Shown: positions 1 through 56,397 of the stretch, piece after piece
Position numbering within the stretch: the first letter of the stretch is position 1
How the letters are laid out: every line of letters starts with the position of its first letter
Assembly (NCBI GenBank): GCA_029856045.1
Contig: JAHQWG010000008.1
Coordinates: forward strand, 1 to 56,397
Source: Promethearchaeia archaeon
GTDB lineage: Archaea; Asgardarchaeota; Lokiarchaeia; Sigyniarchaeales; SOKP01
Direction of reading: 5' to 3'
DNA length: 56,397 nt
Program-made: the position numbers and the translations under genes
Notes under the pieces: generated by a model
The model's database searches: none
Told to the model about the DNA's origin: nothing
Seen by the model: only the letters and a program-made list of their open reading frames with translations

Positions 1-762
1 GGTTAAAATATAGAATTTATTGTCCCTAATAGCTTGAAACACAATCTCTGCTACTTTTTTAGGAGATAGACCGGAATTAACCATTTGGTTAAATAATTTC
101 TGAGATGACTTAAATTCAGGATGACTTATTACTTCAGATGGATCATTTCTTAATTCAGATGGACGATTTCGTTCACATTCAAGAATTCTAGTTTTAACAA
201 ATCCTGGACAAAGAACGGAAACTTTGATTTTGGATTTTATATACGAAAGTTCGGCGACAAGGGTCTCAGAAAGAGCAACAATCCCGTTTTTAGTTATGCC
301 ATAAATACCATTTCCTGGGATTAATCCCGCTAGGGATGATGTATTGATAATATGACATTTGGTATCTTGTTTAAGCATTATGGGAACAAAAATCCGAACT
401 CCATAAATTACGCCCCATAAATTAACTCCTACAATCCATTCCAAATCTGCAAAAGTATATTCCCAGAGGTAGGTACTTACGGCAACGCCTGCATTATTGA
501 ATAACAAATGCACAGCTCCAAATGTATCGAGTGTTTTTTTAGCAAGTGCTTTAATATCATTAACTTTTGAAACATCTGTCAGCACCGATATTACTGTTGC
601 ACCTGTTGATTTTAATTATTTCTCGGTGTTAGAAAGCATTTTAGTTTCAATATCAGCTAGAACTACTTTCATTCCTTCTTGGCAGCATCTTTCGGCTATA
701 CCACGACCTATTCCGCTTGCACCACCAGTAATGACTGCAACTTTATCTTTAAATTCTTTCAT
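1..762 (-). pseudogene. short-chain dehydrogenase/reductase, interrupted by an in-frame stop and cut by the window edge
   Basis: Reading the minus strand from ATG at 762 gives a clear SDR: a Rossmann glycine motif (VITGGASGIGRG) near residues 10-22, NNAG in the context LLFNNAGVA, a serine motif (INTSSLAG), and YGITK with the catalytic Tyr and Lys, then the PG motif (LCPGFVKT). The frame is continuous to base 1 except for one TAA at 616-618, in the linker after the second beta strand (NTEK-stop-LKSTG), where SDRs normally carry a sense codon. The 3' end lies outside the window. A single stop in an otherwise conserved frame means a young pseudogene, a sequencing/assembly error, or a real polymorphism. 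No frameshift is needed. Substrate cannot be named. Confidence 0.8.
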
Positions 763-1105
763 TTTTTAATCATATCTATCTTTTATGATTTTAGATTATA
801 ATTTTATTTTTATTATGTACTTAATATGTACATTTTCTTATATAAATGTATCGATTCTGTACATAAATATATTTTTAAAAAAATCATTAAGAGTTTCTCC
901 ATAGGAACCATTGATTTTCGTCTTAAAGGATGGAACATTTTAAATTTCACAAAAAGAGAGAATTAGATAATTAAAGAACGAATGTTTTATTATATTAGAT
1001 TTAATTATGAACAAATTATGCGATTATCCTAATTTAACTAAACTGACAAAACATATTACCTCTATATTATCTCCATATTAATTACTAAATCTTTACACAA
1101 AATAC
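763..1105. other. divergent intergenic region with three TGTAC boxes
   Basis: This stretch separates the interrupted SDR (minus) from the recombinase (plus). I see no gene in it. It carries TATGTAC at 814-820 and 825-831 and TGTACAT at 858-864, an 11-bp-spaced direct pair followed by a third box in opposite sense. That arrangement, 52-102 bp upstream of the SDR start, is the kind expected of an operator, but no regulator gene is adjacent. The rest is AT-rich. Confidence 0.3.
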
Positions 1106-2038
1106 GTGAAAAATCTTTTTATATCAGATTTGATACCGGAGTTTTTAATTTCAAAAGAAATTGAAGAAGGTAATTCTAAATCAACAATTAAGGCATATAA
1201 TTATGATTTAGAAAAATACATTGAGATTGTTGGAGATTCGAACATTGAACTCGTAACACCAACCAAAATTAGACTTTTCATAAAAAGTTTAAAAGATAAA
1301 AATTATACAAAAAGAGGAATTGCAAGAAAGATTGCTACTTTAAGATCTTTTTTTAAATTTCTCATAAGGAATGAATTCATATCAAAAAACCCAATGGAAA
1401 AAATCTCAAGCCCAAAAATTAAAATAGAAGAAAATATACCAAAATATTTAGAAATTAATGATATGAAGCTTATTCTTGAAAAATTAAAGGATAAAAGCAT
1501 TTTTAATACCAAAAAGAGTGAAAGATATTATCTTCTAGTAAGATTGCTATACGCGACAATGGCTCGAGTGAGTGAGATTTCAAATATTAAAATTAAAGAC
1601 ATTAATTTTCAAGAAAGATTTGTTCACCTTAGGGGTAAGGGTAATAAAGAAAGAATTGTTCCCGTTGATAAGGATTCTCTAATTTTAATTGAAAAATATT
1701 TAAAAAATCGCTTAATTTATGCTGAAGATGATTACTTGCTTGTTAATACTCGTAATTTAAAACTTTCTCCTCGTGTAATTCAGGAAGATATAAAGGTTAT
1801 TAAAGAAAAATGTGGCTTTTCTCAATTAAAACAAATTACTCCACATATTTTTCGCCATACTGGAGCCACCCATTTAAGAAGAGCTGGAATGGATATTAGT
1901 GAATTACAGGACATATTAGGACACTCAAGTTCAAACACAACTAGAATTTATGCTAAAAATGATATAAGTAATCTAAGAAGATCTTATAATAAAATGCACC
2001 CTCTTACTTCAAAAGAGGACTTAAGAATCAACAAATAA
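1106..2038 (+). CDS. tyrosine recombinase/integrase, XerA/XerC/XerD type
   Basis: A 310-residue site-specific recombinase with the usual two-part plan: an N-terminal SAM-like core-binding domain (about residues 8-95, including STIKAYNYDL and RKIATLRSFFKFL) and a C-terminal catalytic domain. All catalytic residues are visible: Arg154 (ARVSE), Lys178 (GKGNKER), His247 and Arg250 (HIFRHTGATH), His273 (LGHSS) and nucleophile Tyr282 (RIYAK). Length matches archaeal XerA, which resolves chromosome dimers, but an element-borne integrase is also possible. GTG at 1106 is the start. Its last 18 bp overlap the convergent orc1/cdc6 gene. No att or dif site was identified. Confidence 0.9.
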   Translation: MKNLFISDLIPEFLISKEIEEGNSKSTIKAYNYDLEKYIEIVGDSNIELVTPTKIRLFIKSLKDKNYTKRGIARKIATLRSFFKFLIRNEFISKNPMEKISSPKIKIEENIPKYLEINDMKLILEKLKDKSIFNTKKSERYYLLVRLLYATMARVSEISNIKIKDINFQERFVHLRGKGNKERIVPVDKDSLILIEKYLKNRLIYAEDDYLLVNTRNLKLSPRVIQEDIKVIKEKCGFSQLKQITPHIFRHTGATHLRRAGMDISELQDILGHSSSNTTRIYAKNDISNLRRSYNKMHPLTSKEDLRINK

Positions 2039-3223
2039 TTTTCTTTCTAAAATTTCTTCTAAATATTCTTCCAATTTTTCTGCGGGAACATCAAGTAGAG
2101 CTATTTTTAAATGTCTACCACGAGATTCTTCATCAATCCTAATCGAATCTGCCAACAAAATCTTTAATGTATTAAGTTGTCGTATATATTTTCTAAAAGA
2201 CATTTTAACATGAGGTTCAATTTCATAAGTTTCACAAATGATTTTGTAATCCTCGTATGCATCATCAATTGTTGTAAACGATTTTTCACTATTTAATAAA
2301 GCTCTTACAACCGCATACAGGGATAAAAGTTCTTGATCTTTTAATCGATCAATAATATCAGCTCTAAATTCAGGATATGCAACTTCTGCAGCAGCATTTC
2401 GAATAATTTCAGCAGAGAACTCATCTATTCCCTCTTTGTCCATATATTGCCCACTTAATCTTAGTATTTCAATACCATGTCTCATATTTTTCGTATCTTC
2501 AACAATTTTCGCAATTAATTCGAGACTATCTTCATTCATAACGCCGTCTTTAAAAGCTAAGTCTACTCGATAATTTAATATTTCTTTTGCATCATCGAGA
2601 TTATATGGTTTTAATTCAATTTTTTTGTTAATCCGGGATAATAATCTTTCTGACTCTATTCGAATCCAATCATGTTTTCTCGAAATTAACAATAACGACA
2701 TTCTTACATTATGATGTCCGAAAGTTTCAGCAGTATCTAGTAAAGCCCATATATCATTTTTTGAAATTAAATGAATCTCATCTAAGATCAACAGAATGTA
2801 GCCATTATCATTTTTAACCTTAGTAATTATTTGTTTCATTGCCTCATCATCGGAAAAACCTCTTCCTGAACCTTGACAATACTTTCCCAATAAAGTTCGA
2901 ACAATTTTACTTTTAGTTCTAAAATTAACACAATCAAAATGCTCAATGAATAAATTAATACCCTTTTCAAGCACTGTTTCTCGAAAATTTCTCCCAAAAA
3001 ACTTTGCAGAAACGGTTTTCCCAACACCACCTTTGCCAATTAATAAACAATTACTAGAAAATTTCCCTTTTCCTTCAATTATACCCCTAAAATTGTGTAT
3101 AAGTTCTCTGATTATATCATCTCGGCAGTATAATTTTTTCGGTACATAACTTAAATTAAGAGAACTAGAATCTCGAAATACTGATCTTTTGCTTAATTCT
3201 TTTCGAAAATTTTCCTTATCCAT
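2021..3223 (-). CDS. Orc1/Cdc6-type replication initiator (AAA+ ATPase)
   Basis: A 400-residue AAA+ protein with the Orc1/Cdc6 plan: ATPase domain with Walker A GKGGVGKT (about residues 63-70), Walker B ILLILDEIH (Asp148, Glu149), a sensor-1-like LLISRKHDW segment, the arginine-containing SERLLSRINKKIEL segment, and a C-terminal winged-helix region (about 295-395) expected to bind origin repeats. Archaeal members mark origins and load MCM. ATG at 3223 is chosen; an in-frame TTG at 3238 would add five residues. It converges on the recombinase with an 18-bp overlap. Origins often lie beside such genes, so the 3224-3468 region is a candidate. A divergent element-encoded paralogue cannot be excluded. 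Confidence 0.9.
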   Translation of the reverse strand: MDKENFRKELSKRSVFRDSSSLNLSYVPKKLYCRDDIIRELIHNFRGIIEGKGKFSSNCLLIGKGGVGKTVSAKFFGRNFRETVLEKGINLFIEHFDCVNFRTKSKIVRTLLGKYCQGSGRGFSDDEAMKQIITKVKNDNGYILLILDEIHLISKNDIWALLDTAETFGHHNVRMSLLLISRKHDWIRIESERLLSRINKKIELKPYNLDDAKEILNYRVDLAFKDGVMNEDSLELIAKIVEDTKNMRHGIEILRLSGQYMDKEGIDEFSAEIIRNAAAEVAYPEFRADIIDRLKDQELLSLYAVVRALLNSEKSFTTIDDAYEDYKIICETYEIEPHVKMSFRKYIRQLNTLKILLADSIRIDEESRGRHLKIALLDVPAEKLEEYLEEILERKLFVDS

Positions 3224-3292
3224 ATTTTTAGGGACCAAAAATGTATAGAACTATTGCTCAGTTTATCCTTAATAAAGTAAAATTTGCTATTT

Positions 3293-3307
3293 GATAAATA
3301 ATTTATC
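3293..3307. repeat. perfect palindrome in the orc1/cdc6 upstream region
   Basis: GATAAAT-A-ATTTATC is a 15-bp palindrome with 7-bp arms, 70 bp upstream of the orc1/cdc6 ATG and inside a very AT-rich 245-bp divergent intergenic region. It could be an operator or part of a replication origin. I see no G-rich archaeal origin-recognition box beside it. Confidence 0.4.
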
Positions 3308-3468
3308 TATTATTTAAAGTTAAAACATCTAAAAAAATAAGAAATTATATCATTTTCGATATTGTTTTTAACTTTTAAATTATTTAAATAAATTTAAAAA
3401 AATAGAAAATATTAGAATTTAAAGAAATGAAACAATAAAATCGATTAATTTCCATTAATTTTTAAAAA

Positions 3469-4377
3469 ATGAAAGTAAGTTTAATCGGACTTAATAACTG
3501 TGGTAAAACAAGTATCTGCTCGGTTGTATTCGGTCAAAAAAATGCTGAAGATACTCAATCCTTAAATCCTACAATATTTTATGAGGTTAGGCATTATCCC
3601 TTTTTAGGATTTCAAATTGGAATCTTCGATTTTGGTGGTCAAGAAGATCATAGAAAGGATTATGAAAAAAACCCTGAACTCTTTGCTGGAACAGATATTC
3701 TTATTCCAGTTGTTGATTTACACGACCCTAAGAATTTTAAAAATGCCAAAAAATATTTTAAAGAAATTTTAGATATTTTTAATCAAAGTAATAAAAAACC
3801 AAAGATTTTTTTACTCCTTCATAAATTTGATACAAAAAACTATCAGAAAGAGTTAATAGATGCAAATATTAGACAAGCAAGAAATATCTTTTTAGATCTT
3901 TTCGTAGAATTTGATTTTAATTTCATATTTACAAGCATTTTTGAACAAAATGATTTGAGATCAATATTTCGGGACATTTTACTCTCTTCCCATGCGAAAT
4001 TAAAGATAAATATTCAAAAAATGGAAAAAGATCTTCAAGAAATTAAAACAAACATAATTATTACGGATATATTAGGAAATATATTAATTCATAATGTTCA
4101 AAATTTAGGTAGTGGGTTTATTTTAAGGCAAGATTTACGAGATTTTCTATATTCTTGTAATAATATCCGAGAAAAAATTTTTACTTCAGATTCTGCTAAC
4201 TTTAAAGGTAAAAATGATGATGGAAAAGAAATTGAGATTTATATATTTAAATACATAATTTCTGTAATCATAATGAAATCAAGAGACTTAGATGTGAATT
4301 CACATGATAAAGTTGCAATTTTATTAAATAATGTTAGATTATTAGCAGATTTAATAGTCAGCGCAAATTTTAACTAG
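3469..4377 (+). CDS. Rag/Gtr-type small GTPase with C-terminal roadblock/longin-like domain
   Basis: The N-terminal ~170 residues are a Ras-superfamily GTPase of the Rag/Gtr branch: G1 GLNNCGKTS (7-15), G2 Thr35 in NPTI, G3 DFGGQE (54-59), G4 HKFD (118-121; Rag proteins have HKxD instead of NKxD), and G5 TSIFE (155-159; Rag-like TSI). After a helical linker, residues about 185-300 form an alternating strand/helix region (IIITDILGNILIHN ... VAILLNNVRLLADLIVSANFN) as expected of the Rag C-terminal roadblock domain. In eukaryotes Rag dimers recruit TORC1 on lysosomes; the archaeal role is unknown. No lipid-modification motif is present. Divergent from orc1/cdc6. Confidence 0.85.
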   Translation: MKVSLIGLNNCGKTSICSVVFGQKNAEDTQSLNPTIFYEVRHYPFLGFQIGIFDFGGQEDHRKDYEKNPELFAGTDILIPVVDLHDPKNFKNAKKYFKEILDIFNQSNKKPKIFLLLHKFDTKNYQKELIDANIRQARNIFLDLFVEFDFNFIFTSIFEQNDLRSIFRDILLSSHAKLKINIQKMEKDLQEIKTNIIITDILGNILIHNVQNLGSGFILRQDLRDFLYSCNNIREKIFTSDSANFKGKNDDGKEIEIYIFKYIISVIIMKSRDLDVNSHDKVAILLNNVRLLADLIVSANFN

Positions 4378-4457
4378 AATTAGACTATAATTATTTTAAT
4401 TTTTTTTTCTGAAGGAGATTTAAAATTAACTGCAGTATATTTAATTGTGAGGATCAT

Positions 4458-4688
4458 TCATTTATTCTTTCCTGATGATTGATACCAATCAAGCCAATCC
4501 TTTTTTCGATCTTTTTTCTTGTCATAATCGTCTATTTCTTCAAAATTAGTTTCTCTAATTTCTTTCCACATTCGATCCAACTCAGTTCTTGTCACAGTTA
4601 AACCACAACTTAAACATACCACCATTTTTAACTTTGAATTCCATTCCATCACACCAGCACATTCAGGGCACCTAGTAAATGCAATCAC
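4458..4688 (-). CDS. small zinc-ribbon protein
   Basis: A 76-residue protein with one four-cysteine zinc ribbon: Cys7/Cys10 (RCPECAG) and Cys25/Cys28 (VCLSCGL), the spacing seen in TFIIB-type and Spt4-like ribbons. The C-terminal half is charged, helical and rich in Lys/Asp/Trp (DRMWKEIRE ... DWLDWYQSSGK). It has no winged helix or cyclin fold, so it is not TFB itself. A nucleic-acid- or RNA-polymerase-associated role is the natural guess but is not shown by context. Confidence 0.7.
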   Translation of the reverse strand: MIAFTRCPECAGVMEWNSKLKMVVCLSCGLTVTRTELDRMWKEIRETNFEEIDDYDKKKDRKKDWLDWYQSSGKNK

Positions 4689-5000
4689 CTTTTCCGAGTA
4701 TAATTAGTATGATTTATTATTGATTCCTTTTTATAAATAAAAAATACTATTCCAAAAAAATTTTACTATTTTTCTCGGTTTAATTAAGTAATAATGGTAG
4801 AAAATTATAAAATCAATTGATTAAAATATTATTTAACTGTAAATAATAAATCTTAATTTGCTGATTTAAGAAATATTGAAGTATATTTGGTTATTAATAA
4901 TTTATATGAGAAAGGAAAAGAATACTATAGTAGATAAATAAGAATTCTGCAAGAAAGAAATTTTGAAATAACAAATAAATTTTAGTTCTAAGTGAAAAAA
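4689..5000. other. AT-rich divergent intergenic region
   Basis: About 310 bp between the zinc-ribbon gene (minus) and the SDR gene (plus). I see no gene or structured RNA. It must hold both promoters; several TTTAAATA/TATA-like stretches exist but none can be singled out. It ends in GTGA (4992-4995), which is a likely ribosome-binding site for ATG 5001. Confidence 0.4.
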
Positions 5001-5822
5001 ATGTTAAATAAGGATTTAAAAGATTACATTGATTTAGTGAATAAAGGGTCCAGTGATTTTTTAAAGAAAAAAGTCTCATTAGTAACGGGCGGTGCTGGAG
5101 GGATAGGTACAGCAATTTGTAAGGAATTAGCGAATTTAGGATCCATTGTTTATATTTGCGATATTAAGGAAGCAAAAAGTCTCGCAAATGAGATTAATGC
5201 CGGGTATTCTGATGTGCGAGCTATACCTATAAAAACTGATATATCTAATAAGTCTGAAGTTAAAAATATGTTTGAACAAATATTAAATGAAAATGGGGGT
5301 GTGGATATATTAATAAATAACGCAGCTGTGTATGGAGAGCCTCCACTTAATTTTTTAGAAATTTCATATGAAAATTTTAAAAAAATAATTAGTGTAGATT
5401 TAAGCGGAGCTATTTACTGCACTATCGCCGCGATTCCGCATATGATTAAAAAAGGTTGGGGGAAAATAATGTTCACAGCCGCACCATTAAGTTCTTCAGG
5501 AATTCCAGCACCTTATTTAGCAGGAAAGTCCGGATTTATTGGATTAACTAAATTTTTTTCTGAAAAATTAAAGAAATATGGAATTGGAACGTTTGCGGTT
5601 GTTCTAAGACATATTTATACGCCCATGATTAAAAAAGTAATAGAAAGTAGAAATATTGATATTAAAAATGCTAAAAAAGACTTGGATAAGAAATCACTTA
5701 CAGGAAGAATGGCTACTACAGAAGAAATCGCCAAAATGTTCGCATACTTTGCCTTGCCAATATCAAATCATATGAGCGGTCAAACCATTCTTGCAGATGG
5801 TGGAATTTCATATTTAAGATAA
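5001..5822 (+). CDS. short-chain dehydrogenase/reductase (active-site complete)
   Basis: A classical SDR of about 273 residues. Counting from GTG 4992, the NAD(P)-binding motif TGGAGGIG lies at 33-39, NNAA at 109-112, serines at 167-169 and Tyr175-xxx-Lys179 (PYLAGK), so the catalytic machinery is intact. An acidic residue at the end of beta-2 (ICDIKE) suggests NAD rather than NADP. GTG at 4992 is in frame, but GTGA-5nt-ATG recurs in this window as an RBS-start pattern, so ATG 5001 is preferred. It is followed 13 bp later by a second, degenerate SDR, and then by a transglutaminase-like gene and a DUF362 gene on the same strand. The pair may form one heteromeric reductase. Substrate unknown. 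Confidence 0.85.
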   Translation: MLNKDLKDYIDLVNKGSSDFLKKKVSLVTGGAGGIGTAICKELANLGSIVYICDIKEAKSLANEINAGYSDVRAIPIKTDISNKSEVKNMFEQILNENGGVDILINNAAVYGEPPLNFLEISYENFKKIISVDLSGAIYCTIAAIPHMIKKGWGKIMFTAAPLSSSGIPAPYLAGKSGFIGLTKFFSEKLKKYGIGTFAVVLRHIYTPMIKKVIESRNIDIKNAKKDLDKKSLTGRMATTEEIAKMFAYFALPISNHMSGQTILADGGISYLR

Positions 5823-5835
5823 CAGGTGAAATAGA

Positions 5836-6552
5836 ATGGAAAGCATGAGAGAATTAAAAGGAAAAAATTGCATATTTTTAGGCGCAAACGATTCATTTGG
5901 AAGGGAATTATGCAAAAATTTGGCTAAAGTTGGTCTTAATTTAGGTTTAATAGATTTTGACCACTTTGATTCATTAAATTTATCGAACAACCTTAAAAAT
6001 ATAGGGGTTAAATCTATAAGTGCAACAGTTATTCCGGGAAAGGCTATTAGTTTTGAAAAGGCAGTTGCTAGAATAATAGAATATTTAGGAGATTTAGATT
6101 TTCTTATTTGTGCTTATTATTTTGATGAGGATATTAGCTATGAAAATGATGAATTTCATATAGATAAATTAAGCATGGAAAAATGGGATAATGTCCTCGA
6201 AAAATGGGCAGGGAGCTATTTTTTGATGATAAAATCAGTTTTACCTCACATGCTTAATAAAAATAAAGGTAAAATTATCTTTACAAATCTAACTTCAGGC
6301 TACACTGGTGAGGGAGAAGGTGAAGGACAACTATCGGGAATAAGTTCATTATATTTCTCTGCTTGTTCTAGCGCAATAACTGGAACGATGACCTCTATTG
6401 CCAGAGAAATCATTCCTCTCGGTGTAAAGGTTAATGGCGTAGCTTTCAATCCTACACTTAAAAGGGATGATGATAGAATACTAAATGCTTTTATATTTTT
6501 ACTCTCCGATATATCGTATTATACATGCGGGCAAATAATACGGCTATATTAA
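5836..6552 (+). CDS. degenerate SDR-fold protein lacking the catalytic lysine
   Basis: Same fold as the preceding SDR (238 residues; ends in a typical YYTCGQII segment), but key positions are changed. The glycine motif reads GANDSFG instead of TGxxxGxG, the NNAG segment reads ICAYYF, and the YxxxK site reads Tyr173-FSA-Cys177, so the lysine is replaced by cysteine. A glycine/glutamate-rich loop (GYTGEGEGEG) precedes it. Catalysis by the normal SDR mechanism is therefore unlikely. Thirteen bp behind an intact SDR and with a GGTGA ribosome site six bases from its ATG, it is probably a co-expressed non-catalytic partner subunit. It could also have evolved a different activity. Confidence 0.75.
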   Translation: MESMRELKGKNCIFLGANDSFGRELCKNLAKVGLNLGLIDFDHFDSLNLSNNLKNIGVKSISATVIPGKAISFEKAVARIIEYLGDLDFLICAYYFDEDISYENDEFHIDKLSMEKWDNVLEKWAGSYFLMIKSVLPHMLNKNKGKIIFTNLTSGYTGEGEGEGQLSGISSLYFSACSSAITGTMTSIAREIIPLGVKVNGVAFNPTLKRDDDRILNAFIFLLSDISYYTCGQIIRLY

Positions 6553-6575
6553 AATAGAAAGTAGTAGTGAAAAAA

Positions 6576-7205
6576 ATGGATAAAGAATTAAAATCAAAAA
6601 TCGTAAAAAAATGGGTTGGAGATTTACCATTTGAGCAGAAAGTAATAAAATTGTTTGAAAAAGTAAGAGATATACCTTTTGGGAGAGCGGGTTCAAGAGA
6701 CCCAAAAGATGTTTATGAGAAAAATATCGGAACTTGCTCTGGAAAGAATTTATTATTAAGAGAATTGTATGATGAAATTGGATTACAAACAAAAGACATG
6801 CTAACCTTACATAGATTCAACGATCTAGTTTGGTTTTCCACAAATTCTTACCCACTCGTTCAAATTCCAACAAAAGTGAAGGAAATCCTAAATAAAGGTC
6901 CAATATACGATTTTCACAACTTTATAAAAATTTTTATTAATGGTAAATGGATTATAGCAGACGCAACTTTTGATACGCCTTTAAAAAAATATGGATTTAT
7001 TATTAATGAAAATTGGAATGGAAAAACGGATATGACTATGTGTATTGTTGGCACTACTAAAATTTGGGATTGCGGTCATCAAGGATTAGAAATGAAGTCA
7101 AAAATGACGGCACTACTTACAGAAAATATTCAAAGAAATAGATTATTATTTCTTAAGAAATTAAGTGAATGGATTGCAGAACTGAGAAATAAAGGTTTCC
7201 CTTAA
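6576..7205 (+). CDS. transglutaminase-like superfamily protein
   Basis: About 209 residues with a Cys-His-Asp triad arranged as in the transglutaminase/protease-like superfamily: Cys54 in GTCSGKN, His114 in YDFHNFIKI and Asp129 in WIIADATFD (numbering from ATG 6576). No signal peptide or membrane segment, so cytosolic. The GTGA at 6567-6570, five bases before the ATG, is read as an RBS rather than a GTG start. It sits 23 bp behind the degenerate SDR and 88 bp ahead of the DUF362 gene, suggesting one transcript. Substrate unknown; prokaryotic members are proteases, peptide-modifying enzymes or of unknown role. Confidence 0.75.
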   Translation: MDKELKSKIVKKWVGDLPFEQKVIKLFEKVRDIPFGRAGSRDPKDVYEKNIGTCSGKNLLLRELYDEIGLQTKDMLTLHRFNDLVWFSTNSYPLVQIPTKVKEILNKGPIYDFHNFIKIFINGKWIIADATFDTPLKKYGFIINENWNGKTDMTMCIVGTTKIWDCGHQGLEMKSKMTALLTENIQRNRLLFLKKLSEWIAELRNKGFP

Positions 7206-7293
7206 AATTTTTTTCTGTATCCTCTTTTTTAAAAAAGATTTTTCTTATATTCACTTAATTAATAATTAAACTAAAAAAAAAATTGAATTTAAA

Positions 7294-8508
7294 ATGGTTA
7301 AAGCTGACGTATATTTTTTTAGTGCAACTGCTCTAAAATCTAAAGATTCCTTATCAAAAGTTAAAGGTCCTTTAAGTCTTGAATATCTTGGATTCAATAA
7401 GGAGGTTAAAAAAAATGATAGAGTTTGCATTAAAACACATTTTGGAGCATTGGAAAATACGCGGTATTTAAGACCCACTTACATGCGGTTCCTTTGTGAT
7501 TATGTAAAAGAGTTTGGTGCTAGTCCATCAGTTGCAGAAAGCTGTGGATGGGGATTACCGGGTGCTGGAGGTGAATATGGAGGAAGAGCTAGTGAGAAAG
7601 AATATTTAGGGGTTGCATTGAAACACGGCTTTACGAAAGAAACAATGGGAGCTCCCATTTTAATGCTAGATGGGCCAATAGGAATAGATTATGAAAGCCA
7701 AAAAATTAATGGTAAATGGTTTAATGAAGTATTGGTCGCTGGAAGATTAAGAGAATTTGACTTGCTTATATCCGCTGCTCATTTTAAAGGACATTCAGGT
7801 ACAGGTTTTGGCGGAGCGTTAAAAAATATAGGCATTGGGTGTGTATCGAAAGGTGGAAAAGTTCAAGCTCACACTGGAAAAAATCTCACAAGAAATTTTG
7901 AAAAATGTGTAAGTGAATGCACTGATTGTATTGATATCTGCCCTACTAATTCTTTAAGAAAAGATACAAATAATAAAATCATATATAACAAAGATACATG
8001 CAAAAATTGTTATATGTGTGTCTCTGCATGTAATGAGGAAGTCTTCAAAAGAGAGAAAATAGCTCGTGAACAATTTATCGAACAAATGATTGATAACGCT
8101 CTTGGCGTAGTTGAATTTTTTAATCAAGAAAAAATATTTTATATTAATTACGCTATTGACATAACTCACCAATGTGATTGTTCGGGCGGTTCTGACGTAA
8201 ATTTCGTCCAAGACGTCGGAATTCTCGCTAGTAGAGATCCGGTAGCAGTTGATATGGCATGTGTTGATCTCACTCATAAATCACCTGCGTTACCTAATTC
8301 ATGCTTAGATGGATTAGAGATTCCAGAGAAAAACGGTATTCATGAATGGTTTTCTTATATTCCAAGGTTTAACTATGAAAACAATGAAACAGATTTGAAT
8401 AGAAACGCAGAATATCAAGATTTTTGGAAAATTCAATTAAATGCGGCTGAAAAATTAGGGCTTGGAACAAAAAAATATAACTTAATTGAAATAACTGAAT
8501 TTGAATAA
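7294..8508 (+). CDS. DUF362 protein with two [4Fe-4S] ferredoxin motifs
   Basis: A 404-residue DUF362 protein. It begins with the family's N-terminal alpha/beta part (KTHFGALENTRYLRPTY; AAHFKGHSGTGFGGALKNIGIGC) and carries two cluster-binding motifs in the middle: CVSECTDCIDICP and CKNCYMCVSACN, each suited to one [4Fe-4S] cluster. The C-terminal part (GILASRDPVAVDMACVDL) is characteristic of DUF362. It is probably a cytosolic electron-transfer or Fe-S protein; the partner is unknown. Its last ~45 bp and an internal ~20-bp piece reappear at 11631-11697, after the PHP-protein and VIT1 genes. Last gene of a four-gene plus-strand run. Confidence 0.85.
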   Translation: MVKADVYFFSATALKSKDSLSKVKGPLSLEYLGFNKEVKKNDRVCIKTHFGALENTRYLRPTYMRFLCDYVKEFGASPSVAESCGWGLPGAGGEYGGRASEKEYLGVALKHGFTKETMGAPILMLDGPIGIDYESQKINGKWFNEVLVAGRLREFDLLISAAHFKGHSGTGFGGALKNIGIGCVSKGGKVQAHTGKNLTRNFEKCVSECTDCIDICPTNSLRKDTNNKIIYNKDTCKNCYMCVSACNEEVFKREKIAREQFIEQMIDNALGVVEFFNQEKIFYINYAIDITHQCDCSGGSDVNFVQDVGILASRDPVAVDMACVDLTHKSPALPNSCLDGLEIPEKNGIHEWFSYIPRFNYENNETDLNRNAEYQDFWKIQLNAAEKLGLGTKKYNLIEITEFE

Positions 8509-8538
8509 AAAGATTAAATAACCAGAATAAATTAGATA

Positions 8539-10710
8539 ATGGAAAATAAAAATAATACAGAAATTAGTACTAAAGACGGAAAATGGTCGCAATGGTGGCG
8601 AATTCCACGTTTTATTGTTTATATATTTGGAATCATTACCATTTATTGGTATTTCTGGTGTATTATTGGTTTAGTAATCGGAATCATTTATTTTATTTTT
8701 TTGAATGATCCAGCTTGGAAGCGTAATGGAATTGTATTAAGTCTATATATTGGCTTTATAACTACACTTATTTATCTAAATTTGCATGGAATTGGAATTT
8801 GGTTTCCCCCTCTTAATTTGGTCCTGTGGTATGGAACAGGATTTATTATAACCTATTTAATAATAATAATTGCATGGATTTCGCGTAAAAAAAGGTTCCT
8901 AAGTATTAGGTTTACACAATGGATTTCTCATAAATCAGAGAAGATCTCAAATAAAATGAAAATTTTGATTGATTTTTTCTTAATATTAATTCCCATTACA
9001 TCGTGGATTTTAATAAGTATTGATTTTGAAGTAATGCTTGATAATAACCCACATATTCTTTGGATACATGCTCCCTCTAAAGTGAAAGTTGGCGAAAATT
9101 TTAACATAACAATTGAGGCATGGGATCAATTTGAACGTTTAAGCGCGGTTTATAACGGAGAAGTTAAGTTTTCTATTGAGTCCTACGATCTCTCCAATTA
9201 TAATTCCATCAATTCTGTAGATGCTTTATTGCCCAATGAATATATTTTTACGGGTCAATTGCTGGGCTCGGACATTGCTTACGAAATTCTCGATGGTAAG
9301 GATAATGGCAGACATGTATTCGAAATCTCAATTAATACTCTAGGTATTCATTATATTCGTGTAGAAGATAGTATCACTCAAAATACATTCTATAGTAATC
9401 CCATTATTGTGGATAATTTTCCTGACTCGGAAAGAATGCTTTACTGGGGTGATCTACATACACATTCTTACTTATCTGATGGAAGTGGAACACCCGAGCA
9501 TAATTTTTATTATGCAAGATATATCGCCTGTATTGATTATATGGCTCTTACAGATCATGGAGAAATTTTATTATTTTCACCTGGATCCTTGGACATAATT
9601 GAATTTGCTACAAATAATGCTAATGAACCGAATATATTTGTAACCTTTCAAGGAATTGAGTGGACAAACACTCGAACGGGTCATTATACATGCATTTTCA
9701 GTGGGGATCAACTATTAAAAAATCCAATTTTATCATATTTAACAGTACCATCTACTAATGGATTATGGGATGCTCTTGACAATTTTACATCTAGTACAGG
9801 TTCTAACGCATTAGCGCTTCCTCATCACACCACTAAGAGATCATACCCACAAGACTGGACATATATCAACCCAAAATATGTTAAAATTGCTGAAGTCTGT
9901 TCTGTTCATGGTGATTTTTTATATGAGCAACGAGATGAGCTTAATTATCGTGGAGCTATCGATCCCCCTCCAATATACACACCTGGTTCTTCTATTATAG
10001 ACGCTTTAAAAATGGGAAAAAAATTGACCCTTTATGCGGCAAGTGATGTCCACGATGGTCATCCTGGACATAGCTTATGTCATACGAGGGCTTTTATTGG
10101 TCATCAACGACCATTTTCTACATGGCATACGCGCAATGAGCATCCATATCCTGGAGGATTAACAGCCGTTTACGCTGATAATCTTACAAGAGGGGGTATT
10201 TTTGATGGTTTGGAAAATCAAAGAATTTTTGCAAACTCTGATCATGGTCGCCCCATATTACACTTTACAATTAATGGAATTGATGTAGGAGATAACTCAA
10301 CAGTTTTTGTGGCAAATAAAAATTCTAGTAGGGAAATTAATCTATTTTTAGCTCAAGATGGCGCTCCAGTAGCTTTAAAATCACAAGCAGCACAAACAAC
10401 CTCCAATTGGTTGCCTAATTGGAATGCAACAATTGAAATCATTAAAAACGGGGAATTATGGTATAAAGAAAGAGTAAATTCTCCCATCCAAAAAATCTCA
10501 AAAAATGATGACGAACCGATTGTTGGAGCTAATTATGAAGATAATTGCTTAAAAATCGGGGATAACTATTATATTAATACTTATAGTGATAATCCTATTA
10601 ATCCCACTACACTCAATACTGGAGGTTGTGACTTTTATTTGATTAGAGTTGTTGGTGAAAATGGAAGAACCTCCTATGTGGGGCCAATTTGGGTGGAATC
10701 TGTAAATTAA
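8539..10710 (+). CDS. membrane-anchored PHP-domain (DUF3604-like) metallophosphoesterase
   Basis: 723 residues. Four hydrophobic helices (about 25-55, 64-83, 94-115, 142-161) precede a beta-rich Ig-like domain (about 170-295) and a PHP domain. PHP motifs are clear: YWGDLHTHSYLSDG (His307, His309, Asp314), MALTDHGE (Asp339, His340), LPHHTTK, EVCSVHG and AASDVHDGHPGHS, all supplying metal ligands for a phosphoesterase-type site. The layout resembles DUF3604 proteins, whose substrates are largely unknown. The catalytic part is probably extracellular. It lies inside a segment that ends in a decayed copy of the DUF362 gene 3' end, so it may be an acquired cargo gene. Confidence 0.8.
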   Translation: MENKNNTEISTKDGKWSQWWRIPRFIVYIFGIITIYWYFWCIIGLVIGIIYFIFLNDPAWKRNGIVLSLYIGFITTLIYLNLHGIGIWFPPLNLVLWYGTGFIITYLIIIIAWISRKKRFLSIRFTQWISHKSEKISNKMKILIDFFLILIPITSWILISIDFEVMLDNNPHILWIHAPSKVKVGENFNITIEAWDQFERLSAVYNGEVKFSIESYDLSNYNSINSVDALLPNEYIFTGQLLGSDIAYEILDGKDNGRHVFEISINTLGIHYIRVEDSITQNTFYSNPIIVDNFPDSERMLYWGDLHTHSYLSDGSGTPEHNFYYARYIACIDYMALTDHGEILLFSPGSLDIIEFATNNANEPNIFVTFQGIEWTNTRTGHYTCIFSGDQLLKNPILSYLTVPSTNGLWDALDNFTSSTGSNALALPHHTTKRSYPQDWTYINPKYVKIAEVCSVHGDFLYEQRDELNYRGAIDPPPIYTPGSSIIDALKMGKKLTLYAASDVHDGHPGHSLCHTRAFIGHQRPFSTWHTRNEHPYPGGLTAVYADNLTRGGIFDGLENQRIFANSDHGRPILHFTINGIDVGDNSTVFVANKNSSREINLFLAQDGAPVALKSQAAQTTSNWLPNWNATIEIIKNGELWYKERVNSPIQKISKNDDEPIVGANYEDNCLKIGDNYYINTYSDNPINPTTLNTGGCDFYLIRVVGENGRTSYVGPIWVESVN

Positions 10711-10715
10711 ATAAA

Positions 10716-11423
10716 TCATCCAAACCGTTCTTGAACAATAATATACTCAAAACCTAAGGTTATAAATTCAATTAAAACACTGATGATTAATGTCGCTAAA
10801 AGTCCAATTAATACCATTTCGAGTCCAAATGTTAACCAATGTCTTTCAGAATACAAACTTCTCATAACTCCTACGATAAATAAACCACCAAATGAAAAAA
10901 TGGTTGCTATAATAAAAGACCAGAATTGCAGAGGAATAATAAAAGGAGCTAGTGGTAAAAGACTTCCAACAATAAAGGATAAAGTCATAAATAGTGCATT
11001 TATTGTTGGTTCTCTAATATTTAATTCTTTAGAATTTATATTTCGTATTTTATTTATAATTTTTGGGTGTTTTTTTAATAATTTATTTAGATCATCTAAT
11101 TCTTCATTATAAAAACTACCTTCTTCTTTTAAAGATTTTAAAAGATCTTCAGAACTGAAAAAATCTTTAGTCTTAAAATTTTTAGAATAACTTCTTAGAC
11201 ATTGATTCTTGGTTTTTATCGAAATATATGCTCCAAAACCCATTGAAATCGAACCAGAGATCATCTCAGCTATTAAAGCAATTAATAACAGAAATGGATA
11301 ATCGTAAACTAACATAATTAACGCAATCATTAAAACATAAGTGGAAATCAATCCATCTTGAAAGCCAAAAATAAAATCTTTAAACCTCTCTCCTCGATCT
11401 GAATAAATAAATTCTCTAATCAT
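10716..11423 (-). CDS. VIT1/CCC1-family iron/manganese transporter
   Basis: A 235-residue membrane protein with the VIT1 signature near the N-terminus (FGFQDGLISTYVLMIAL), a second helix with MISGSISMGFGAYISIKTKNQ, a charged cytosolic insert (about 75-130) that in this family binds metal, and three C-terminal helices. VIT1/CCC1 proteins move Fe2+ or Mn2+, usually into storage compartments or out of the cytosol. A paralogue occurs at 36650-37354. It runs opposite to the PHP gene, ending 5 bp after it. GTGA stands seven bases upstream of the ATG, and a 9-bp inverted repeat lies at 11474-11510. Confidence 0.85.
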   Translation of the reverse strand: MIREFIYSDRGERFKDFIFGFQDGLISTYVLMIALIMLVYDYPFLLLIALIAEMISGSISMGFGAYISIKTKNQCLRSYSKNFKTKDFFSSEDLLKSLKEEGSFYNEELDDLNKLLKKHPKIINKIRNINSKELNIREPTINALFMTLSFIVGSLLPLAPFIIPLQFWSFIIATIFSFGGLFIVGVMRSLYSERHWLTFGLEMVLIGLLATLIISVLIEFITLGFEYIIVQERFG

Positions 11424-11473
11424 AATTTTTTCACACTTATCTATTTCTTAAAGTAATTAATATTTTTTTTTTA

Positions 11474-11510
11474 ATTTCCAATTCAGAGTAAAATATATTC
11501 TATTGGAAAT
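11474..11510. promoter_or_regulatory. inverted repeat upstream of the VIT1 gene
   Basis: ATTTCCAAT (11474-11482) and ATTGGAAAT (11502-11510) are perfect 9-bp inverted arms separated by 19 bp, 51 bp upstream of the VIT1 ATG. It may be a metal-responsive operator or a transcript hairpin. The same arms are not seen upstream of the second VIT1 gene, which argues against a shared regulator. Confidence 0.35.
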
Positions 11511-11630
11511 ATTAAGTAAAAAGTTCAATTCTTGCGATTTTTAAATTATCATCTAAAAATTATTCTACATAATTTAATTATTAAAAAAATTTAAAGACAA
11601 TCCAAAATATCTCTATTTTTTAATGCAATA

Positions 11631-11697
11631 ATTCATCAATGTGATTGTTGGGACTTGGAACAAAAAAATATTACTTAATTGAAATAAATGATTGAAG
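11631..11697 (+). pseudogene. remnant copy of the DUF362 gene 3' end
   Basis: 11631-11653 matches 8164-8186 (around CAATGTGATTGTT), and directly after it 11654-11690 matches 8461-8497 (around CTTGGAAC and CTTAATTGAAATAA) with only a few substitutions. About 270 bp between the two segments are missing, with GGG at the junction. The end of the DUF362 gene was therefore duplicated, separated from the original by about 3.2 kb carrying the PHP and VIT1 genes, and then partly deleted. No product is expected. Confidence 0.8.
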
Positions 11698-11784
11698 TGG
11701 TTTTTATATATATTTTTAAAAAGTTATTTATTACTTTTAGTTATCCTAAAATTATTATAAAAAATTAAAAGGTGTTAAAATTTT

Positions 11785-12315
11785 ATGGCAGAAGCTAAGA
11801 ATTGGGTTTTTTTATTTCCTATAATTGCAGCTATAGTATTATTAATTTCTCTATTATATCCAATAATGCATATCGCTATAAATATTCCTGCAATCCCGCT
11901 GTTAATAGAAGGTGATTTATTACCATTTGGAGGGGGAATCGTTGATGAACTAGAGTCATATGTAGCAATCTTACCTGAGGCGGCGAGCCTTCAAACTACA
12001 TTTTATTGGCTAGGAATAGTTTTTATGGTTTTTTTCATTCTTGGAGCATTATTTTTGATAATATCAGCTATTAGAGTTGTATCTGGGAATATAGAACTTA
12101 AGAAAGCAAGGAAAAAATGGTTGAGAAATGGTCTTTCTTATATTATAACTGAACTAATATTTTTTTATGGTATGACATTTATAGTTTCATATGCTTTAGA
12201 ACAAATGGGTCTAGGAATTGAAATAATTTTTACAATGAGACTGGGAATGATTCTAATAATTGTTGCTGGAGGAATATTGATTTTTGCATATATTTGTGCA
12301 AAAATTGCAGGATAA
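11785..12315 (+). CDS. four-helix membrane protein of unknown function
   Basis: 176 residues with hydrophobic segments at about 8-30, 74-100, 115-138 and 150-173, and an extracytoplasmic loop containing acidic residues and prolines (about 35-70). A short basic loop (KKARKKWLR) follows the second helix and should face the cytosol. It is not recognised as a member of any family. It is followed 94 bp later by an alpha/beta hydrolase on the same strand. AGGTG lies upstream of the ATG as a possible ribosome site. Confidence 0.6.
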   Translation: MAEAKNWVFLFPIIAAIVLLISLLYPIMHIAINIPAIPLLIEGDLLPFGGGIVDELESYVAILPEAASLQTTFYWLGIVFMVFFILGALFLIISAIRVVSGNIELKKARKKWLRNGLSYIITELIFFYGMTFIVSYALEQMGLGIEIIFTMRLGMILIIVAGGILIFAYICAKIAG

Positions 12316-12409
12316 TTAATTAAATTGGCTCCTTTCTTTTAGGCCAAAGTATTACCTATAAAAGAATACATTATTTAAGCATTAAAATTAAGAAATTGAA
12401 GGAATATAA

Positions 12410-13219
12410 ATGCCTTTATTTAAATTTGAAGATGTTGAAATAAATTATGTTAAGAGAGGTAGAGGAGAACCTCTCGTGTTGATTCAAGGGCTTGGGCAAA
12501 AAATCTCAAGTTGGACCCTTCAAATGCCATATTTTCGACGGAAGATGATGATCATAGCATTAGATAACAGAGGTGTTGGAGATAGTTCAAGACCAAATTA
12601 TCCTTATACAATGGATATGTTTGTGGATGAGACTAAAGGTCTTTTGGATTTTTTAGATATTCAGGATAAGATTCATCTAATGGGGATAAGCATGGGGGGA
12701 ATGATTGCTCAAAATTTTGCCTTAAAATATCCTGAAACGGTTAAAACCTTAATATTATTAGCAACATCAGCATATTTGGACCCTGATCCTTACCTTGAAC
12801 AAACCAAATTTATTGTTGAAAAATTAGATTTAGATGCAGGATTTCAAAAAAAGCTTGATTCAATGTTTTCAAAATCTTTCATAAAAGAATTAAAAGAAGA
12901 CAAAATATTATTTGATGCTCTTAAAAACAAAATGATGTTAGAAAATCCTACACGGTTGCAAGATTATATTAATCGAGCCGCCGCCATATCAGGACACGAT
13001 ACACGTGAGTCATTGCATAAAATAATGCAACCCACATTAATCATGGCAGGGACAGAAGATCAAATAATCCCTTTTGAGCACTCGAAATTCTTACATGAAA
13101 AAATTCCAAATTCAATATTAAAAGAATTTCCAAGCTTTGGACACGGAAGTTTATTAGTTGAAGATGCAGAAAAAATTAATGATTTAATTTGGAATTTCAT
13201 AGAAAAGCATCTTAATTAA
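12410..13219 (+). CDS. alpha/beta-hydrolase fold protein
   Basis: A 269-residue alpha/beta hydrolase. The oxyanion HG-type turn is IQGLGQ (about 25-30), LDNRGVGDSS is the family's RGxGxS segment, the nucleophile elbow is GISMGGM with Ser94, and the acid and base are Asp217 (AGTEDQIIP) and His245 (FGHGS). The triad is complete and the length is typical for esterases, lactonases or C-C hydrolases of this fold. No signal peptide. Sequence alone does not give the substrate. GGAAT before the ATG is a plausible ribosome site. Confidence 0.85.
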   Translation: MPLFKFEDVEINYVKRGRGEPLVLIQGLGQKISSWTLQMPYFRRKMMIIALDNRGVGDSSRPNYPYTMDMFVDETKGLLDFLDIQDKIHLMGISMGGMIAQNFALKYPETVKTLILLATSAYLDPDPYLEQTKFIVEKLDLDAGFQKKLDSMFSKSFIKELKEDKILFDALKNKMMLENPTRLQDYINRAAAISGHDTRESLHKIMQPTLIMAGTEDQIIPFEHSKFLHEKIPNSILKEFPSFGHGSLLVEDAEKINDLIWNFIEKHLN

Positions 13220-13287
13220 TTTTAAAATTATTTTACGTGAATTTATATACTTTCCCTAAAAGCATATAAGAAAATGCATAGTAGAGA

Positions 13288-13941
13288 TTATTCTTCTAAT
13301 TTTTTACCAACAACAAATATTTCTGCGAGATATTGTTTTAGTTGAGGATAGGTATTTGAGTTGATTGAAGCAAAAGCCTTAAAAGCATTAGCGTCAAATA
13401 ATTTATCCATATCACTAGTAGGTAATGGTTTCAAAAAATAGGATCCTGAATCCACAAATCTCAAAATATCTTTTGTTATATCTTCAAGTCTGGGAAGATC
13501 ATACAAATATTTATGCCCAACTTTAATATCTGCCCTTGATAACTCTAATACTTTACCCATTCCGAGAATTTCTCCCAATATTCGATTAAGACTACGTGCA
13601 TTAGGGCATGTAATAAAAGCTAAACCATCTTTCTCTAAATAATAGTTAATCTTTTTAACAACTTTTAATCCATCTTCTCGTTTAAAATGTTCCAAAACAG
13701 CTGAACAAACAATTAAATCAAATTTTTCAGCTGTATCAAATTCCAATATGTCAGCTTTTATATATTTTATCTTAGAACTTATTTTCTGAGGGTTCAAATC
13801 TAAAACTGTTAATTCTCTGGAAATTTTAGATGTATATTTACCATCTTTCCCCCCAATATCTAAAACTTTTTCAAAAATTTCCCTTTTTCCGTATTCCTGA
13901 ATCTTTTTTATCATTAGATTATTTAAAAAGTCTTCTAACAT
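13288..13941 (-). CDS. class I SAM-dependent methyltransferase
   Basis: 217 residues with the class I methyltransferase core: motif I VLDIGGKDG (about 26-34), acidic end of beta-2 DLNP (Asp48), motif II KADILEF (about 62-68), and motif IV LIVCSAVLEHF (76-86), followed by FITCPNARS. It resembles Methyltransf_11-type small-molecule or glycan methyltransferases, including a long helical insert before the C-terminus. No membrane segment. Convergent with the alpha/beta hydrolase and 75 bp from the cupin gene, which is on the same strand and transcribed before it. Substrate not inferable. Confidence 0.8.
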   Translation of the reverse strand: MLEDFLNNLMIKKIQEYGKREIFEKVLDIGGKDGKYTSKISRELTVLDLNPQKISSKIKYIKADILEFDTAEKFDLIVCSAVLEHFKREDGLKVVKKINYYLEKDGLAFITCPNARSLNRILGEILGMGKVLELSRADIKVGHKYLYDLPRLEDITKDILRFVDSGSYFLKPLPTSDMDKLFDANAFKAFASINSNTYPQLKQYLAEIFVVGKKLEE

Positions 13942-14015
13942 GAGCTTGCATTAATTCTTTTTTGTATATTTTATCTTAATCTGTGGTTTCATAAAAGTAA
14001 AAAAAAAAAGTTTAA

Positions 14016-14300
14016 TTAATCGATATCTAAATCTCCAAAATAATATCTTTTTCTAATTGGTTTTTTTACCTTCCAGACGCATTTTAATCCCTTTTTGAAT
14101 TGAACTAGATCACCCTTCTCAAAGGATATTTTTGAACCATCTTCACCAGCAACTTCCACCTCACCATCTAAAACGTAAAAAGTTTCTGTATCATCATAAA
14201 ACCAATCAAATTCTGAAACTTCTTTAGACCATGTTCCCCAAGAATCCACATTTAATTTTTTTAATTCATCTTCAGTTGCTTTCTTTTTTTTCATTGACAT
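14016..14300 (-). CDS. small cupin-domain protein (EutQ/DUF861-like)
   Basis: A 94-residue single cupin barrel. WGTWSKEVSEFDW leads into DDTETFYVLDGEVEV, the first cupin motif in its DUF861/EutQ form, and GDLVQFKKGLKCVWKVKKPIRKRYYF is the second. The metal-binding histidines of classical cupins are missing, as is common in DUF861. It may bind a small organic acid or amine. Divergent from the ThDP-enzyme gene, with a 102-bp shared promoter region containing TATA-like stretches. Confidence 0.75.
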   Translation of the reverse strand: MSMKKKKATEDELKKLNVDSWGTWSKEVSEFDWFYDDTETFYVLDGEVEVAGEDGSKISFEKGDLVQFKKGLKCVWKVKKPIRKRYYFGDLDID

Positions 14301-14402
14301 GACATATCATCTTTCTATAAAATTTATATAAATAAAATATATACTTTTAAATTTTTAAATAATTAAACTATAATTTAGGAAAAAAACAAATTGAGAGTAG
14401 AA

Positions 14403-16133
14403 ATGAGTGAAAAAAGTGAAAATAGTAAGGTTCCTAAAACTGGTGGAGATTTATTAATTGAATGTCTTCTTCAGGAAAATGTGAAATATTTGTTTGGAAT
14501 ACCTGGTGGGCAACTTTTGCCTATGTATGATGCAGTATTTAGATGGGGTAAGGAGAAAGGAATTCAAACAATACTTGTAAGACATGAACAAGCAGCAGCT
14601 CATGCAGCAGATGCGTATGCACGTGTTACTGGAGAATTGGGTGTATGTTTTGGAACCGTGGGACCAGGTGTAACCGATATGGTTCCTGGTGTTGGAGCTG
14701 CTTGGTCTGATAATACACCTCTTCTAGTAATTGGTGCTCAAGTAAAACGAGTATTAGACGGTAAATCTACACTTCAGGGCGATCTTGATCAAATAACCTT
14801 AATGAAACCTATTACCAAAGCTCAATTAAGAATTCAAAATCCTTTAGAGATTCCTAAAATCATTCCAAGAGCGATAAGAATTGCGTTTTCAGGTCAAATG
14901 GGACCTGTTTATGTGGATATTCGTGAAGAGGCTTTTTATGGGCAAGTTCCTTCAGATGCAAAATATGAGATATTATCCCCCGATAAATATCGACCTCAAT
15001 TAGGTGTTGCTGGTGATTCTAAAGCAATAGAGGAGGCTATAAAACTTATAAAAAATGCAAAAAAGCCTTTAATAATTTGTGGAGGAGAAGTTAATTGTTA
15101 TAATGCGTCAGAAGAATTAAAAAAATTATCAGAAAAGTATGCAATTCCTGCAGCTACATCTGGTACGGGTATTGGGGGAATTTCAAGTGATTCTCCAACT
15201 CATTTAGGTGCTGGTGCAATTTCTGATGCTGTTATGAATGCTGCAAATAATGCGGATGTTGTAATTTCAGTTGGATGTAAATGGGATTATACAATGGGGC
15301 TAGGACTTCCACCATTATGGCCTAAAAATCAAGAATTAATACAGATTAATATTGATCCTTCTGAAATTGGAAAAAATAGACCCGTAGATGTTGGAATTGT
15401 GGGAAATTGTAAGACTATTTTAAATCAATTACTTGAAAAATTAGAAGGAGAAATATCAGAAAATTGTTTTTCAGAGTGGAATATTGACCAACAAGAAAAA
15501 AAAGAAGATGCATTAAAAAGAAGATTAAAAAAATTTAATTCAGAAAACGTTCCTATACTTCCTGAGAGGTTTATCAAAGAAATATTTGAATTTTTTCCAT
15601 CAAACTCAATTATAATCATGGATAGTGGGAATACTTCTTTTTATGCAGCCGAACAGATGGATTTATATAAACCACGCCCTCCAAGAAGTACATTAGCTTC
15701 AGTTGGTATGGGACATCTTGGTGCTGGTATAGGTTTTGCGCTGGGTGCTAAGTTGGCATATCCAGATAGGCAGACTGTAGTCATGCAAGGTGATGGAAGC
15801 TTTTTATTTAATGTTCAAGAGCTTGATACTGCAATGCGATACAATTTGCCCTTTATTGTAGTTATTGCTAACGATAACGCTTGGGGTATGATTAAATCTG
15901 GACAATCAATGTTTTCAGGAAAACGATATCTTAATGTGGATATACCAAATATAGATTATGCAGCAATTGCTAAGGGATTCGGTTGTTACGCTGAGACCGT
16001 CGTTAAACCAGAAGAGATTAAACCTGCCCTACAGAGGGCTGTCAATTCGGGAAAAGCTTCCGTCATAAATGTAAAAATTAAATGGGACACACCAAAAGCC
16101 ACTAAAACATTGTTTAATTTAGGAATAATTTAA
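14403..16133 (+). CDS. thiamine-diphosphate enzyme of the acetolactate synthase/2-hydroxyacyl-CoA lyase family
   Basis: A 576-residue ThDP enzyme with all three domains. The pyrimidine domain has the catalytic glutamate in VRHEQAAAHAADAYAR (about 63-78), followed by the central DHS-like nucleotide domain (about 190-330). The PP domain carries the ThDP/Mg motif GDGSFLFNVQELDTAMRYN...NDNAWG (about 465-500). The family includes acetolactate synthase large subunits, oxalyl-CoA decarboxylase and 2-hydroxyacyl-CoA lyases; no small regulatory subunit lies nearby, so a biosynthetic ALS role is not secured. ATG 14403 is preferred to TTG 14391. The last 469 bp plus about 110 bp downstream recur at 17869-18455. 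Confidence 0.85.
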   Translation: MSEKSENSKVPKTGGDLLIECLLQENVKYLFGIPGGQLLPMYDAVFRWGKEKGIQTILVRHEQAAAHAADAYARVTGELGVCFGTVGPGVTDMVPGVGAAWSDNTPLLVIGAQVKRVLDGKSTLQGDLDQITLMKPITKAQLRIQNPLEIPKIIPRAIRIAFSGQMGPVYVDIREEAFYGQVPSDAKYEILSPDKYRPQLGVAGDSKAIEEAIKLIKNAKKPLIICGGEVNCYNASEELKKLSEKYAIPAATSGTGIGGISSDSPTHLGAGAISDAVMNAANNADVVISVGCKWDYTMGLGLPPLWPKNQELIQINIDPSEIGKNRPVDVGIVGNCKTILNQLLEKLEGEISENCFSEWNIDQQEKKEDALKRRLKKFNSENVPILPERFIKEIFEFFPSNSIIIMDSGNTSFYAAEQMDLYKPRPPRSTLASVGMGHLGAGIGFALGAKLAYPDRQTVVMQGDGSFLFNVQELDTAMRYNLPFIVVIANDNAWGMIKSGQSMFSGKRYLNVDIPNIDYAAIAKGFGCYAETVVKPEEIKPALQRAVNSGKASVINVKIKWDTPKATKTLFNLGII

Positions 16134-16243
16134 TTCAAAGAAAAAAAAGGAGTTTAAATATCAACTTCTAGAGATTGCAATAGGTTTATTTAATTGAATC
16201 TAAGGGGTTTAGAATGAATAAATGGAGTATAATTGCAATCTAT
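15665..16243 (+). repeat. upstream copy of a ~580-bp direct repeat (ThDP-gene 3' end)
   Basis: This segment holds the final 469 bp of the ThDP-enzyme gene, its 3' flank and the first codons of a small downstream ORF. It matches 17869-18455 at a constant offset of 2204 bp through the stop codon, with only scattered substitutions. Past the gene the upstream copy lacks GTTAGC, present downstream, and similarity stops near 16243, just before three tandem CCAGACT units. Confidence 0.9.
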
Positions 16244-16245
16244 TT

Positions 16246-16266
16246 CCAGACTCCAGACTCCAGACT
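16246..16266. repeat. three tandem CCAGACT units at the repeat boundary
   Basis: CCAGACT is present at 16246-16252, 16253-16259 and 16260-16266. It lies exactly where the upstream copy of the ThDP-gene repeat loses similarity to the downstream copy, so it probably formed at, or marks, the junction with the inserted DNA. Confidence 0.7.
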
Positions 16267-16404
16267 CTAAAATTTTTAAAGACATTAAAATAATTTTGAT
16301 GTTATTAAAATTTAAAAATGACCACTCTTTTATTTTAGTAATTAAAATTACCTACAAAGATGTCATATATCCACAGCAATTAAAAAAAAAGAGATGATAA
16401 AAAT

Positions 16405-17454
16405 ATGATTTTGCAATTTGACACAGCTTGGGCAATCCCTTGGTATACGACTATGGTGATTGTTAACGTCGTGGGCCTGGTGTATTGTGCAATTGTTTAC
16501 AAACGATCCCTGATTCCAAGGGATGGAAAGGATTTAACATATCGGAAATGGATGCGAATTATGGGGGTAATCTTTACGTTAGTTTCTGCATATCGAGCGA
16601 TTGGTGTATGGTCTTTACCATATACTTTCCGACTACCGAACACGGTAGCGGAAGTTTCATTCGCTGGGTTATTTGCATATGCGATGTTACGTTTTAATAC
16701 TTATTTGCATGCTACCGACGACACACGTGCTAATAAATTCAAGTCATTCATAACAAAGACTCCCTATATCCTAGTAGGATGTTTAGTTCTATCACAATTC
16801 ATTGACACATGGGGAGGGGTCACCCATTTTGCATTAAGGGGTGTATTCGTGGAGACATTATGGGGGATTGGGTTCCTGTCAGTACTCCCACTTGCTATTA
16901 TACAACTGCGCCGTGTTCTCTCGATAAAAGATAAGGAAGCAAAAGAACGGTTACGAATAATGAAGTATTCTGCGATAATAATTGCAGCTTGGTGCGTGAT
17001 TTATTGTATGTACAGGTGGATCTTTACTTTACCGGGAATGTGGGCCGGGGCGTTATATATATTAGAAACGGGGTTACCTCCTCTTGAAACTGGCTTACAA
17101 GCGATAATTGATGCCCTTGGAATTATAACGCGAACATCGCTAGAGTACAGAGATTGGGGTTTTGGTTTTCTAATATGGCACTCTGCCTACTTTAGCATCT
17201 GTACTTGGATTTCAATATTCTTAATGAAAGCGCCACGACCCCGGGAAATTTCTGGGAAACATAACGCTAAGCTAACGCTAATAACGCTAGCGCTAATAAC
17301 GATAGCGCTAATAGCGCTAATAACGATAATTGGCTTACCAGCTGACATTGATGAGAAAATTATTCTTTTCGTTTTGGGAGGCTTATTTCTCGGACCCATT
17401 GCCTACATTTTCGTTTTAGAAATCAAGCGTGTCAAGTTAAAGACTATAGAATAA
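16405..17454 (+). CDS. polytopic membrane protein of unknown function (inserted cargo)
   Basis: 349 residues with about nine hydrophobic helices (approximately 10-32, 49-70, 80-100, 118-138, 146-166, 188-208, 255-275, 288-310 and 318-340). No transporter, rhodopsin or enzyme signature is recognised. Helices 4-7 contain several Trp/Tyr and a His (TWGGVTHFALRG, FLIWHSAYFS). Base use is visibly different from the neighbours (more CG-containing codons such as ACG, CGA, GCG), which suits transfer. It sits between the two copies of the ThDP-gene 3' end, so it is the main gene of an inserted 2.2-kb unit. A short GCTAAT/AACGCT microsatellite encodes the eighth helix. Confidence 0.65.
   Translation: MILQFDTAWAIPWYTTMVIVNVVGLVYCAIVYKRSLIPRDGKDLTYRKWMRIMGVIFTLVSAYRAIGVWSLPYTFRLPNTVAEVSFAGLFAYAMLRFNTYLHATDDTRANKFKSFITKTPYILVGCLVLSQFIDTWGGVTHFALRGVFVETLWGIGFLSVLPLAIIQLRRVLSIKDKEAKERLRIMKYSAIIIAAWCVIYCMYRWIFTLPGMWAGALYILETGLPPLETGLQAIIDALGIITRTSLEYRDWGFGFLIWHSAYFSICTWISIFLMKAPRPREISGKHNAKLTLITLALITIALIALITIIGLPADIDEKIILFVLGGLFLGPIAYIFVLEIKRVKLKTIE
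17264..17330. repeat. imperfect GCTAAT/AACGCT/AGCGCT short tandem repeats inside a coding region
   Basis: This stretch alternates the hexamers AACGCT, AGCGCT and GCTAAT with ATAACG and encodes Leu/Ile/Thr/Ala-rich residues of a membrane helix. It looks like slippage-driven expansion of a hydrophobic helix, uncommon in the rest of the window. Confidence 0.6.
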
Positions 17455-17457
17455 ATT

Positions 17458-17648
17458 TTAATTTTATTTTTTTTCGTTTTCCATATTTTTTGCCAATTTT
17501 TGATTCAAGACTGAGTTTATCACTCAATCCACCAAAGAACGGTCCTAAAAAGGCGTATAGTACAAGCATTGAGGAATAAACACTCCCCACAAAAAAAGGT
17601 GGAAGTCCCAATATACTTACTGCATATTTTAAGATAAATCCTGAAATT
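17458..17648 (-). pseudogene. fragment of an MFS transporter N-terminus
   Basis: On the minus strand the codons read a hydrophobic helix pair (ILKYAVSILGLPPFFVG, YSSMLVLYAFLGPFFGG) followed by LSDKLSLESKIGKKYGKRK, matching the first helices and the loop 2-3 signature (G-x-L-S-D-x...G-R-R) of MFS transporters. The frame stops soon afterwards and nothing of the remaining transporter follows. Upstream it runs straight into the end of a TnpB remnant. A truncated, non-functional gene piece. Confidence 0.6.
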
Positions 17649-17651
17649 GAA

Positions 17652-17868
17652 CTACACCTTCCTAAAGGAAGGTGATTCCTTCCTTGAGAAAGACGTTTCC
17701 TCATTCCTCGACAACTGCCGAAAGATATTTCTAAGAATTTCTTTAGGTCTTACATTATCTCCAAAGGCGTGACTTCCCGTCGCCCCAACGGTAGTATTTC
17801 CATTATTTCTAATGATCGTGATCTTCATTTCTTCTTTTAAAATTCTCATTCCCTCTTTTCTTAGATTA
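17652..17868 (-). pseudogene. C-terminal remnant of an IS605/IS1341-type TnpB
   Basis: Only the end of the protein is left: GMRILKEE, then TTVGATGSHAFGD and finally RKESPSFRKV before TAG at 17652-17654. TnpB proteins of this family end in just such a TVGxTGxxAxGD segment followed after a variable linker by QEAxSFR-G. The final codons overlap a perfect hairpin (17655-17674), as in the right end and omega-RNA region of these elements. Neither the RuvC core, the zinc finger nor a TnpA gene is present. The remnant abuts the downstream copy of the ThDP-gene repeat (starting at 17869). Confidence 0.7.
17655..17674 (-). repeat. right-end hairpin of the TnpB-type element
   Basis: CACCTTCC-TAAA-GGAAGGTG has 8-bp perfect arms and a 4-base loop. 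It overlaps the last TnpB codons and is followed on the minus strand by TAGTTCA, as is typical for the right end of IS200/IS605-group elements. A second GGAAGGAATC copy of one arm lies just inside. Confidence 0.6.
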
Positions 17869-18455
17869 ATATAAACCACGCCCTCCAAGAAGTACATTAG
17901 CTTCAGTTGGTATGGGACATCTTGGTGCTGGTATAGGTTTTGCGCTGGGTGCTAAGTTGGCATATCTAGATAGGCAGACTGTAGTCATGCAAGGTAATGG
18001 AAGCTTTTTATTTAATGTTCAAGAGCTTGATACTGCAATGCGATACAACTTGCCCTTTATTGTAGTTATTGCTAACGATAACGCTTGGGGTATGATTAAA
18101 TCTGGACAATCAATGTTTTCAGGAAAACGATATCTTAATGTGGATATACCAAATATAGATTATGCAGCAATTGCTAAGGGATTCGGTTGTTACGCTGAGA
18201 CCGTCGTTAAACCAGAAGAGATTAAACCTACCCTACAGAGGGCTGTCAATTCGGGAAAAACTTCCGTTATAAATGTAAAAATTAAATGGGACACACCAAA
18301 AGCCACGAAAACATTATTTAATCTAGGAATAATTTAATTCAAAGAAAAAAAAGGAGTTTAAATATCAACTTCTAGAGATTGCAATAGGTTTATTTAATTG
18401 AACCTAAGGGGTTTAGAATGAATAAAAAGAGTATAATTGCGTTAGCAATCTTATT
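17869..18455 (+). pseudogene. truncated second copy of the ThDP-enzyme 3' end
   Basis: Codons for the last ~156 residues of the ThDP enzyme are repeated here in frame to the same stop (18335-18337), and similarity continues about 110 bp further. An internal ATG at 17912 could start a 141-residue peptide, but it would lack the whole pyrimidine domain. The ThDP-binding GDG of the intact gene reads GNG here (QGNGSFLFN), which should abolish cofactor/Mg binding, so the copy is decaying. Other differences are few (P to L, A to T twice), showing the duplication is recent. Confidence 0.85.
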
Positions 18456-18528
18456 AGCGGTTGCATATGGGATCAATATGTCGATGGCAGGAGTAGCGAT
18501 TCCTGGTTGCGCTGATGGTGTTCCGTAA
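18418..18528 (+). CDS. 36-residue hydrophobic peptide ORF
   Basis: MNKKSIIALAILLAVAYGIN followed by MSMAGVAIPGCADGVP: a short basic start, one hydrophobic helix and a small C-terminal tail containing one cysteine, like a signal peptide or a single-span micropeptide. The first nine codons are also present in the upstream repeat copy (16211 onward), where the frame is cut by the insertion after 18 residues. So this is what originally followed the ThDP gene. It may be a small membrane protein or the start of a lost gene. AAGGGG precedes the ATG. Confidence 0.4.
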   Translation: MNKKSIIALAILLAVAYGINMSMAGVAIPGCADGVP

Positions 18529-18548
18529 GTAATTCAAGCTAATATACA

Positions 18549-18567
18549 TTTTTTTTTCTTTTTTTTT
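18549..18567 (+). terminator. T-tract terminator candidate
   Basis: Nine- and ten-base T runs separated by one C follow the 36-residue ORF by 20 bp. Archaeal termination commonly uses such T-tracts. The tract also lies about 100 bp upstream of purA. Confidence 0.4.
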
Positions 18568-18578
18568 AAAGAGGTTAA

Positions 18579-19970
<1,392 letters not shown>

Positions 19971-20091
19971 CTTTTATTTTGTCCTAATTCATAAAATTAA
20001 CTTCTCAATAACAATATTTTATTAAAATATATCTTACGAATTAATATATTAAAATTAATTAAAAACAAATACTCTCTCTTATGGAAAAATA

Positions 20092-21165
20092 ATGATATTA
20101 GGTCAAAAAGAAAAACTGTTTTTAGATTTAATGAGAAATTTTATCGAAGCAATAAATGGTATAGAGGCTATTTGGATATATGATCGAGAAGGTCTTTTGA
20201 TTAGCAAATATGCTCGAGCAGAATTATCTAAAGATGGATTAAATGAATATGAGAGAGAAGAAATTTATGGTGCCTTCGCAAGTATATTCAATCCTTTGTT
20301 AAAAAAAATTAATTCTGAATATAAAATTGGAGAATTGGGTTCAATCACATTTGAAACTCCAGATCATCATATAGTTTTTCTAGAAGCAGGTTCAAAAGCT
20401 GTAGTTCTCATCATAACAATGTATGATTTGGAAATAAGTTCAATCTTACCATATTGTTATTTATTTGTTGAAAAAGTTGTCCAGATAATAGAAGAGAGTT
20501 TTGATTCAAGATATAACACATTAATGATACCAAAATTAATGATTGGTAATTCTTTTGATAATACTTTAAAAACTTCCTTTGTAAAAACGGAAGATAATGA
20601 AATATATATAGGTAGAAAAAAAGAAGTACAATTTTTTAAGCTTATTATTCTCGGTGATGCTGCAGTTGGAAAGACAAGTATGGTTTCTCGATTTGTAAAA
20701 GGTAAGTTCTCAACAGATTATAGACCAACGCTAGGGATCTCCATAACAACTATGCGATTTAACATTCAAGGTTTTGAAGATTCTCAAGTGAGGTTTTTAA
20801 TTTTTGATTTAGCTGGTCAAGAATTTTTTAAACGTGTTAGACATATGTATTTATCAGGAGCACAAGCAGTTTTTATAGTATATGATATAACTAGAAGAGA
20901 AACTTTTGAGGGTGCAGATTATTGGTTTGAAGATGCTAAAAAAGAATTGGGAGATATGCCTTTTGTATTAATTGGAAATAAAATCGACTTAGAAAATGAA
21001 AGGCAAATATCAACCGAAGAAGGAATGGAAAAAGCGAAGAAATTTAGATGCACATTCGTGGAGACTTCTGTAAAGGCAAATGTAAATATTGAAGATACAT
21101 TTAAAATTTTAGGGATTGGGATGTTTTTTAGAAAAATTGAAGATTTTGATGGTCTTGAATCTTAA
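20092..21165 (+). CDS. roadblock/longin-like domain fused to a Rab-like small GTPase
   Basis: 357 residues. Residues about 5-140 form a strand-helix domain (AIWIYDREGLLISKYA; ITFETPDHHIVFLEAGSKAVVLIITM; helix YLFVEKVVQIIEESF) consistent with a roadblock/longin fold. A short linker leads to a complete Ras/Rab GTPase: G1 GDAAVGKTS (188-196), switch-I Thr213 (RPTLGIS), G3 DLAGQE (239-244), G4 NKID (296-299), G5 ETSVK (324-328). The switch-II Gln is kept, so GTP hydrolysis is plausible. There is no C-terminal cysteine for prenylation. Roadblock proteins are GTPase regulators in eukaryotes; here the regulator-like domain is in cis. A hallmark of Asgard genomes; cellular role unknown. Confidence 0.9.
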   Translation: MILGQKEKLFLDLMRNFIEAINGIEAIWIYDREGLLISKYARAELSKDGLNEYEREEIYGAFASIFNPLLKKINSEYKIGELGSITFETPDHHIVFLEAGSKAVVLIITMYDLEISSILPYCYLFVEKVVQIIEESFDSRYNTLMIPKLMIGNSFDNTLKTSFVKTEDNEIYIGRKKEVQFFKLIILGDAAVGKTSMVSRFVKGKFSTDYRPTLGISITTMRFNIQGFEDSQVRFLIFDLAGQEFFKRVRHMYLSGAQAVFIVYDITRRETFEGADYWFEDAKKELGDMPFVLIGNKIDLENERQISTEEGMEKAKKFRCTFVETSVKANVNIEDTFKILGIGMFFRKIEDFDGLES

Positions 21166-21195
21166 TTATTACATTTCTTAATTATATTTGCGCGA

Positions 21196-22518
21196 TTATT
21201 TTTTCACTAAAGTCTCCTTAACTCTAAGAAATAATGGAATAGAGCCTATAAAGAAAATCGTTCCGAAAACAAAAACGAAAGATTCTGGGACAAATCCTAT
21301 AATCACGAAATAAGTTGCTACTAATCCTCCAACGAAAGCCCCAATTACTTGTGATATTGTATAAACTATATTAAATACTCCAAAGAATTTCCCTCTTTGA
21401 TCCTTAGGTAATAAATCTTGAGACCATGTATCCATTGGTGTTACAATTCCTAAAACACCTATTAGAATAAATGGAAGTGCAACTATAAATAAAATAAAAT
21501 TTACTTCTGTTCCAATCTTTACAAATGGTGCCAAAAAAAAACCTATACATATAATGATGATTGAAATTGGTATATATTTTCTACGTCCATATTTATCAGC
21601 CAGTTTTCCTAAGTATGCAGTTATGATAAACAAAATTGGAAATCCGAATGCAACTCCAAGAAGTAACTCTATTGTTGACAAGTTCAATGCAAAAATCCAA
21701 ATAAACAAGAAAGGCATTACTGTAGAAATTCCTGATCTAAAGATAGTAATGGCAAGAATTAATTTAAAAAGCTCTTTATTCGATTTAAGTTGTTCGATAT
21801 TAACTATTTCTTTAAGTTCAACAAAAAATTTCTTTTTTGGAGGTAATTCTGAAACAGGTTTTTCTTTTATAAAAAGAAATCCTATCAAACCAGCAATTAT
21901 AATACTAACTCCTCCTATTGAAAGAACAAATAAATGCCCTTCTTGTCCTATAACTGTTTCTCCAGCCACCTCTTGCCCAAATATAAGATCTGCGATTAAA
22001 AAAGCTGCAATAGCAATCAATAAACCTAAATACCCTATTATATTTATTCTCCCATTCGCTCTTCCTCTAAGTTCTAAATCTACTGTATCGGGGATTAATG
22101 ATCTTTCAGAAACGTAATAAGCATTTGAAGCAATACCAATGATCACCACATCCAATATAATACAAATAGTATAAGCAACCATGACATCTCCTCCGCTAAG
22201 ATCTAAAGAAAAGGCAAATATAATCATTGAAATTCCTACAATAATTCCAGATAGTAAATATGGTCTTCGCCTACCAAATTTAGAACGTGTATTATCGCTA
22301 ATAATTCCCCATGTAAGGTTCCATATAAGCCCCATAATCGCTGATAAAATAACCATCACCGATATAAAAAGTGGAGCTAAATTCAAAACTTGATCTAAAT
22401 ATGTATTTAAATAATTCTGTTCGAAGAAACCAAATATTTGATCACCAGCGAAAAGAATTCCGATTATAAGAACTTGCCTGCGTAAAAATTTATTAAAAAC
22501 TTTTTCCTTTTTTTCCAT
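21196..22518 (-). CDS. MFS sugar:cation symporter (GPH-like)
   Basis: 440 residues, twelve predicted helices in two halves with a central charged loop (about 225-250). The loop between helices 2 and 3 reads GIISDNTRSKFGRRRPYLLSG, the glycoside-pentoside-hexuronide family form of MFS motif A, and the second half has GKLADKYGRRKYIP. Members import oligosaccharides or glycosides with H+ or Na+. It lies 100 bp downstream of a PfkB kinase on the same strand and faces a divergent GH38 mannosidase, so it probably imports a mannoside or a similar sugar. Confidence 0.8.
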   Translation of the reverse strand: MEKKEKVFNKFLRRQVLIIGILFAGDQIFGFFEQNYLNTYLDQVLNLAPLFISVMVILSAIMGLIWNLTWGIISDNTRSKFGRRRPYLLSGIIVGISMIIFAFSLDLSGGDVMVAYTICIILDVVIIGIASNAYYVSERSLIPDTVDLELRGRANGRINIIGYLGLLIAIAAFLIADLIFGQEVAGETVIGQEGHLFVLSIGGVSIIIAGLIGFLFIKEKPVSELPPKKKFFVELKEIVNIEQLKSNKELFKLILAITIFRSGISTVMPFLFIWIFALNLSTIELLLGVAFGFPILFIITAYLGKLADKYGRRKYIPISIIIICIGFFLAPFVKIGTEVNFILFIVALPFILIGVLGIVTPMDTWSQDLLPKDQRGKFFGVFNIVYTISQVIGAFVGGLVATYFVIIGFVPESFVFVFGTIFFIGSIPLFLRVKETLVKK

Positions 22519-22618
22519 TTTAAATTCTCCTAAATTTAAATAAAAAACTTTTATTGATTGTAATTTTGTTTTTATTTTTTAAAAGTATGTGCAAATAAAA
22601 AAATTGAATTTTATTTGA

Positions 22619-23623
22619 CTATAACACAAACTTTTCAAATTTTATTTTTTCAGATAGTTCTCTCACATCTTTTTTAGAGAATAATCCTGCTCCAGACATT
22701 AAGGTATTTGCAGCTCCACACGCCATTCCCCATCTAAAACATTGTTCAAGATCATTTCCTAAATAGTATCCGACAATAAAACCACCTAACAGAGAATCAC
22801 CTGAACCAACTGTATTTATAGGATTATCTACAATAATTTTTCCAAATAAACAAGTTTTTTGCAAAGCGGAAACACAAATTGCACCCCAACGATTTAAAGT
22901 AGTAATAACTATTTCTGTTTCATTAGATAATAATTCTCTTGATTTTTTTGCAATATTTTCAATATTTTCATTAGGATTTTTCATATATTTTTGAATTTCT
23001 GGTGAATCTGGAAAAAGAGTTGCTAATTCTTCCAAATTCGGTTTTAGTAGCCAAGGTCTTGACTTATATCCTTCAATTAATTCAAGTCCACTAGTATCTA
23101 ATGCACATCTTGCTCCTTTTTTCTTACAAATATTTATCATATCAAAATAAATGTTATTAGGGACTCCAGGAGGGATAGATCCACAAAAAGCAACAATGTC
23201 ATCTTGATTAACAGTATCAGCAATTAATCCCATAAAAGTATCTAATTCAGATTTATTCATAGTAAAACCTTTTTCTCTTATATGGGTTGCCGAATGAGTT
23301 CTAGGGTCAATTATCGTCTTATTAGATCTTGTATAACCATCTATTGGATTGAATTGAAATGAAATTTGTTTTGAATCTAAAAAGGAATTGTATATTGGAA
23401 TTTCTTCTTTTCCTATACAAGCTAAAACTTTAATTTCAATATCTTTTTCTTGAATTAGAGCATTACTCAACGTATTAGCGCTTAATGCGAAAGAAATACC
23501 TTTTCCTAAGGGGAATTTCTGACTTCTTAGAGCTTTAAATGTCCTACCAACTTTAAAATTATTAATTTCGATTACTTCATCGATGGTTGGATTTAATAAT
23601 ACTCCGATAATTTTTTGTTCCAT
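22619..23623 (-). CDS. PfkB-family sugar kinase (1-phosphofructokinase/tagatose-6-phosphate kinase-like)
   Basis: 334 residues of the ribokinase fold. N-terminal LNPTIDEVIEINNFKVG and GKGISFALSANTL match the FruK/LacC branch (usually LNPAID and GKGINVA). FCGSIPPGVP, LKPNLEEL and the C-terminal anion-hole/catalytic-base motif NTVGSGDSLLGG (base Asp) are intact. It should phosphorylate a sugar or sugar phosphate with ATP. The adjacent symporter and divergent GH38 gene suggest use in breakdown of imported mannose-type sugar. The exact substrate is open; NTVGSGDS is the usual NxxGAGDx with Ser for Ala. Confidence 0.85.
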   Translation of the reverse strand: MEQKIIGVLLNPTIDEVIEINNFKVGRTFKALRSQKFPLGKGISFALSANTLSNALIQEKDIEIKVLACIGKEEIPIYNSFLDSKQISFQFNPIDGYTRSNKTIIDPRTHSATHIREKGFTMNKSELDTFMGLIADTVNQDDIVAFCGSIPPGVPNNIYFDMINICKKKGARCALDTSGLELIEGYKSRPWLLKPNLEELATLFPDSPEIQKYMKNPNENIENIAKKSRELLSNETEIVITTLNRWGAICVSALQKTCLFGKIIVDNPINTVGSGDSLLGGFIVGYYLGNDLEQCFRWGMACGAANTLMSGAGLFSKKDVRELSEKIKFEKFVL

Positions 23624-23828
23624 ATTTTTACTCTTTTTCCTAATTTTTTTTAATTTTATTTCTACTTCTAAGAATTTAAACGTTTTTATATCTAAACATT
23701 CATAAATTTTGAATAAGTAAAAATTATATTTTTTTTTTAATGTATGAATATTCTAAAAAGATCAAATATTTTTAATTAAAAACCATTCAATTTATAACTA
23801 TTTATTTACAATGGAATCCATTTAACTA

Positions 23829-26606
23829 TTGGGAAATATTGTGAAAAGTAAGAAAGATAAAATTAATTTAAAAATTAAACTGGATAGATCCTTAGATGCA
23901 TTTCTTTATAGAAAAGGCTGGAGAAAATCTTGGGATAGAAGGTTTAAAAAATTATATTGGTATTATCGAATGCCAATATTGTTGAAATTTTTCGAAAAAA
24001 TATTCCATTATGATTTTAATGAGTTTAATATTTATGCTTTAGGACAATCCCACCTTGATGCTTGTTGGAAATGGACAAAACTTTCATCAATTCGACGAGC
24101 GATTCTTACTTTTGAAAGAGCAGTAAAAAATTTAAAAAAATACTCTCATTTCATTTTCAGTCAAACTTCACCTCAATATTATGATTGGATAAAGAGATTA
24201 AGACCAAAATTATTTAATGAAATAAAGAAGTTTGTAGAACGAGGAAAATTTGAATTAATTGGTGGAATGTGGATTGAACCTGATGCTAATTTACCTTCTG
24301 GAGAATCTTTTGTACGGCAAAGATTTTATGGACAATTATTTTACTTAGAAAATTTTGGAAAATTAAGTAAAACAGCAGCGTTACCTGATAGTTTTGGATT
24401 TTCCGGAAATTTACCGCAAATTTTAACTAAATCAGGAGCCGAATATTTTTGGACTACAAAGATAACTTGGAATGATTATAATAGATTTCCTTTTGCTAAC
24501 TTTTTATGGCAAGGAATTGATGGAAGCTCAATTTTTTCTCATTGTTTTGTTTATAATATTTCAGTTTTATGGCATCTTTCCAAATACAAAGAATTAGCGA
24601 AACTTCCAAAAAAGACAGGTTTAATTTTTAATTCAACTATGAATTTAGATGAAATTAACTCGAATTTCCAAGAGAATTATGTTAAAACGTGCGGGATTTT
24701 TTATGGTTTTGGTGATGGAGCAATGGGTCCTTTCGAAGAAGAGATTACACTATATTCTGATATTGGTAGATTAGGATTATTAAAATTTACAACGATTGAA
24801 AATTTTTTTAAAATTTTGAAAAAAGAATGCAATGAATTAATCCCAATATGGAATGATGAGTTATATCTTGAAACCCATCGGGCATGTTATACAAGCCAAT
24901 CAAATATTAAAAAATTAAATCGATTAGCAGAAATTAATTTAAGAAATTTTGAAATATTAAATACCTTTTTTACACTATTTTCTAAGAAATATGAATATCC
25001 AAGGAGAAAAAGTGAAGATTTATGGAAGATAACTCTATTCAATCAATTTCATGATATTTTACCAGGATCGAGTATTCAAGATGTCTATTATGAACAAGAA
25101 CCAGAATTACATAATGTTATTCATGACACAAAACATTCTTCAAAAATGATAATGCAAATGATCTCTGTTGCACTTATAAATGATAAATCAAGGTTAAATG
25201 ATAATAAATTTCTAATCTTTAATCCTTTAAGTTGGACAAGGAACGGGACAATTAAAATGGAAAATGGAAAAAAATATTTTGAATACCAAGTAAAAAGGAT
25301 CCCAGCATTATCTTTTAAAATAGTAGATATATCACTCTTAAAAAATGAAATTAAGCAAAATAATGAGAGTTTAATTATAATAGAAACTAGTAAGCAAATT
25401 ATTTTGGAAAATAAGAAAATAAAACTTGCTATAGATAAAAATTCAGGCAAAATTTCATCATTAATTTCAAAAACATTTAAAAAAGAGTTCATACGGGTGG
25501 GAGATGGAATTGGTTTTCATGTTTTTCGCAATAAACCTCAAAAAAAATATTGTGTTTGGAACATCGATAAGAGGTATTCACGTCATCCAATAAAACTAGG
25601 TAGAGTCAAAGGTCTAAGAGTAATAAAGGAAAAAAACAGGAAAATTATGGTTAAACTCATATTTGTATTTAGAAATTCCAAAATTATTCAATATATTATT
25701 TTGCGAGCAGAAGCAGATTATATTGAATTTCGAACTGAGATGGAAATATTTGATAAAAATATGATTTTCAAAATTAGATTTCCATTTGACTTAAACACGA
25801 ATGAATTAATTTCTGAAATACCATATGGTGCATTAAAAAGAAAAATCATTCCTAAAACAGAATTTGAAAAAGCTAAATGGGAATTTCCTGCACAAAAATG
25901 GGTAGCTATTTCAGATCAAAATTACGGTATCGTATTAGTAAATGATAGTAAATATGGATTCAATTCTACGAAAAAAGGCTTATATATAACTTTATTAAAT
26001 ACACCTCGTTACCCAACCGATCCATTCTTTTCTTATATTAAACGAGTTCCAAAAAAAGAAAGAGAGAAATATATTGATCAGGGGCATCATATTATAAATT
26101 ATGCATTGAAAATTTTCGAAGGTAATTGGGTGAAAGCAGAAGTATGGAAATTTGGTTATGAATTTAATTACCCTCTTATATTTGAGAAGCTTAAAAAAGA
26201 CTATGATAATCAAAGAGTTATTGAAAAGTGTTTAGACACAGAAACTAAACGAGATATAATCAACTTTATTCAAAAAGAAAAATCATTTATTGAAATAAGC
26301 GAACCTAATATAATATTAGAAGTTATAAAACCTCATGAAACAATTCCAATGGGAAAATTTGGTCAAAAAATTTTTCACCAAAATATCAAGGAAGGATTGA
26401 TTTTAAGGTTATACGAGACTGCGGGTAAAACAACAAGCTGTGAAATTAAATTTAATGATTTTTTTAAATTAAAAGCAGTCTTTGAAACAGATTTACTCGA
26501 ACTTAATAAATTTAATAAAAGTATTTTTAAAATTTCAGATAATCGTGAATTTAATATTAATTTTACTCCTTTTGAGATTAAAACACTTCATATAAAATTA
26601 AATTAA
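23829..26606 (+). CDS. GH38 alpha-mannosidase
   Basis: About 925 residues. The GH38 catalytic domain opens with ALGQSHLDACWKW (zinc ligands His75 and Asp77), continues with GGMWIEPDANLPSGES and has the nucleophile Asp187 in LPDSFGFSGNLPQIL. FNQFHDILPGSSI, carrying a further zinc-site His, is also typical. A long beta-sandwich region (about 450-925) follows. No signal peptide, so probably cytosolic, acting on imported or internal alpha-mannosides. TTG 23829 is the most upstream start; GTG 23841 is equally possible. Divergent from the PfkB/symporter pair, separated by 205 bp of AT-rich DNA that must hold both promoters. Confidence 0.9.
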   Translation: MGNIVKSKKDKINLKIKLDRSLDAFLYRKGWRKSWDRRFKKLYWYYRMPILLKFFEKIFHYDFNEFNIYALGQSHLDACWKWTKLSSIRRAILTFERAVKNLKKYSHFIFSQTSPQYYDWIKRLRPKLFNEIKKFVERGKFELIGGMWIEPDANLPSGESFVRQRFYGQLFYLENFGKLSKTAALPDSFGFSGNLPQILTKSGAEYFWTTKITWNDYNRFPFANFLWQGIDGSSIFSHCFVYNISVLWHLSKYKELAKLPKKTGLIFNSTMNLDEINSNFQENYVKTCGIFYGFGDGAMGPFEEEITLYSDIGRLGLLKFTTIENFFKILKKECNELIPIWNDELYLETHRACYTSQSNIKKLNRLAEINLRNFEILNTFFTLFSKKYEYPRRKSEDLWKITLFNQFHDILPGSSIQDVYYEQEPELHNVIHDTKHSSKMIMQMISVALINDKSRLNDNKFLIFNPLSWTRNGTIKMENGKKYFEYQVKRIPALSFKIVDISLLKNEIKQNNESLIIIETSKQIILENKKIKLAIDKNSGKISSLISKTFKKEFIRVGDGIGFHVFRNKPQKKYCVWNIDKRYSRHPIKLGRVKGLRVIKEKNRKIMVKLIFVFRNSKIIQYIILRAEADYIEFRTEMEIFDKNMIFKIRFPFDLNTNELISEIPYGALKRKIIPKTEFEKAKWEFPAQKWVAISDQNYGIVLVNDSKYGFNSTKKGLYITLLNTPRYPTDPFFSYIKRVPKKEREKYIDQGHHIINYALKIFEGNWVKAEVWKFGYEFNYPLIFEKLKKDYDNQRVIEKCLDTETKRDIINFIQKEKSFIEISEPNIILEVIKPHETIPMGKFGQKIFHQNIKEGLILRLYETAGKTTSCEIKFNDFFKLKAVFETDLLELNKFNKSIFKISDNREFNINFTPFEIKTLHIKLN

Positions 26607-26748
26607 GAACTTTAAGTCAAATTAGTTAATTTTTTTTAAAAATTCAAAATTTTTACTAACTATTATTTAATAAACGGAATTTTTTTAAATTTTCATTATT
26701 TCTCTTTATTCGTAAATTTAAATAAATATTTTTTAAGGAAATAAAAAT

Positions 26749-29253
26749 ATGAGTAAGATTAACGAAAAATTAGAAATTCAAAAGCAAGGGCCAAAATTTT
26801 CCATTGCGGAACCTCATGATTTGTTACCCAAATCAAAGTGGCTCAGAGATTATTATTTTAAAGGAGTCGAAAGAGAATGGAACAATGAATACACACCTTT
26901 CACAACTGGCACTGATTGGGATATTGTTTTTTATGAAGGTGATTATTATATTGTCCCTGAGTTGCATTACTTTATGGGTACTAAAGATAATGGACCATTT
27001 GCTTTTTCTATCAGATCTAGGGCATCTCCTGTTAAACTGCCTGAAAATTTCTGGAAAAAATCACTACCAGAACGTAGAGCTTTATTTTTTGAAGAAGTAA
27101 TGTTAAATTATATACCTCAAGAGATTATTTCAGAAAATGATTTAATAGCAGGAGGGAGATTTAACACTCAATTAAGTAAGTGCTTCAATGAAAAAGAAGC
27201 AAAAATATTTTGGAGAAAAAATCTAAAAAATAGAAGATCTATTTTTAAATTTCATAAAAATGGATTTGGAAACTGCGGTGCAACTGGCGGACACATAATT
27301 GCTGATTACGAAACCGTTGTTAAGAAAGGATTTAAGTTTATTTATGAAAAAATCAAAAAAAATTACGAAGAGTTAAGTGAAAAAGATAAGAAAGGTCCCA
27401 AAGGTCAAGAACTTAGAGCAATGATGATATCTGCTCAAATTCCGCAAAAATTGGCGGAAAAATATGCTGAAGAATGTAGAAGATTAAAAAATGAAGAATC
27501 AACTTCCGAACGTGCAGAAGAACTTGAACAAATGGCAAAAAATCTAGAAATAGTTCCATGGGAACCTGCTAAAACTTTCTGGCAAGGAGTTCAATCTTTG
27601 TGGCTTATACATATGTTAATAATTGCTGAAGAATCTTATCCCGGACCAGGAGTTTCTTTTGGAAGAACAGACTTACAATTATGGCCTTTATATAAAAAAG
27701 ATGTGATTGATGAGAAAAATATAACAAAAGATTTCGCTAAAGAGATCTTAGGAAGTTTTTGGTTTCATTGTAATACGGTTTATGATGCCCAAATAAAGAT
27801 TGGAGGAAATCAGGGTATCACAAGTGGCTTCGGGCAATTAATGACTTTATCCGGATGCGGAGCACAGGGAGAGGATTTAACAAATGAATTGACTTATACA
27901 ATACTAGAAGTTATAGACGAATGGAGCCCAATATTAGAACCTAAGCCAAATGTACGTTTGCATCGAAATACTCCAGATAAATTACTTGAAATTGCTGTAG
28001 ATATGATTATAAGCGCTCAAGGAGCTCCGTTTTTATTAAATTTCGATGAAAGAAGTATTGCCGGAATGATTGTAGAAGGCATTCCTAAAGAGGAAGCATG
28101 GGATTATGCTTGTGTTGGTTGTTTAGAGAACACAATGCAAGGTAATGATCGCTCAGGAACAGTTAATTGTAATCCAAATTTAGCGAAAAGCATAGAATTA
28201 ACTCTATGGAACGGAAAAAATATACCCGATAAAAATGACACTTCAAAATCAAAAGAACAATTTGGTCCGAAAACGGGAGATCCTGAAAATTTTGACACGT
28301 GGGAAGAGTTTTGGGAAGCATGGGTTAAACAGATGAAATTTATTATAAGATATACCGTTGAAGTGTACAATTCAACGGAAGAACTTCGTGGACAATATCT
28401 CCCAACACCATATTTATCAACTATCGTTAGAGGTTGTGCAGAAAAAGGATTAGATGTAAGACAAGGTGGTCCAGAACTAAGATTTATAACAATTGAAGGT
28501 GTTGGATATGCAACTGCAGTAGATTCTTTATTAGCAATTAAGAAATACGTTTATGAAGATAAAAAATATACCATAGCTCAAATTAAAAAAGCTATAATGG
28601 AAGATTATCAAGGTAAAGAGAATATTATAATGCAAACCTTATTCAAAAATAAGGCTCCAAAATACGGAATTGATGATGATGAGTTTGATGAGTTAGGTAG
28701 GAAAGTAATGAAAACATGGTCTGATGAGTGCTGGAAATATAAAACTCAAACTAATTTCCAATTCCGTCCTGGAATGCTTTCATGGAACTACTGGGCTGGA
28801 AATGACGCTGCAAATACAGTCGCTACTCCAAACGGTAGAAATAAAGGAAGATTTTTATCAAATGCGATTTGTCCTACAAATGGAGCGGATATAAAAGGTC
28901 CAACGGCTGTAACTAATTCAGTAGGAAAAGTTTTAGGAGGCAAGACTGAGGATGGAGAATATATAAATTATTTACCTAATGGATCAAGTCATATCATATC
29001 GTTTGATCCAAGTATGTTACGAGATCCCGAACATAAAAATAAATTTAAAGCTTATTTACGAGGGTATATTGAAAATGGCGGTACGGCTTTGCAAATAAAT
29101 ATGATAGATGCAGAAATGTTAAGAGATGCTCAAAAACATCCTCAGAATTATAAAAATTTACTTGTAAGAGTTACAGGTTATAACGCCTACTTTCATGCGA
29201 TTGGAAGGGAACTTCAAGATGAAATAATTGCTAGGGAGTCTCACCAAATGTAA
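26749..29253 (+). CDS. glycyl radical enzyme (dehydratase/lyase-type)
   Basis: 834 residues of the pyruvate formate-lyase superfamily. The active-site loop reads CVGCLEN with thiyl Cys458 and Glu460, equivalent to the GCVE of eliminating glycyl radical enzymes (diol/glycerol dehydratase, choline lyase), and not the CC pair of true PFL. The radical loop RVTGYNAYF near the C-terminus places the glycyl radical at Gly810; it differs from the usual RVAGYSA. FWQGVQSLWLIHML and SFGRTDLQLWPLYKKD are family motifs. Its activase is at 31686-32663. Oxygen-sensitive, cytosolic. The neighbours (SCP2-like and split-barrel genes) are not those of microcompartment loci. Substrate unknown; C-C-adding enzymes such as alkylsuccinate synthases cannot be ruled out. 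AAGGA lies before the ATG. Confidence 0.9.
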   Translation: MSKINEKLEIQKQGPKFSIAEPHDLLPKSKWLRDYYFKGVEREWNNEYTPFTTGTDWDIVFYEGDYYIVPELHYFMGTKDNGPFAFSIRSRASPVKLPENFWKKSLPERRALFFEEVMLNYIPQEIISENDLIAGGRFNTQLSKCFNEKEAKIFWRKNLKNRRSIFKFHKNGFGNCGATGGHIIADYETVVKKGFKFIYEKIKKNYEELSEKDKKGPKGQELRAMMISAQIPQKLAEKYAEECRRLKNEESTSERAEELEQMAKNLEIVPWEPAKTFWQGVQSLWLIHMLIIAEESYPGPGVSFGRTDLQLWPLYKKDVIDEKNITKDFAKEILGSFWFHCNTVYDAQIKIGGNQGITSGFGQLMTLSGCGAQGEDLTNELTYTILEVIDEWSPILEPKPNVRLHRNTPDKLLEIAVDMIISAQGAPFLLNFDERSIAGMIVEGIPKEEAWDYACVGCLENTMQGNDRSGTVNCNPNLAKSIELTLWNGKNIPDKNDTSKSKEQFGPKTGDPENFDTWEEFWEAWVKQMKFIIRYTVEVYNSTEELRGQYLPTPYLSTIVRGCAEKGLDVRQGGPELRFITIEGVGYATAVDSLLAIKKYVYEDKKYTIAQIKKAIMEDYQGKENIIMQTLFKNKAPKYGIDDDEFDELGRKVMKTWSDECWKYKTQTNFQFRPGMLSWNYWAGNDAANTVATPNGRNKGRFLSNAICPTNGADIKGPTAVTNSVGKVLGGKTEDGEYINYLPNGSSHIISFDPSMLRDPEHKNKFKAYLRGYIENGGTALQINMIDAEMLRDAQKHPQNYKNLLVRVTGYNAYFHAIGRELQDEIIARESHQM

Positions 29254-29302
29254 TAATAAATGGATATCAATAAAAATCATAAAAAAAGAGTTGATAAGTA
29301 AA

Positions 29303-30187
29303 ATGGGTAAAGAAAAAGGATTAATAAAATGGTTTTCCGAATTTTCCGAGGAAGCAATTACTTTTACAGAGCCAGAAATTATTGTAAAATTAGTTTCAAC
29401 GATTGATCCCCGTGGTTGGCCTCATATATCTCTTATTTCTTGTAATCGAGCAAAAAATAAAAATCAAGTAGTTTGGGGACAATTTACTGAAGGATTAAGC
29501 AAGAAGTATGTGGAAGAGAATCCAAAACAAGGAATATTTTGGATGCCAACAAAGATGCCATTTAAAATTCTTCAAGCAAAAGTAAAGCTGAATTATACGA
29601 AAACAGAGGGAGAAGACATAGAATATTTTAATAAATTAGATCTTATGCGATATAATGCATATCTTAGTGTCTGGAAAGTTTTTTATAATGATGTTATAGC
29701 GGTTTCTCCAATTAGGAAATTATCTTTAATAGGAATTATTAAAGGAATTTTATTGGATATGATTGGAAAAGGAGCGGCAAAAACAAAACTGTCTGAAAAA
29801 CGTTTAAATATTCTTGGGTATAAATTGTTTAAAGGTCCTATAAATCCTAAATTTATTTCTTATATTGACCCTTCCGATGGCTATCCGATTATTATTCCGT
29901 GTATTCAATTACAGGCTGCTGATCATAATAGGCTTATCTTTCCACTTACGGTTTTAAAAGAAGATTTGGAAAAAATTCCGACTAATTCGAAAATCGCTGT
30001 TTTTGGAATGAATACGGATTTAGTTAGTCAATTGGTTAATGGGACGTTTATAGGGTTTAAAAAATTTAGGGCAATAAAGTTTGGCATAGTTGAAATTGAA
30101 GAGATTTATAATAGTTGTCCGCCTTTAGTCGGAAAAATTTATCCAGAAATTGAGACACGACCAAAAGTTACAAATTTTCATTTATAA
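29303..30187 (+). CDS. tandem split-barrel (pyridoxamine-5'-phosphate-oxidase-like) flavin-binding protein
   Basis: 294 residues that look like two split-barrel domains: the first around VKLVSTIDPRGWPHISLIS (about 25-45), the second around FISYIDPSDGYPIIIPCIQ (about 185-205), both following the PNPOx pattern of a strand, (D)xxGxP and a second strand. Such proteins bind FMN, F420 or heme. No catalytic assignment is possible. The frame is open from 29228, inside the glycyl radical enzyme gene, but ATG 29303, 50 bp after that gene's stop, gives a natural start. Position between the radical enzyme and its activase suggests a linked role. Confidence 0.65.
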   Translation: MGKEKGLIKWFSEFSEEAITFTEPEIIVKLVSTIDPRGWPHISLISCNRAKNKNQVVWGQFTEGLSKKYVEENPKQGIFWMPTKMPFKILQAKVKLNYTKTEGEDIEYFNKLDLMRYNAYLSVWKVFYNDVIAVSPIRKLSLIGIIKGILLDMIGKGAAKTKLSEKRLNILGYKLFKGPINPKFISYIDPSDGYPIIIPCIQLQAADHNRLIFPLTVLKEDLEKIPTNSKIAVFGMNTDLVSQLVNGTFIGFKKFRAIKFGIVEIEEIYNSCPPLVGKIYPEIETRPKVTNFHL

Positions 30188-30503
30188 TTAACTTTTTTTT
30201 TCCTTATCGATATTTTAATGTATTTTTTTTATAATATTTTTCTTAAGTCAAAAATTTTAAGGAACTATAATCTTTAATCCATTTGTTTAAATTATAATTT
30301 CTTAAACGATATTTGCATTCATCTAAATCTACTTCCTCTATTCTTGGAGCAATAAAATAAGTCATTGTTGTCTTTCCTAATTCTTTAAATTTGATATCAA
30401 AGTTATTTCTATCAAAAATAATTAACAAAAAAAGAAATAAATATAAGTTCAAAAATAGAATAATTTTTAAAATTAAATATTTTTATTTAAATAATTTTTA
30501 GGG
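30188..30503. other. intergenic region with T-tracts
   Basis: T-runs at about 30192-30201 and 30223-30231 follow the split-barrel gene and could terminate it. A minus-strand 69-codon open frame (30243-30452) is weak: no family resemblance and a hydrophobic start without a clear ribosome site. TATTTAAATA-like DNA lies just upstream of the next ATG (30504). Confidence 0.35.
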
Positions 30504-30875
30504 ATGAAATTGGGGAAAAAATCACTCACTAATGAATTAATGAATAAAATTGAGGTCTATTTTAAGGGCATGCACTACTTATCCAATTGTGGGAGCCCGT
30601 TTGACGAATCGAAATTTGAAAAATTAGATCGCATACTTGTAAAGGCAGATGCCGCTTTTGGACCGGCTAAAAGAGCAGAAATGATGGCTGAAACAAAGAA
30701 AATTCTCCCTGTTAAAATGGGTGACGGATGGAGAGACGGAAGAGACAGTTTGAGATTAAATCTTATAAATGGGTTAAATCAAGGCTTTAAAGCCTTCAAT
30801 AAAGCTCTAATGGAAACCTCTCCGGATAAAGATACAGCCAAAAAAATGTTGAAAATCCTGAACAAATATAAATAA
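30504..30875 (+). CDS. small, mostly helical protein of unknown function in the glycyl-radical locus
   Basis: 123 residues, mainly amphipathic helix, basic (KLGKKSLTNELMNK ... KKMLKILNKYK) with one cysteine (SNCGSPFDES) and a central KMGDGWRDGRDSLR segment rich in charged residues. No signal peptide, no membrane helix, no known motif. It sits between the split-barrel gene and the SCP2-like gene, all on one strand, within the glycyl radical enzyme/activase interval. It could be an accessory or regulatory protein for that system; nothing in the sequence proves it. GGG just before the ATG may be part of its ribosome site. Confidence 0.55.
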   Translation: MKLGKKSLTNELMNKIEVYFKGMHYLSNCGSPFDESKFEKLDRILVKADAAFGPAKRAEMMAETKKILPVKMGDGWRDGRDSLRLNLINGLNQGFKAFNKALMETSPDKDTAKKMLKILNKYK

Positions 30876-31193
30876 AGAAGTAATTTCTTGTGTTCTGTAT
30901 TATGGTGAGGTTCAATTACCATTTTTTGCAAATATGACATGAATCTTAGACCTAAAAAATTACTAATATATCATGACACAATCGATTTTTAGTAAAAATG
31001 AGAATATTTTAAGGAATTAATTTTTGTAAGTGAAATTAAAATAACTTAATAGTATTAGTTCTCAATTTATTTTAAGAAAATTTTGAGGAAATCGATTACA
31101 AATGCTATCTATTTAAATATTAAGTATTTTTAATTAATATTGTTCATTTAAATATAATTTAAAGAAGGTAAAAATAAAGAGAGAAATTTAAAA
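30876..31193. other. AT-rich intergenic region without recognisable content
   Basis: 318 bp between the unknown small gene and the SCP2-like gene. I see no ORF, repeat or structured RNA. ATTTAAATAT and ATTTAAATATAATTT stretches near 31109 and 31147 are possible TATA elements for the SCP2-like gene, and AAGAAGG a possible ribosome site. Confidence 0.35.
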
Positions 31194-31556
31194 ATGTCAA
31201 GTGATCAACTCGCTTTTTTAGAAAAAATGAAGAAATTAGCAGAAGAAAATGAGGAATTTAAAGAAGAATTAGAGGATCTTGATGAAATTATCGCTCAAAA
31301 TGTAATTACAGATGTTAATTATAAGTTCTGGATTAAATTTGGAGGAGGAAAATTTGAGTATGGCGAAGGCGAGATAGATAATCCTTCATTTACAATGTCT
31401 TGCACTGCAGCTATTATGACCGGCATGGGCACGGGAGAAGTTGAAGGTACTTCAGCCTATATGTCAGGTGATTTAGCTATAGAAGGAGATTTACAAGGTG
31501 CAATAGCCTATGGCGAAATTACTGGAATCGCCAGAGACATTTTAGAAGAAGAATAA
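31194..31556 (+). CDS. SCP2 (sterol carrier protein 2)-like domain protein
   Basis: 120 residues. After a charged helix (about 5-35) the beta-sheet/helix part YKFWIKFGGGKFEYGEGEIDNPSFTMSCTAAIM... and the ending GTSAYMSGDLAIEGDLQGAIAYGEI match the SCP2 fold, which binds lipids, fatty acyl groups or other hydrophobic ligands in a tunnel. Cytosolic. It stands between the glycyl radical enzyme and its activase, so a hydrophobic substrate or product for that enzyme is conceivable. That link is inference. A long T-tract follows. Confidence 0.8.
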   Translation: MSSDQLAFLEKMKKLAEENEEFKEELEDLDEIIAQNVITDVNYKFWIKFGGGKFEYGEGEIDNPSFTMSCTAAIMTGMGTGEVEGTSAYMSGDLAIEGDLQGAIAYGEITGIARDILEEE

Positions 31557-31582
31557 AATAATTCTAAAAAATAATTGATTTA

Positions 31583-31616
31583 TTCCATTTTTTTTATTTT
31601 TTATTATTTTTTTTAT
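31583..31616 (+). terminator. T-tract terminator candidate after the SCP2-like gene
   Basis: Three runs of seven to eight T within 34 bp, 27 bp past the stop codon, fit archaeal T-tract termination. If it works, the activase 100 bp further is transcribed from its own promoter. Confidence 0.45.
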
Positions 31617-31685
31617 AATCATTAAACAAACTTTATTTTTATAGCATTTTTCATTATTTATCCATTATAAAACAGTTTTCTTAAA

Positions 31686-32663
31686 ATGATAAATTTGATA
31701 AATTCTAAACACGGATTAATATTTGAAATTCAGAGAATGTCTACAGAGGATGGTCCTGGAATCAGGACAACAATATTTTTTAAAGGCTGCCCCTTAAAAT
31801 GTGTATGGTGTCATAATCCTGAATCGATCTCAAAGGAGCCCCAACTTCAATGGTTTAAAAATAAATGTATTGGCTGTAATACTTGTATTGAAACTTGTCA
31901 GCAACAAGCCTTATCTTTTGGTAAAGATGGATTAAAAATAGATCGAGATAAATGTATCTCGTGTGGAAATTGTGCCGATGAGTGTCCTAGTACTGCATTA
32001 AATATGATTGGTAAAAAATGGGATCGTAATGATTTATTTCATGAGATAGAGAAGGATAAAGTTTATTATACAACATCTAAAGGTGGTATTACAGTTTCAG
32101 GAGGCGAGCCTACATTACAATCGAAATTTATAGAAGATTTTCTAAAGAAATGTAAAGAAAATAGCATCAAAGCTGCACTAGATACTTGCGGATATGCATC
32201 AAAGGAAATTTACCAAAAACTATTACCGTATGTAGATTTAGTCCTTTTTGACATCAAAGAGATTAATCCCAGAAAACATAAGGAATTTACCGGCGTTTCT
32301 AATGAGAGAATTTTAGAAAATGCTATTTGGATTTTAGATTATATAGAAAAGCATGATAAAAAAATGTGGATAAGAACGCCTTTAATTCCGAATTTTACTG
32401 CTACTGAAGAAAATATCAAAGGAATAGGAAATTTCATTGTAAATGATTTAGGGAATAAAATTGAACGTTGGGATCTTTTAGCCTTCAATTCGCTTTGCTC
32501 GGGAAAATATTCCCGATTGGGGATATCGTGGGTATTAAAGGATGAACCGTTATTAACTGATGAAAAAATGGAATATTTTTATAAAATTGCTAAAGAAATC
32601 GGTGTTATTAATGTTCAATGGTCAGGATTAACTAAAAAAATTGATTCTGAAAATAACAACTGA
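31686..32663 (+). CDS. glycyl radical enzyme activase (radical SAM, two ferredoxin-type clusters)
   Basis: 325 residues. Radical-SAM CxxxCxxC motif at Cys35, Cys39, Cys42 (GCPLKCVWCHNPES, with the activase-typical WCHNPE). An inserted bacterial-ferredoxin domain has two four-cysteine sets (61/64/67/71 and 90/93/96/100), then TVSGGEPTLQ for SAM binding. The double-cluster insert marks activases of dehydratase-, decarboxylase- and fumarate-adding-type glycyl radical enzymes, not simple PFL activase. It abstracts H from Gly810 of the enzyme at 26749-29253. Needs reduced electron donor; oxygen-sensitive. Unusually it is not directly adjacent to its enzyme. Confidence 0.92.
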   Translation: MINLINSKHGLIFEIQRMSTEDGPGIRTTIFFKGCPLKCVWCHNPESISKEPQLQWFKNKCIGCNTCIETCQQQALSFGKDGLKIDRDKCISCGNCADECPSTALNMIGKKWDRNDLFHEIEKDKVYYTTSKGGITVSGGEPTLQSKFIEDFLKKCKENSIKAALDTCGYASKEIYQKLLPYVDLVLFDIKEINPRKHKEFTGVSNERILENAIWILDYIEKHDKKMWIRTPLIPNFTATEENIKGIGNFIVNDLGNKIERWDLLAFNSLCSGKYSRLGISWVLKDEPLLTDEKMEYFYKIAKEIGVINVQWSGLTKKIDSENNN

Positions 32664-32774
32664 ATTACTTAACAAATTTTTTCCTATCTATTTCTTCTAG
32701 CTAAATAAATATTTTTTAACCTAGCTATTTATTAATAATATAAGTTTAAGGTCAGAAATAAAATGTGATTTTTA

Positions 32775-33911
32775 TTGGATAAAATAATAATAGTCCGCTG
32801 GGACACTCAACTTGGTCCCCAGTTCATTATACAATATCCACCAGAAAAGGAAATGCCTAAGAAAGATTTATTTGTAAAAATATGGGCAAAATATGAATTA
32901 CAAAAAGAAAAATCAATCATTGTGCTTACCACAGAAGATATAGATAGGGATATAGGTAAAAAAAATATAAATTATTTGACAGTTACTCAACAATATGAAG
33001 GAGAATTATATTTTTTTATTCTTGAGTTAGAAAGATTACAAAAAGACCAAAACTTTGAAGATTATTCTGAGATATTGGGGTCTATTAGCAAGAACCTTAT
33101 TGAACTAATTCATTCTGATAAATTTATGAGAGCACTATCCGAAGGATATAATCAAATTAAGGGTTTTGTTAAATTAGAAAAAGAACAAAACATAATTAAC
33201 ATATTTAAAGATAAAATAAAAACTCATATTTTAAAAGTTCTTGAAAAGGGAGTGATTTCAAAAGTTGAACTAATAAATAAATTAAAGGAAAATTATGGTT
33301 TTTCTGGAGAAAATATTGATTTATTATTATCTTCATTTTTAAAGGAAGGGTTAATTCTTAAAAAAGATTTACCTGGAATTAAAGAATGTATATTTCTGGT
33401 TAAAGACTTAGTATGTATAAGAATTCCACCAAATTTTTCAACTTTAAATCTGGGTCACAAGAAAAAAGAAGGAAAAGAGCTTAAAGTAAGTTCCAAGAAA
33501 TTCTATAAAGATTATATTAATAAATTAAAAGAATTTTTCACTAATTTTGATGTTATAAGTGAAATTAAAGATAATACATTATATGCACTTTTCTTTAATG
33601 AAAATATTTACAATCTGATAAAAAAATTAAGAGAAACAACTATTCCAGTTGAAAAAGCATTAATAGTATTAGAAGATAAACAAGAATTATTTAATGATCT
33701 TTTGGATAAAACGATTATTTTTGAAAGAAAAGGCATGATATATTTATTTTCTGATATAAGGTTTATTAGGTTCCTTCCGATTTTTATTCTTAAAAATCTC
33801 AAGGAGCGTTATGATAACATGGAAATCACTTCAGATCAATATGTTACTCATATTGAAATTCTTTTAAATGAGTTAAATAAAGAAAAAAAAGAAATTTATA
33901 CTATTATTTAA
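32775..33911 (+). CDS. longin/roadblock-like N-domain plus winged-helix protein
   Basis: 378 residues, no recognised full-length family. The first ~115 residues (KIIIVRWDTQLGPQFIIQYP; INYLTVTQQYEGELYFFILEL; a closing long helix) have the strand-strand-strand-helix rhythm of longin/roadblock domains, which are common in Asgard genomes as GTPase partners. Residues about 145-200 (HILKVLEKGVISKVELINKL ... LKEGLILKK) look like a winged helix. The C-terminal ~150 residues are charged alpha/beta. No GTPase motif. TTG 32775 is the only sensible start. Its last ~75 bp and 3' flank recur at 35486-35573. Confidence 0.6.
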   Translation: MDKIIIVRWDTQLGPQFIIQYPPEKEMPKKDLFVKIWAKYELQKEKSIIVLTTEDIDRDIGKKNINYLTVTQQYEGELYFFILELERLQKDQNFEDYSEILGSISKNLIELIHSDKFMRALSEGYNQIKGFVKLEKEQNIINIFKDKIKTHILKVLEKGVISKVELINKLKENYGFSGENIDLLLSSFLKEGLILKKDLPGIKECIFLVKDLVCIRIPPNFSTLNLGHKKKEGKELKVSSKKFYKDYINKLKEFFTNFDVISEIKDNTLYALFFNENIYNLIKKLRETTIPVEKALIVLEDKQELFNDLLDKTIIFERKGMIYLFSDIRFIRFLPIFILKNLKERYDNMEITSDQYVTHIEILLNELNKEKKEIYTII

Positions 33912-33925
33912 AATTGAAAATTTAA
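33837..33925 (+). repeat. original copy of the longin/WH gene 3' end
   Basis: Matches 35486-35573 at an offset of 1649 bp, including an uninterrupted match across the Lys-rich codons around AAATAAAGAAAAAAAAGAAA, the stop codon and some following bases. About seven substitutions in 75 bp are seen before the stop. Confidence 0.85.
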
Positions 33926-34163
33926 CAATTTTATCTAGAAAAAAAGTTTATTCTAAGATTTATATTTTAGTTGTTTGCTATACTCCTATAATATGAATTG
34001 CACGATCTTTGTTCTAATGTTATGTATACGCTATATATTTTGACGGTCATATTTAAATAAAAAATTACAGATTAAAAAGATGTAAATATTTATATTTATA
34101 GCTGTTTTTAGATTAGAACTAGATATAAATAATATGATAAAAAATAAGACAAAAGTGAATTAA

Positions 34164-35435
34164 ATGAAAAATCAAAAAATCTATCTTTTTTTATCAATCT
34201 TGATTATTCTAAATTTTTGCTTCTATCTTCAAGATGCGTCTGCCAGCACCTTAATTTCAGGAGAGTGGCACAAAACTTGGGGTGAGCACCTAAGAGATCA
34301 ATTTAGGGCGGTAGCAATTGACTCTTCGGGAAATATTATCCTCGCAGGTTTCTCGGAATATATTTCAGATCAGGAACACAGTTTTTCTTATATGCGCATA
34401 CTTAAATGCGATAATGCAGGAAACCAAATATGGAGCCAGACATGGAATAATTCTCAATATGATTATTGTACCGGAATGGTTATAGATTCTTCAGACAATA
34501 TCTATCTTGGCGGCAGTAGCAGCAGACCTTCGGGACTCGCTGATATCTGTTTGGTGAAATATGATTCCGACGGTAATTACCAATGGAATCGTACATGGGG
34601 CGGAAAGGGGATCGATTTTGGTCGGGCAATTGCCTCAGACTCCTTAGGTAATTTGTATATTGCGGGAGGATCAGGAGAGTACCATGAATCTACGCATTTA
34701 TGCCTTATGAAATTTGACAGTTCGGGAGAATCACTATGGAACTTTACTTGGGATGGGGGATTCGAATCTGAGTGCTGGGCAATGATAATTGACACGTCAG
34801 ATAACATCTTTCTTGGAGGAGTCTATTATAAAGGTCCTGCTTCAATGGGATTAGATATGTGTTATTTTAAGATTAACAGTGCGGGGGTATTGCAATGGAA
34901 TAATACTTGGGGTGGAAACCAGAGCGATTTTATCAACGTAATAGCTTTAGATAGTTTGGGAAATATTTATCTTGGGGGTCATACAGAGAGTTTCAATTCA
35001 AGAGTCCATGATCATGATATGTGTTGCATTAAACTTAATGACGTGGGAGTTCAACAATGGAATATTACAATAGATAGTATAGGGCAAGAACTCTGTAGTA
35101 ATATTTTTACAGACTCTTCGGATAATATCTACTTTATTGAGTTTATAAAATATCACAATCTTTTTTTATTAAAATATAATAGTTCGGGGGTTTTATTATC
35201 AAACTATTCATTGGAGGGAAGTTATCTTGATTATTGTTATGCTACAGCAATGGATTCTGCAGAAAATATTTATCTTGCGGGAGAAGGCGGGAAGGACATG
35301 GTGCTGCTTAAGATTTCGCTGAGGACTATAACTTTCATTCCGGGATACGATTTATTTCTACTGATTGGTGTAGCCCTGACCGTTTCGCTGGTTCTCTATA
35401 AAAAGCATTATAAATCGCTGAAAAAGATTATTTAA
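34164..35435 (+). CDS. secreted/surface SBBP-type beta-propeller protein
   Basis: 423 residues: a signal peptide (about 1-27, basic start then hydrophobic), then six or seven repeats of about 50 residues with the pattern W-x-x-TWGG...D.....A.DSSGNI.L.G....., typical of SBBP beta-propeller repeats, and a C-terminal anchor starting IPGYDLFLLIG, a hydrophobic helix and a basic tail (YKKHYKSLKK). It is exposed on the cell surface, anchored by the C-terminal helix; a binding or adhesion role is plausible. GTGA stands five bases before the ATG. It lies alone between the longin/WH gene and the remnant of that gene's end, hence likely cargo of an insertion. It uses G+C-richer codons than its neighbours. 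Confidence 0.8.
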   Translation: MKNQKIYLFLSILIILNFCFYLQDASASTLISGEWHKTWGEHLRDQFRAVAIDSSGNIILAGFSEYISDQEHSFSYMRILKCDNAGNQIWSQTWNNSQYDYCTGMVIDSSDNIYLGGSSSRPSGLADICLVKYDSDGNYQWNRTWGGKGIDFGRAIASDSLGNLYIAGGSGEYHESTHLCLMKFDSSGESLWNFTWDGGFESECWAMIIDTSDNIFLGGVYYKGPASMGLDMCYFKINSAGVLQWNNTWGGNQSDFINVIALDSLGNIYLGGHTESFNSRVHDHDMCCIKLNDVGVQQWNITIDSIGQELCSNIFTDSSDNIYFIEFIKYHNLFLLKYNSSGVLLSNYSLEGSYLDYCYATAMDSAENIYLAGEGGKDMVLLKISLRTITFIPGYDLFLLIGVALTVSLVLYKKHYKSLKKII

Positions 35436-35485
35436 ACTTTTTTTCTTTCTTTTTTGCTTATTCAGTATGATTTTGAAGAAAAAAG

Positions 35486-35573
35486 CAATATGTTAATCAT
35501 ATTGAAATTCTTCTAAAGGAATTAAATAAAGAAAAAAAAGAAATTTATACTATTATCTAACAAGAAAATTTAA
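35486..35573 (+). pseudogene. remnant copy of the longin/WH gene 3' end
   Basis: Repeats 33837-33925: CAATATGTTAATCATATTGA, then the run of Lys/Glu codons, ACTATTATCTAA and part of the 3' flank. It still reads in frame to TAA but has no start. It follows the beta-propeller gene by about 50 bp, so that gene is bracketed by the intact 3' end and this fragment. Confidence 0.85.
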
Positions 35574-35578
35574 GTAAA

Positions 35579-36172
35579 TTATTGTGGTTTTGCCAATATC
35601 GCTTTTACTCGTAATGTATTGAACATACTAGTGGGGGCAGGTCTAATTAAACATACTGTATCTGCACCACGCCCTGTACCTCCAATACAGATAATATCCT
35701 TATCTAGTGATCTTATTATCCCAGCATCGACGGCCATCATTGAAATCTCAATGCAAACTTTTACACCTTGGCTAAAGTTTTCACGTAGAAAATATGCCAT
35801 CATTTCGACAAAACACCATTGATTCATTTTCATTCGAATATTTCGCTCTATTCCAGCCATAGCATGAGTCCCTGAAAAAATCTTTAGACCTTTTCTTCTT
35901 AATTCTTCCATTTTTAATTCATCGAATTCTTGGGGCACTGATTCTTCACCTCTGACTACAAAATGATAAGTGTGAGTAATTAAAACTAAATTATATTGAG
36001 TTGGATCAAAAATATCAAGAATTTTTTCCGCAGTTGTTCCAGTAGTACTTGCAAAAACTATATCTTTAATATTTAATAAATCAGCATATTTCTTAGCAAT
36101 CTGAAGCGCTTTCTCAGTATTGGCTGGTCCAGGTTTTTCAAAAATTGTTATTTCCATATTTAAATCTGGCAT
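35579..36172 (-). CDS. stand-alone pyruvate kinase C-terminal (alpha/beta) domain protein
   Basis: 197 residues equivalent only to the C-terminal domain of pyruvate kinase: opening FEKPGPANTEKALQIAKKYA, then DIVFASTTGTTAEKIL (the phosphate-sensing segment), LVLITHTYHFV and closing DIICIGGTGRGADTVCLIRPA. No TIM-barrel catalytic domain exists nearby, so it is not an active pyruvate kinase. Similar free-standing proteins occur in archaea and clostridia with unknown function; effector binding is a reasonable guess. It follows the duplicated longin-gene remnant, convergent with it. Confidence 0.8.
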   Translation of the reverse strand: MPDLNMEITIFEKPGPANTEKALQIAKKYADLLNIKDIVFASTTGTTAEKILDIFDPTQYNLVLITHTYHFVVRGEESVPQEFDELKMEELRRKGLKIFSGTHAMAGIERNIRMKMNQWCFVEMMAYFLRENFSQGVKVCIEISMMAVDAGIIRSLDKDIICIGGTGRGADTVCLIRPAPTSMFNTLRVKAILAKPQ

Positions 36173-36649
36173 TCAATAAAACCTTCTATTTTTTAATATG
36201 TATTATATTTCATTTATTAGATTTTAAATTTTTATATCAAATTAAAATTTATTTAAAGATTATACTATTTTAACAAAATGCGTTATAGAAATAAGTTTGA
36301 AAAGAGAATTCTATTATTTAAACTAAAACTGAGCTAAATAACTTAATAAAATTTGAAAAAAGGTTTATTTTTATATTCAATTTGAATTTTTATGAAATAT
36401 TGACCCAAATCCTTTTTTAATATATTTTAAAAATTTTACAATTAAAATTCATTATAATGTAGAAAAGGTAAGAAGAGAATACAAATTAAATACAAGGTAT
36501 AGTAAAAAACAATTAATTAATAGTCAATTTTTTAAGCTAAGATTTTAGCATTAATATTTATAATTCTTATTACGTATGATTAATTAAATTTTAATTATAC
36601 AACCATTTTCTAATTTATAGGATTAAATATCAAAAAAAAGGTTAATTCC
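36173..36649. other. 477-bp divergent AT-rich intergenic region
   Basis: Separates the pyruvate-kinase-domain gene (minus) from VIT1 (plus). No ORF or RNA is recognised. It contains a short inverted repeat GCTAA-GATT-TTAGC at 36536-36549, 101 bp before the VIT1 start, which might be an operator, and several TATA-like stretches. Confidence 0.4.
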
Positions 36650-37354
36650 ATGCTTAGAAGGAAAGAAGAACATATAAAGGGTGGTGAGAAGATTCGCAGT
36701 ATTCTTCTTGGACTTAACGATGGGTTAATATCTACTTTTACACTACTCGTCGGTGTTGCTGTAGCTACAATGGCTCTTGGAAATACTATAGTTATTTTAA
36801 CCGGTTTAGCAGAGATGTTTTCCGCAGCAATAAGTATGGGTCTTGGAGAATATATCTCATCCAAATCACAATTGAAATATTATAGGAATGAAATTATAAG
36901 AGAAAGTGCAGAGATTGATTTATTTCCCGAAGAAGAAAAATTAGAAGTTCGAGAGTCATTCGAAAAAATGGGGGTTACAGGTACAGCTCTAAATGAAGTT
37001 GTAGAGAGTATAACATCTGATAAGCAAAGATGGTTAGATTTTATGGTAAAAGATGAATTAGGTTTTTCAGATGAACCTTATAGTCCAATATTAGGGGGTA
37101 CATTAACTTTTCTAGCTTTTTTAATAGGAGCTTTTATCCCACTTTTTCCATATTTTATAGAATTAGGATTTATTTCTTTGATTATATCATCTTCTCTCTC
37201 ATTCATTATTTTATTTACGGTTGGTGCACTTAAAAAGTATATTACTGGAGAAAAATGGTTGAAGGCAGGAATAGAAATGGTAATAATTGGTGCAATTGCA
37301 TTTACAGTTTCTTATTTAATTGGATTGATATTAGAACGTATGGTTGTTGGGTAA
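36650..37354 (+). CDS. VIT1/CCC1-family iron/manganese transporter (second copy)
   Basis: 234 residues with the VIT1 hallmarks: ILLGLNDGLISTFTLLVGVA in helix 1, AISMGLGEYISSKSQ in helix 2, an acidic metal-binding cytosolic insert (EEEKLEVRESFEKMG...), and three C-terminal helices. It is more canonical than the copy at 10716-11423. It converges with a rubrerythrin gene 14 bp away, which makes iron handling or peroxide defence the likely setting. An acidic insert normally coordinates Fe2+ before transport. AAAGGTTAA upstream of the ATG may serve the ribosome. Confidence 0.88.
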   Translation: MLRRKEEHIKGGEKIRSILLGLNDGLISTFTLLVGVAVATMALGNTIVILTGLAEMFSAAISMGLGEYISSKSQLKYYRNEIIRESAEIDLFPEEEKLEVRESFEKMGVTGTALNEVVESITSDKQRWLDFMVKDELGFSDEPYSPILGGTLTFLAFLIGAFIPLFPYFIELGFISLIISSSLSFIILFTVGALKKYITGEKWLKAGIEMVIIGAIAFTVSYLIGLILERMVVG

Positions 37355-37368
37355 ATATAATAATTTTT

Positions 37369-37944
37369 TTAATTCATTTCGATTTTTTCATAAAAAATCG
37401 AACTATGATCACACAACGGACATTTTGATGGAATTTTGCCAATCTCAATGTTTCCACAAATTTTACAAACATAAATTTCATATTTTTTAAATAGCTTTTT
37501 TTGTGTAAGAATTTTAAAAAATTTGGTGAACAATTTTGAATGAATTTTTTCAGCCATTTTTGCTAATTTAAAAGATAATTCAGCTACATTTTCTTTATTT
37601 TTTTTTGCAGATTTTTCAAAATTTTTATACATTATTTTAAACTCATAGTTTTCACCATCAATAGCATTAAGAAGATTGGAACTCGTATCTTTAACTTGTT
37701 TATAAATCTCATCTTCATTTATTTTAACAATTTCATTCAGATTTATCGGCGACTCAATTATTGAAGATAATGCTTTTAAATGATTTTTTATATGAATGCT
37801 TTCTGCAAAAGCCGTTGCAATAAATAAATGAGCAATTTCAAGAAGGTTTTCTTTTACTGCTTGTTCGGCAAATAATTCATATTTTCGTTTAGCAATGCTT
37901 TCTCCAATTAAAGCCTCTTTTAAATTATTAATAATATTCTCCAT
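37369..37944 (-). CDS. rubrerythrin
   Basis: 191 residues. Four-helix diiron domain with Glu15 (GESIAKRKY), Glu48-xx-His51 (AESIHIKNH) and a second ExxH near MAEKIHSKLF, then a C-terminal rubredoxin-like ribbon CKICGNI...CPLCDHS for Fe(SCys)4. Rubrerythrins reduce hydrogen peroxide in anaerobes using electrons from rubredoxin-type donors. Cytosolic. Convergent with the VIT1 gene; the pairing links iron transport and oxidative-stress defence. Confidence 0.9.
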   Translation of the reverse strand: MENIINNLKEALIGESIAKRKYELFAEQAVKENLLEIAHLFIATAFAESIHIKNHLKALSSIIESPINLNEIVKINEDEIYKQVKDTSSNLLNAIDGENYEFKIMYKNFEKSAKKNKENVAELSFKLAKMAEKIHSKLFTKFFKILTQKKLFKKYEIYVCKICGNIEIGKIPSKCPLCDHSSIFYEKIEMN

Positions 37945-38005
37945 AATTTTTTCTCATCTAACTTCTTGTTAACATTTCAATTCCTAAATTAGAAACATAA
38001 TAGAT

Positions 38006-38224
38006 TTATTGATGTCTATTGTATAACCTTATGCCAATAATCCCTATTATAATTAAGAGGGAATAAAGAATCATTGGAAATCCATAAAATTCTTGAAGAG
38101 TAAAATAGAAGTAAGCAAGAATTATTAATGAGAAGAATATAACAAATATACATATTGCATAAAATATACGATCAAAAATTATTTCTTTACGTAGTCTTTT
38201 TCTCATACGTAGTCTTTTTCTCAT
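38006..38224 (-). CDS. small two-helix membrane protein with duplicated start
   Basis: 72 residues: a strongly basic N-terminus made of the hexapeptide MRKRLR twice, two hydrophobic helices (about 19-42 and 50-67) and a short RLYNRHQ tail. The double start comes from an 18-bp tandem duplication (38189-38224). AAGGAG lies eight bases before the first ATG (38224), supporting that start. Family not recognised. It lies about 55 bp downstream of the giant pseudo-subtilase gene on the same strand and may be its co-transcribed neighbour. Confidence 0.55.
   Translation of the reverse strand: MRKRLRMRKRLRKEIIFDRIFYAICIFVIFFSLIILAYFYFTLQEFYGFPMILYSLLIIIGIIGIRLYNRHQ
38189..38224. repeat. 18-bp perfect tandem duplication over a start codon
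   Basis: ACGTAGTCTTTTTCTCAT occurs twice in a row, duplicating the start codon and first six codons of the small membrane-protein gene on the minus strand. The second ATG is an in-frame alternative start. Confidence 0.9.
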
Positions 38225-38279
38225 ATTAAATACTCCTTAAACCTAATTCTATTTCTTTATCTTTCTTTTAATAATAATT

Positions 38280-41200
38280 TTAATAATGTTCGCCTATATC
38301 CTCTCCAAACTTTTTTAAATCATCTAATAACAAACTAATTCGCTTCCTATTTGATAATAATAGCCTTATTTTATCGATTTCCTTTATATCCGGCATTTCA
38401 ATACCTAATCTCATCTGTTTAAATAACGTATTTGCCTGATTTATATAGGTTCTTGCTTGATTTAATAATTTACCTTCTAATGGCGTTATTGAAAGGCGTC
38501 TCTTTAATTTTGAAAAATTATAAAACCATAACATTCCACTCAATAAAATAATTAAGATAATAGCAATTATATCAAAAATATGAGGATATCTAGGATTGGG
38601 ATATTCATATTCTTCATATGATGGCTCGGGATCTTGATATATAACAGTGAATTTGAATGTTAGAGTTTCCGCAGCTAATTCTGGATGATCCAAAAGTAAA
38701 ACAAAATAATAATCACCTGTTTTATCAAACCAAGTAGTATCAAAATAGACCATAAAGTTTCCAGGTTGTGTTTCAAACATCGGGAGAATCGGTATTTCGA
38801 ATCCCATTAATGAAGCATTTATCATTGTCCCATCTTCATATACAAACCCTGAAATAAAGAATAAATCATCATCTAAATACTCTTTTATCTCATCGTAATT
38901 CAATAAATTTGCGGTTAAATAGATTTTATCCCCAGTTTTAACTGTATTATTTACAACGGATAAATTAAAATCATAAAATTTGTTAAATGCCCATTTACCA
39001 ATATTGACCGCAAATGGGCTATTACTAAAGCTTTCAAGTCCAGAAATTCCAAACATATCCTTGTCTCCTATGGCTAAAACTCTTCCTTTTCCGTATGTTG
39101 CTACCCCAATATAATCGCATAATAAATCTACATTTTCGGAATTTGCATTTAATTTTCCAATATTAACTGGATCAAGCAATTTAATGGTACCTATCCCATC
39201 AAAAAGGTTGTATAAATTGGTGCGATTATTACTAGATATAAATTTATTACCAGAATTATATCCGGAAGTAGTTAGGTTAAATTTTGTTAAGAGATTATTG
39301 ATTGTAGTAATATTATTTTCTGTATTGTTTTCGATAAAAAACACTAAAACTCCACCATTTTCAACCCATTCTATAATATCTTCAGTTTCATTTATTGAAT
39401 AAGCTGATTCTGGATCATTTAAAATTAGTACATCGAAGAGTTGTATTATGTCATGATTAATATTATTTGTCGTTATGACTTCATTTTCTAGGTAATATCC
39501 ACCAAGTATACTTCCTAATAAATTCTCCGTTCCTTCCATATCTTCGGTGAGAGATGAGAAATTTAAAGCTGTTAAATCATATTCAATACCAGGCAAGAGT
39601 GTCACAATTGTTGCGCCTTTGGGTTCCAAATTACTCCATAACTCACGTAATCCATAAAAATTCCCATAAGGATGGTCATATCTTTCATCCCATTCAAAGT
39701 TTATATCAGTTCCATTCATATATAGTGTTATATTATTATGAACTACGTCAAAAAGTGCTCTTCCACGATAATCACTTATAGTAAAATTTACTAAAAGATC
39801 ATAGAATTTCACATTTTGTGAATAAAATGAAATGTTAAATGCAATTTCTCCCGGTCTCGATATTGGAGGTGCCATAACAAATAATGGGATGCAAAAATAG
39901 GGATCGACAAGATCATAATTTAAAGTTTTATTAAAAGTCATATCAACAGAAAATGCTGGGTCTGTTTGATTATCATCTTTACTTCCGAACCCTGTTAAAA
40001 GATCTGATAATCCTGCGCTAAAATTTAGAAGAATAAAATCACAAAATTGTTTCCCGAAATCATCTATTGTAACATATAAATCCGAAATTTCAGTTAATGA
40101 GTAAATCGTAATATTATAAATACCAAGATCACCGGGGAAGAAAATTTTGAAGGGGATTTGATCAATTTTTTCAGGTGATATGAACAAGGAATTCAAATTC
40201 CAACTTTGATATTGAATATAATCAATAATAAATATATTACGCACAAGATAATTGTTGAAAATATTTTCATCGGAATTAGCTGTAAAAAATCCAAGATCAG
40301 GTCCAATTAAACTAATAATTAGTTCTAAACCTAATATCCAGCCACAAGTATAGACTCCTACGCTTGTTGGCGTCCAATTAGCATTAAATTCTAAAATATC
40401 AAATGGTTTAAGATTTTCTACCAAAAAAATAACAGAAAACACTTCTAAAACACCATATTCATTTGTTTTATTAATAGCAAATATAACTTCAGTTGAATTT
40501 ATAAGTGTCGATCCGACATTCATTATTTTTACTGAGGATTCATATCTTTCATTAAGTTTCCCAATTCTAGAAAAATCAACTTCAAGAACTATTAAATCAG
40601 TTATATTATTGTAAATTGTGATGTTTGAATTAATTAATCTCATTTGATCAATCAATGCATCATAAGCAGAACTATTATCTGTTCCAATGCCTGTTCCAAG
40701 TATTGATGTAAAATTTATTTGATCATTGGGTTGAAAATTTTCCGCCATATCCCAAATCATTGCAAATCCAGGATCTTCTAAACCCTGCTGATATGTGGAA
40801 TCATTCGCTAAATTATAGGAACCATCTTCTTGAGTTAAATCAATTAATAAATTAGTGCTATTTCCAATTTCCCAAGAACTTAAATTATGAGAAGTTGAAT
40901 TAAATCCGATGGCTGTAAAATTAGAAGTATAATCATAATAAGTATTATTATTTTCATCATAAATATAAATTAATTCATCATTTTCATCATATTGACAAAT
41001 GTCATCAAGAGATGCGGTATTATACTCCATGTAATTTGTCATATTTCCAGCAGTTTCATTTAAAAATAAATCAGCTTTAAAAAATGAGACTAATTGTAGA
41101 TTGTTAATTTGGGTAATACCTAAATTGAAAAAATACAAATTAAATTTAAATGCATTTATTCGATTAGTATAATTTTTAAAAAGATATGTATCATTTTCAT

Positions 41201-43145
41201 ATTCTGCTGAATAATCCCAAGATTCAACGATGGCTACTATATAGAGTTCAATATCTTCTACTTTTAAAATACTTAAATATCTTTTATACTGTTCCCAACC
41301 AACAGGTGATAGCGTAATTTGATGCATTTCACGAATTACATTAAATTCCGAGAACCAATTAGTTCTTGTGTTGTTATATCTTAATCCAAATTGATTTAAG
41401 AGTAAATGTATTGTAGTAAAATTATAATCAGAACCATTATTTATCATTAATATTGGAAGCATCATTTGGGAACTCAAGAGAGCTGAAATATCATATGCAT
41501 GTAAATTTGGAGGGCGATTAATTGAGTCTGTTAATTTAATTGAGTCTTGAGAATATATAAATCCGGGATATATTAATGGCGCTGGTAAATTCAAAGCATT
41601 ATATTGTTTTGCTGTAAAATAGTCTAGTAAAAAGTTATATGATGCAGATACATTGATTAATCCAGTACCCACGGCATTTTTATCATCAGAAATTTGAATA
41701 GTTGTACTTATCAAAGCATATCTTATTAACTCAGGTGTTGCTAATGGAAATGCTTCTAATAATAAGGCTATAGCACCACTTGTAACTGATGATGCCGCAC
41801 CTGTGCCACTGGCCATTGTATAATTACCATCGATTATAGATCCATATTCCGGTTGTGGAAATGTCCCTTCAGGGATATAAAAATCTGAATATCCAAAATC
41901 TTCAAGTGTATAACCTAAAATTGAAAAATTATCTAGAGAACCGGAAAATACCTTTGCTCTTGGACCAATAAGGTTTATACCAGGTGCGAGAATATCAGGA
42001 CACATTCTAAAGTCTAGTGAAGGACCTCTACTACTGAAGTCTGCAACATTATGATTGGAATGATTATATACACCAACTGTGATTGATTTTAATGCCATTC
42101 CAGGTGTATCTAAACTCATATAACTTCCTCCCTCATCTCCAGCGGGTGTAACTACAATAACGCCTTTCTCTACAACATTATTAATAGCCATAGAGACAGG
42201 ATCCATATAAAATCCAGGAATACTAGCACAAAATAGTAGAATATCAGCACCATGAGATAAAGACCATTCTATTCCTGAAATGATAAAAGACCAATAAGTA
42301 ATACCAATCGAATCATAAATTTTTACATTTAAATAGGATGCACCTGGAGCAACTCCCTTATATGAAGAATTATATTTACCTATCCCACAAGCAATTCCTG
42401 CATGAAAAGTGCCTCGCCCATTAAAATCAGTATAATATAATGGTTCTTCTGGCACCATAGAAACGGCACCTATTACTTTAGTTTTAAGAGTAATATTATC
42501 TTCAGCTGGGAAACCCAAATCGCCATCGTATTGACCTGTAAGATCTACCCCAGTATCTAATACAGAAATTATAATATTGGAACCATTATAACCCAAATCC
42601 CACAAATTTGTAGCACCAATAATCTCTGTAAAATTGCAAAATGAATTTGAACCTTGAAAATCAGCCTTTTTTATATAATTTTCACTATTTCCTATTAATT
42701 CAGCCTCACCATTCTCCCAAATTGAAATTACTTTTGAATAATCTGCATTTTTTTTAAGATCAGAGATAAAGCATTCCATTAATATACCATCAATTATCGT
42801 GTATTCCTTTTTAATTTCATATTTGATTTTATTCCCCTCTAAATATATTTTAAAATCAGTTAAAACTGATTTCTTTCCACTTGAATAATCAAATAGAATT
42901 ATTACTTCAATTTTTTTATCTTCTTCTAAGTTATTTTCAATTACATGAAAATATAATTCTTTTAATTTATCACTCAATTTTTCTATTGGATTTTTGAGAA
43001 TAACTGAATTATTTTTTCCTACAATGACATTTAAATCTGCTGATTTAGAGAGTACTAATAAATTTGAAAATAAAAAAATTGAAAAAATAAATAATGTTAG
43101 CAGATTGGTTTTATTTCTTTTTTTAATTGACGTCCATCTCCCCAT
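38280..43145 (-). CDS. giant surface-anchored subtilisin-fold protein with degenerate active site
   Basis: 1621 residues: signal peptide/anchor (about 15-35), I9-like prodomain (about 78-150), S8 subtilisin-fold domain (about 170-480), long Ig-like/CARDB-type beta domains with many Asn-rich glycosylation sequons, a glutamine-amidotransferase-like segment (LILNDPESAYS...WVENGG), a C-terminal membrane helix near residue 1550 and a cytosolic tail. Catalytic Asp197 (SVLDTGVD) is kept, but the HGTHVAG position reads Arg244-GTF-His248, the oxyanion Asn of AAGNEG is Asp337, and GTSMAS reads SGTGAAS (Gly449 for Ser). It should be proteolytically inactive, perhaps a binding or scaffold protein. It lies 10 bp behind an ABC-2 ATPase gene. 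Confidence 0.85.
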   Translation of the reverse strand: MGRWTSIKKRNKTNLLTLFIFSIFLFSNLLVLSKSADLNVIVGKNNSVILKNPIEKLSDKLKELYFHVIENNLEEDKKIEVIILFDYSSGKKSVLTDFKIYLEGNKIKYEIKKEYTIIDGILMECFISDLKKNADYSKVISIWENGEAELIGNSENYIKKADFQGSNSFCNFTEIIGATNLWDLGYNGSNIIISVLDTGVDLTGQYDGDLGFPAEDNITLKTKVIGAVSMVPEEPLYYTDFNGRGTFHAGIACGIGKYNSSYKGVAPGASYLNVKIYDSIGITYWSFIISGIEWSLSHGADILLFCASIPGFYMDPVSMAINNVVEKGVIVVTPAGDEGGSYMSLDTPGMALKSITVGVYNHSNHNVADFSSRGPSLDFRMCPDILAPGINLIGPRAKVFSGSLDNFSILGYTLEDFGYSDFYIPEGTFPQPEYGSIIDGNYTMASGTGAASSVTSGAIALLLEAFPLATPELIRYALISTTIQISDDKNAVGTGLINVSASYNFLLDYFTAKQYNALNLPAPLIYPGFIYSQDSIKLTDSINRPPNLHAYDISALLSSQMMLPILMINNGSDYNFTTIHLLLNQFGLRYNNTRTNWFSEFNVIREMHQITLSPVGWEQYKRYLSILKVEDIELYIVAIVESWDYSAEYENDTYLFKNYTNRINAFKFNLYFFNLGITQINNLQLVSFFKADLFLNETAGNMTNYMEYNTASLDDICQYDENDELIYIYDENNNTYYDYTSNFTAIGFNSTSHNLSSWEIGNSTNLLIDLTQEDGSYNLANDSTYQQGLEDPGFAMIWDMAENFQPNDQINFTSILGTGIGTDNSSAYDALIDQMRLINSNITIYNNITDLIVLEVDFSRIGKLNERYESSVKIMNVGSTLINSTEVIFAINKTNEYGVLEVFSVIFLVENLKPFDILEFNANWTPTSVGVYTCGWILGLELIISLIGPDLGFFTANSDENIFNNYLVRNIFIIDYIQYQSWNLNSLFISPEKIDQIPFKIFFPGDLGIYNITIYSLTEISDLYVTIDDFGKQFCDFILLNFSAGLSDLLTGFGSKDDNQTDPAFSVDMTFNKTLNYDLVDPYFCIPLFVMAPPISRPGEIAFNISFYSQNVKFYDLLVNFTISDYRGRALFDVVHNNITLYMNGTDINFEWDERYDHPYGNFYGLRELWSNLEPKGATIVTLLPGIEYDLTALNFSSLTEDMEGTENLLGSILGGYYLENEVITTNNINHDIIQLFDVLILNDPESAYSINETEDIIEWVENGGVLVFFIENNTENNITTINNLLTKFNLTTSGYNSGNKFISSNNRTNLYNLFDGIGTIKLLDPVNIGKLNANSENVDLLCDYIGVATYGKGRVLAIGDKDMFGISGLESFSNSPFAVNIGKWAFNKFYDFNLSVVNNTVKTGDKIYLTANLLNYDEIKEYLDDDLFFISGFVYEDGTMINASLMGFEIPILPMFETQPGNFMVYFDTTWFDKTGDYYFVLLLDHPELAAETLTFKFTVIYQDPEPSYEEYEYPNPRYPHIFDIIAIILIILLSGMLWFYNFSKLKRRLSITPLEGKLLNQARTYINQANTLFKQMRLGIEMPDIKEIDKIRLLLSNRKRISLLLDDLKKFGEDIGEHY

Positions 43146-43155
43146 TTTTATTTAT

Positions 43156-44817
43156 TTATTTTTTTGCTTTATCTATTTTGGGTTTAACTGTTGAAACAAA
43201 AGTAAAGTAATCAATCATATCAATTGAGACCTTAATATCGACAGAATCTATAGCTATATGATTCTCTTCAAGTTTTGCCAAGATTACATCTATTAATTTT
43301 TCCCGTTTCATATTTGAGAGCAATCTAATTCGTTCACCACGTTGTATAACAAAATCAATCTCTTTAATATCTTTTAAAATATTGAGTATATCAAGTTGTA
43401 TAGTTTTAAATTCAATTTCTACGGCATAACCTTTTCCTGGCAGTTTATTTTTTAGCTCTTCAGGAGTTCCGAAATCGTAAAACCCTATATTTTTCAAAAA
43501 AATGGCTGCTTTATCACAATATTCAATTTCATCCAAATAATGAGAGATTACAACTAATGTAATATCATATTCTTTATTAATAAAATCCAAGTATTGCCAC
43601 AGTTCATATCGAGCTTGAGGATCAAGACCAGAAGTTGGTTCATCCAAGAAAATAACATGAGGATTATGTACCATAGAAATTGCTATACTGACTCTTCTTT
43701 TTTGACCACCAGAAAGTGAATCAACCGGTTGATTTGCAACAAGAGCAATTCCTAAATCCTCCAAGATCTTTTTGCCTCTTTGAATAATTATATCTTCAGG
43801 AATTCCGTATTGGCGACCGAAGCTTACTATATTTTCTAATGCATTAAAATTTCCATACATCCGGCTTAATTCCTGTGGAATATATCCAATAAAAGGGGAT
43901 ACCGTTTTAGTATCTCTTGCATTATATCCAAATAGATTAATTTTACCTTTATAATCATACTCTCCTAAAATTGCTTTTAATGTGGTGGACTTTCCAGCTC
44001 CAGATTCTCCAATAATTCCTAAAATTTCTCCACGATTTAATTCAAAATTTACATCATGAATTATAGTTTTACCTCCTAATTTAACCAATAAATCTTTAAC
44101 TTCTAACACTTTTTTAGAAAGAGAAAGTTCTTCACCAATTTGAAAAGTAATATTTTGGGGTTGAACTTTTCCAATATCCGACTTATTTGAAACTTGAATA
44201 ACCCAATCTTGTGAGACAAATTCCTTAAATTCTTCATTTAATGGATTTTCTCGGTCAAATGCATCAAGTACTTCTATGATAAATTCTCTATTTTCCACCT
44301 TTTTAATGGTTCCATAAACAACAACTTTTTCAGCTTTTTTTTCTGACAATAGAATTCCATCAATTAAACATGTAATTCGAAATTTTGGTAGGAAACTTTC
44401 TAACCACTCTATTGCGTTATGATATTCTTTACCTCTAAAAAAAATTAATTCTTGACGATCAACTTTAAAACTATTCCTTAAAACAAAAATACTTGGATAT
44501 AATAATAAACTTTCTTTAGTTTTTCTAAAGTTTCTTGGAATTTTTACTATATGTCTTCCAATGAGAATATTTTCAGACCCTAATTCACCTTCTTCTAACA
44601 ATAGATACAATTCATCAGTAAAAATTTGGGATGTAAATTTTCTCAATAATGTACCTTTTGCTTTTATGAATTCTGAGTTAAACCAAGTTCCTGTAACCTC
44701 AATGTCAATAATATAATTTTGCCGATCTCTAAGCCATAAAAAAATCTCATCAAATTGATTAGCTGAGAAGATTGCCTCCTCTATTAATTCCTCCACACCA
44801 ACTTTTCTTATCGTCAT
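43156..44817 (-). CDS. ABC transporter ATP-binding protein with a novel N-terminal domain
   Basis: 553 residues. The ABC domain starts near residue 237: Walker A GESGAGKST (270-278), Q-loop YIPQE, signature LSGGQKRRVSIA, Walker B VIFLDEPTSGLD, switch His in VISHYLD. The DrrA/CcmA-like C-terminal extension (FGTPEELKNKL ...) fits ABC-2 exporters. The first ~230 residues, beta-rich and soluble (TGTWFNSEFIKAKGTLLRK; VVVYGTIKKVENREFIIEV), are not part of usual ABC-2 ATPases and are unrecognised. It probably powers the permeases encoded just upstream (44861-46033, 46059-47192). The pseudo-subtilase gene follows after 10 bp. Confidence 0.9.
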   Translation of the reverse strand: MTIRKVGVEELIEEAIFSANQFDEIFLWLRDRQNYIIDIEVTGTWFNSEFIKAKGTLLRKFTSQIFTDELYLLLEEGELGSENILIGRHIVKIPRNFRKTKESLLLYPSIFVLRNSFKVDRQELIFFRGKEYHNAIEWLESFLPKFRITCLIDGILLSEKKAEKVVVYGTIKKVENREFIIEVLDAFDRENPLNEEFKEFVSQDWVIQVSNKSDIGKVQPQNITFQIGEELSLSKKVLEVKDLLVKLGGKTIIHDVNFELNRGEILGIIGESGAGKSTTLKAILGEYDYKGKINLFGYNARDTKTVSPFIGYIPQELSRMYGNFNALENIVSFGRQYGIPEDIIIQRGKKILEDLGIALVANQPVDSLSGGQKRRVSIAISMVHNPHVIFLDEPTSGLDPQARYELWQYLDFINKEYDITLVVISHYLDEIEYCDKAAIFLKNIGFYDFGTPEELKNKLPGKGYAVEIEFKTIQLDILNILKDIKEIDFVIQRGERIRLLSNMKREKLIDVILAKLEENHIAIDSVDIKVSIDMIDYFTFVSTVKPKIDKAKK

Positions 44818-44860
44818 TTTTTATATTTTTTTTTAATTTTTTTCTAATAAAATTTTAAAT

Positions 44861-46033
44861 CTATAATAACACTTTTTTACGTTTGTAAAATATATATGCT
44901 GCAAGAAAGAATATAATACATTCACTAAATTGAATTAAATAATAAATATATTCAGATAAAGGAGATTGTCCTCGTAGGGCAATAGATACAATTAATAAAC
45001 TTGTATTAGCTAAAGGTAACAAACTTAAAATTAACTCATTTTGTACAAACAAAACTGCAATTATTTGAAAGAGAAAAACAAAAATGAATAGCTGCAGCGC
45101 TTCTAAGGGTTCTCTAGCTATTGAAGACATAAATAAACCATATATAATTCCTAATAAAGCGCATAAGAATAAAATCCAGAAAAAATCAAAAACCGATCCT
45201 CTAATTTGTAATCCAAGAAAATAAGATAATATTAAAAGAATTAGAATTAAAGATGTCATTAATGTTTGTAAAGAAATTAATTTTGATAGGATAATTTCAA
45301 ACTTATTAGCTGGTGTTAATGCTAATCTATCTTTAGGAATATCAGAAACAATTAATTGAGCACCCGTTAAAGATGCAATTGCAAATATAACCATTGGAAA
45401 AAATAATGAAACTCCTGAAAAAAGTTGTCTACCTGTTTCAGGAATATTTGCACGAGTAATTTCATAATCAAAAACTCCAGTAAAATTATTCTCTTCCTTA
45501 AAGTCTTCAATTATTACATCAATTATGGCTTGAGATGCTTGAAATCCTGACAATTCTAAAACATCTATTACTACAACTAGTATTGTTGGAAAATGAATTG
45601 ATAAATTATACTCAAACATCTCAGGAATTATTATATAAGCACTTATTATACCTTGACCTAACAAAATTTCCAATTTGGTTTGATTATTAGACTCTATTAT
45701 CTCCACCTCTTCAGCTTCTTCGTATTGCATGCATTTATTAACAAAAATTTTTGATAAATCAATATTTGGAAATCCTTCACTATTATCATTATCAATTAAC
45801 CCAATGGTTGGAATCTCAAGTCCTCCACCCATCATTGAAGCTAAGCCCCCACCTCCATCATCCCCTCCTGTGCCATTACCTCCAAATACCCCACCAAGAA
45901 ATAAAACTAAAAAAACTGGCAGAGCATAAATTATAAACATAGCAAAAATATCTTTCAATAATACTTTCAATTCTTTTATATAGAGCCCTCGAATTCTGAA
46001 AATACTCTTTTTTATTTCTTCCAGTTTCCCCAT
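44861..46033 (-). CDS. ABC-2 type permease
   Basis: 390 residues with the ABC-2 layout: one N-terminal helix (about 27-50), a large external domain (about 55-210) that begins with a glycine-rich stretch (GGNGTGGDDGGGG) and carries a YhgE/NatB-like fold, then five helices in the C-terminal half. It pairs with the second permease (25 bp upstream) and the ATPase 43 bp downstream. GTGA stands five bases before ATG 46033. Exported substrate unknown; Asgard and other archaeal members are usually annotated as drug or Na+ exporters. Confidence 0.85.
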   Translation of the reverse strand: MGKLEEIKKSIFRIRGLYIKELKVLLKDIFAMFIIYALPVFLVLFLGGVFGGNGTGGDDGGGGLASMMGGGLEIPTIGLIDNDNSEGFPNIDLSKIFVNKCMQYEEAEEVEIIESNNQTKLEILLGQGIISAYIIIPEMFEYNLSIHFPTILVVVIDVLELSGFQASQAIIDVIIEDFKEENNFTGVFDYEITRANIPETGRQLFSGVSLFFPMVIFAIASLTGAQLIVSDIPKDRLALTPANKFEIILSKLISLQTLMTSLILILLILSYFLGLQIRGSVFDFFWILFLCALLGIIYGLFMSSIAREPLEALQLFIFVFLFQIIAVLFVQNELILSLLPLANTSLLIVSIALRGQSPLSEYIYYLIQFSECIIFFLAAYIFYKRKKVLL

Positions 46034-46058
46034 TTATTTCACTTTTACTAAGATTTTT

Positions 46059-47192
46059 TCAAACAAACTCCTTTTTAATATATTGAAAATACACTATATT
46101 AATAACAAAAAAGAACAGCGTTATAATTGATAAATTTAACAGATTTGGCCAAATATCTAATAAAGTTTTACCTCTATATGCTAAATCCACAAACGCGGCA
46201 GTAGCTTGTTCTAATGGTAAAAAATTAACAATTGCTGGGATTCTCACAATTTGAGTTATTAACAACATCATTATAAAAAAGAATAGAAATAATTGTGAAG
46301 ATTGTAAGCGGCTAGAGCTAATAGAAGAAAAAAATACTCCAATAACTACACTATTCACAGCGAAAAGTAACAACATCAAAAACAATTCAATAAAAAGACA
46401 TCTATATTGAATTCCGAACACAAATTCCAAAAATAATAAAATCAATACTATTTGAAGTATAGCTAAAATTGAATAAGAGATAATCTTCCCAATAATTACT
46501 TCAAATCTAAATGTTGGAGTTGTTAATAATCTTTTAAGTGGTTTATCTCCTACAATACATTGCGTCGTAATTAAATTTATACATGCAAAAATCATTATTG
46601 AGACAAGAAATGGAGCTGCAATTTGTAATATATTTAATGATTCTACAGGTTTCATAACAGGGAAATAAAAAAGGTCAGACTCAAATTGTTGATTTATTAT
46701 TTGATAATGAACGGTCGCATCCATAATTGAAGCTTGAGCGGAAAAAGCACTAAAGAAATCAATAAAATCGATAAAAATTGGCAATTCTGTTGATTTATTG
46801 TTTTTTAAATTTTCAGAAAAATTTTCAATTAAAATAATATATGCTACAATTTCTTCGGTTGGTAATTTTTCCTTAGCTTGTTCCTCGAATTCTTCCGCAG
46901 TCATATTAAAATCTTCTTTTACTTTCACTGAAACTTCTGCAGTCGTATTATATTTAAATGTATCGATAAATTCTTGGGATTCATCAGAATCATCATAGTC
47001 GATAATATAAAGTTCTACCAGACCACCCATTAGAGAAAATTCTCCTATACCAATTAAAGTTATGACACAAATAGGAATTATAAATAAAATAACCATTGAG
47101 ACTTTATCTTTAACCAATGTATCTAATTCTTTCCTAATTAGAGAAAATATCCTTCGCCTACGCTCTTTTAAAGATCTAATATCGATACTCAT
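46059..47192 (-). CDS. ABC-2 type permease (second subunit)
   Basis: 377 residues of the same family as its neighbour: helix 1 at about 32-52, an external domain up to about 190 with acidic strands (YIIDYDDSDESQEF), then six helices (EVIIGKIISYSILAILQIVLILLFLEFVFG is the core ABC-2 segment). The two permeases probably form a heterodimer with one or both ATPases. First gene of the minus-strand operon ending in the pseudo-subtilase, and divergent (117 bp apart) from the second ATPase. Confidence 0.85.
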   Translation of the reverse strand: MSIDIRSLKERRRRIFSLIRKELDTLVKDKVSMVILFIIPICVITLIGIGEFSLMGGLVELYIIDYDDSDESQEFIDTFKYNTTAEVSVKVKEDFNMTAEEFEEQAKEKLPTEEIVAYIILIENFSENLKNNKSTELPIFIDFIDFFSAFSAQASIMDATVHYQIINQQFESDLFYFPVMKPVESLNILQIAAPFLVSIMIFACINLITTQCIVGDKPLKRLLTTPTFRFEVIIGKIISYSILAILQIVLILLFLEFVFGIQYRCLFIELFLMLLLFAVNSVVIGVFFSSISSSRLQSSQLFLFFFIMMLLITQIVRIPAIVNFLPLEQATAAFVDLAYRGKTLLDIWPNLLNLSIITLFFFVINIVYFQYIKKEFV

Positions 47193-47309
47193 AATCTATT
47201 TCTATTATTCTCCTATAAAATAAAATAAAACAATAAGAATATAAATAAATATTCTAAAAATTTTAAATATAATAAGTGTTCAGTATTTCTTAAAATATTT
47301 CAAGTAAAT

Positions 47310-48320
47310 ATGTCCAAGATTAAAGCTTCTGGCAAAATTGATAATAAAAAAGATGAATATTCAGACTTTAGCCTAATTTTAGATAAAGTATATGCAAGTT
47401 ATGAGAGTGGAAAAAATGTTCTTGAAGATATATCATTTAGGGCTAAAAAAGGAGATATTCTTGGAATTATCGGAGGAAGTGGTGCCGGAAAAAGTACTTT
47501 GCTTCGCGCAATGACAGGTCAATTAGATAGAAAAATCTTACATAAAGGAAATGTAATAACTGCTGGTATAAATGTTTTAAAAAAAAGAGAAGAATTAATA
47601 AATAAGATTGGATATGTTCCACAACTAGAATATCTTTCATTATATTTTGAATTTAATGCTATAGATAATTGCATCTTTTTTGGAAAGAATTATCAATTAG
47701 ATAAAAATACAATTAGAGAGAATGCAAAAGAAATTTTAGAAGTTTTGGGGTTTGATGAAGAATTAATGCATAAACCAGTTAAAAGGTTATCTGGTGGAGA
47801 GAAAAAGAGAGTTAGTATAGCTGTTGGATTAATTAATACTCCAGAAATCTTATTTTTGGACGAACCAACCACAGGTTTAGATCCTCATCTTCGACTTGCA
47901 GTTTTAAATTTCTTATTAAAAATAAATAGAAAATATAACACAACTATTATAATTGTATCTCATAATCTTGAAATCTCTGATTACTGTGATTTAATTGCGG
48001 TTTTAATTAAAGGAAAATTAAGAAGTTTTGGTAGTGCTGATGGTATGATCCAATCACTTCCATCAGAGGGAAAAGTTATTTTATGCAAATTCAAATATCT
48101 TGATTTAAATCAAATTGAAGCAATTAAAGGGTTAAAAAACGTAGAATTTATATTGCATGCTGGAAGAAACCAAATTAAATTATTTTTAAAAGACTTTTCA
48201 CAATTCAGAAAAACCTATAACCAATTAATTGAGTTAAATCTTCCATTGTCATCTTTTTCAATAAAGCGAGGTAGCTTTATTGACTACTTTAGAATAATTG
48301 GAGAGAAGGTAATACAATAA
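47310..48320 (+). CDS. ABC transporter ATP-binding protein (ABC-2 exporter type)
   Basis: 336 residues: Walker A GGSGAGKST (about 55-63), YVPQLEYLSLYFEF Q-loop, signature LSGGEKKRVSIA, Walker B ILFLDEPTTGLD, VSHNLE switch His, and a ~90-residue DrrA-like C-terminal domain. It lacks the 230-residue N-terminal domain of the other ATPase but is otherwise its paralogue. Divergently placed from the permease genes, so the transporter may use a heterodimer of ATPases. Its stop codon ends one base before the tRNA-Pro gene. Confidence 0.9.
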   Translation: MSKIKASGKIDNKKDEYSDFSLILDKVYASYESGKNVLEDISFRAKKGDILGIIGGSGAGKSTLLRAMTGQLDRKILHKGNVITAGINVLKKREELINKIGYVPQLEYLSLYFEFNAIDNCIFFGKNYQLDKNTIRENAKEILEVLGFDEELMHKPVKRLSGGEKKRVSIAVGLINTPEILFLDEPTTGLDPHLRLAVLNFLLKINRKYNTTIIIVSHNLEISDYCDLIAVLIKGKLRSFGSADGMIQSLPSEGKVILCKFKYLDLNQIEAIKGLKNVEFILHAGRNQIKLFLKDFSQFRKTYNQLIELNLPLSSFSIKRGSFIDYFRIIGEKVIQ

Positions 48321-48321
48321 T

Positions 48322-48431
48322 GGGAGGGTAGTCTAGCTTGGTATGATTCTCGGTTCAAAGTAAATAAGAATAATATGCTTAAACTTGCCAAAGGAACCGA
48401 GCGATCGTGAGTTCAAATCTCACCCTTCCCA
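48322..48431 (+). tRNA. tRNA-Pro (CGG) with a 36-nt intron
   Basis: GGGAGGG pairs with CCTTCCC (one G-U), discriminator A at 48431. The D-arm GTCTAGCTTGGTATGAT is of tRNA-Pro type, the T-arm is GTGAG-TTCAAAT-CTCAC, and the variable loop is short (class I, so not Leu or Ser). The anticodon stem CTCGG/CCGAG is split by extra DNA. A seven-base loop with U33 is restored by joining ...GGTTC (to 48356) with GGAACC... (from 48393), giving TTCGGAA and anticodon CGG. The intron (about 48357-48392) folds into a small TAAG/CTTA hairpin. The exact splice site, between positions 34 and 35 here, is inferred; archaeal introns are more often at 37/38. Confidence 0.8.
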
Positions 48432-48495
48432 TTTATAAAGATATTTAGAAAAAAATAGAAGTTAATTCCAATAATTCATGAATTTAATATAATAA

Positions 48496-48780
48496 TCAAT
48501 CTTTAATTGTTTCTAGTAGGCTTATTAAGCGATAAATTATTGTGCGAGCATGGAATGGGCAATTTGGGTCAGTGCTTAAATCACCGATTAACGATAGTGC
48601 ATTACTAGCTAATACTGCTGGGGAATCATCGCCAGCTTTTAAATGTTCAAGAGATTTTTGAGCTTTTCTCTTTATATTACGTGGTACTGTGCGATCTTGA
48701 AGAAGCATGTCGATTAAAGTTGCAACGTCTGTAAAAGTTTCTCTTATCTCTTTTTTAAATTTACTCCATACATCGCTCAT
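48496..48780 (-). CDS. UPF0147 family protein
   Basis: 94 residues, all helical. LLQDRTVPRNIKRKAQKSLEHL followed by SPAVLASNALSLIGDLSTDPNCPFHARTIIYRLISLLETI matches archaeal UPF0147 (usual motif VPRNIR ... DPNMPxHARTxIW). Function unknown; conserved across archaea. The frame is open from 48819, but ATG 48780 with GGTGA seven bases upstream gives the family's normal length. Confidence 0.88.
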   Translation of the reverse strand: MSDVWSKFKKEIRETFTDVATLIDMLLQDRTVPRNIKRKAQKSLEHLKAGDDSPAVLASNALSLIGDLSTDPNCPFHARTIIYRLISLLETIKD

Positions 48781-48921
48781 ATATAATTCACCTATGTTGA
48801 TATCAAAAAGAGTATCCATCTACGACAATATATAAAATAAATTTTGAAATTTAACTTTTTTGATTTACTTATCTACTTACTACAATTTAAAGAATATAAA
48901 CTATTAAAAAAAATTGATAAC

Positions 48922-51831
48922 TTAAATAATTTGATTTATTTTTTTCAATATTTTGGGGATTTCTTTAGAATAATCAACTATTTTTTCTTTATAATTATCT
49001 CTCAGTTCAGTAAAATCATCATAATTTCTATTTTTAATTTTATTCACGAAATTAACTCCTAATTCAGATAATTCCCCAAATAAATGATTTATCTGTCTAT
49101 TCTTCTCAATTATGGTTGAATCAATCTTCTTCCTTTTCTTTCGTATATGATTTCTTAACTTTCCTCGTGGAATCCGCAAATCTTCAATCATTTTATCGCA
49201 ATGGAGAAGTAAATTATATGCAAGAACTTTCTCCCCTTCTTTTAATGAATCTTCAATTACTTCAGTTCTCCAAGTTAAAATTCTACCTCTAGCGTAAGTA
49301 TCAGGGTTCAAAGATATACTATCTATTTTTTGTTTAATTAAAAATTTTAAAAACTCTGGATAATCACTAGGAGCCTGGCCGCAAATCCCCACGTATTTTC
49401 TGCGTTCGTGAGCAACTTTTATTAAATGTTCAATAGCTCGCTTAATTGCTTCACTATTGGCAATATAATTATATTTTTCCGCAAGAGGGAATAGTTTTTG
49501 ATTATCTCTACCACAACCAAAGACTAACTGTGTTAAATCATTTGAACCAATTGAAAATCCATCAAAATAATTACAAAAAATATCAGCTAGAAATATATTT
49601 GATGGAATTTCTGCCATTACATAAACTTTTAATCCATCTTGACCTCTTACAAGTCCTTCCACTTGCATCAATTTAATAATTGCTTCTGCTTCATCCGGGG
49701 TTCTACAAAATGGCACCATAGGAATAATATTCGTCAAACCCCATGATCGAGCTCTTTTCATAGCACGTAATTCTAAACGAAATGCTTCCTCAAAATCTTC
49801 AGAAACATATCTTGAACCACCTCGAAATCCGAGCATTGGATTATTTTCATCATGTTCATATAACCAGCCGCCAATAAGATTTTTATATTCATTTGTTTTG
49901 AAATCAGAAAGCCTTACAACAGCTTCAGCAATAGAACCATCGGGCAATGTTTTCCAAACTCCAGCAGCTATTATTGCAATACCCTCAGCTAACTTTTGAA
50001 CATAATATTCCTCTTTATTATCATATCCAGTTGTAAGATCTGCAATTTTTTCTAAAGTATTTCTTAAATTCTCAATTTCTAGTAAAAATGGATCTTTTTT
50101 TATTAAATCGCTTTTTTTTAATGATTCAATTTGTTCTTTTTTTTCCAATAATTCATGCATGTGAATGATTAAATCATCAAAATGTAGTAATGCATTAGGA
50201 TGAATTTGAATCAAATCGTTGATAATAAATTCTAATCTTGCAAGACCTGTCCCATCGGGATATTTTCCGGATGATAAGGCTCCTTTTGGAATCCCAAGAT
50301 TTACTAAAATTTTAGTTTTGGTTCTCGGCAAGTTATTAAACTCAATTGTGTCATAATCAAACTCAACTTCTCCGCCCCAGATTCTTGCTTCTCCTTCGGA
50401 ACAATCAAGAGTAATAGATATATTCCCTTTTTTTGCATATTCCTTAAGAATTTGGACTATATTATCAGCACCTACAATTGACGCTAATTCTAATTCACGT
50501 GAAACAATCGCAGCGTGGCATGTTGGACCTCCTCTTTCAGTTATTACACCATTTAGGTTTTGCATGTAAGAAGTCCAATCAGGATTGGTTTCTAAGGTAA
50601 CTAATATATCTCCTTCCTCCAGAAGATGAGCATAATTAATATCTTCAATTACTTTTAGTCTACCAATTGCGATTTTACGACCAATAGCAGTACCAGTCGA
50701 ACTTATCAATTTGCCTTTTTCTTTTAAATCTTGAGGATTATCAATTAAATAATAGATTTCTTCTTTATCCCCCTTAATCGAATGAACCGTTTCTGGACGC
50801 GCTTGGACAATATAAATCTTATCATTATTTCCTATAGCCCATTCTATATCCATACGTTTTCCATAATGTTTTCGAATTTTCATACCATATTTGGCAAGTT
50901 CAATTGCTTGTTCTCCAGTCAAACAGAATTTATTTTGTAATTCAACAGGAACAGGAATTGTTTTTGTTCCACCAATTTCTGTATCGAATATTAATTGATT
51001 CTTTTTAGTAACAAGATCACTGGCAATTATTGTAAGGCCCTTAGGATTATGTTTGAAAATAATATTTTCATCTCCTTCTTCCGCTCCTTGAACAATCAAT
51101 TCTCCTAATCCCCATACTCCCCTTATAACAATAACATTTTCATTTCCTGAATCCGGATCTTCTGTAAACATTACTCCTGATGACTTTACTCCTCCTAAGC
51201 CACCCGCCATTTCTTGAACTCCAACACTTAATTTGACATCAAAATGATCATACCCGGATCGCTCTCTGTAAGCGGTGGCACGTGTTGTAAATATTGAAGC
51301 CATATCTTTTAAAATATATCTTAAAATATTTTCTTCGCCACTAATGTTTAAGTGAGTATCTTGTTGTCCTGCAAAACTAGATTCTGGTAAATCTTCAGCA
51401 GTTGCACTGGAACGGATTGCAAATGATGTTACTTCTCCAATTTTTTCTAGTAATTTATGATAAGCATCTAAAATTTCATCTTGCATACTATCTGGTATTT
51501 GGGATTGTTCAATTGCAGTCCTAATGCTAGCACAGATCTGATCTACTCTCTGTATTGCCGAAATATCCTCGCTTTGTAGTTCTTTTTTTATTGAACCAAT
51601 TTGTCTTCGAATATATTCTTTCAGTGTAATCTCTTCATTTTTTATCGTATAATAATTATTTTCCAAAATGTAATCAAATGCATTGGCACTTACTGCAAAT
51701 CCTAATGGAACAGGTATATTAAAACTTAATAATTCACCTAAACTTGCGTTCTTACCTCCTACGAGGTCAATATCAGAGGTCCTTACTTCCTCAAAAAACT
51801 TAATAAATTGATAATTGCCTAAAGACGACAT
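48922..51831 (-). CDS. ppsA: phosphoenolpyruvate synthase (pyruvate, water dikinase)
   Basis: 969 residues. ATP-grasp nucleotide domain (LVGGKNASLGEL; RSSATAEDLPESSFAGQQ), phospho-histidine domain with catalytic His439 in GGPTCHAAIVSRE, and the PEP/pyruvate TIM barrel with GFSIGSNDLTQ and catalytic Cys817 in CGQAPSDYPEF. It makes PEP from pyruvate and ATP, AMP and Pi being released, for gluconeogenesis; in some archaea it may run in reverse. The canonical protein ends near residue 860; about 110 extra, highly charged, coiled-coil-like residues follow (RKKRKKIDSTIIEKN ... KEIPKILKKINQII). Cytosolic. Confidence 0.93.
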   Translation of the reverse strand: MSSLGNYQFIKFFEEVRTSDIDLVGGKNASLGELLSFNIPVPLGFAVSANAFDYILENNYYTIKNEEITLKEYIRRQIGSIKKELQSEDISAIQRVDQICASIRTAIEQSQIPDSMQDEILDAYHKLLEKIGEVTSFAIRSSATAEDLPESSFAGQQDTHLNISGEENILRYILKDMASIFTTRATAYRERSGYDHFDVKLSVGVQEMAGGLGGVKSSGVMFTEDPDSGNENVIVIRGVWGLGELIVQGAEEGDENIIFKHNPKGLTIIASDLVTKKNQLIFDTEIGGTKTIPVPVELQNKFCLTGEQAIELAKYGMKIRKHYGKRMDIEWAIGNNDKIYIVQARPETVHSIKGDKEEIYYLIDNPQDLKEKGKLISSTGTAIGRKIAIGRLKVIEDINYAHLLEEGDILVTLETNPDWTSYMQNLNGVITERGGPTCHAAIVSRELELASIVGADNIVQILKEYAKKGNISITLDCSEGEARIWGGEVEFDYDTIEFNNLPRTKTKILVNLGIPKGALSSGKYPDGTGLARLEFIINDLIQIHPNALLHFDDLIIHMHELLEKKEQIESLKKSDLIKKDPFLLEIENLRNTLEKIADLTTGYDNKEEYYVQKLAEGIAIIAAGVWKTLPDGSIAEAVVRLSDFKTNEYKNLIGGWLYEHDENNPMLGFRGGSRYVSEDFEEAFRLELRAMKRARSWGLTNIIPMVPFCRTPDEAEAIIKLMQVEGLVRGQDGLKVYVMAEIPSNIFLADIFCNYFDGFSIGSNDLTQLVFGCGRDNQKLFPLAEKYNYIANSEAIKRAIEHLIKVAHERRKYVGICGQAPSDYPEFLKFLIKQKIDSISLNPDTYARGRILTWRTEVIEDSLKEGEKVLAYNLLLHCDKMIEDLRIPRGKLRNHIRKKRKKIDSTIIEKNRQINHLFGELSELGVNFVNKIKNRNYDDFTELRDNYKEKIVDYSKEIPKILKKINQII

Positions 51832-52007
51832 GAGTATATCAAAATTTAATTATTGATTTGATAAAATTAATTTATTAGTATTTTAAAAAACAATCTGATT
51901 AAAAGTTTGTTTTGATTTTTATATTTAATTAGTATAGCTAAAATATAAATCATTTTTTGCTAAAATTTTTAATATCGAAAAAAATGAAAATTAAATATAA
52001 ATAAGAA

Positions 52008-52946
52008 ATGATATCATTAACAGAAAATTCTAAAGAAAAAATGAAATATAATGATTTATCTCTTTATATTATTATTGTAATTGGTCTTTCCTTTAGTGTA
52101 TTTGGAATCTTTTATGTTTTAGGACTTATTTTCCAATTTTTATCCAGTGAAATTATTAACATTTTCATTTTGGCATATATGTTCCTGCCAACCTTAACAG
52201 CAATAATTATCCAAAAATTTATCCGAAAAGAAAAAATTTTGAATATTAAGGGGTTAAAATTTGGTAAATTCACTTATTATTTAATTGCAATTGTTTTAAG
52301 CTTTATAATTGTTTTTTTAGCATTTTTTATTGCTCTCTCCTTTCCTGGAGTAGAGTATGATAAAAACTTGGAGATCTTGCAACAATATGCAGATTTACCA
52401 GAATCCTTATTATCACTACCAGATCCCGCCATGATTTATATATTAACATCAATTCCAAATGCAATTATTTTTGGTGCTACATATAATGCATTTTTTGCAT
52501 TTGGTGAAGAGCTGGGTTGGAGAGGATTTATGTTAGATTCATTGGGTAAAAAAAAATTTGGATTTTGGAGGGCTTCAATTTTAATTGGAATTGTGTGGGG
52601 GTTCTGGCATGCACCAATTATATTATTTTTTGGGCTGAATTATCCTGAACACCGAATTGAAGGTGTTTTTATGATGGTCGGTTTTACAGTATTACTTTCA
52701 CCAATCCTAACATATTTAACATTAAAAGGCGAATCAGTTTTCATTGCCTCAGTTTTCCACGGAACAATTAATGCAATTGCAGGGATTTCTATAGTCCTAA
52801 AAGGTGGAAATGATTTAATAAATTCTGTGGCTGGATTATCTGGATTCATTGCTTGTATCATAATTATAATAATAATGGTAACTATTGATAGGTTTCTTGT
52901 AAAGAATCCATTAATAAACCAAAAAGAGAAATTTAAAGCAAATTAA
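52008..52946 (+). CDS. CPBP-family intramembrane metalloprotease (CAAX protease-like)
   Basis: 312 residues with about eight helices. The Abi/CPBP motifs are complete: Glu167-Glu168-xxx-Arg172 (FGEELGWRGF), WGFWHAPI with His201, and SVFHGTIN with His251, the residues of the glutamate/histidine active site shared with Rce1. Members cleave membrane-associated peptides or prenylated proteins. Substrate unknown; the GTPases in the window lack CAAX ends, so no direct link can be drawn. Confidence 0.88.
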   Translation: MISLTENSKEKMKYNDLSLYIIIVIGLSFSVFGIFYVLGLIFQFLSSEIINIFILAYMFLPTLTAIIIQKFIRKEKILNIKGLKFGKFTYYLIAIVLSFIIVFLAFFIALSFPGVEYDKNLEILQQYADLPESLLSLPDPAMIYILTSIPNAIIFGATYNAFFAFGEELGWRGFMLDSLGKKKFGFWRASILIGIVWGFWHAPIILFFGLNYPEHRIEGVFMMVGFTVLLSPILTYLTLKGESVFIASVFHGTINAIAGISIVLKGGNDLINSVAGLSGFIACIIIIIIMVTIDRFLVKNPLINQKEKFKAN

Positions 52947-53013
52947 TTATTCTTTTCAGAAATTATAATGTAAAAAAAATTGAAATAAGATAAGAAAAAG
53001 TTAAATTAGATTC

Positions 53014-54651
53014 TTATTTTTGCTTTTCTATATCTCTTAATTCTCGATGAAGAACCTTTCCTACTATTGTTTTGGGTAATTCTTCAATGAATTCTACGTA
53101 TCGTGGATATTTATCAAAACCCATATTTTCTTTAGCCCAATCAATTATATCTTGGTTAGAAACTTTATCTTTAAATTCCTCTTTTAAAACAACATAAGCT
53201 TTTATGTTTTCATTACCATCATCATCAACAATACCAATTACACCACATTCTTCAATTACTTCGTAATTATATAATAAATCTTCGATTTCTGCGGGATAAA
53301 CGGAATGCCCTTTATATTTTATTAAGTTTTTAAGTCTATCTTTTATTATCAAATATCCATCTTCATCCATTAAAGCTAAATCACCTGTCCATAACCAACC
53401 CTCTTTTATCGTGTCATTTGTTTCTTTTTCTCTCTTATAGTAGCCTTTCATCATTTGTGGACCTCTAACAACCAATTCTCCTACTTCATTAATTCCAAGA
53501 AGATTTCCTTCAGGATCACAAATCTTTACATCAGTGTTAGGTACTGGCATTCCTATTGTATAATTTTTAAATATTCCTTCAAATGGGTTTGCAGTAACAA
53601 GTGGAGACATTTCAGTTAATCCATAGGCATTACGAAGTTTTGAACCCGTTAATTCTTCAAATCTTTTTCCTATCTCATCTGGGAGCGGCCCTGCAGAACT
53701 AACACAATATTTTATATAAGATAAATCATGTTTTTCTATTCCTTCATAATTATTTAAATTATTATATAAAGCAGCCACACCAGGAAAGAAAGTTACTCTC
53801 GCTGCCTCAATAACCTCTAAAACTTCGTGAGCTTCTCTAGGATTAAATACACATGCAAGTTTCCAACCACAATGAATGGCAATATTCATCATATATCCCA
53901 TATAGATGTGATAAAATGGTAATGCTGCAAGAAGTACTTCTTTACCAAGTTCTTTCTCAGGAAACCATGCTTCTCCTTGGAAAACATTTGCAACAATGCT
54001 TCCATGAGTTAATATTGCACCTTTTGGATAACCCGTAGTTCCTCCTGTATATTGTAACATGGCAACATCATCTTGAGTTATTTTAATATCCGGAGGATTT
54101 GGCTTAGTCTCACGAATTATGTCTTCAAATGTAGGTTCACCACCACTAGCGGGATATTCAGGTTTTGCCATTGGGTCTGATGATAAATAAGGCCCTAGAT
54201 TACTATAAAATGTGTGTTTAACCCCTGTTTGATCAATAATTGGATCAACCATCGAGTTAAAACCCTCCCAGCCAATATAGACTTTGGTTTCACTATCATT
54301 TAATTGCCTTTTAATTTCCAAACTTTTAAATAATGGAGATATGGTCGTAACTACTGCTCCTATTTTTAAAATACCATAATAATACGCAACAAATGCTGGA
54401 TTATTAGTAAAATGTATTGCTACGCAATCACCTTTTTTAATACCAAGCTCAGTTAATTTTGTGGCTACACGATATACTATATCCTGTAATTGAATATATG
54501 TAAGCTCAAAACCCATAAAGTAAGTTATAACATTATTAGTATAAGTTTTAACTGAATCTTCAAAAAAGTCTACAAGTGTTTTAGTTGGAATAATGACTTC
54601 TTTAGGAACACTTTTAGGCCAATGTTTGTAATATATTTTTTGATCTGACAT
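53014..54651 (-). CDS. AMP-forming acyl-CoA synthetase (long-chain fatty-acid-CoA ligase-like)
   Basis: 545 residues of the ANL adenylating family: P-loop YTGGTTGYPKGAIL, A5 motif NAYGLTEMSP, A7/A8 hinge WTGDLALMDEDGYLIIKDRLKNLIKYKGHSVYPAEIE, and the C-terminal catalytic Lys in KTIVGKVLHREL. It activates a carboxylic acid to acyl-AMP and then to acyl-CoA. The chain length accepted cannot be read from sequence; the N-terminal part resembles fatty-acid ligases. Monocistronic and convergent with the CPBP gene. It could supply acyl-CoA to metabolism of the radical-enzyme products, but this is only conjecture. Confidence 0.9.
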   Translation of the reverse strand: MSDQKIYYKHWPKSVPKEVIIPTKTLVDFFEDSVKTYTNNVITYFMGFELTYIQLQDIVYRVATKLTELGIKKGDCVAIHFTNNPAFVAYYYGILKIGAVVTTISPLFKSLEIKRQLNDSETKVYIGWEGFNSMVDPIIDQTGVKHTFYSNLGPYLSSDPMAKPEYPASGGEPTFEDIIRETKPNPPDIKITQDDVAMLQYTGGTTGYPKGAILTHGSIVANVFQGEAWFPEKELGKEVLLAALPFYHIYMGYMMNIAIHCGWKLACVFNPREAHEVLEVIEAARVTFFPGVAALYNNLNNYEGIEKHDLSYIKYCVSSAGPLPDEIGKRFEELTGSKLRNAYGLTEMSPLVTANPFEGIFKNYTIGMPVPNTDVKICDPEGNLLGINEVGELVVRGPQMMKGYYKREKETNDTIKEGWLWTGDLALMDEDGYLIIKDRLKNLIKYKGHSVYPAEIEDLLYNYEVIEECGVIGIVDDDGNENIKAYVVLKEEFKDKVSNQDIIDWAKENMGFDKYPRYVEFIEELPKTIVGKVLHRELRDIEKQK

Positions 54652-54768
54652 AAATTTAGTTTAAATATTATTATATTTAACTTTAATTTTTCCCATAAAA
54701 GTATAAGCATTAAGAACGGGGACTGCTTTTATTTATAAAATTCTCAAAGAGCTTAATTCTAAGTATTA

Positions 54769-55005
54769 TTACATTTTAATGGACAATAATCTTTTAAAAG
54801 TCGAGTTTAATCCAATTTCTTCAACTTTTTTGCTTAAAAATTTCATATTAATTTTATTTTTATTAAGATGAAAAATTGTTAAAAAATCAAATATATCTTG
54901 ATATTCAAGAAGTCCTGAATCTGGAATATCATCAATTTTTCCCATATACATAATTTTTCCTAATAATACGTATTCAAGAGGTGCAATACATAAATCATGG
55001 CCCAA
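54769..55005 (-). pseudogene. C-terminal fragment of a nucleotidyltransferase-like (DUF6036-type) gene
   Basis: 78 codons, CIAPLEYVLLGKIMYMG ... YQDIFDFLTIFHLNKNKINMKFL, resemble the end of DUF6036/AbiEii-like nucleotidyltransferases (LEYxxLxKL ... DxxDIxxLL). The upstream part with the GS-DxD catalytic motif is missing: in-frame stops occur directly before the first possible TTG (55005). Probably a decayed gene. The assignment is tentative because only the weakly conserved end remains. Confidence 0.35.
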
Positions 55006-55022
55006 TAATTTTTATTGAATAG

Positions 55023-55244
55023 CATTATTTAGAACTTCTAGCTCTCTCCAATTTTAAGAAATTTCCCGAATATTTGAGGCGATTCGAGAAGAGCTACGAG
55101 GAATATAGGGTTATTTATGCGGAAGATACAAGAAACCCAAGTTTAAAGGGACAAGGTATGTATTTCAAACATAGAAGAATAAAGCTGAATCGGTGGTATC
55201 GGAATTATCTTCAATTAAAGGAGCAATATCTCGCTGTAATTTGA
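55023..55244 (+). pseudogene. unrecognised coding remnant without a start
   Basis: An open stretch of 73 codons ending at TGA 55242-55244 reads a basic, aromatic-rich peptide: LALSNFKKFPEYLRRFEKS, then EDTRNPSLKGQGMYFKHRR, then LNRWYRNYLQLKEQYLAVI. Codons such as CGG, AGG and CTG are rare elsewhere in the window. A stop lies immediately upstream, and no ATG occurs until codon 43, so this is probably the end of a lost, foreign gene. Family not identified. Confidence 0.45.
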
Positions 55245-55481
55245 AATAAAAGGATTGCGAAAAAATTTAAATGACATCACTATCTTTTGTAACCACCCAA
55301 AAAAATTTTTTCAAAACTTCTGTCTTATAATTTTTGAAATCAATTTCATTTATAAATATGAGTATGTTTATCGTATGATCATAACCTAAGTAGGTGCAAA
55401 ATATCGGATAAAAGTATATTTAAAAAGTTGAAGAGATAATTATAATATAATTAAACTCATTTTGTAGTAAATCGAGATGCC

Positions 55482-55664
55482 ATGTCCGATAAAACTGAAA
55501 AATATTCTATGAAAATACCTAAAAAATTGAAAGACTTGTTCCAAGAATATATCAATGAAAACCCAAATTTAGGATTTAATAAAGTCTCACAATTTGTCTT
55601 ATTTATTCTACAACAAAAAGCCGTAGAAATAAAAAAAGAATTAGATAAGAATAAAAAAACATAA
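55482..55664 (+). CDS. small ribbon-helix-helix-like protein
   Basis: 60 residues: a short basic beta segment (EKYSMKIPKKL), helix A (KDLFQEYINEN), a turn (LGFNKVSQ) and helix B (FVLFILQQKAVEIKKEL). The pattern KIPKxL ... GFxxVSxFV is that of archaeal CopG/Arc ribbon-helix-helix DNA-binding proteins. Stand-alone small RHH proteins often act as repressors or antitoxins; no toxin gene is adjacent. In a debris-rich region, it may come from a mobile element. The charged tail ends KNKKT. Confidence 0.55.
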   Translation: MSDKTEKYSMKIPKKLKDLFQEYINENPNLGFNKVSQFVLFILQQKAVEIKKELDKNKKT

Positions 55665-55964
55665 AAACTTTAACTTTTAAAATAATTCCATTGGATCAGG
55701 GTGTAATTAACTATGAATAAATTATTTCTTTAAATAGAAGTAAAATAATTTGTATGTATTATGTTATTTCCTACTATTTTTGAACTTGGATATGAATTAA
55801 ATCTTCTCCCTATTAATTCAACGGACTGTGCTATGGGTAATTCTGATAAGTTTCAATTAGAACTAACATCTTTCATTTTGTTTTTTAGGATTTAATTTTT
55901 TTTTGATTTTATTTAAATATCAAAAAGATAACTCCTTTTGTTTAAAAAAAGAGAATTTAAAATT
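55665..55964. other. intergenic region with a weak 44-codon ORF
   Basis: The region contains a plus-strand 44-codon open frame (55761-55895; MLFPTIFELGYELNLLPINS followed by TDCAMGNSDKF), which has protein-like composition in its first 30 codons. It has no ribosome site or recognised family and may be another remnant. Otherwise AT-rich DNA with T-runs near 55875-55905. Confidence 0.3.
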
Positions 55965-56397
55965 TTAAAGATAGTCATTTTTTACTCGTAGCAATAGAGT
56001 AAAAAGTATGATTAAACCTCCTATAAAAATAAAAACAATAAAAACATTCCATTTGTCGAGAATAATTCCTATAAATGGGAAAATAAGTGCTCTTAAGAAA
56101 CTTGTAAACATGTTAATAGTGCTGAGAACTGTTGCTCTATTTTCAGACTCAACCTGTTTATTTATACCATTAATATATATTAGATATCTAGGATATCCAG
56201 TTGCTACGATTGTAAGGATTAATAAAATACCTAATATAGCATTAAAAGTAAATCCTAAAAAAATATATGTAATACCACAGATTATATCAACTGAGATTAA
56301 AAGGATCAATTTATTCTTGATTCTCTGCGAAATCATGGGTATAACATTTAGAAAAATTAAGTTTACTACACCTATTGCGGAAGCTACAAAACCAAAA
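55965..56397 (-). CDS. MFS transporter, C-terminal part (5' end outside window)
   Basis: The minus-strand frame is open to the window edge, so ATG 56336 is internal and the gene begins beyond 56397. At least 143 residues are visible: four to five hydrophobic helices with a central loop ESENRATVLSTINMFTSFLRALIFP, the motif typical of helix 10-11 in drug- or multidrug-type MFS members, and a short tail LRVKNDYL. Substrate unknown. T-rich DNA follows the stop. Confidence 0.8.
   Translation of the reverse strand, partial: FGFVASAIGVVNLIFLNVIPMISQRIKNKLILLISVDIICGITYIFLGFTFNAILGILLILTIVATGYPRYLIYINGINKQVESENRATVLSTINMFTSFLRALIFPFIGIILDKWNVFIVFIFIGGLIILFTLLLRVKNDYL

Follow-up and report, generated by a model that had tools for sequence, protein, structure and literature searches.

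An apparently inactive subtilase joined to a GIFT domain and co-inherited with an ABC-2 transporter in Asgard archaea

What role can a subtilase-like protein have when three of the four residues expected in its active site are replaced and its gene lies beside those of an ABC-2 transporter? The question is raised by a gene of a Promethearchaeia archaeon (order Sigyniarchaeales). The window, the whole stretch of DNA that was analysed, comprises 56,397 nucleotides (contig JAHQWG010000008.1, assembly GCA_029856045.1), and all coordinates refer to it. A sequence-only reading had named a prodomain, Ig-like domains, a membrane anchor, an amidotransferase-like segment and the gene order of the locus. 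All were confirmed, the amidotransferase-like segment as a segment that profiles and fold matches identify more precisely as a GIFT domain. The gene and its parts are as follows.

38280..43145, (-) strand: pseudo-subtilase-GIFT ectodomain gene, 1621 aa, ATG start
43035..43145, (-) strand: signal peptide, residues 1-37 (hydrophobic 13-36)
42624..43034, (-) strand: prodomain-like segment, residues 38-174, the fastest-evolving part of the gene (model, divergence)
41616..42623, (-) strand: inactivated S8 (subtilase) domain, residues 175-510 (Pfam, alignment, model)
39606..41615, (-) strand: beta-rich/Ig-like (CARDB-like) domains, residues 511-1180
38886..39605, (-) strand: GIFT (GATase-like) domain, residues ~1181-1420 (profiles, model)
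38586..38885, (-) strand: membrane-proximal Ig-like domain, residues ~1421-1520 (model)
38505..38585, (-) strand: single transmembrane helix, residues ~1521-1547
38283..38504, (-) strand: cytosolic tail of ~74 aa with the C-terminal end FGEDIGEHY, its length conserved across Asgard

The protein has 48 N-x-S/T sequons, none of them in residues 1550-1621, which is consistent with a type I membrane topology. The AlphaFold2 model of residues 546-1621 (pLDDT 79) comprises beta-sandwich domains, a GIFT/GATase-like alpha/beta domain, an Ig-like domain, the transmembrane helix and a helical tail, in an arrangement that is unsure at a pTM of 0.53. Outside the S8 domain, in the beta-rich segment, H580, E606 and H608 are invariant or near-invariant across the family and could form a metal site.

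The partner genes encode two permeases and two ATPases.

43156..44817, (-) strand: ATPase subunit ABC_B, 553 aa
44110..44817, (-) strand: ABC_B N-terminal domain, residues 1-236
44861..46033, (-) strand: ABC-2 permease PERM2, ABC2_membrane_3
46059..47192, (-) strand: ABC-2 permease PERM1, ABC2_membrane_3
47310..48320, (+) strand: second ATPase ATP2, divergent to the other four genes

The gene order is PERM1-PERM2-ABC_B-pseudo-subtilase, with ATP2 as the divergent fifth gene of the set; in f2, a family of the same order, the five stand in line as ATP2-PERM1-PERM2-ABC_B-pseudo-subtilase. Matches to ABC2_membrane_3 (58 and 81 bits) and ABC_tran (104 and 94 bits) all exceed the Pfam cut-offs, identifying an ABC-2 transporter. 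The nearest PDB relatives of the ABC_B ATPase are ABCA-type transporters and the permeases are weakly ABCG-like. The N-terminal domain of ABC_B is conserved across Asgard classes; it has no match in Pfam and no convincing one in the PDB (best E 0.001 over 27 residues of a designed TPR).

The active-site positions were assigned by alignment of the S8 domain with subtilisin BPN' and with relatives.

42555..42557, (-) strand: Asp197, equivalent to BPN' D32, retained (alignment)
42414..42416, (-) strand: Arg244 at the catalytic His position, BPN' H64 (alignment)
42135..42137, (-) strand: Asp337 at the oxyanion Asn position, BPN' N155, this Asp being invariant in the clade (alignment)
41799..41801, (-) strand: Gly449 at the nucleophile Ser position, BPN' S221 (alignment)

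The four positions lie within conserved flanks (D-T-G, G-R-G-T, A-G-D-E-G and G-T-G-A-A) and the alignment register is held by the invariant or near-invariant G199, D240, G243, G245, T246, G336, G339 and T448. It is settled by deeper orthologues that have His exactly at the position of Arg244. His248 was considered as catalytic His and rejected, since it aligns with BPN' Val68 (GHGTHVAG against GRGTFHAG) and the His of the relatives sits at 244. The same four residues had been read directly from the motifs, an assignment that the BPN' alignment and the relatives uphold.

The elements of the fold had also been thought well preserved, and on this the Pfam match and the structural model agree. 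Peptidase_S8 (PF00082) matches residues 188-492 with E=5e-32, and the AlphaFold2 model of residues 38-545 (pLDDT 81, pTM 0.84) has as top PDB match ProN-Tk-SP (3afg; TM 0.68, E 5e-32), which indicates that the fold of prodomain and S8 domain is preserved. Tk-SP of Thermococcus kodakarensis, the closest solved prodomain-S8 structure, is a subtilisin-like protease proper without GIFT domain, transmembrane helix or ABC partner, unlike the window protein. By fold and homology the latter belongs to the S8 family; it has neither the Asp/His/Ser triad and oxyanion Asn of an active S8 protease nor the catalytic triad of the MBTPS1 type.

A profile search of 227 Asgard genomes, together with the loci fetched from it, yielded 75 S8 domains whose oxyanion residue is Asp. 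None of the 75 has the canonical D/H/N/S set. Their residue sets are DHDA (33), DHDT (15), DRDG (10), DHDS (4), SEDA (3) and others found once each. The change of the oxyanion Asn to Asp is common to all (40/40 representatives), and nearly all have lost the nucleophile Ser; five of the 75 keep Ser in the S221 column, four as DHDS and one as DSDS. His was replaced several times, by R in the window's genus and f2, by E in f4, by S in L036 and some members of f8, and by P in L198, while most members of f4 also have Ser in place of the catalytic Asp. The relatives therefore share the replacements in part: the oxyanion change and the loss of Ser are clade-wide, whereas His to Arg is a later change found only in the window's order, and many relatives retain His. 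A joint loss of the catalytic residues in the window's lineage was rejected on this distribution.

In a maximum-likelihood tree computed with the active-site columns removed, the representative pseudo-subtilases (40/40) fall on one side of a branch with 100/100 support. The ABC-linked pseudo-subtilases form, as judged from this tree, a single well-supported clade that is ancient and present in several Asgard classes. The fetched loci also contain 18 intact DHNS subtilases, and four further subtilases in the window's own genome are all DHNS. Asgard subtilases unlinked to ABC genes are intact except two with Thr or Ser at the oxyanion position; L253 and L258, in tandem in G057:C2, keep Asp, His and Ser with Ser or Thr as oxyanion residue and lie on a separate divergent branch. 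Non-Asgard relatives in the genome collection with all four positions readable are all intact D/H/N/S. In the stretches read from 194 + 197 genomes outside Asgard (phyla of the Thermoplasmata and Methanothrix records) there was no subtilase-GIFT-ABC set, the matches being to the GIFT domain or to single domains only.

The S8 domain is under strong purifying selection. Its dN/dS within the genus is ~0.05-0.2, and few parts of the gene evolve more slowly. The window and L005 form the pair that has diverged furthest; here the S8 domain, with a pN of 0.12, is the slowest part, the GIFT region reaching 0.25 and the prodomain 0.38. The proposal that selection kept the fold and not the chemistry agrees with these values and with the residue sets of the family. 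A pseudo-subtilase family is indicated by the oxyanion Asp at 75 loci, the single clade and a dN/dS far below 1. Between L032 and L033, synonymous divergence is 0.04 in the S8 domain and 0.20-0.68 elsewhere in the gene, a mosaic that suggests recombination.

Retention of the peptide-binding cleft for ligand recognition was examined with a list of the cleft positions of subtilisin. In the pseudo-subtilase clade 35.5% of random position sets were equally conserved, against 2.4% in the intact subtilases. Intact enzymes hardly vary at S125 and G127 of the strand that binds substrate, yet both residues have been exchanged in the pseudo-subtilase clade (S125 in nearly all members). A cleft kept for recognition is thus unsupported, and the absence of preferential conservation together with these replacements argues for a structural or interaction role, not for peptide binding in the old cleft.

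The association with the transporter is seen in gene linkage and in co-inheritance. An ABC_B-type ATPase lies within 1.5 kb at 69 of the 75 pseudo-subtilase loci and at 0/18 intact subtilases of the same fetched loci; four members of f10 and one of f6 are found away from ABC genes. Both the pseudo-subtilase and the ABC_B N-terminal domain are present in 74 of the 227 Asgard genomes, the pseudo-subtilase alone in 5, the domain alone in 2 and neither in 146, in counts whose genomes are not phylogenetically independent. The totals are 79/227 for the pseudo-subtilase, counted manually among the hits of the profile search, and 76/227 for the profile of the ABC_B domain. Family by family, the two distributions correspond almost exactly. 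Within f1 neither occurs outside the window's genus, and f10 has kept both though on different contigs (C1 and C3 of G057); such shared confinement, and shared retention once the linkage was lost, strongly suggest a single complex. TPR proteins, one with an MIT-like match, lie near the f10 pseudo-subtilase that is unlinked from ABC genes (L045:2949-7462, G057).

The cytosolic tail, conserved at about 77 aa, covaries with the ATPase. It measures 74-84 aa in every complete member that adjoins a complete ABC_B with the N-terminal domain described above, while the only tail-less members, L043 and L052 (8 and 12 aa), stand beside ABC_Bs with a different N-terminus. From this covariation we infer that tail and domain touch; L043 and L052 are near relatives and the covariation is thus probably one evolutionary event. 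In these class-level relatives (L043:7854-9761 and L052:10596-12488) the N-terminus fused to the ABC ATPase matches PCI and E3_UFM1_ligase (UFL1), in L043 also the DDRGK model, and it is a PCI/UFL1-like winged-helix array. The suggestion that the protein works with the ABC-2 system is supported by linkage, by co-occurrence even when unlinked and by the covariation of tail and ATPase domain. The protein has a signal peptide of its own, and there is accordingly no sign that the ABC transporter exports it.

The GIFT domain is recognised at the level of the family. Among 43 members, Pfam models IFT52_GIFT, ABC_transp_aux (GldG) and MBTPS1_4th match 39/43 (best E 1e-11), 37/43 and 6/43, respectively, the window protein itself being unmatched by MBTPS1_4th. 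Alone, the window protein scores 17-18 bits with the GIFT model, under the Pfam cut-off of 27, and it is the family profile that convinces; in the PDB, IFT52 is hit by this profile at E 8e-13, and site-1 protease at E 1.5e-8. The fold matches that are informative for the C-terminal half are to OST48/Wbp1 (TM 0.36-0.39 on their length), site-1 protease (9csd and 8uw8) and IFT52 (0.64 for the isolated domain). Sugar binding has been proposed for the GIFT domain, which was named for GldG and IFT52 and occurs also in Wbp1 (PMC7226087).

ABC systems with GIFT accessory proteins are known from GldAFG (PMC5682007). Like GldA/GldF/GldG of gliding Bacteroidota, the Asgard set combines an ABC-2 permease, an ATPase and a membrane-anchored accessory protein with the GIFT domain outside the membrane. 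It differs in having two permeases and two ATPases, one of the latter with a novel N-terminal domain, and the ATPases reach 113 and 137 bits with the GldA equivalog model TIGR03522, whose cut-off is 402.6. To our knowledge GldG lacks both a subtilase and a beta-domain chain of this kind. OST48/Wbp1 and IFT52 share GIFT and Ig-like domains with the window protein, OST48 also a C-terminal transmembrane helix; unlike it, they have no subtilase and no ABC transporter, and their TM-scores are low except for that of the isolated IFT52 domain.

The eukaryotic site-1 protease (S1P/SKI-1/MBTPS1) has a prodomain, a subtilase domain, a GATase-like/GIFT domain, a transmembrane helix and a short cytosolic tail in the same order. 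In contrast to active S1P, the Asgard pseudo-subtilases have apparently lost activity; they are also longer and are associated with an ABC transporter. Better functional counterparts of S1P are, by sequence, the intact Asgard subtilase-GIFT paralogues, which are possible active archaeal equivalents of that protease. Such intact DHNS subtilases of ~1300 aa with a GIFT domain were seen at L055:6775-10770, L060, L062, L054, L202 and G000:C27:141180-142490, and several of them have filamin-like domains and a C-terminal zinc ribbon.

The reading preferred here, to which we give a probability of roughly 0.55, is that the protein is a dedicated non-proteolytic ectodomain subunit of an Asgard-specific, GldAFG-like ABC-2 exporter with two permeases and two ATPases. 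Inheritance and sequence give good support for the complex and for the lack of catalysis by the pseudo-subtilase, while the direction, export as opposed to import or force transmission, would follow from the ABC-2 family alone. The cytosolic tail would dock on the N-terminal domain of ABC_B, so that the ATP cycle might be coupled mechanically to the ectodomain, and the ectodomain would receive, hold or organise whatever the permeases move. The GIFT domain is the likeliest ligand-binding module; GldG and OST48, as analogues, would point to a glycan or a lipid-linked glycan as its ligand. The dead subtilase would act as a structural or protein-interaction platform, not as a peptide-cleft binder. 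Autoprocessing is not expected of the S8 domain, so the prodomain would remain bound and form a lasting element of the structure.

The receptor or scaffold envisaged by the sequence-only reading gives two other explanations. In one, the protein is a sensor: a ligand outside the cell would bind to the dead subtilase, and the signal would reach the ABC ATPase by way of the tail. This has its model in the nearest known case of a dead S8 domain, the pseudo-subtilases CspC and CspA of Clostridioides difficile, which act in germinant sensing and show the same pattern, with Asp kept, His replaced by Thr, Ser by Gly and the prodomain uncleaved (PMC6636752). They are soluble spore proteins with a jelly-roll insert, without GIFT domain, transmembrane helix or ABC partner, and the NCBIfam CspBA model gives the window protein 41 bits against a cut-off of 1250, over a best stretch of 48 residues. 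The covariation of the tail with the ATPase would also suit a sensor, but an obligate transporter partnership fits a transport subunit equally or better, the S8 cleft lacks preferential conservation and neither a signalling domain nor a response gene is linked to it; a sensor is therefore unlikely. A structural or mechanical scaffold, part of an Asgard surface coat or of a force-transmitting machine that does not touch the substrate, appears a little less probable still. It could account for the long beta/Ig chain, with its fold matches to S-layer, integrin and adhesin-like proteins, and for the GldA-like and GldG-like matches, GldA/GldF/GldG being needed for gliding. The long beta-sandwich fold matches are however at TM ~0.1 and non-specific, and we know of no gliding of this type in Asgard archaea.

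That the protein is a weakly or conditionally active protease, tolerating the oxyanion Asp and using another nucleophile in some members, is highly improbable. In its favour are the five members that keep Ser. In four of them, the DHDS members, the oxyanion residue is the single departure from an active enzyme, and this change alone need not abolish their activity; the proprotein convertase PC2 is active with Asp at that position. The Ser-keeping proteins nevertheless combine the oxyanion Asp with the absence of a G-T-S-M-A context, a motif found in no member of the clade, and on their sequences activity is unlikely. Against activity in the family at large stand the near absence of Ser from its column and the replacement of S125, and in the window's clade Arg takes the place of His and Gly that of Ser. 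A decaying pseudogene or an assembly artefact was rejected and has a negligible probability. A genome of the same genus, G002, does have broken remnants only: at L042 (G002:C30:3831-6024) ATP2 is split by a stop, the pseudo-subtilase is reduced to C-terminal remnants with internal stops and ABC_B was not found, by loss or by assembly error. Dozens of genomes, though, carry full-length open frames, with dN/dS far below 1 and within a single ancient clade.

Dead subtilases and ABC systems with GIFT accessory proteins are each known, while their joining in one protein was not found described. A literature search covering few subscription journals returned no account of the subtilase-GIFT fusion, of its Asgard-wide conservation or of its S1P-like architecture, nothing joining Asgard archaea with site-1 protease or IFT52, and no conserved pseudo-subtilase that is archaeal or associated with a transporter.

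Conserved pseudo-subtilases are rare, and the co-inheritance of this one with a specific ABC-2 system defines a concrete protein complex for testing, in which residues 1-236 of ABC_B, a new domain with no relatives found, are the predicted contact partner. It is conceivable, as a tentative view, that the complex is an Asgard-wide ATP-driven surface machine in which an S1P-like protein (subtilase-GIFT-transmembrane) was turned into a non-catalytic transporter subunit. If true, this protein and the intact subtilase-GIFT paralogues would be archaeal relatives of an architecture found later in the eukaryotic secretory pathway, in site-1 protease and OST48. With subtilase, GIFT domain and transmembrane helix shared with S1P, and a GIFT/Ig/transmembrane half that is OST48-like, the family would bear on the origin of parts of the eukaryotic secretory machinery.
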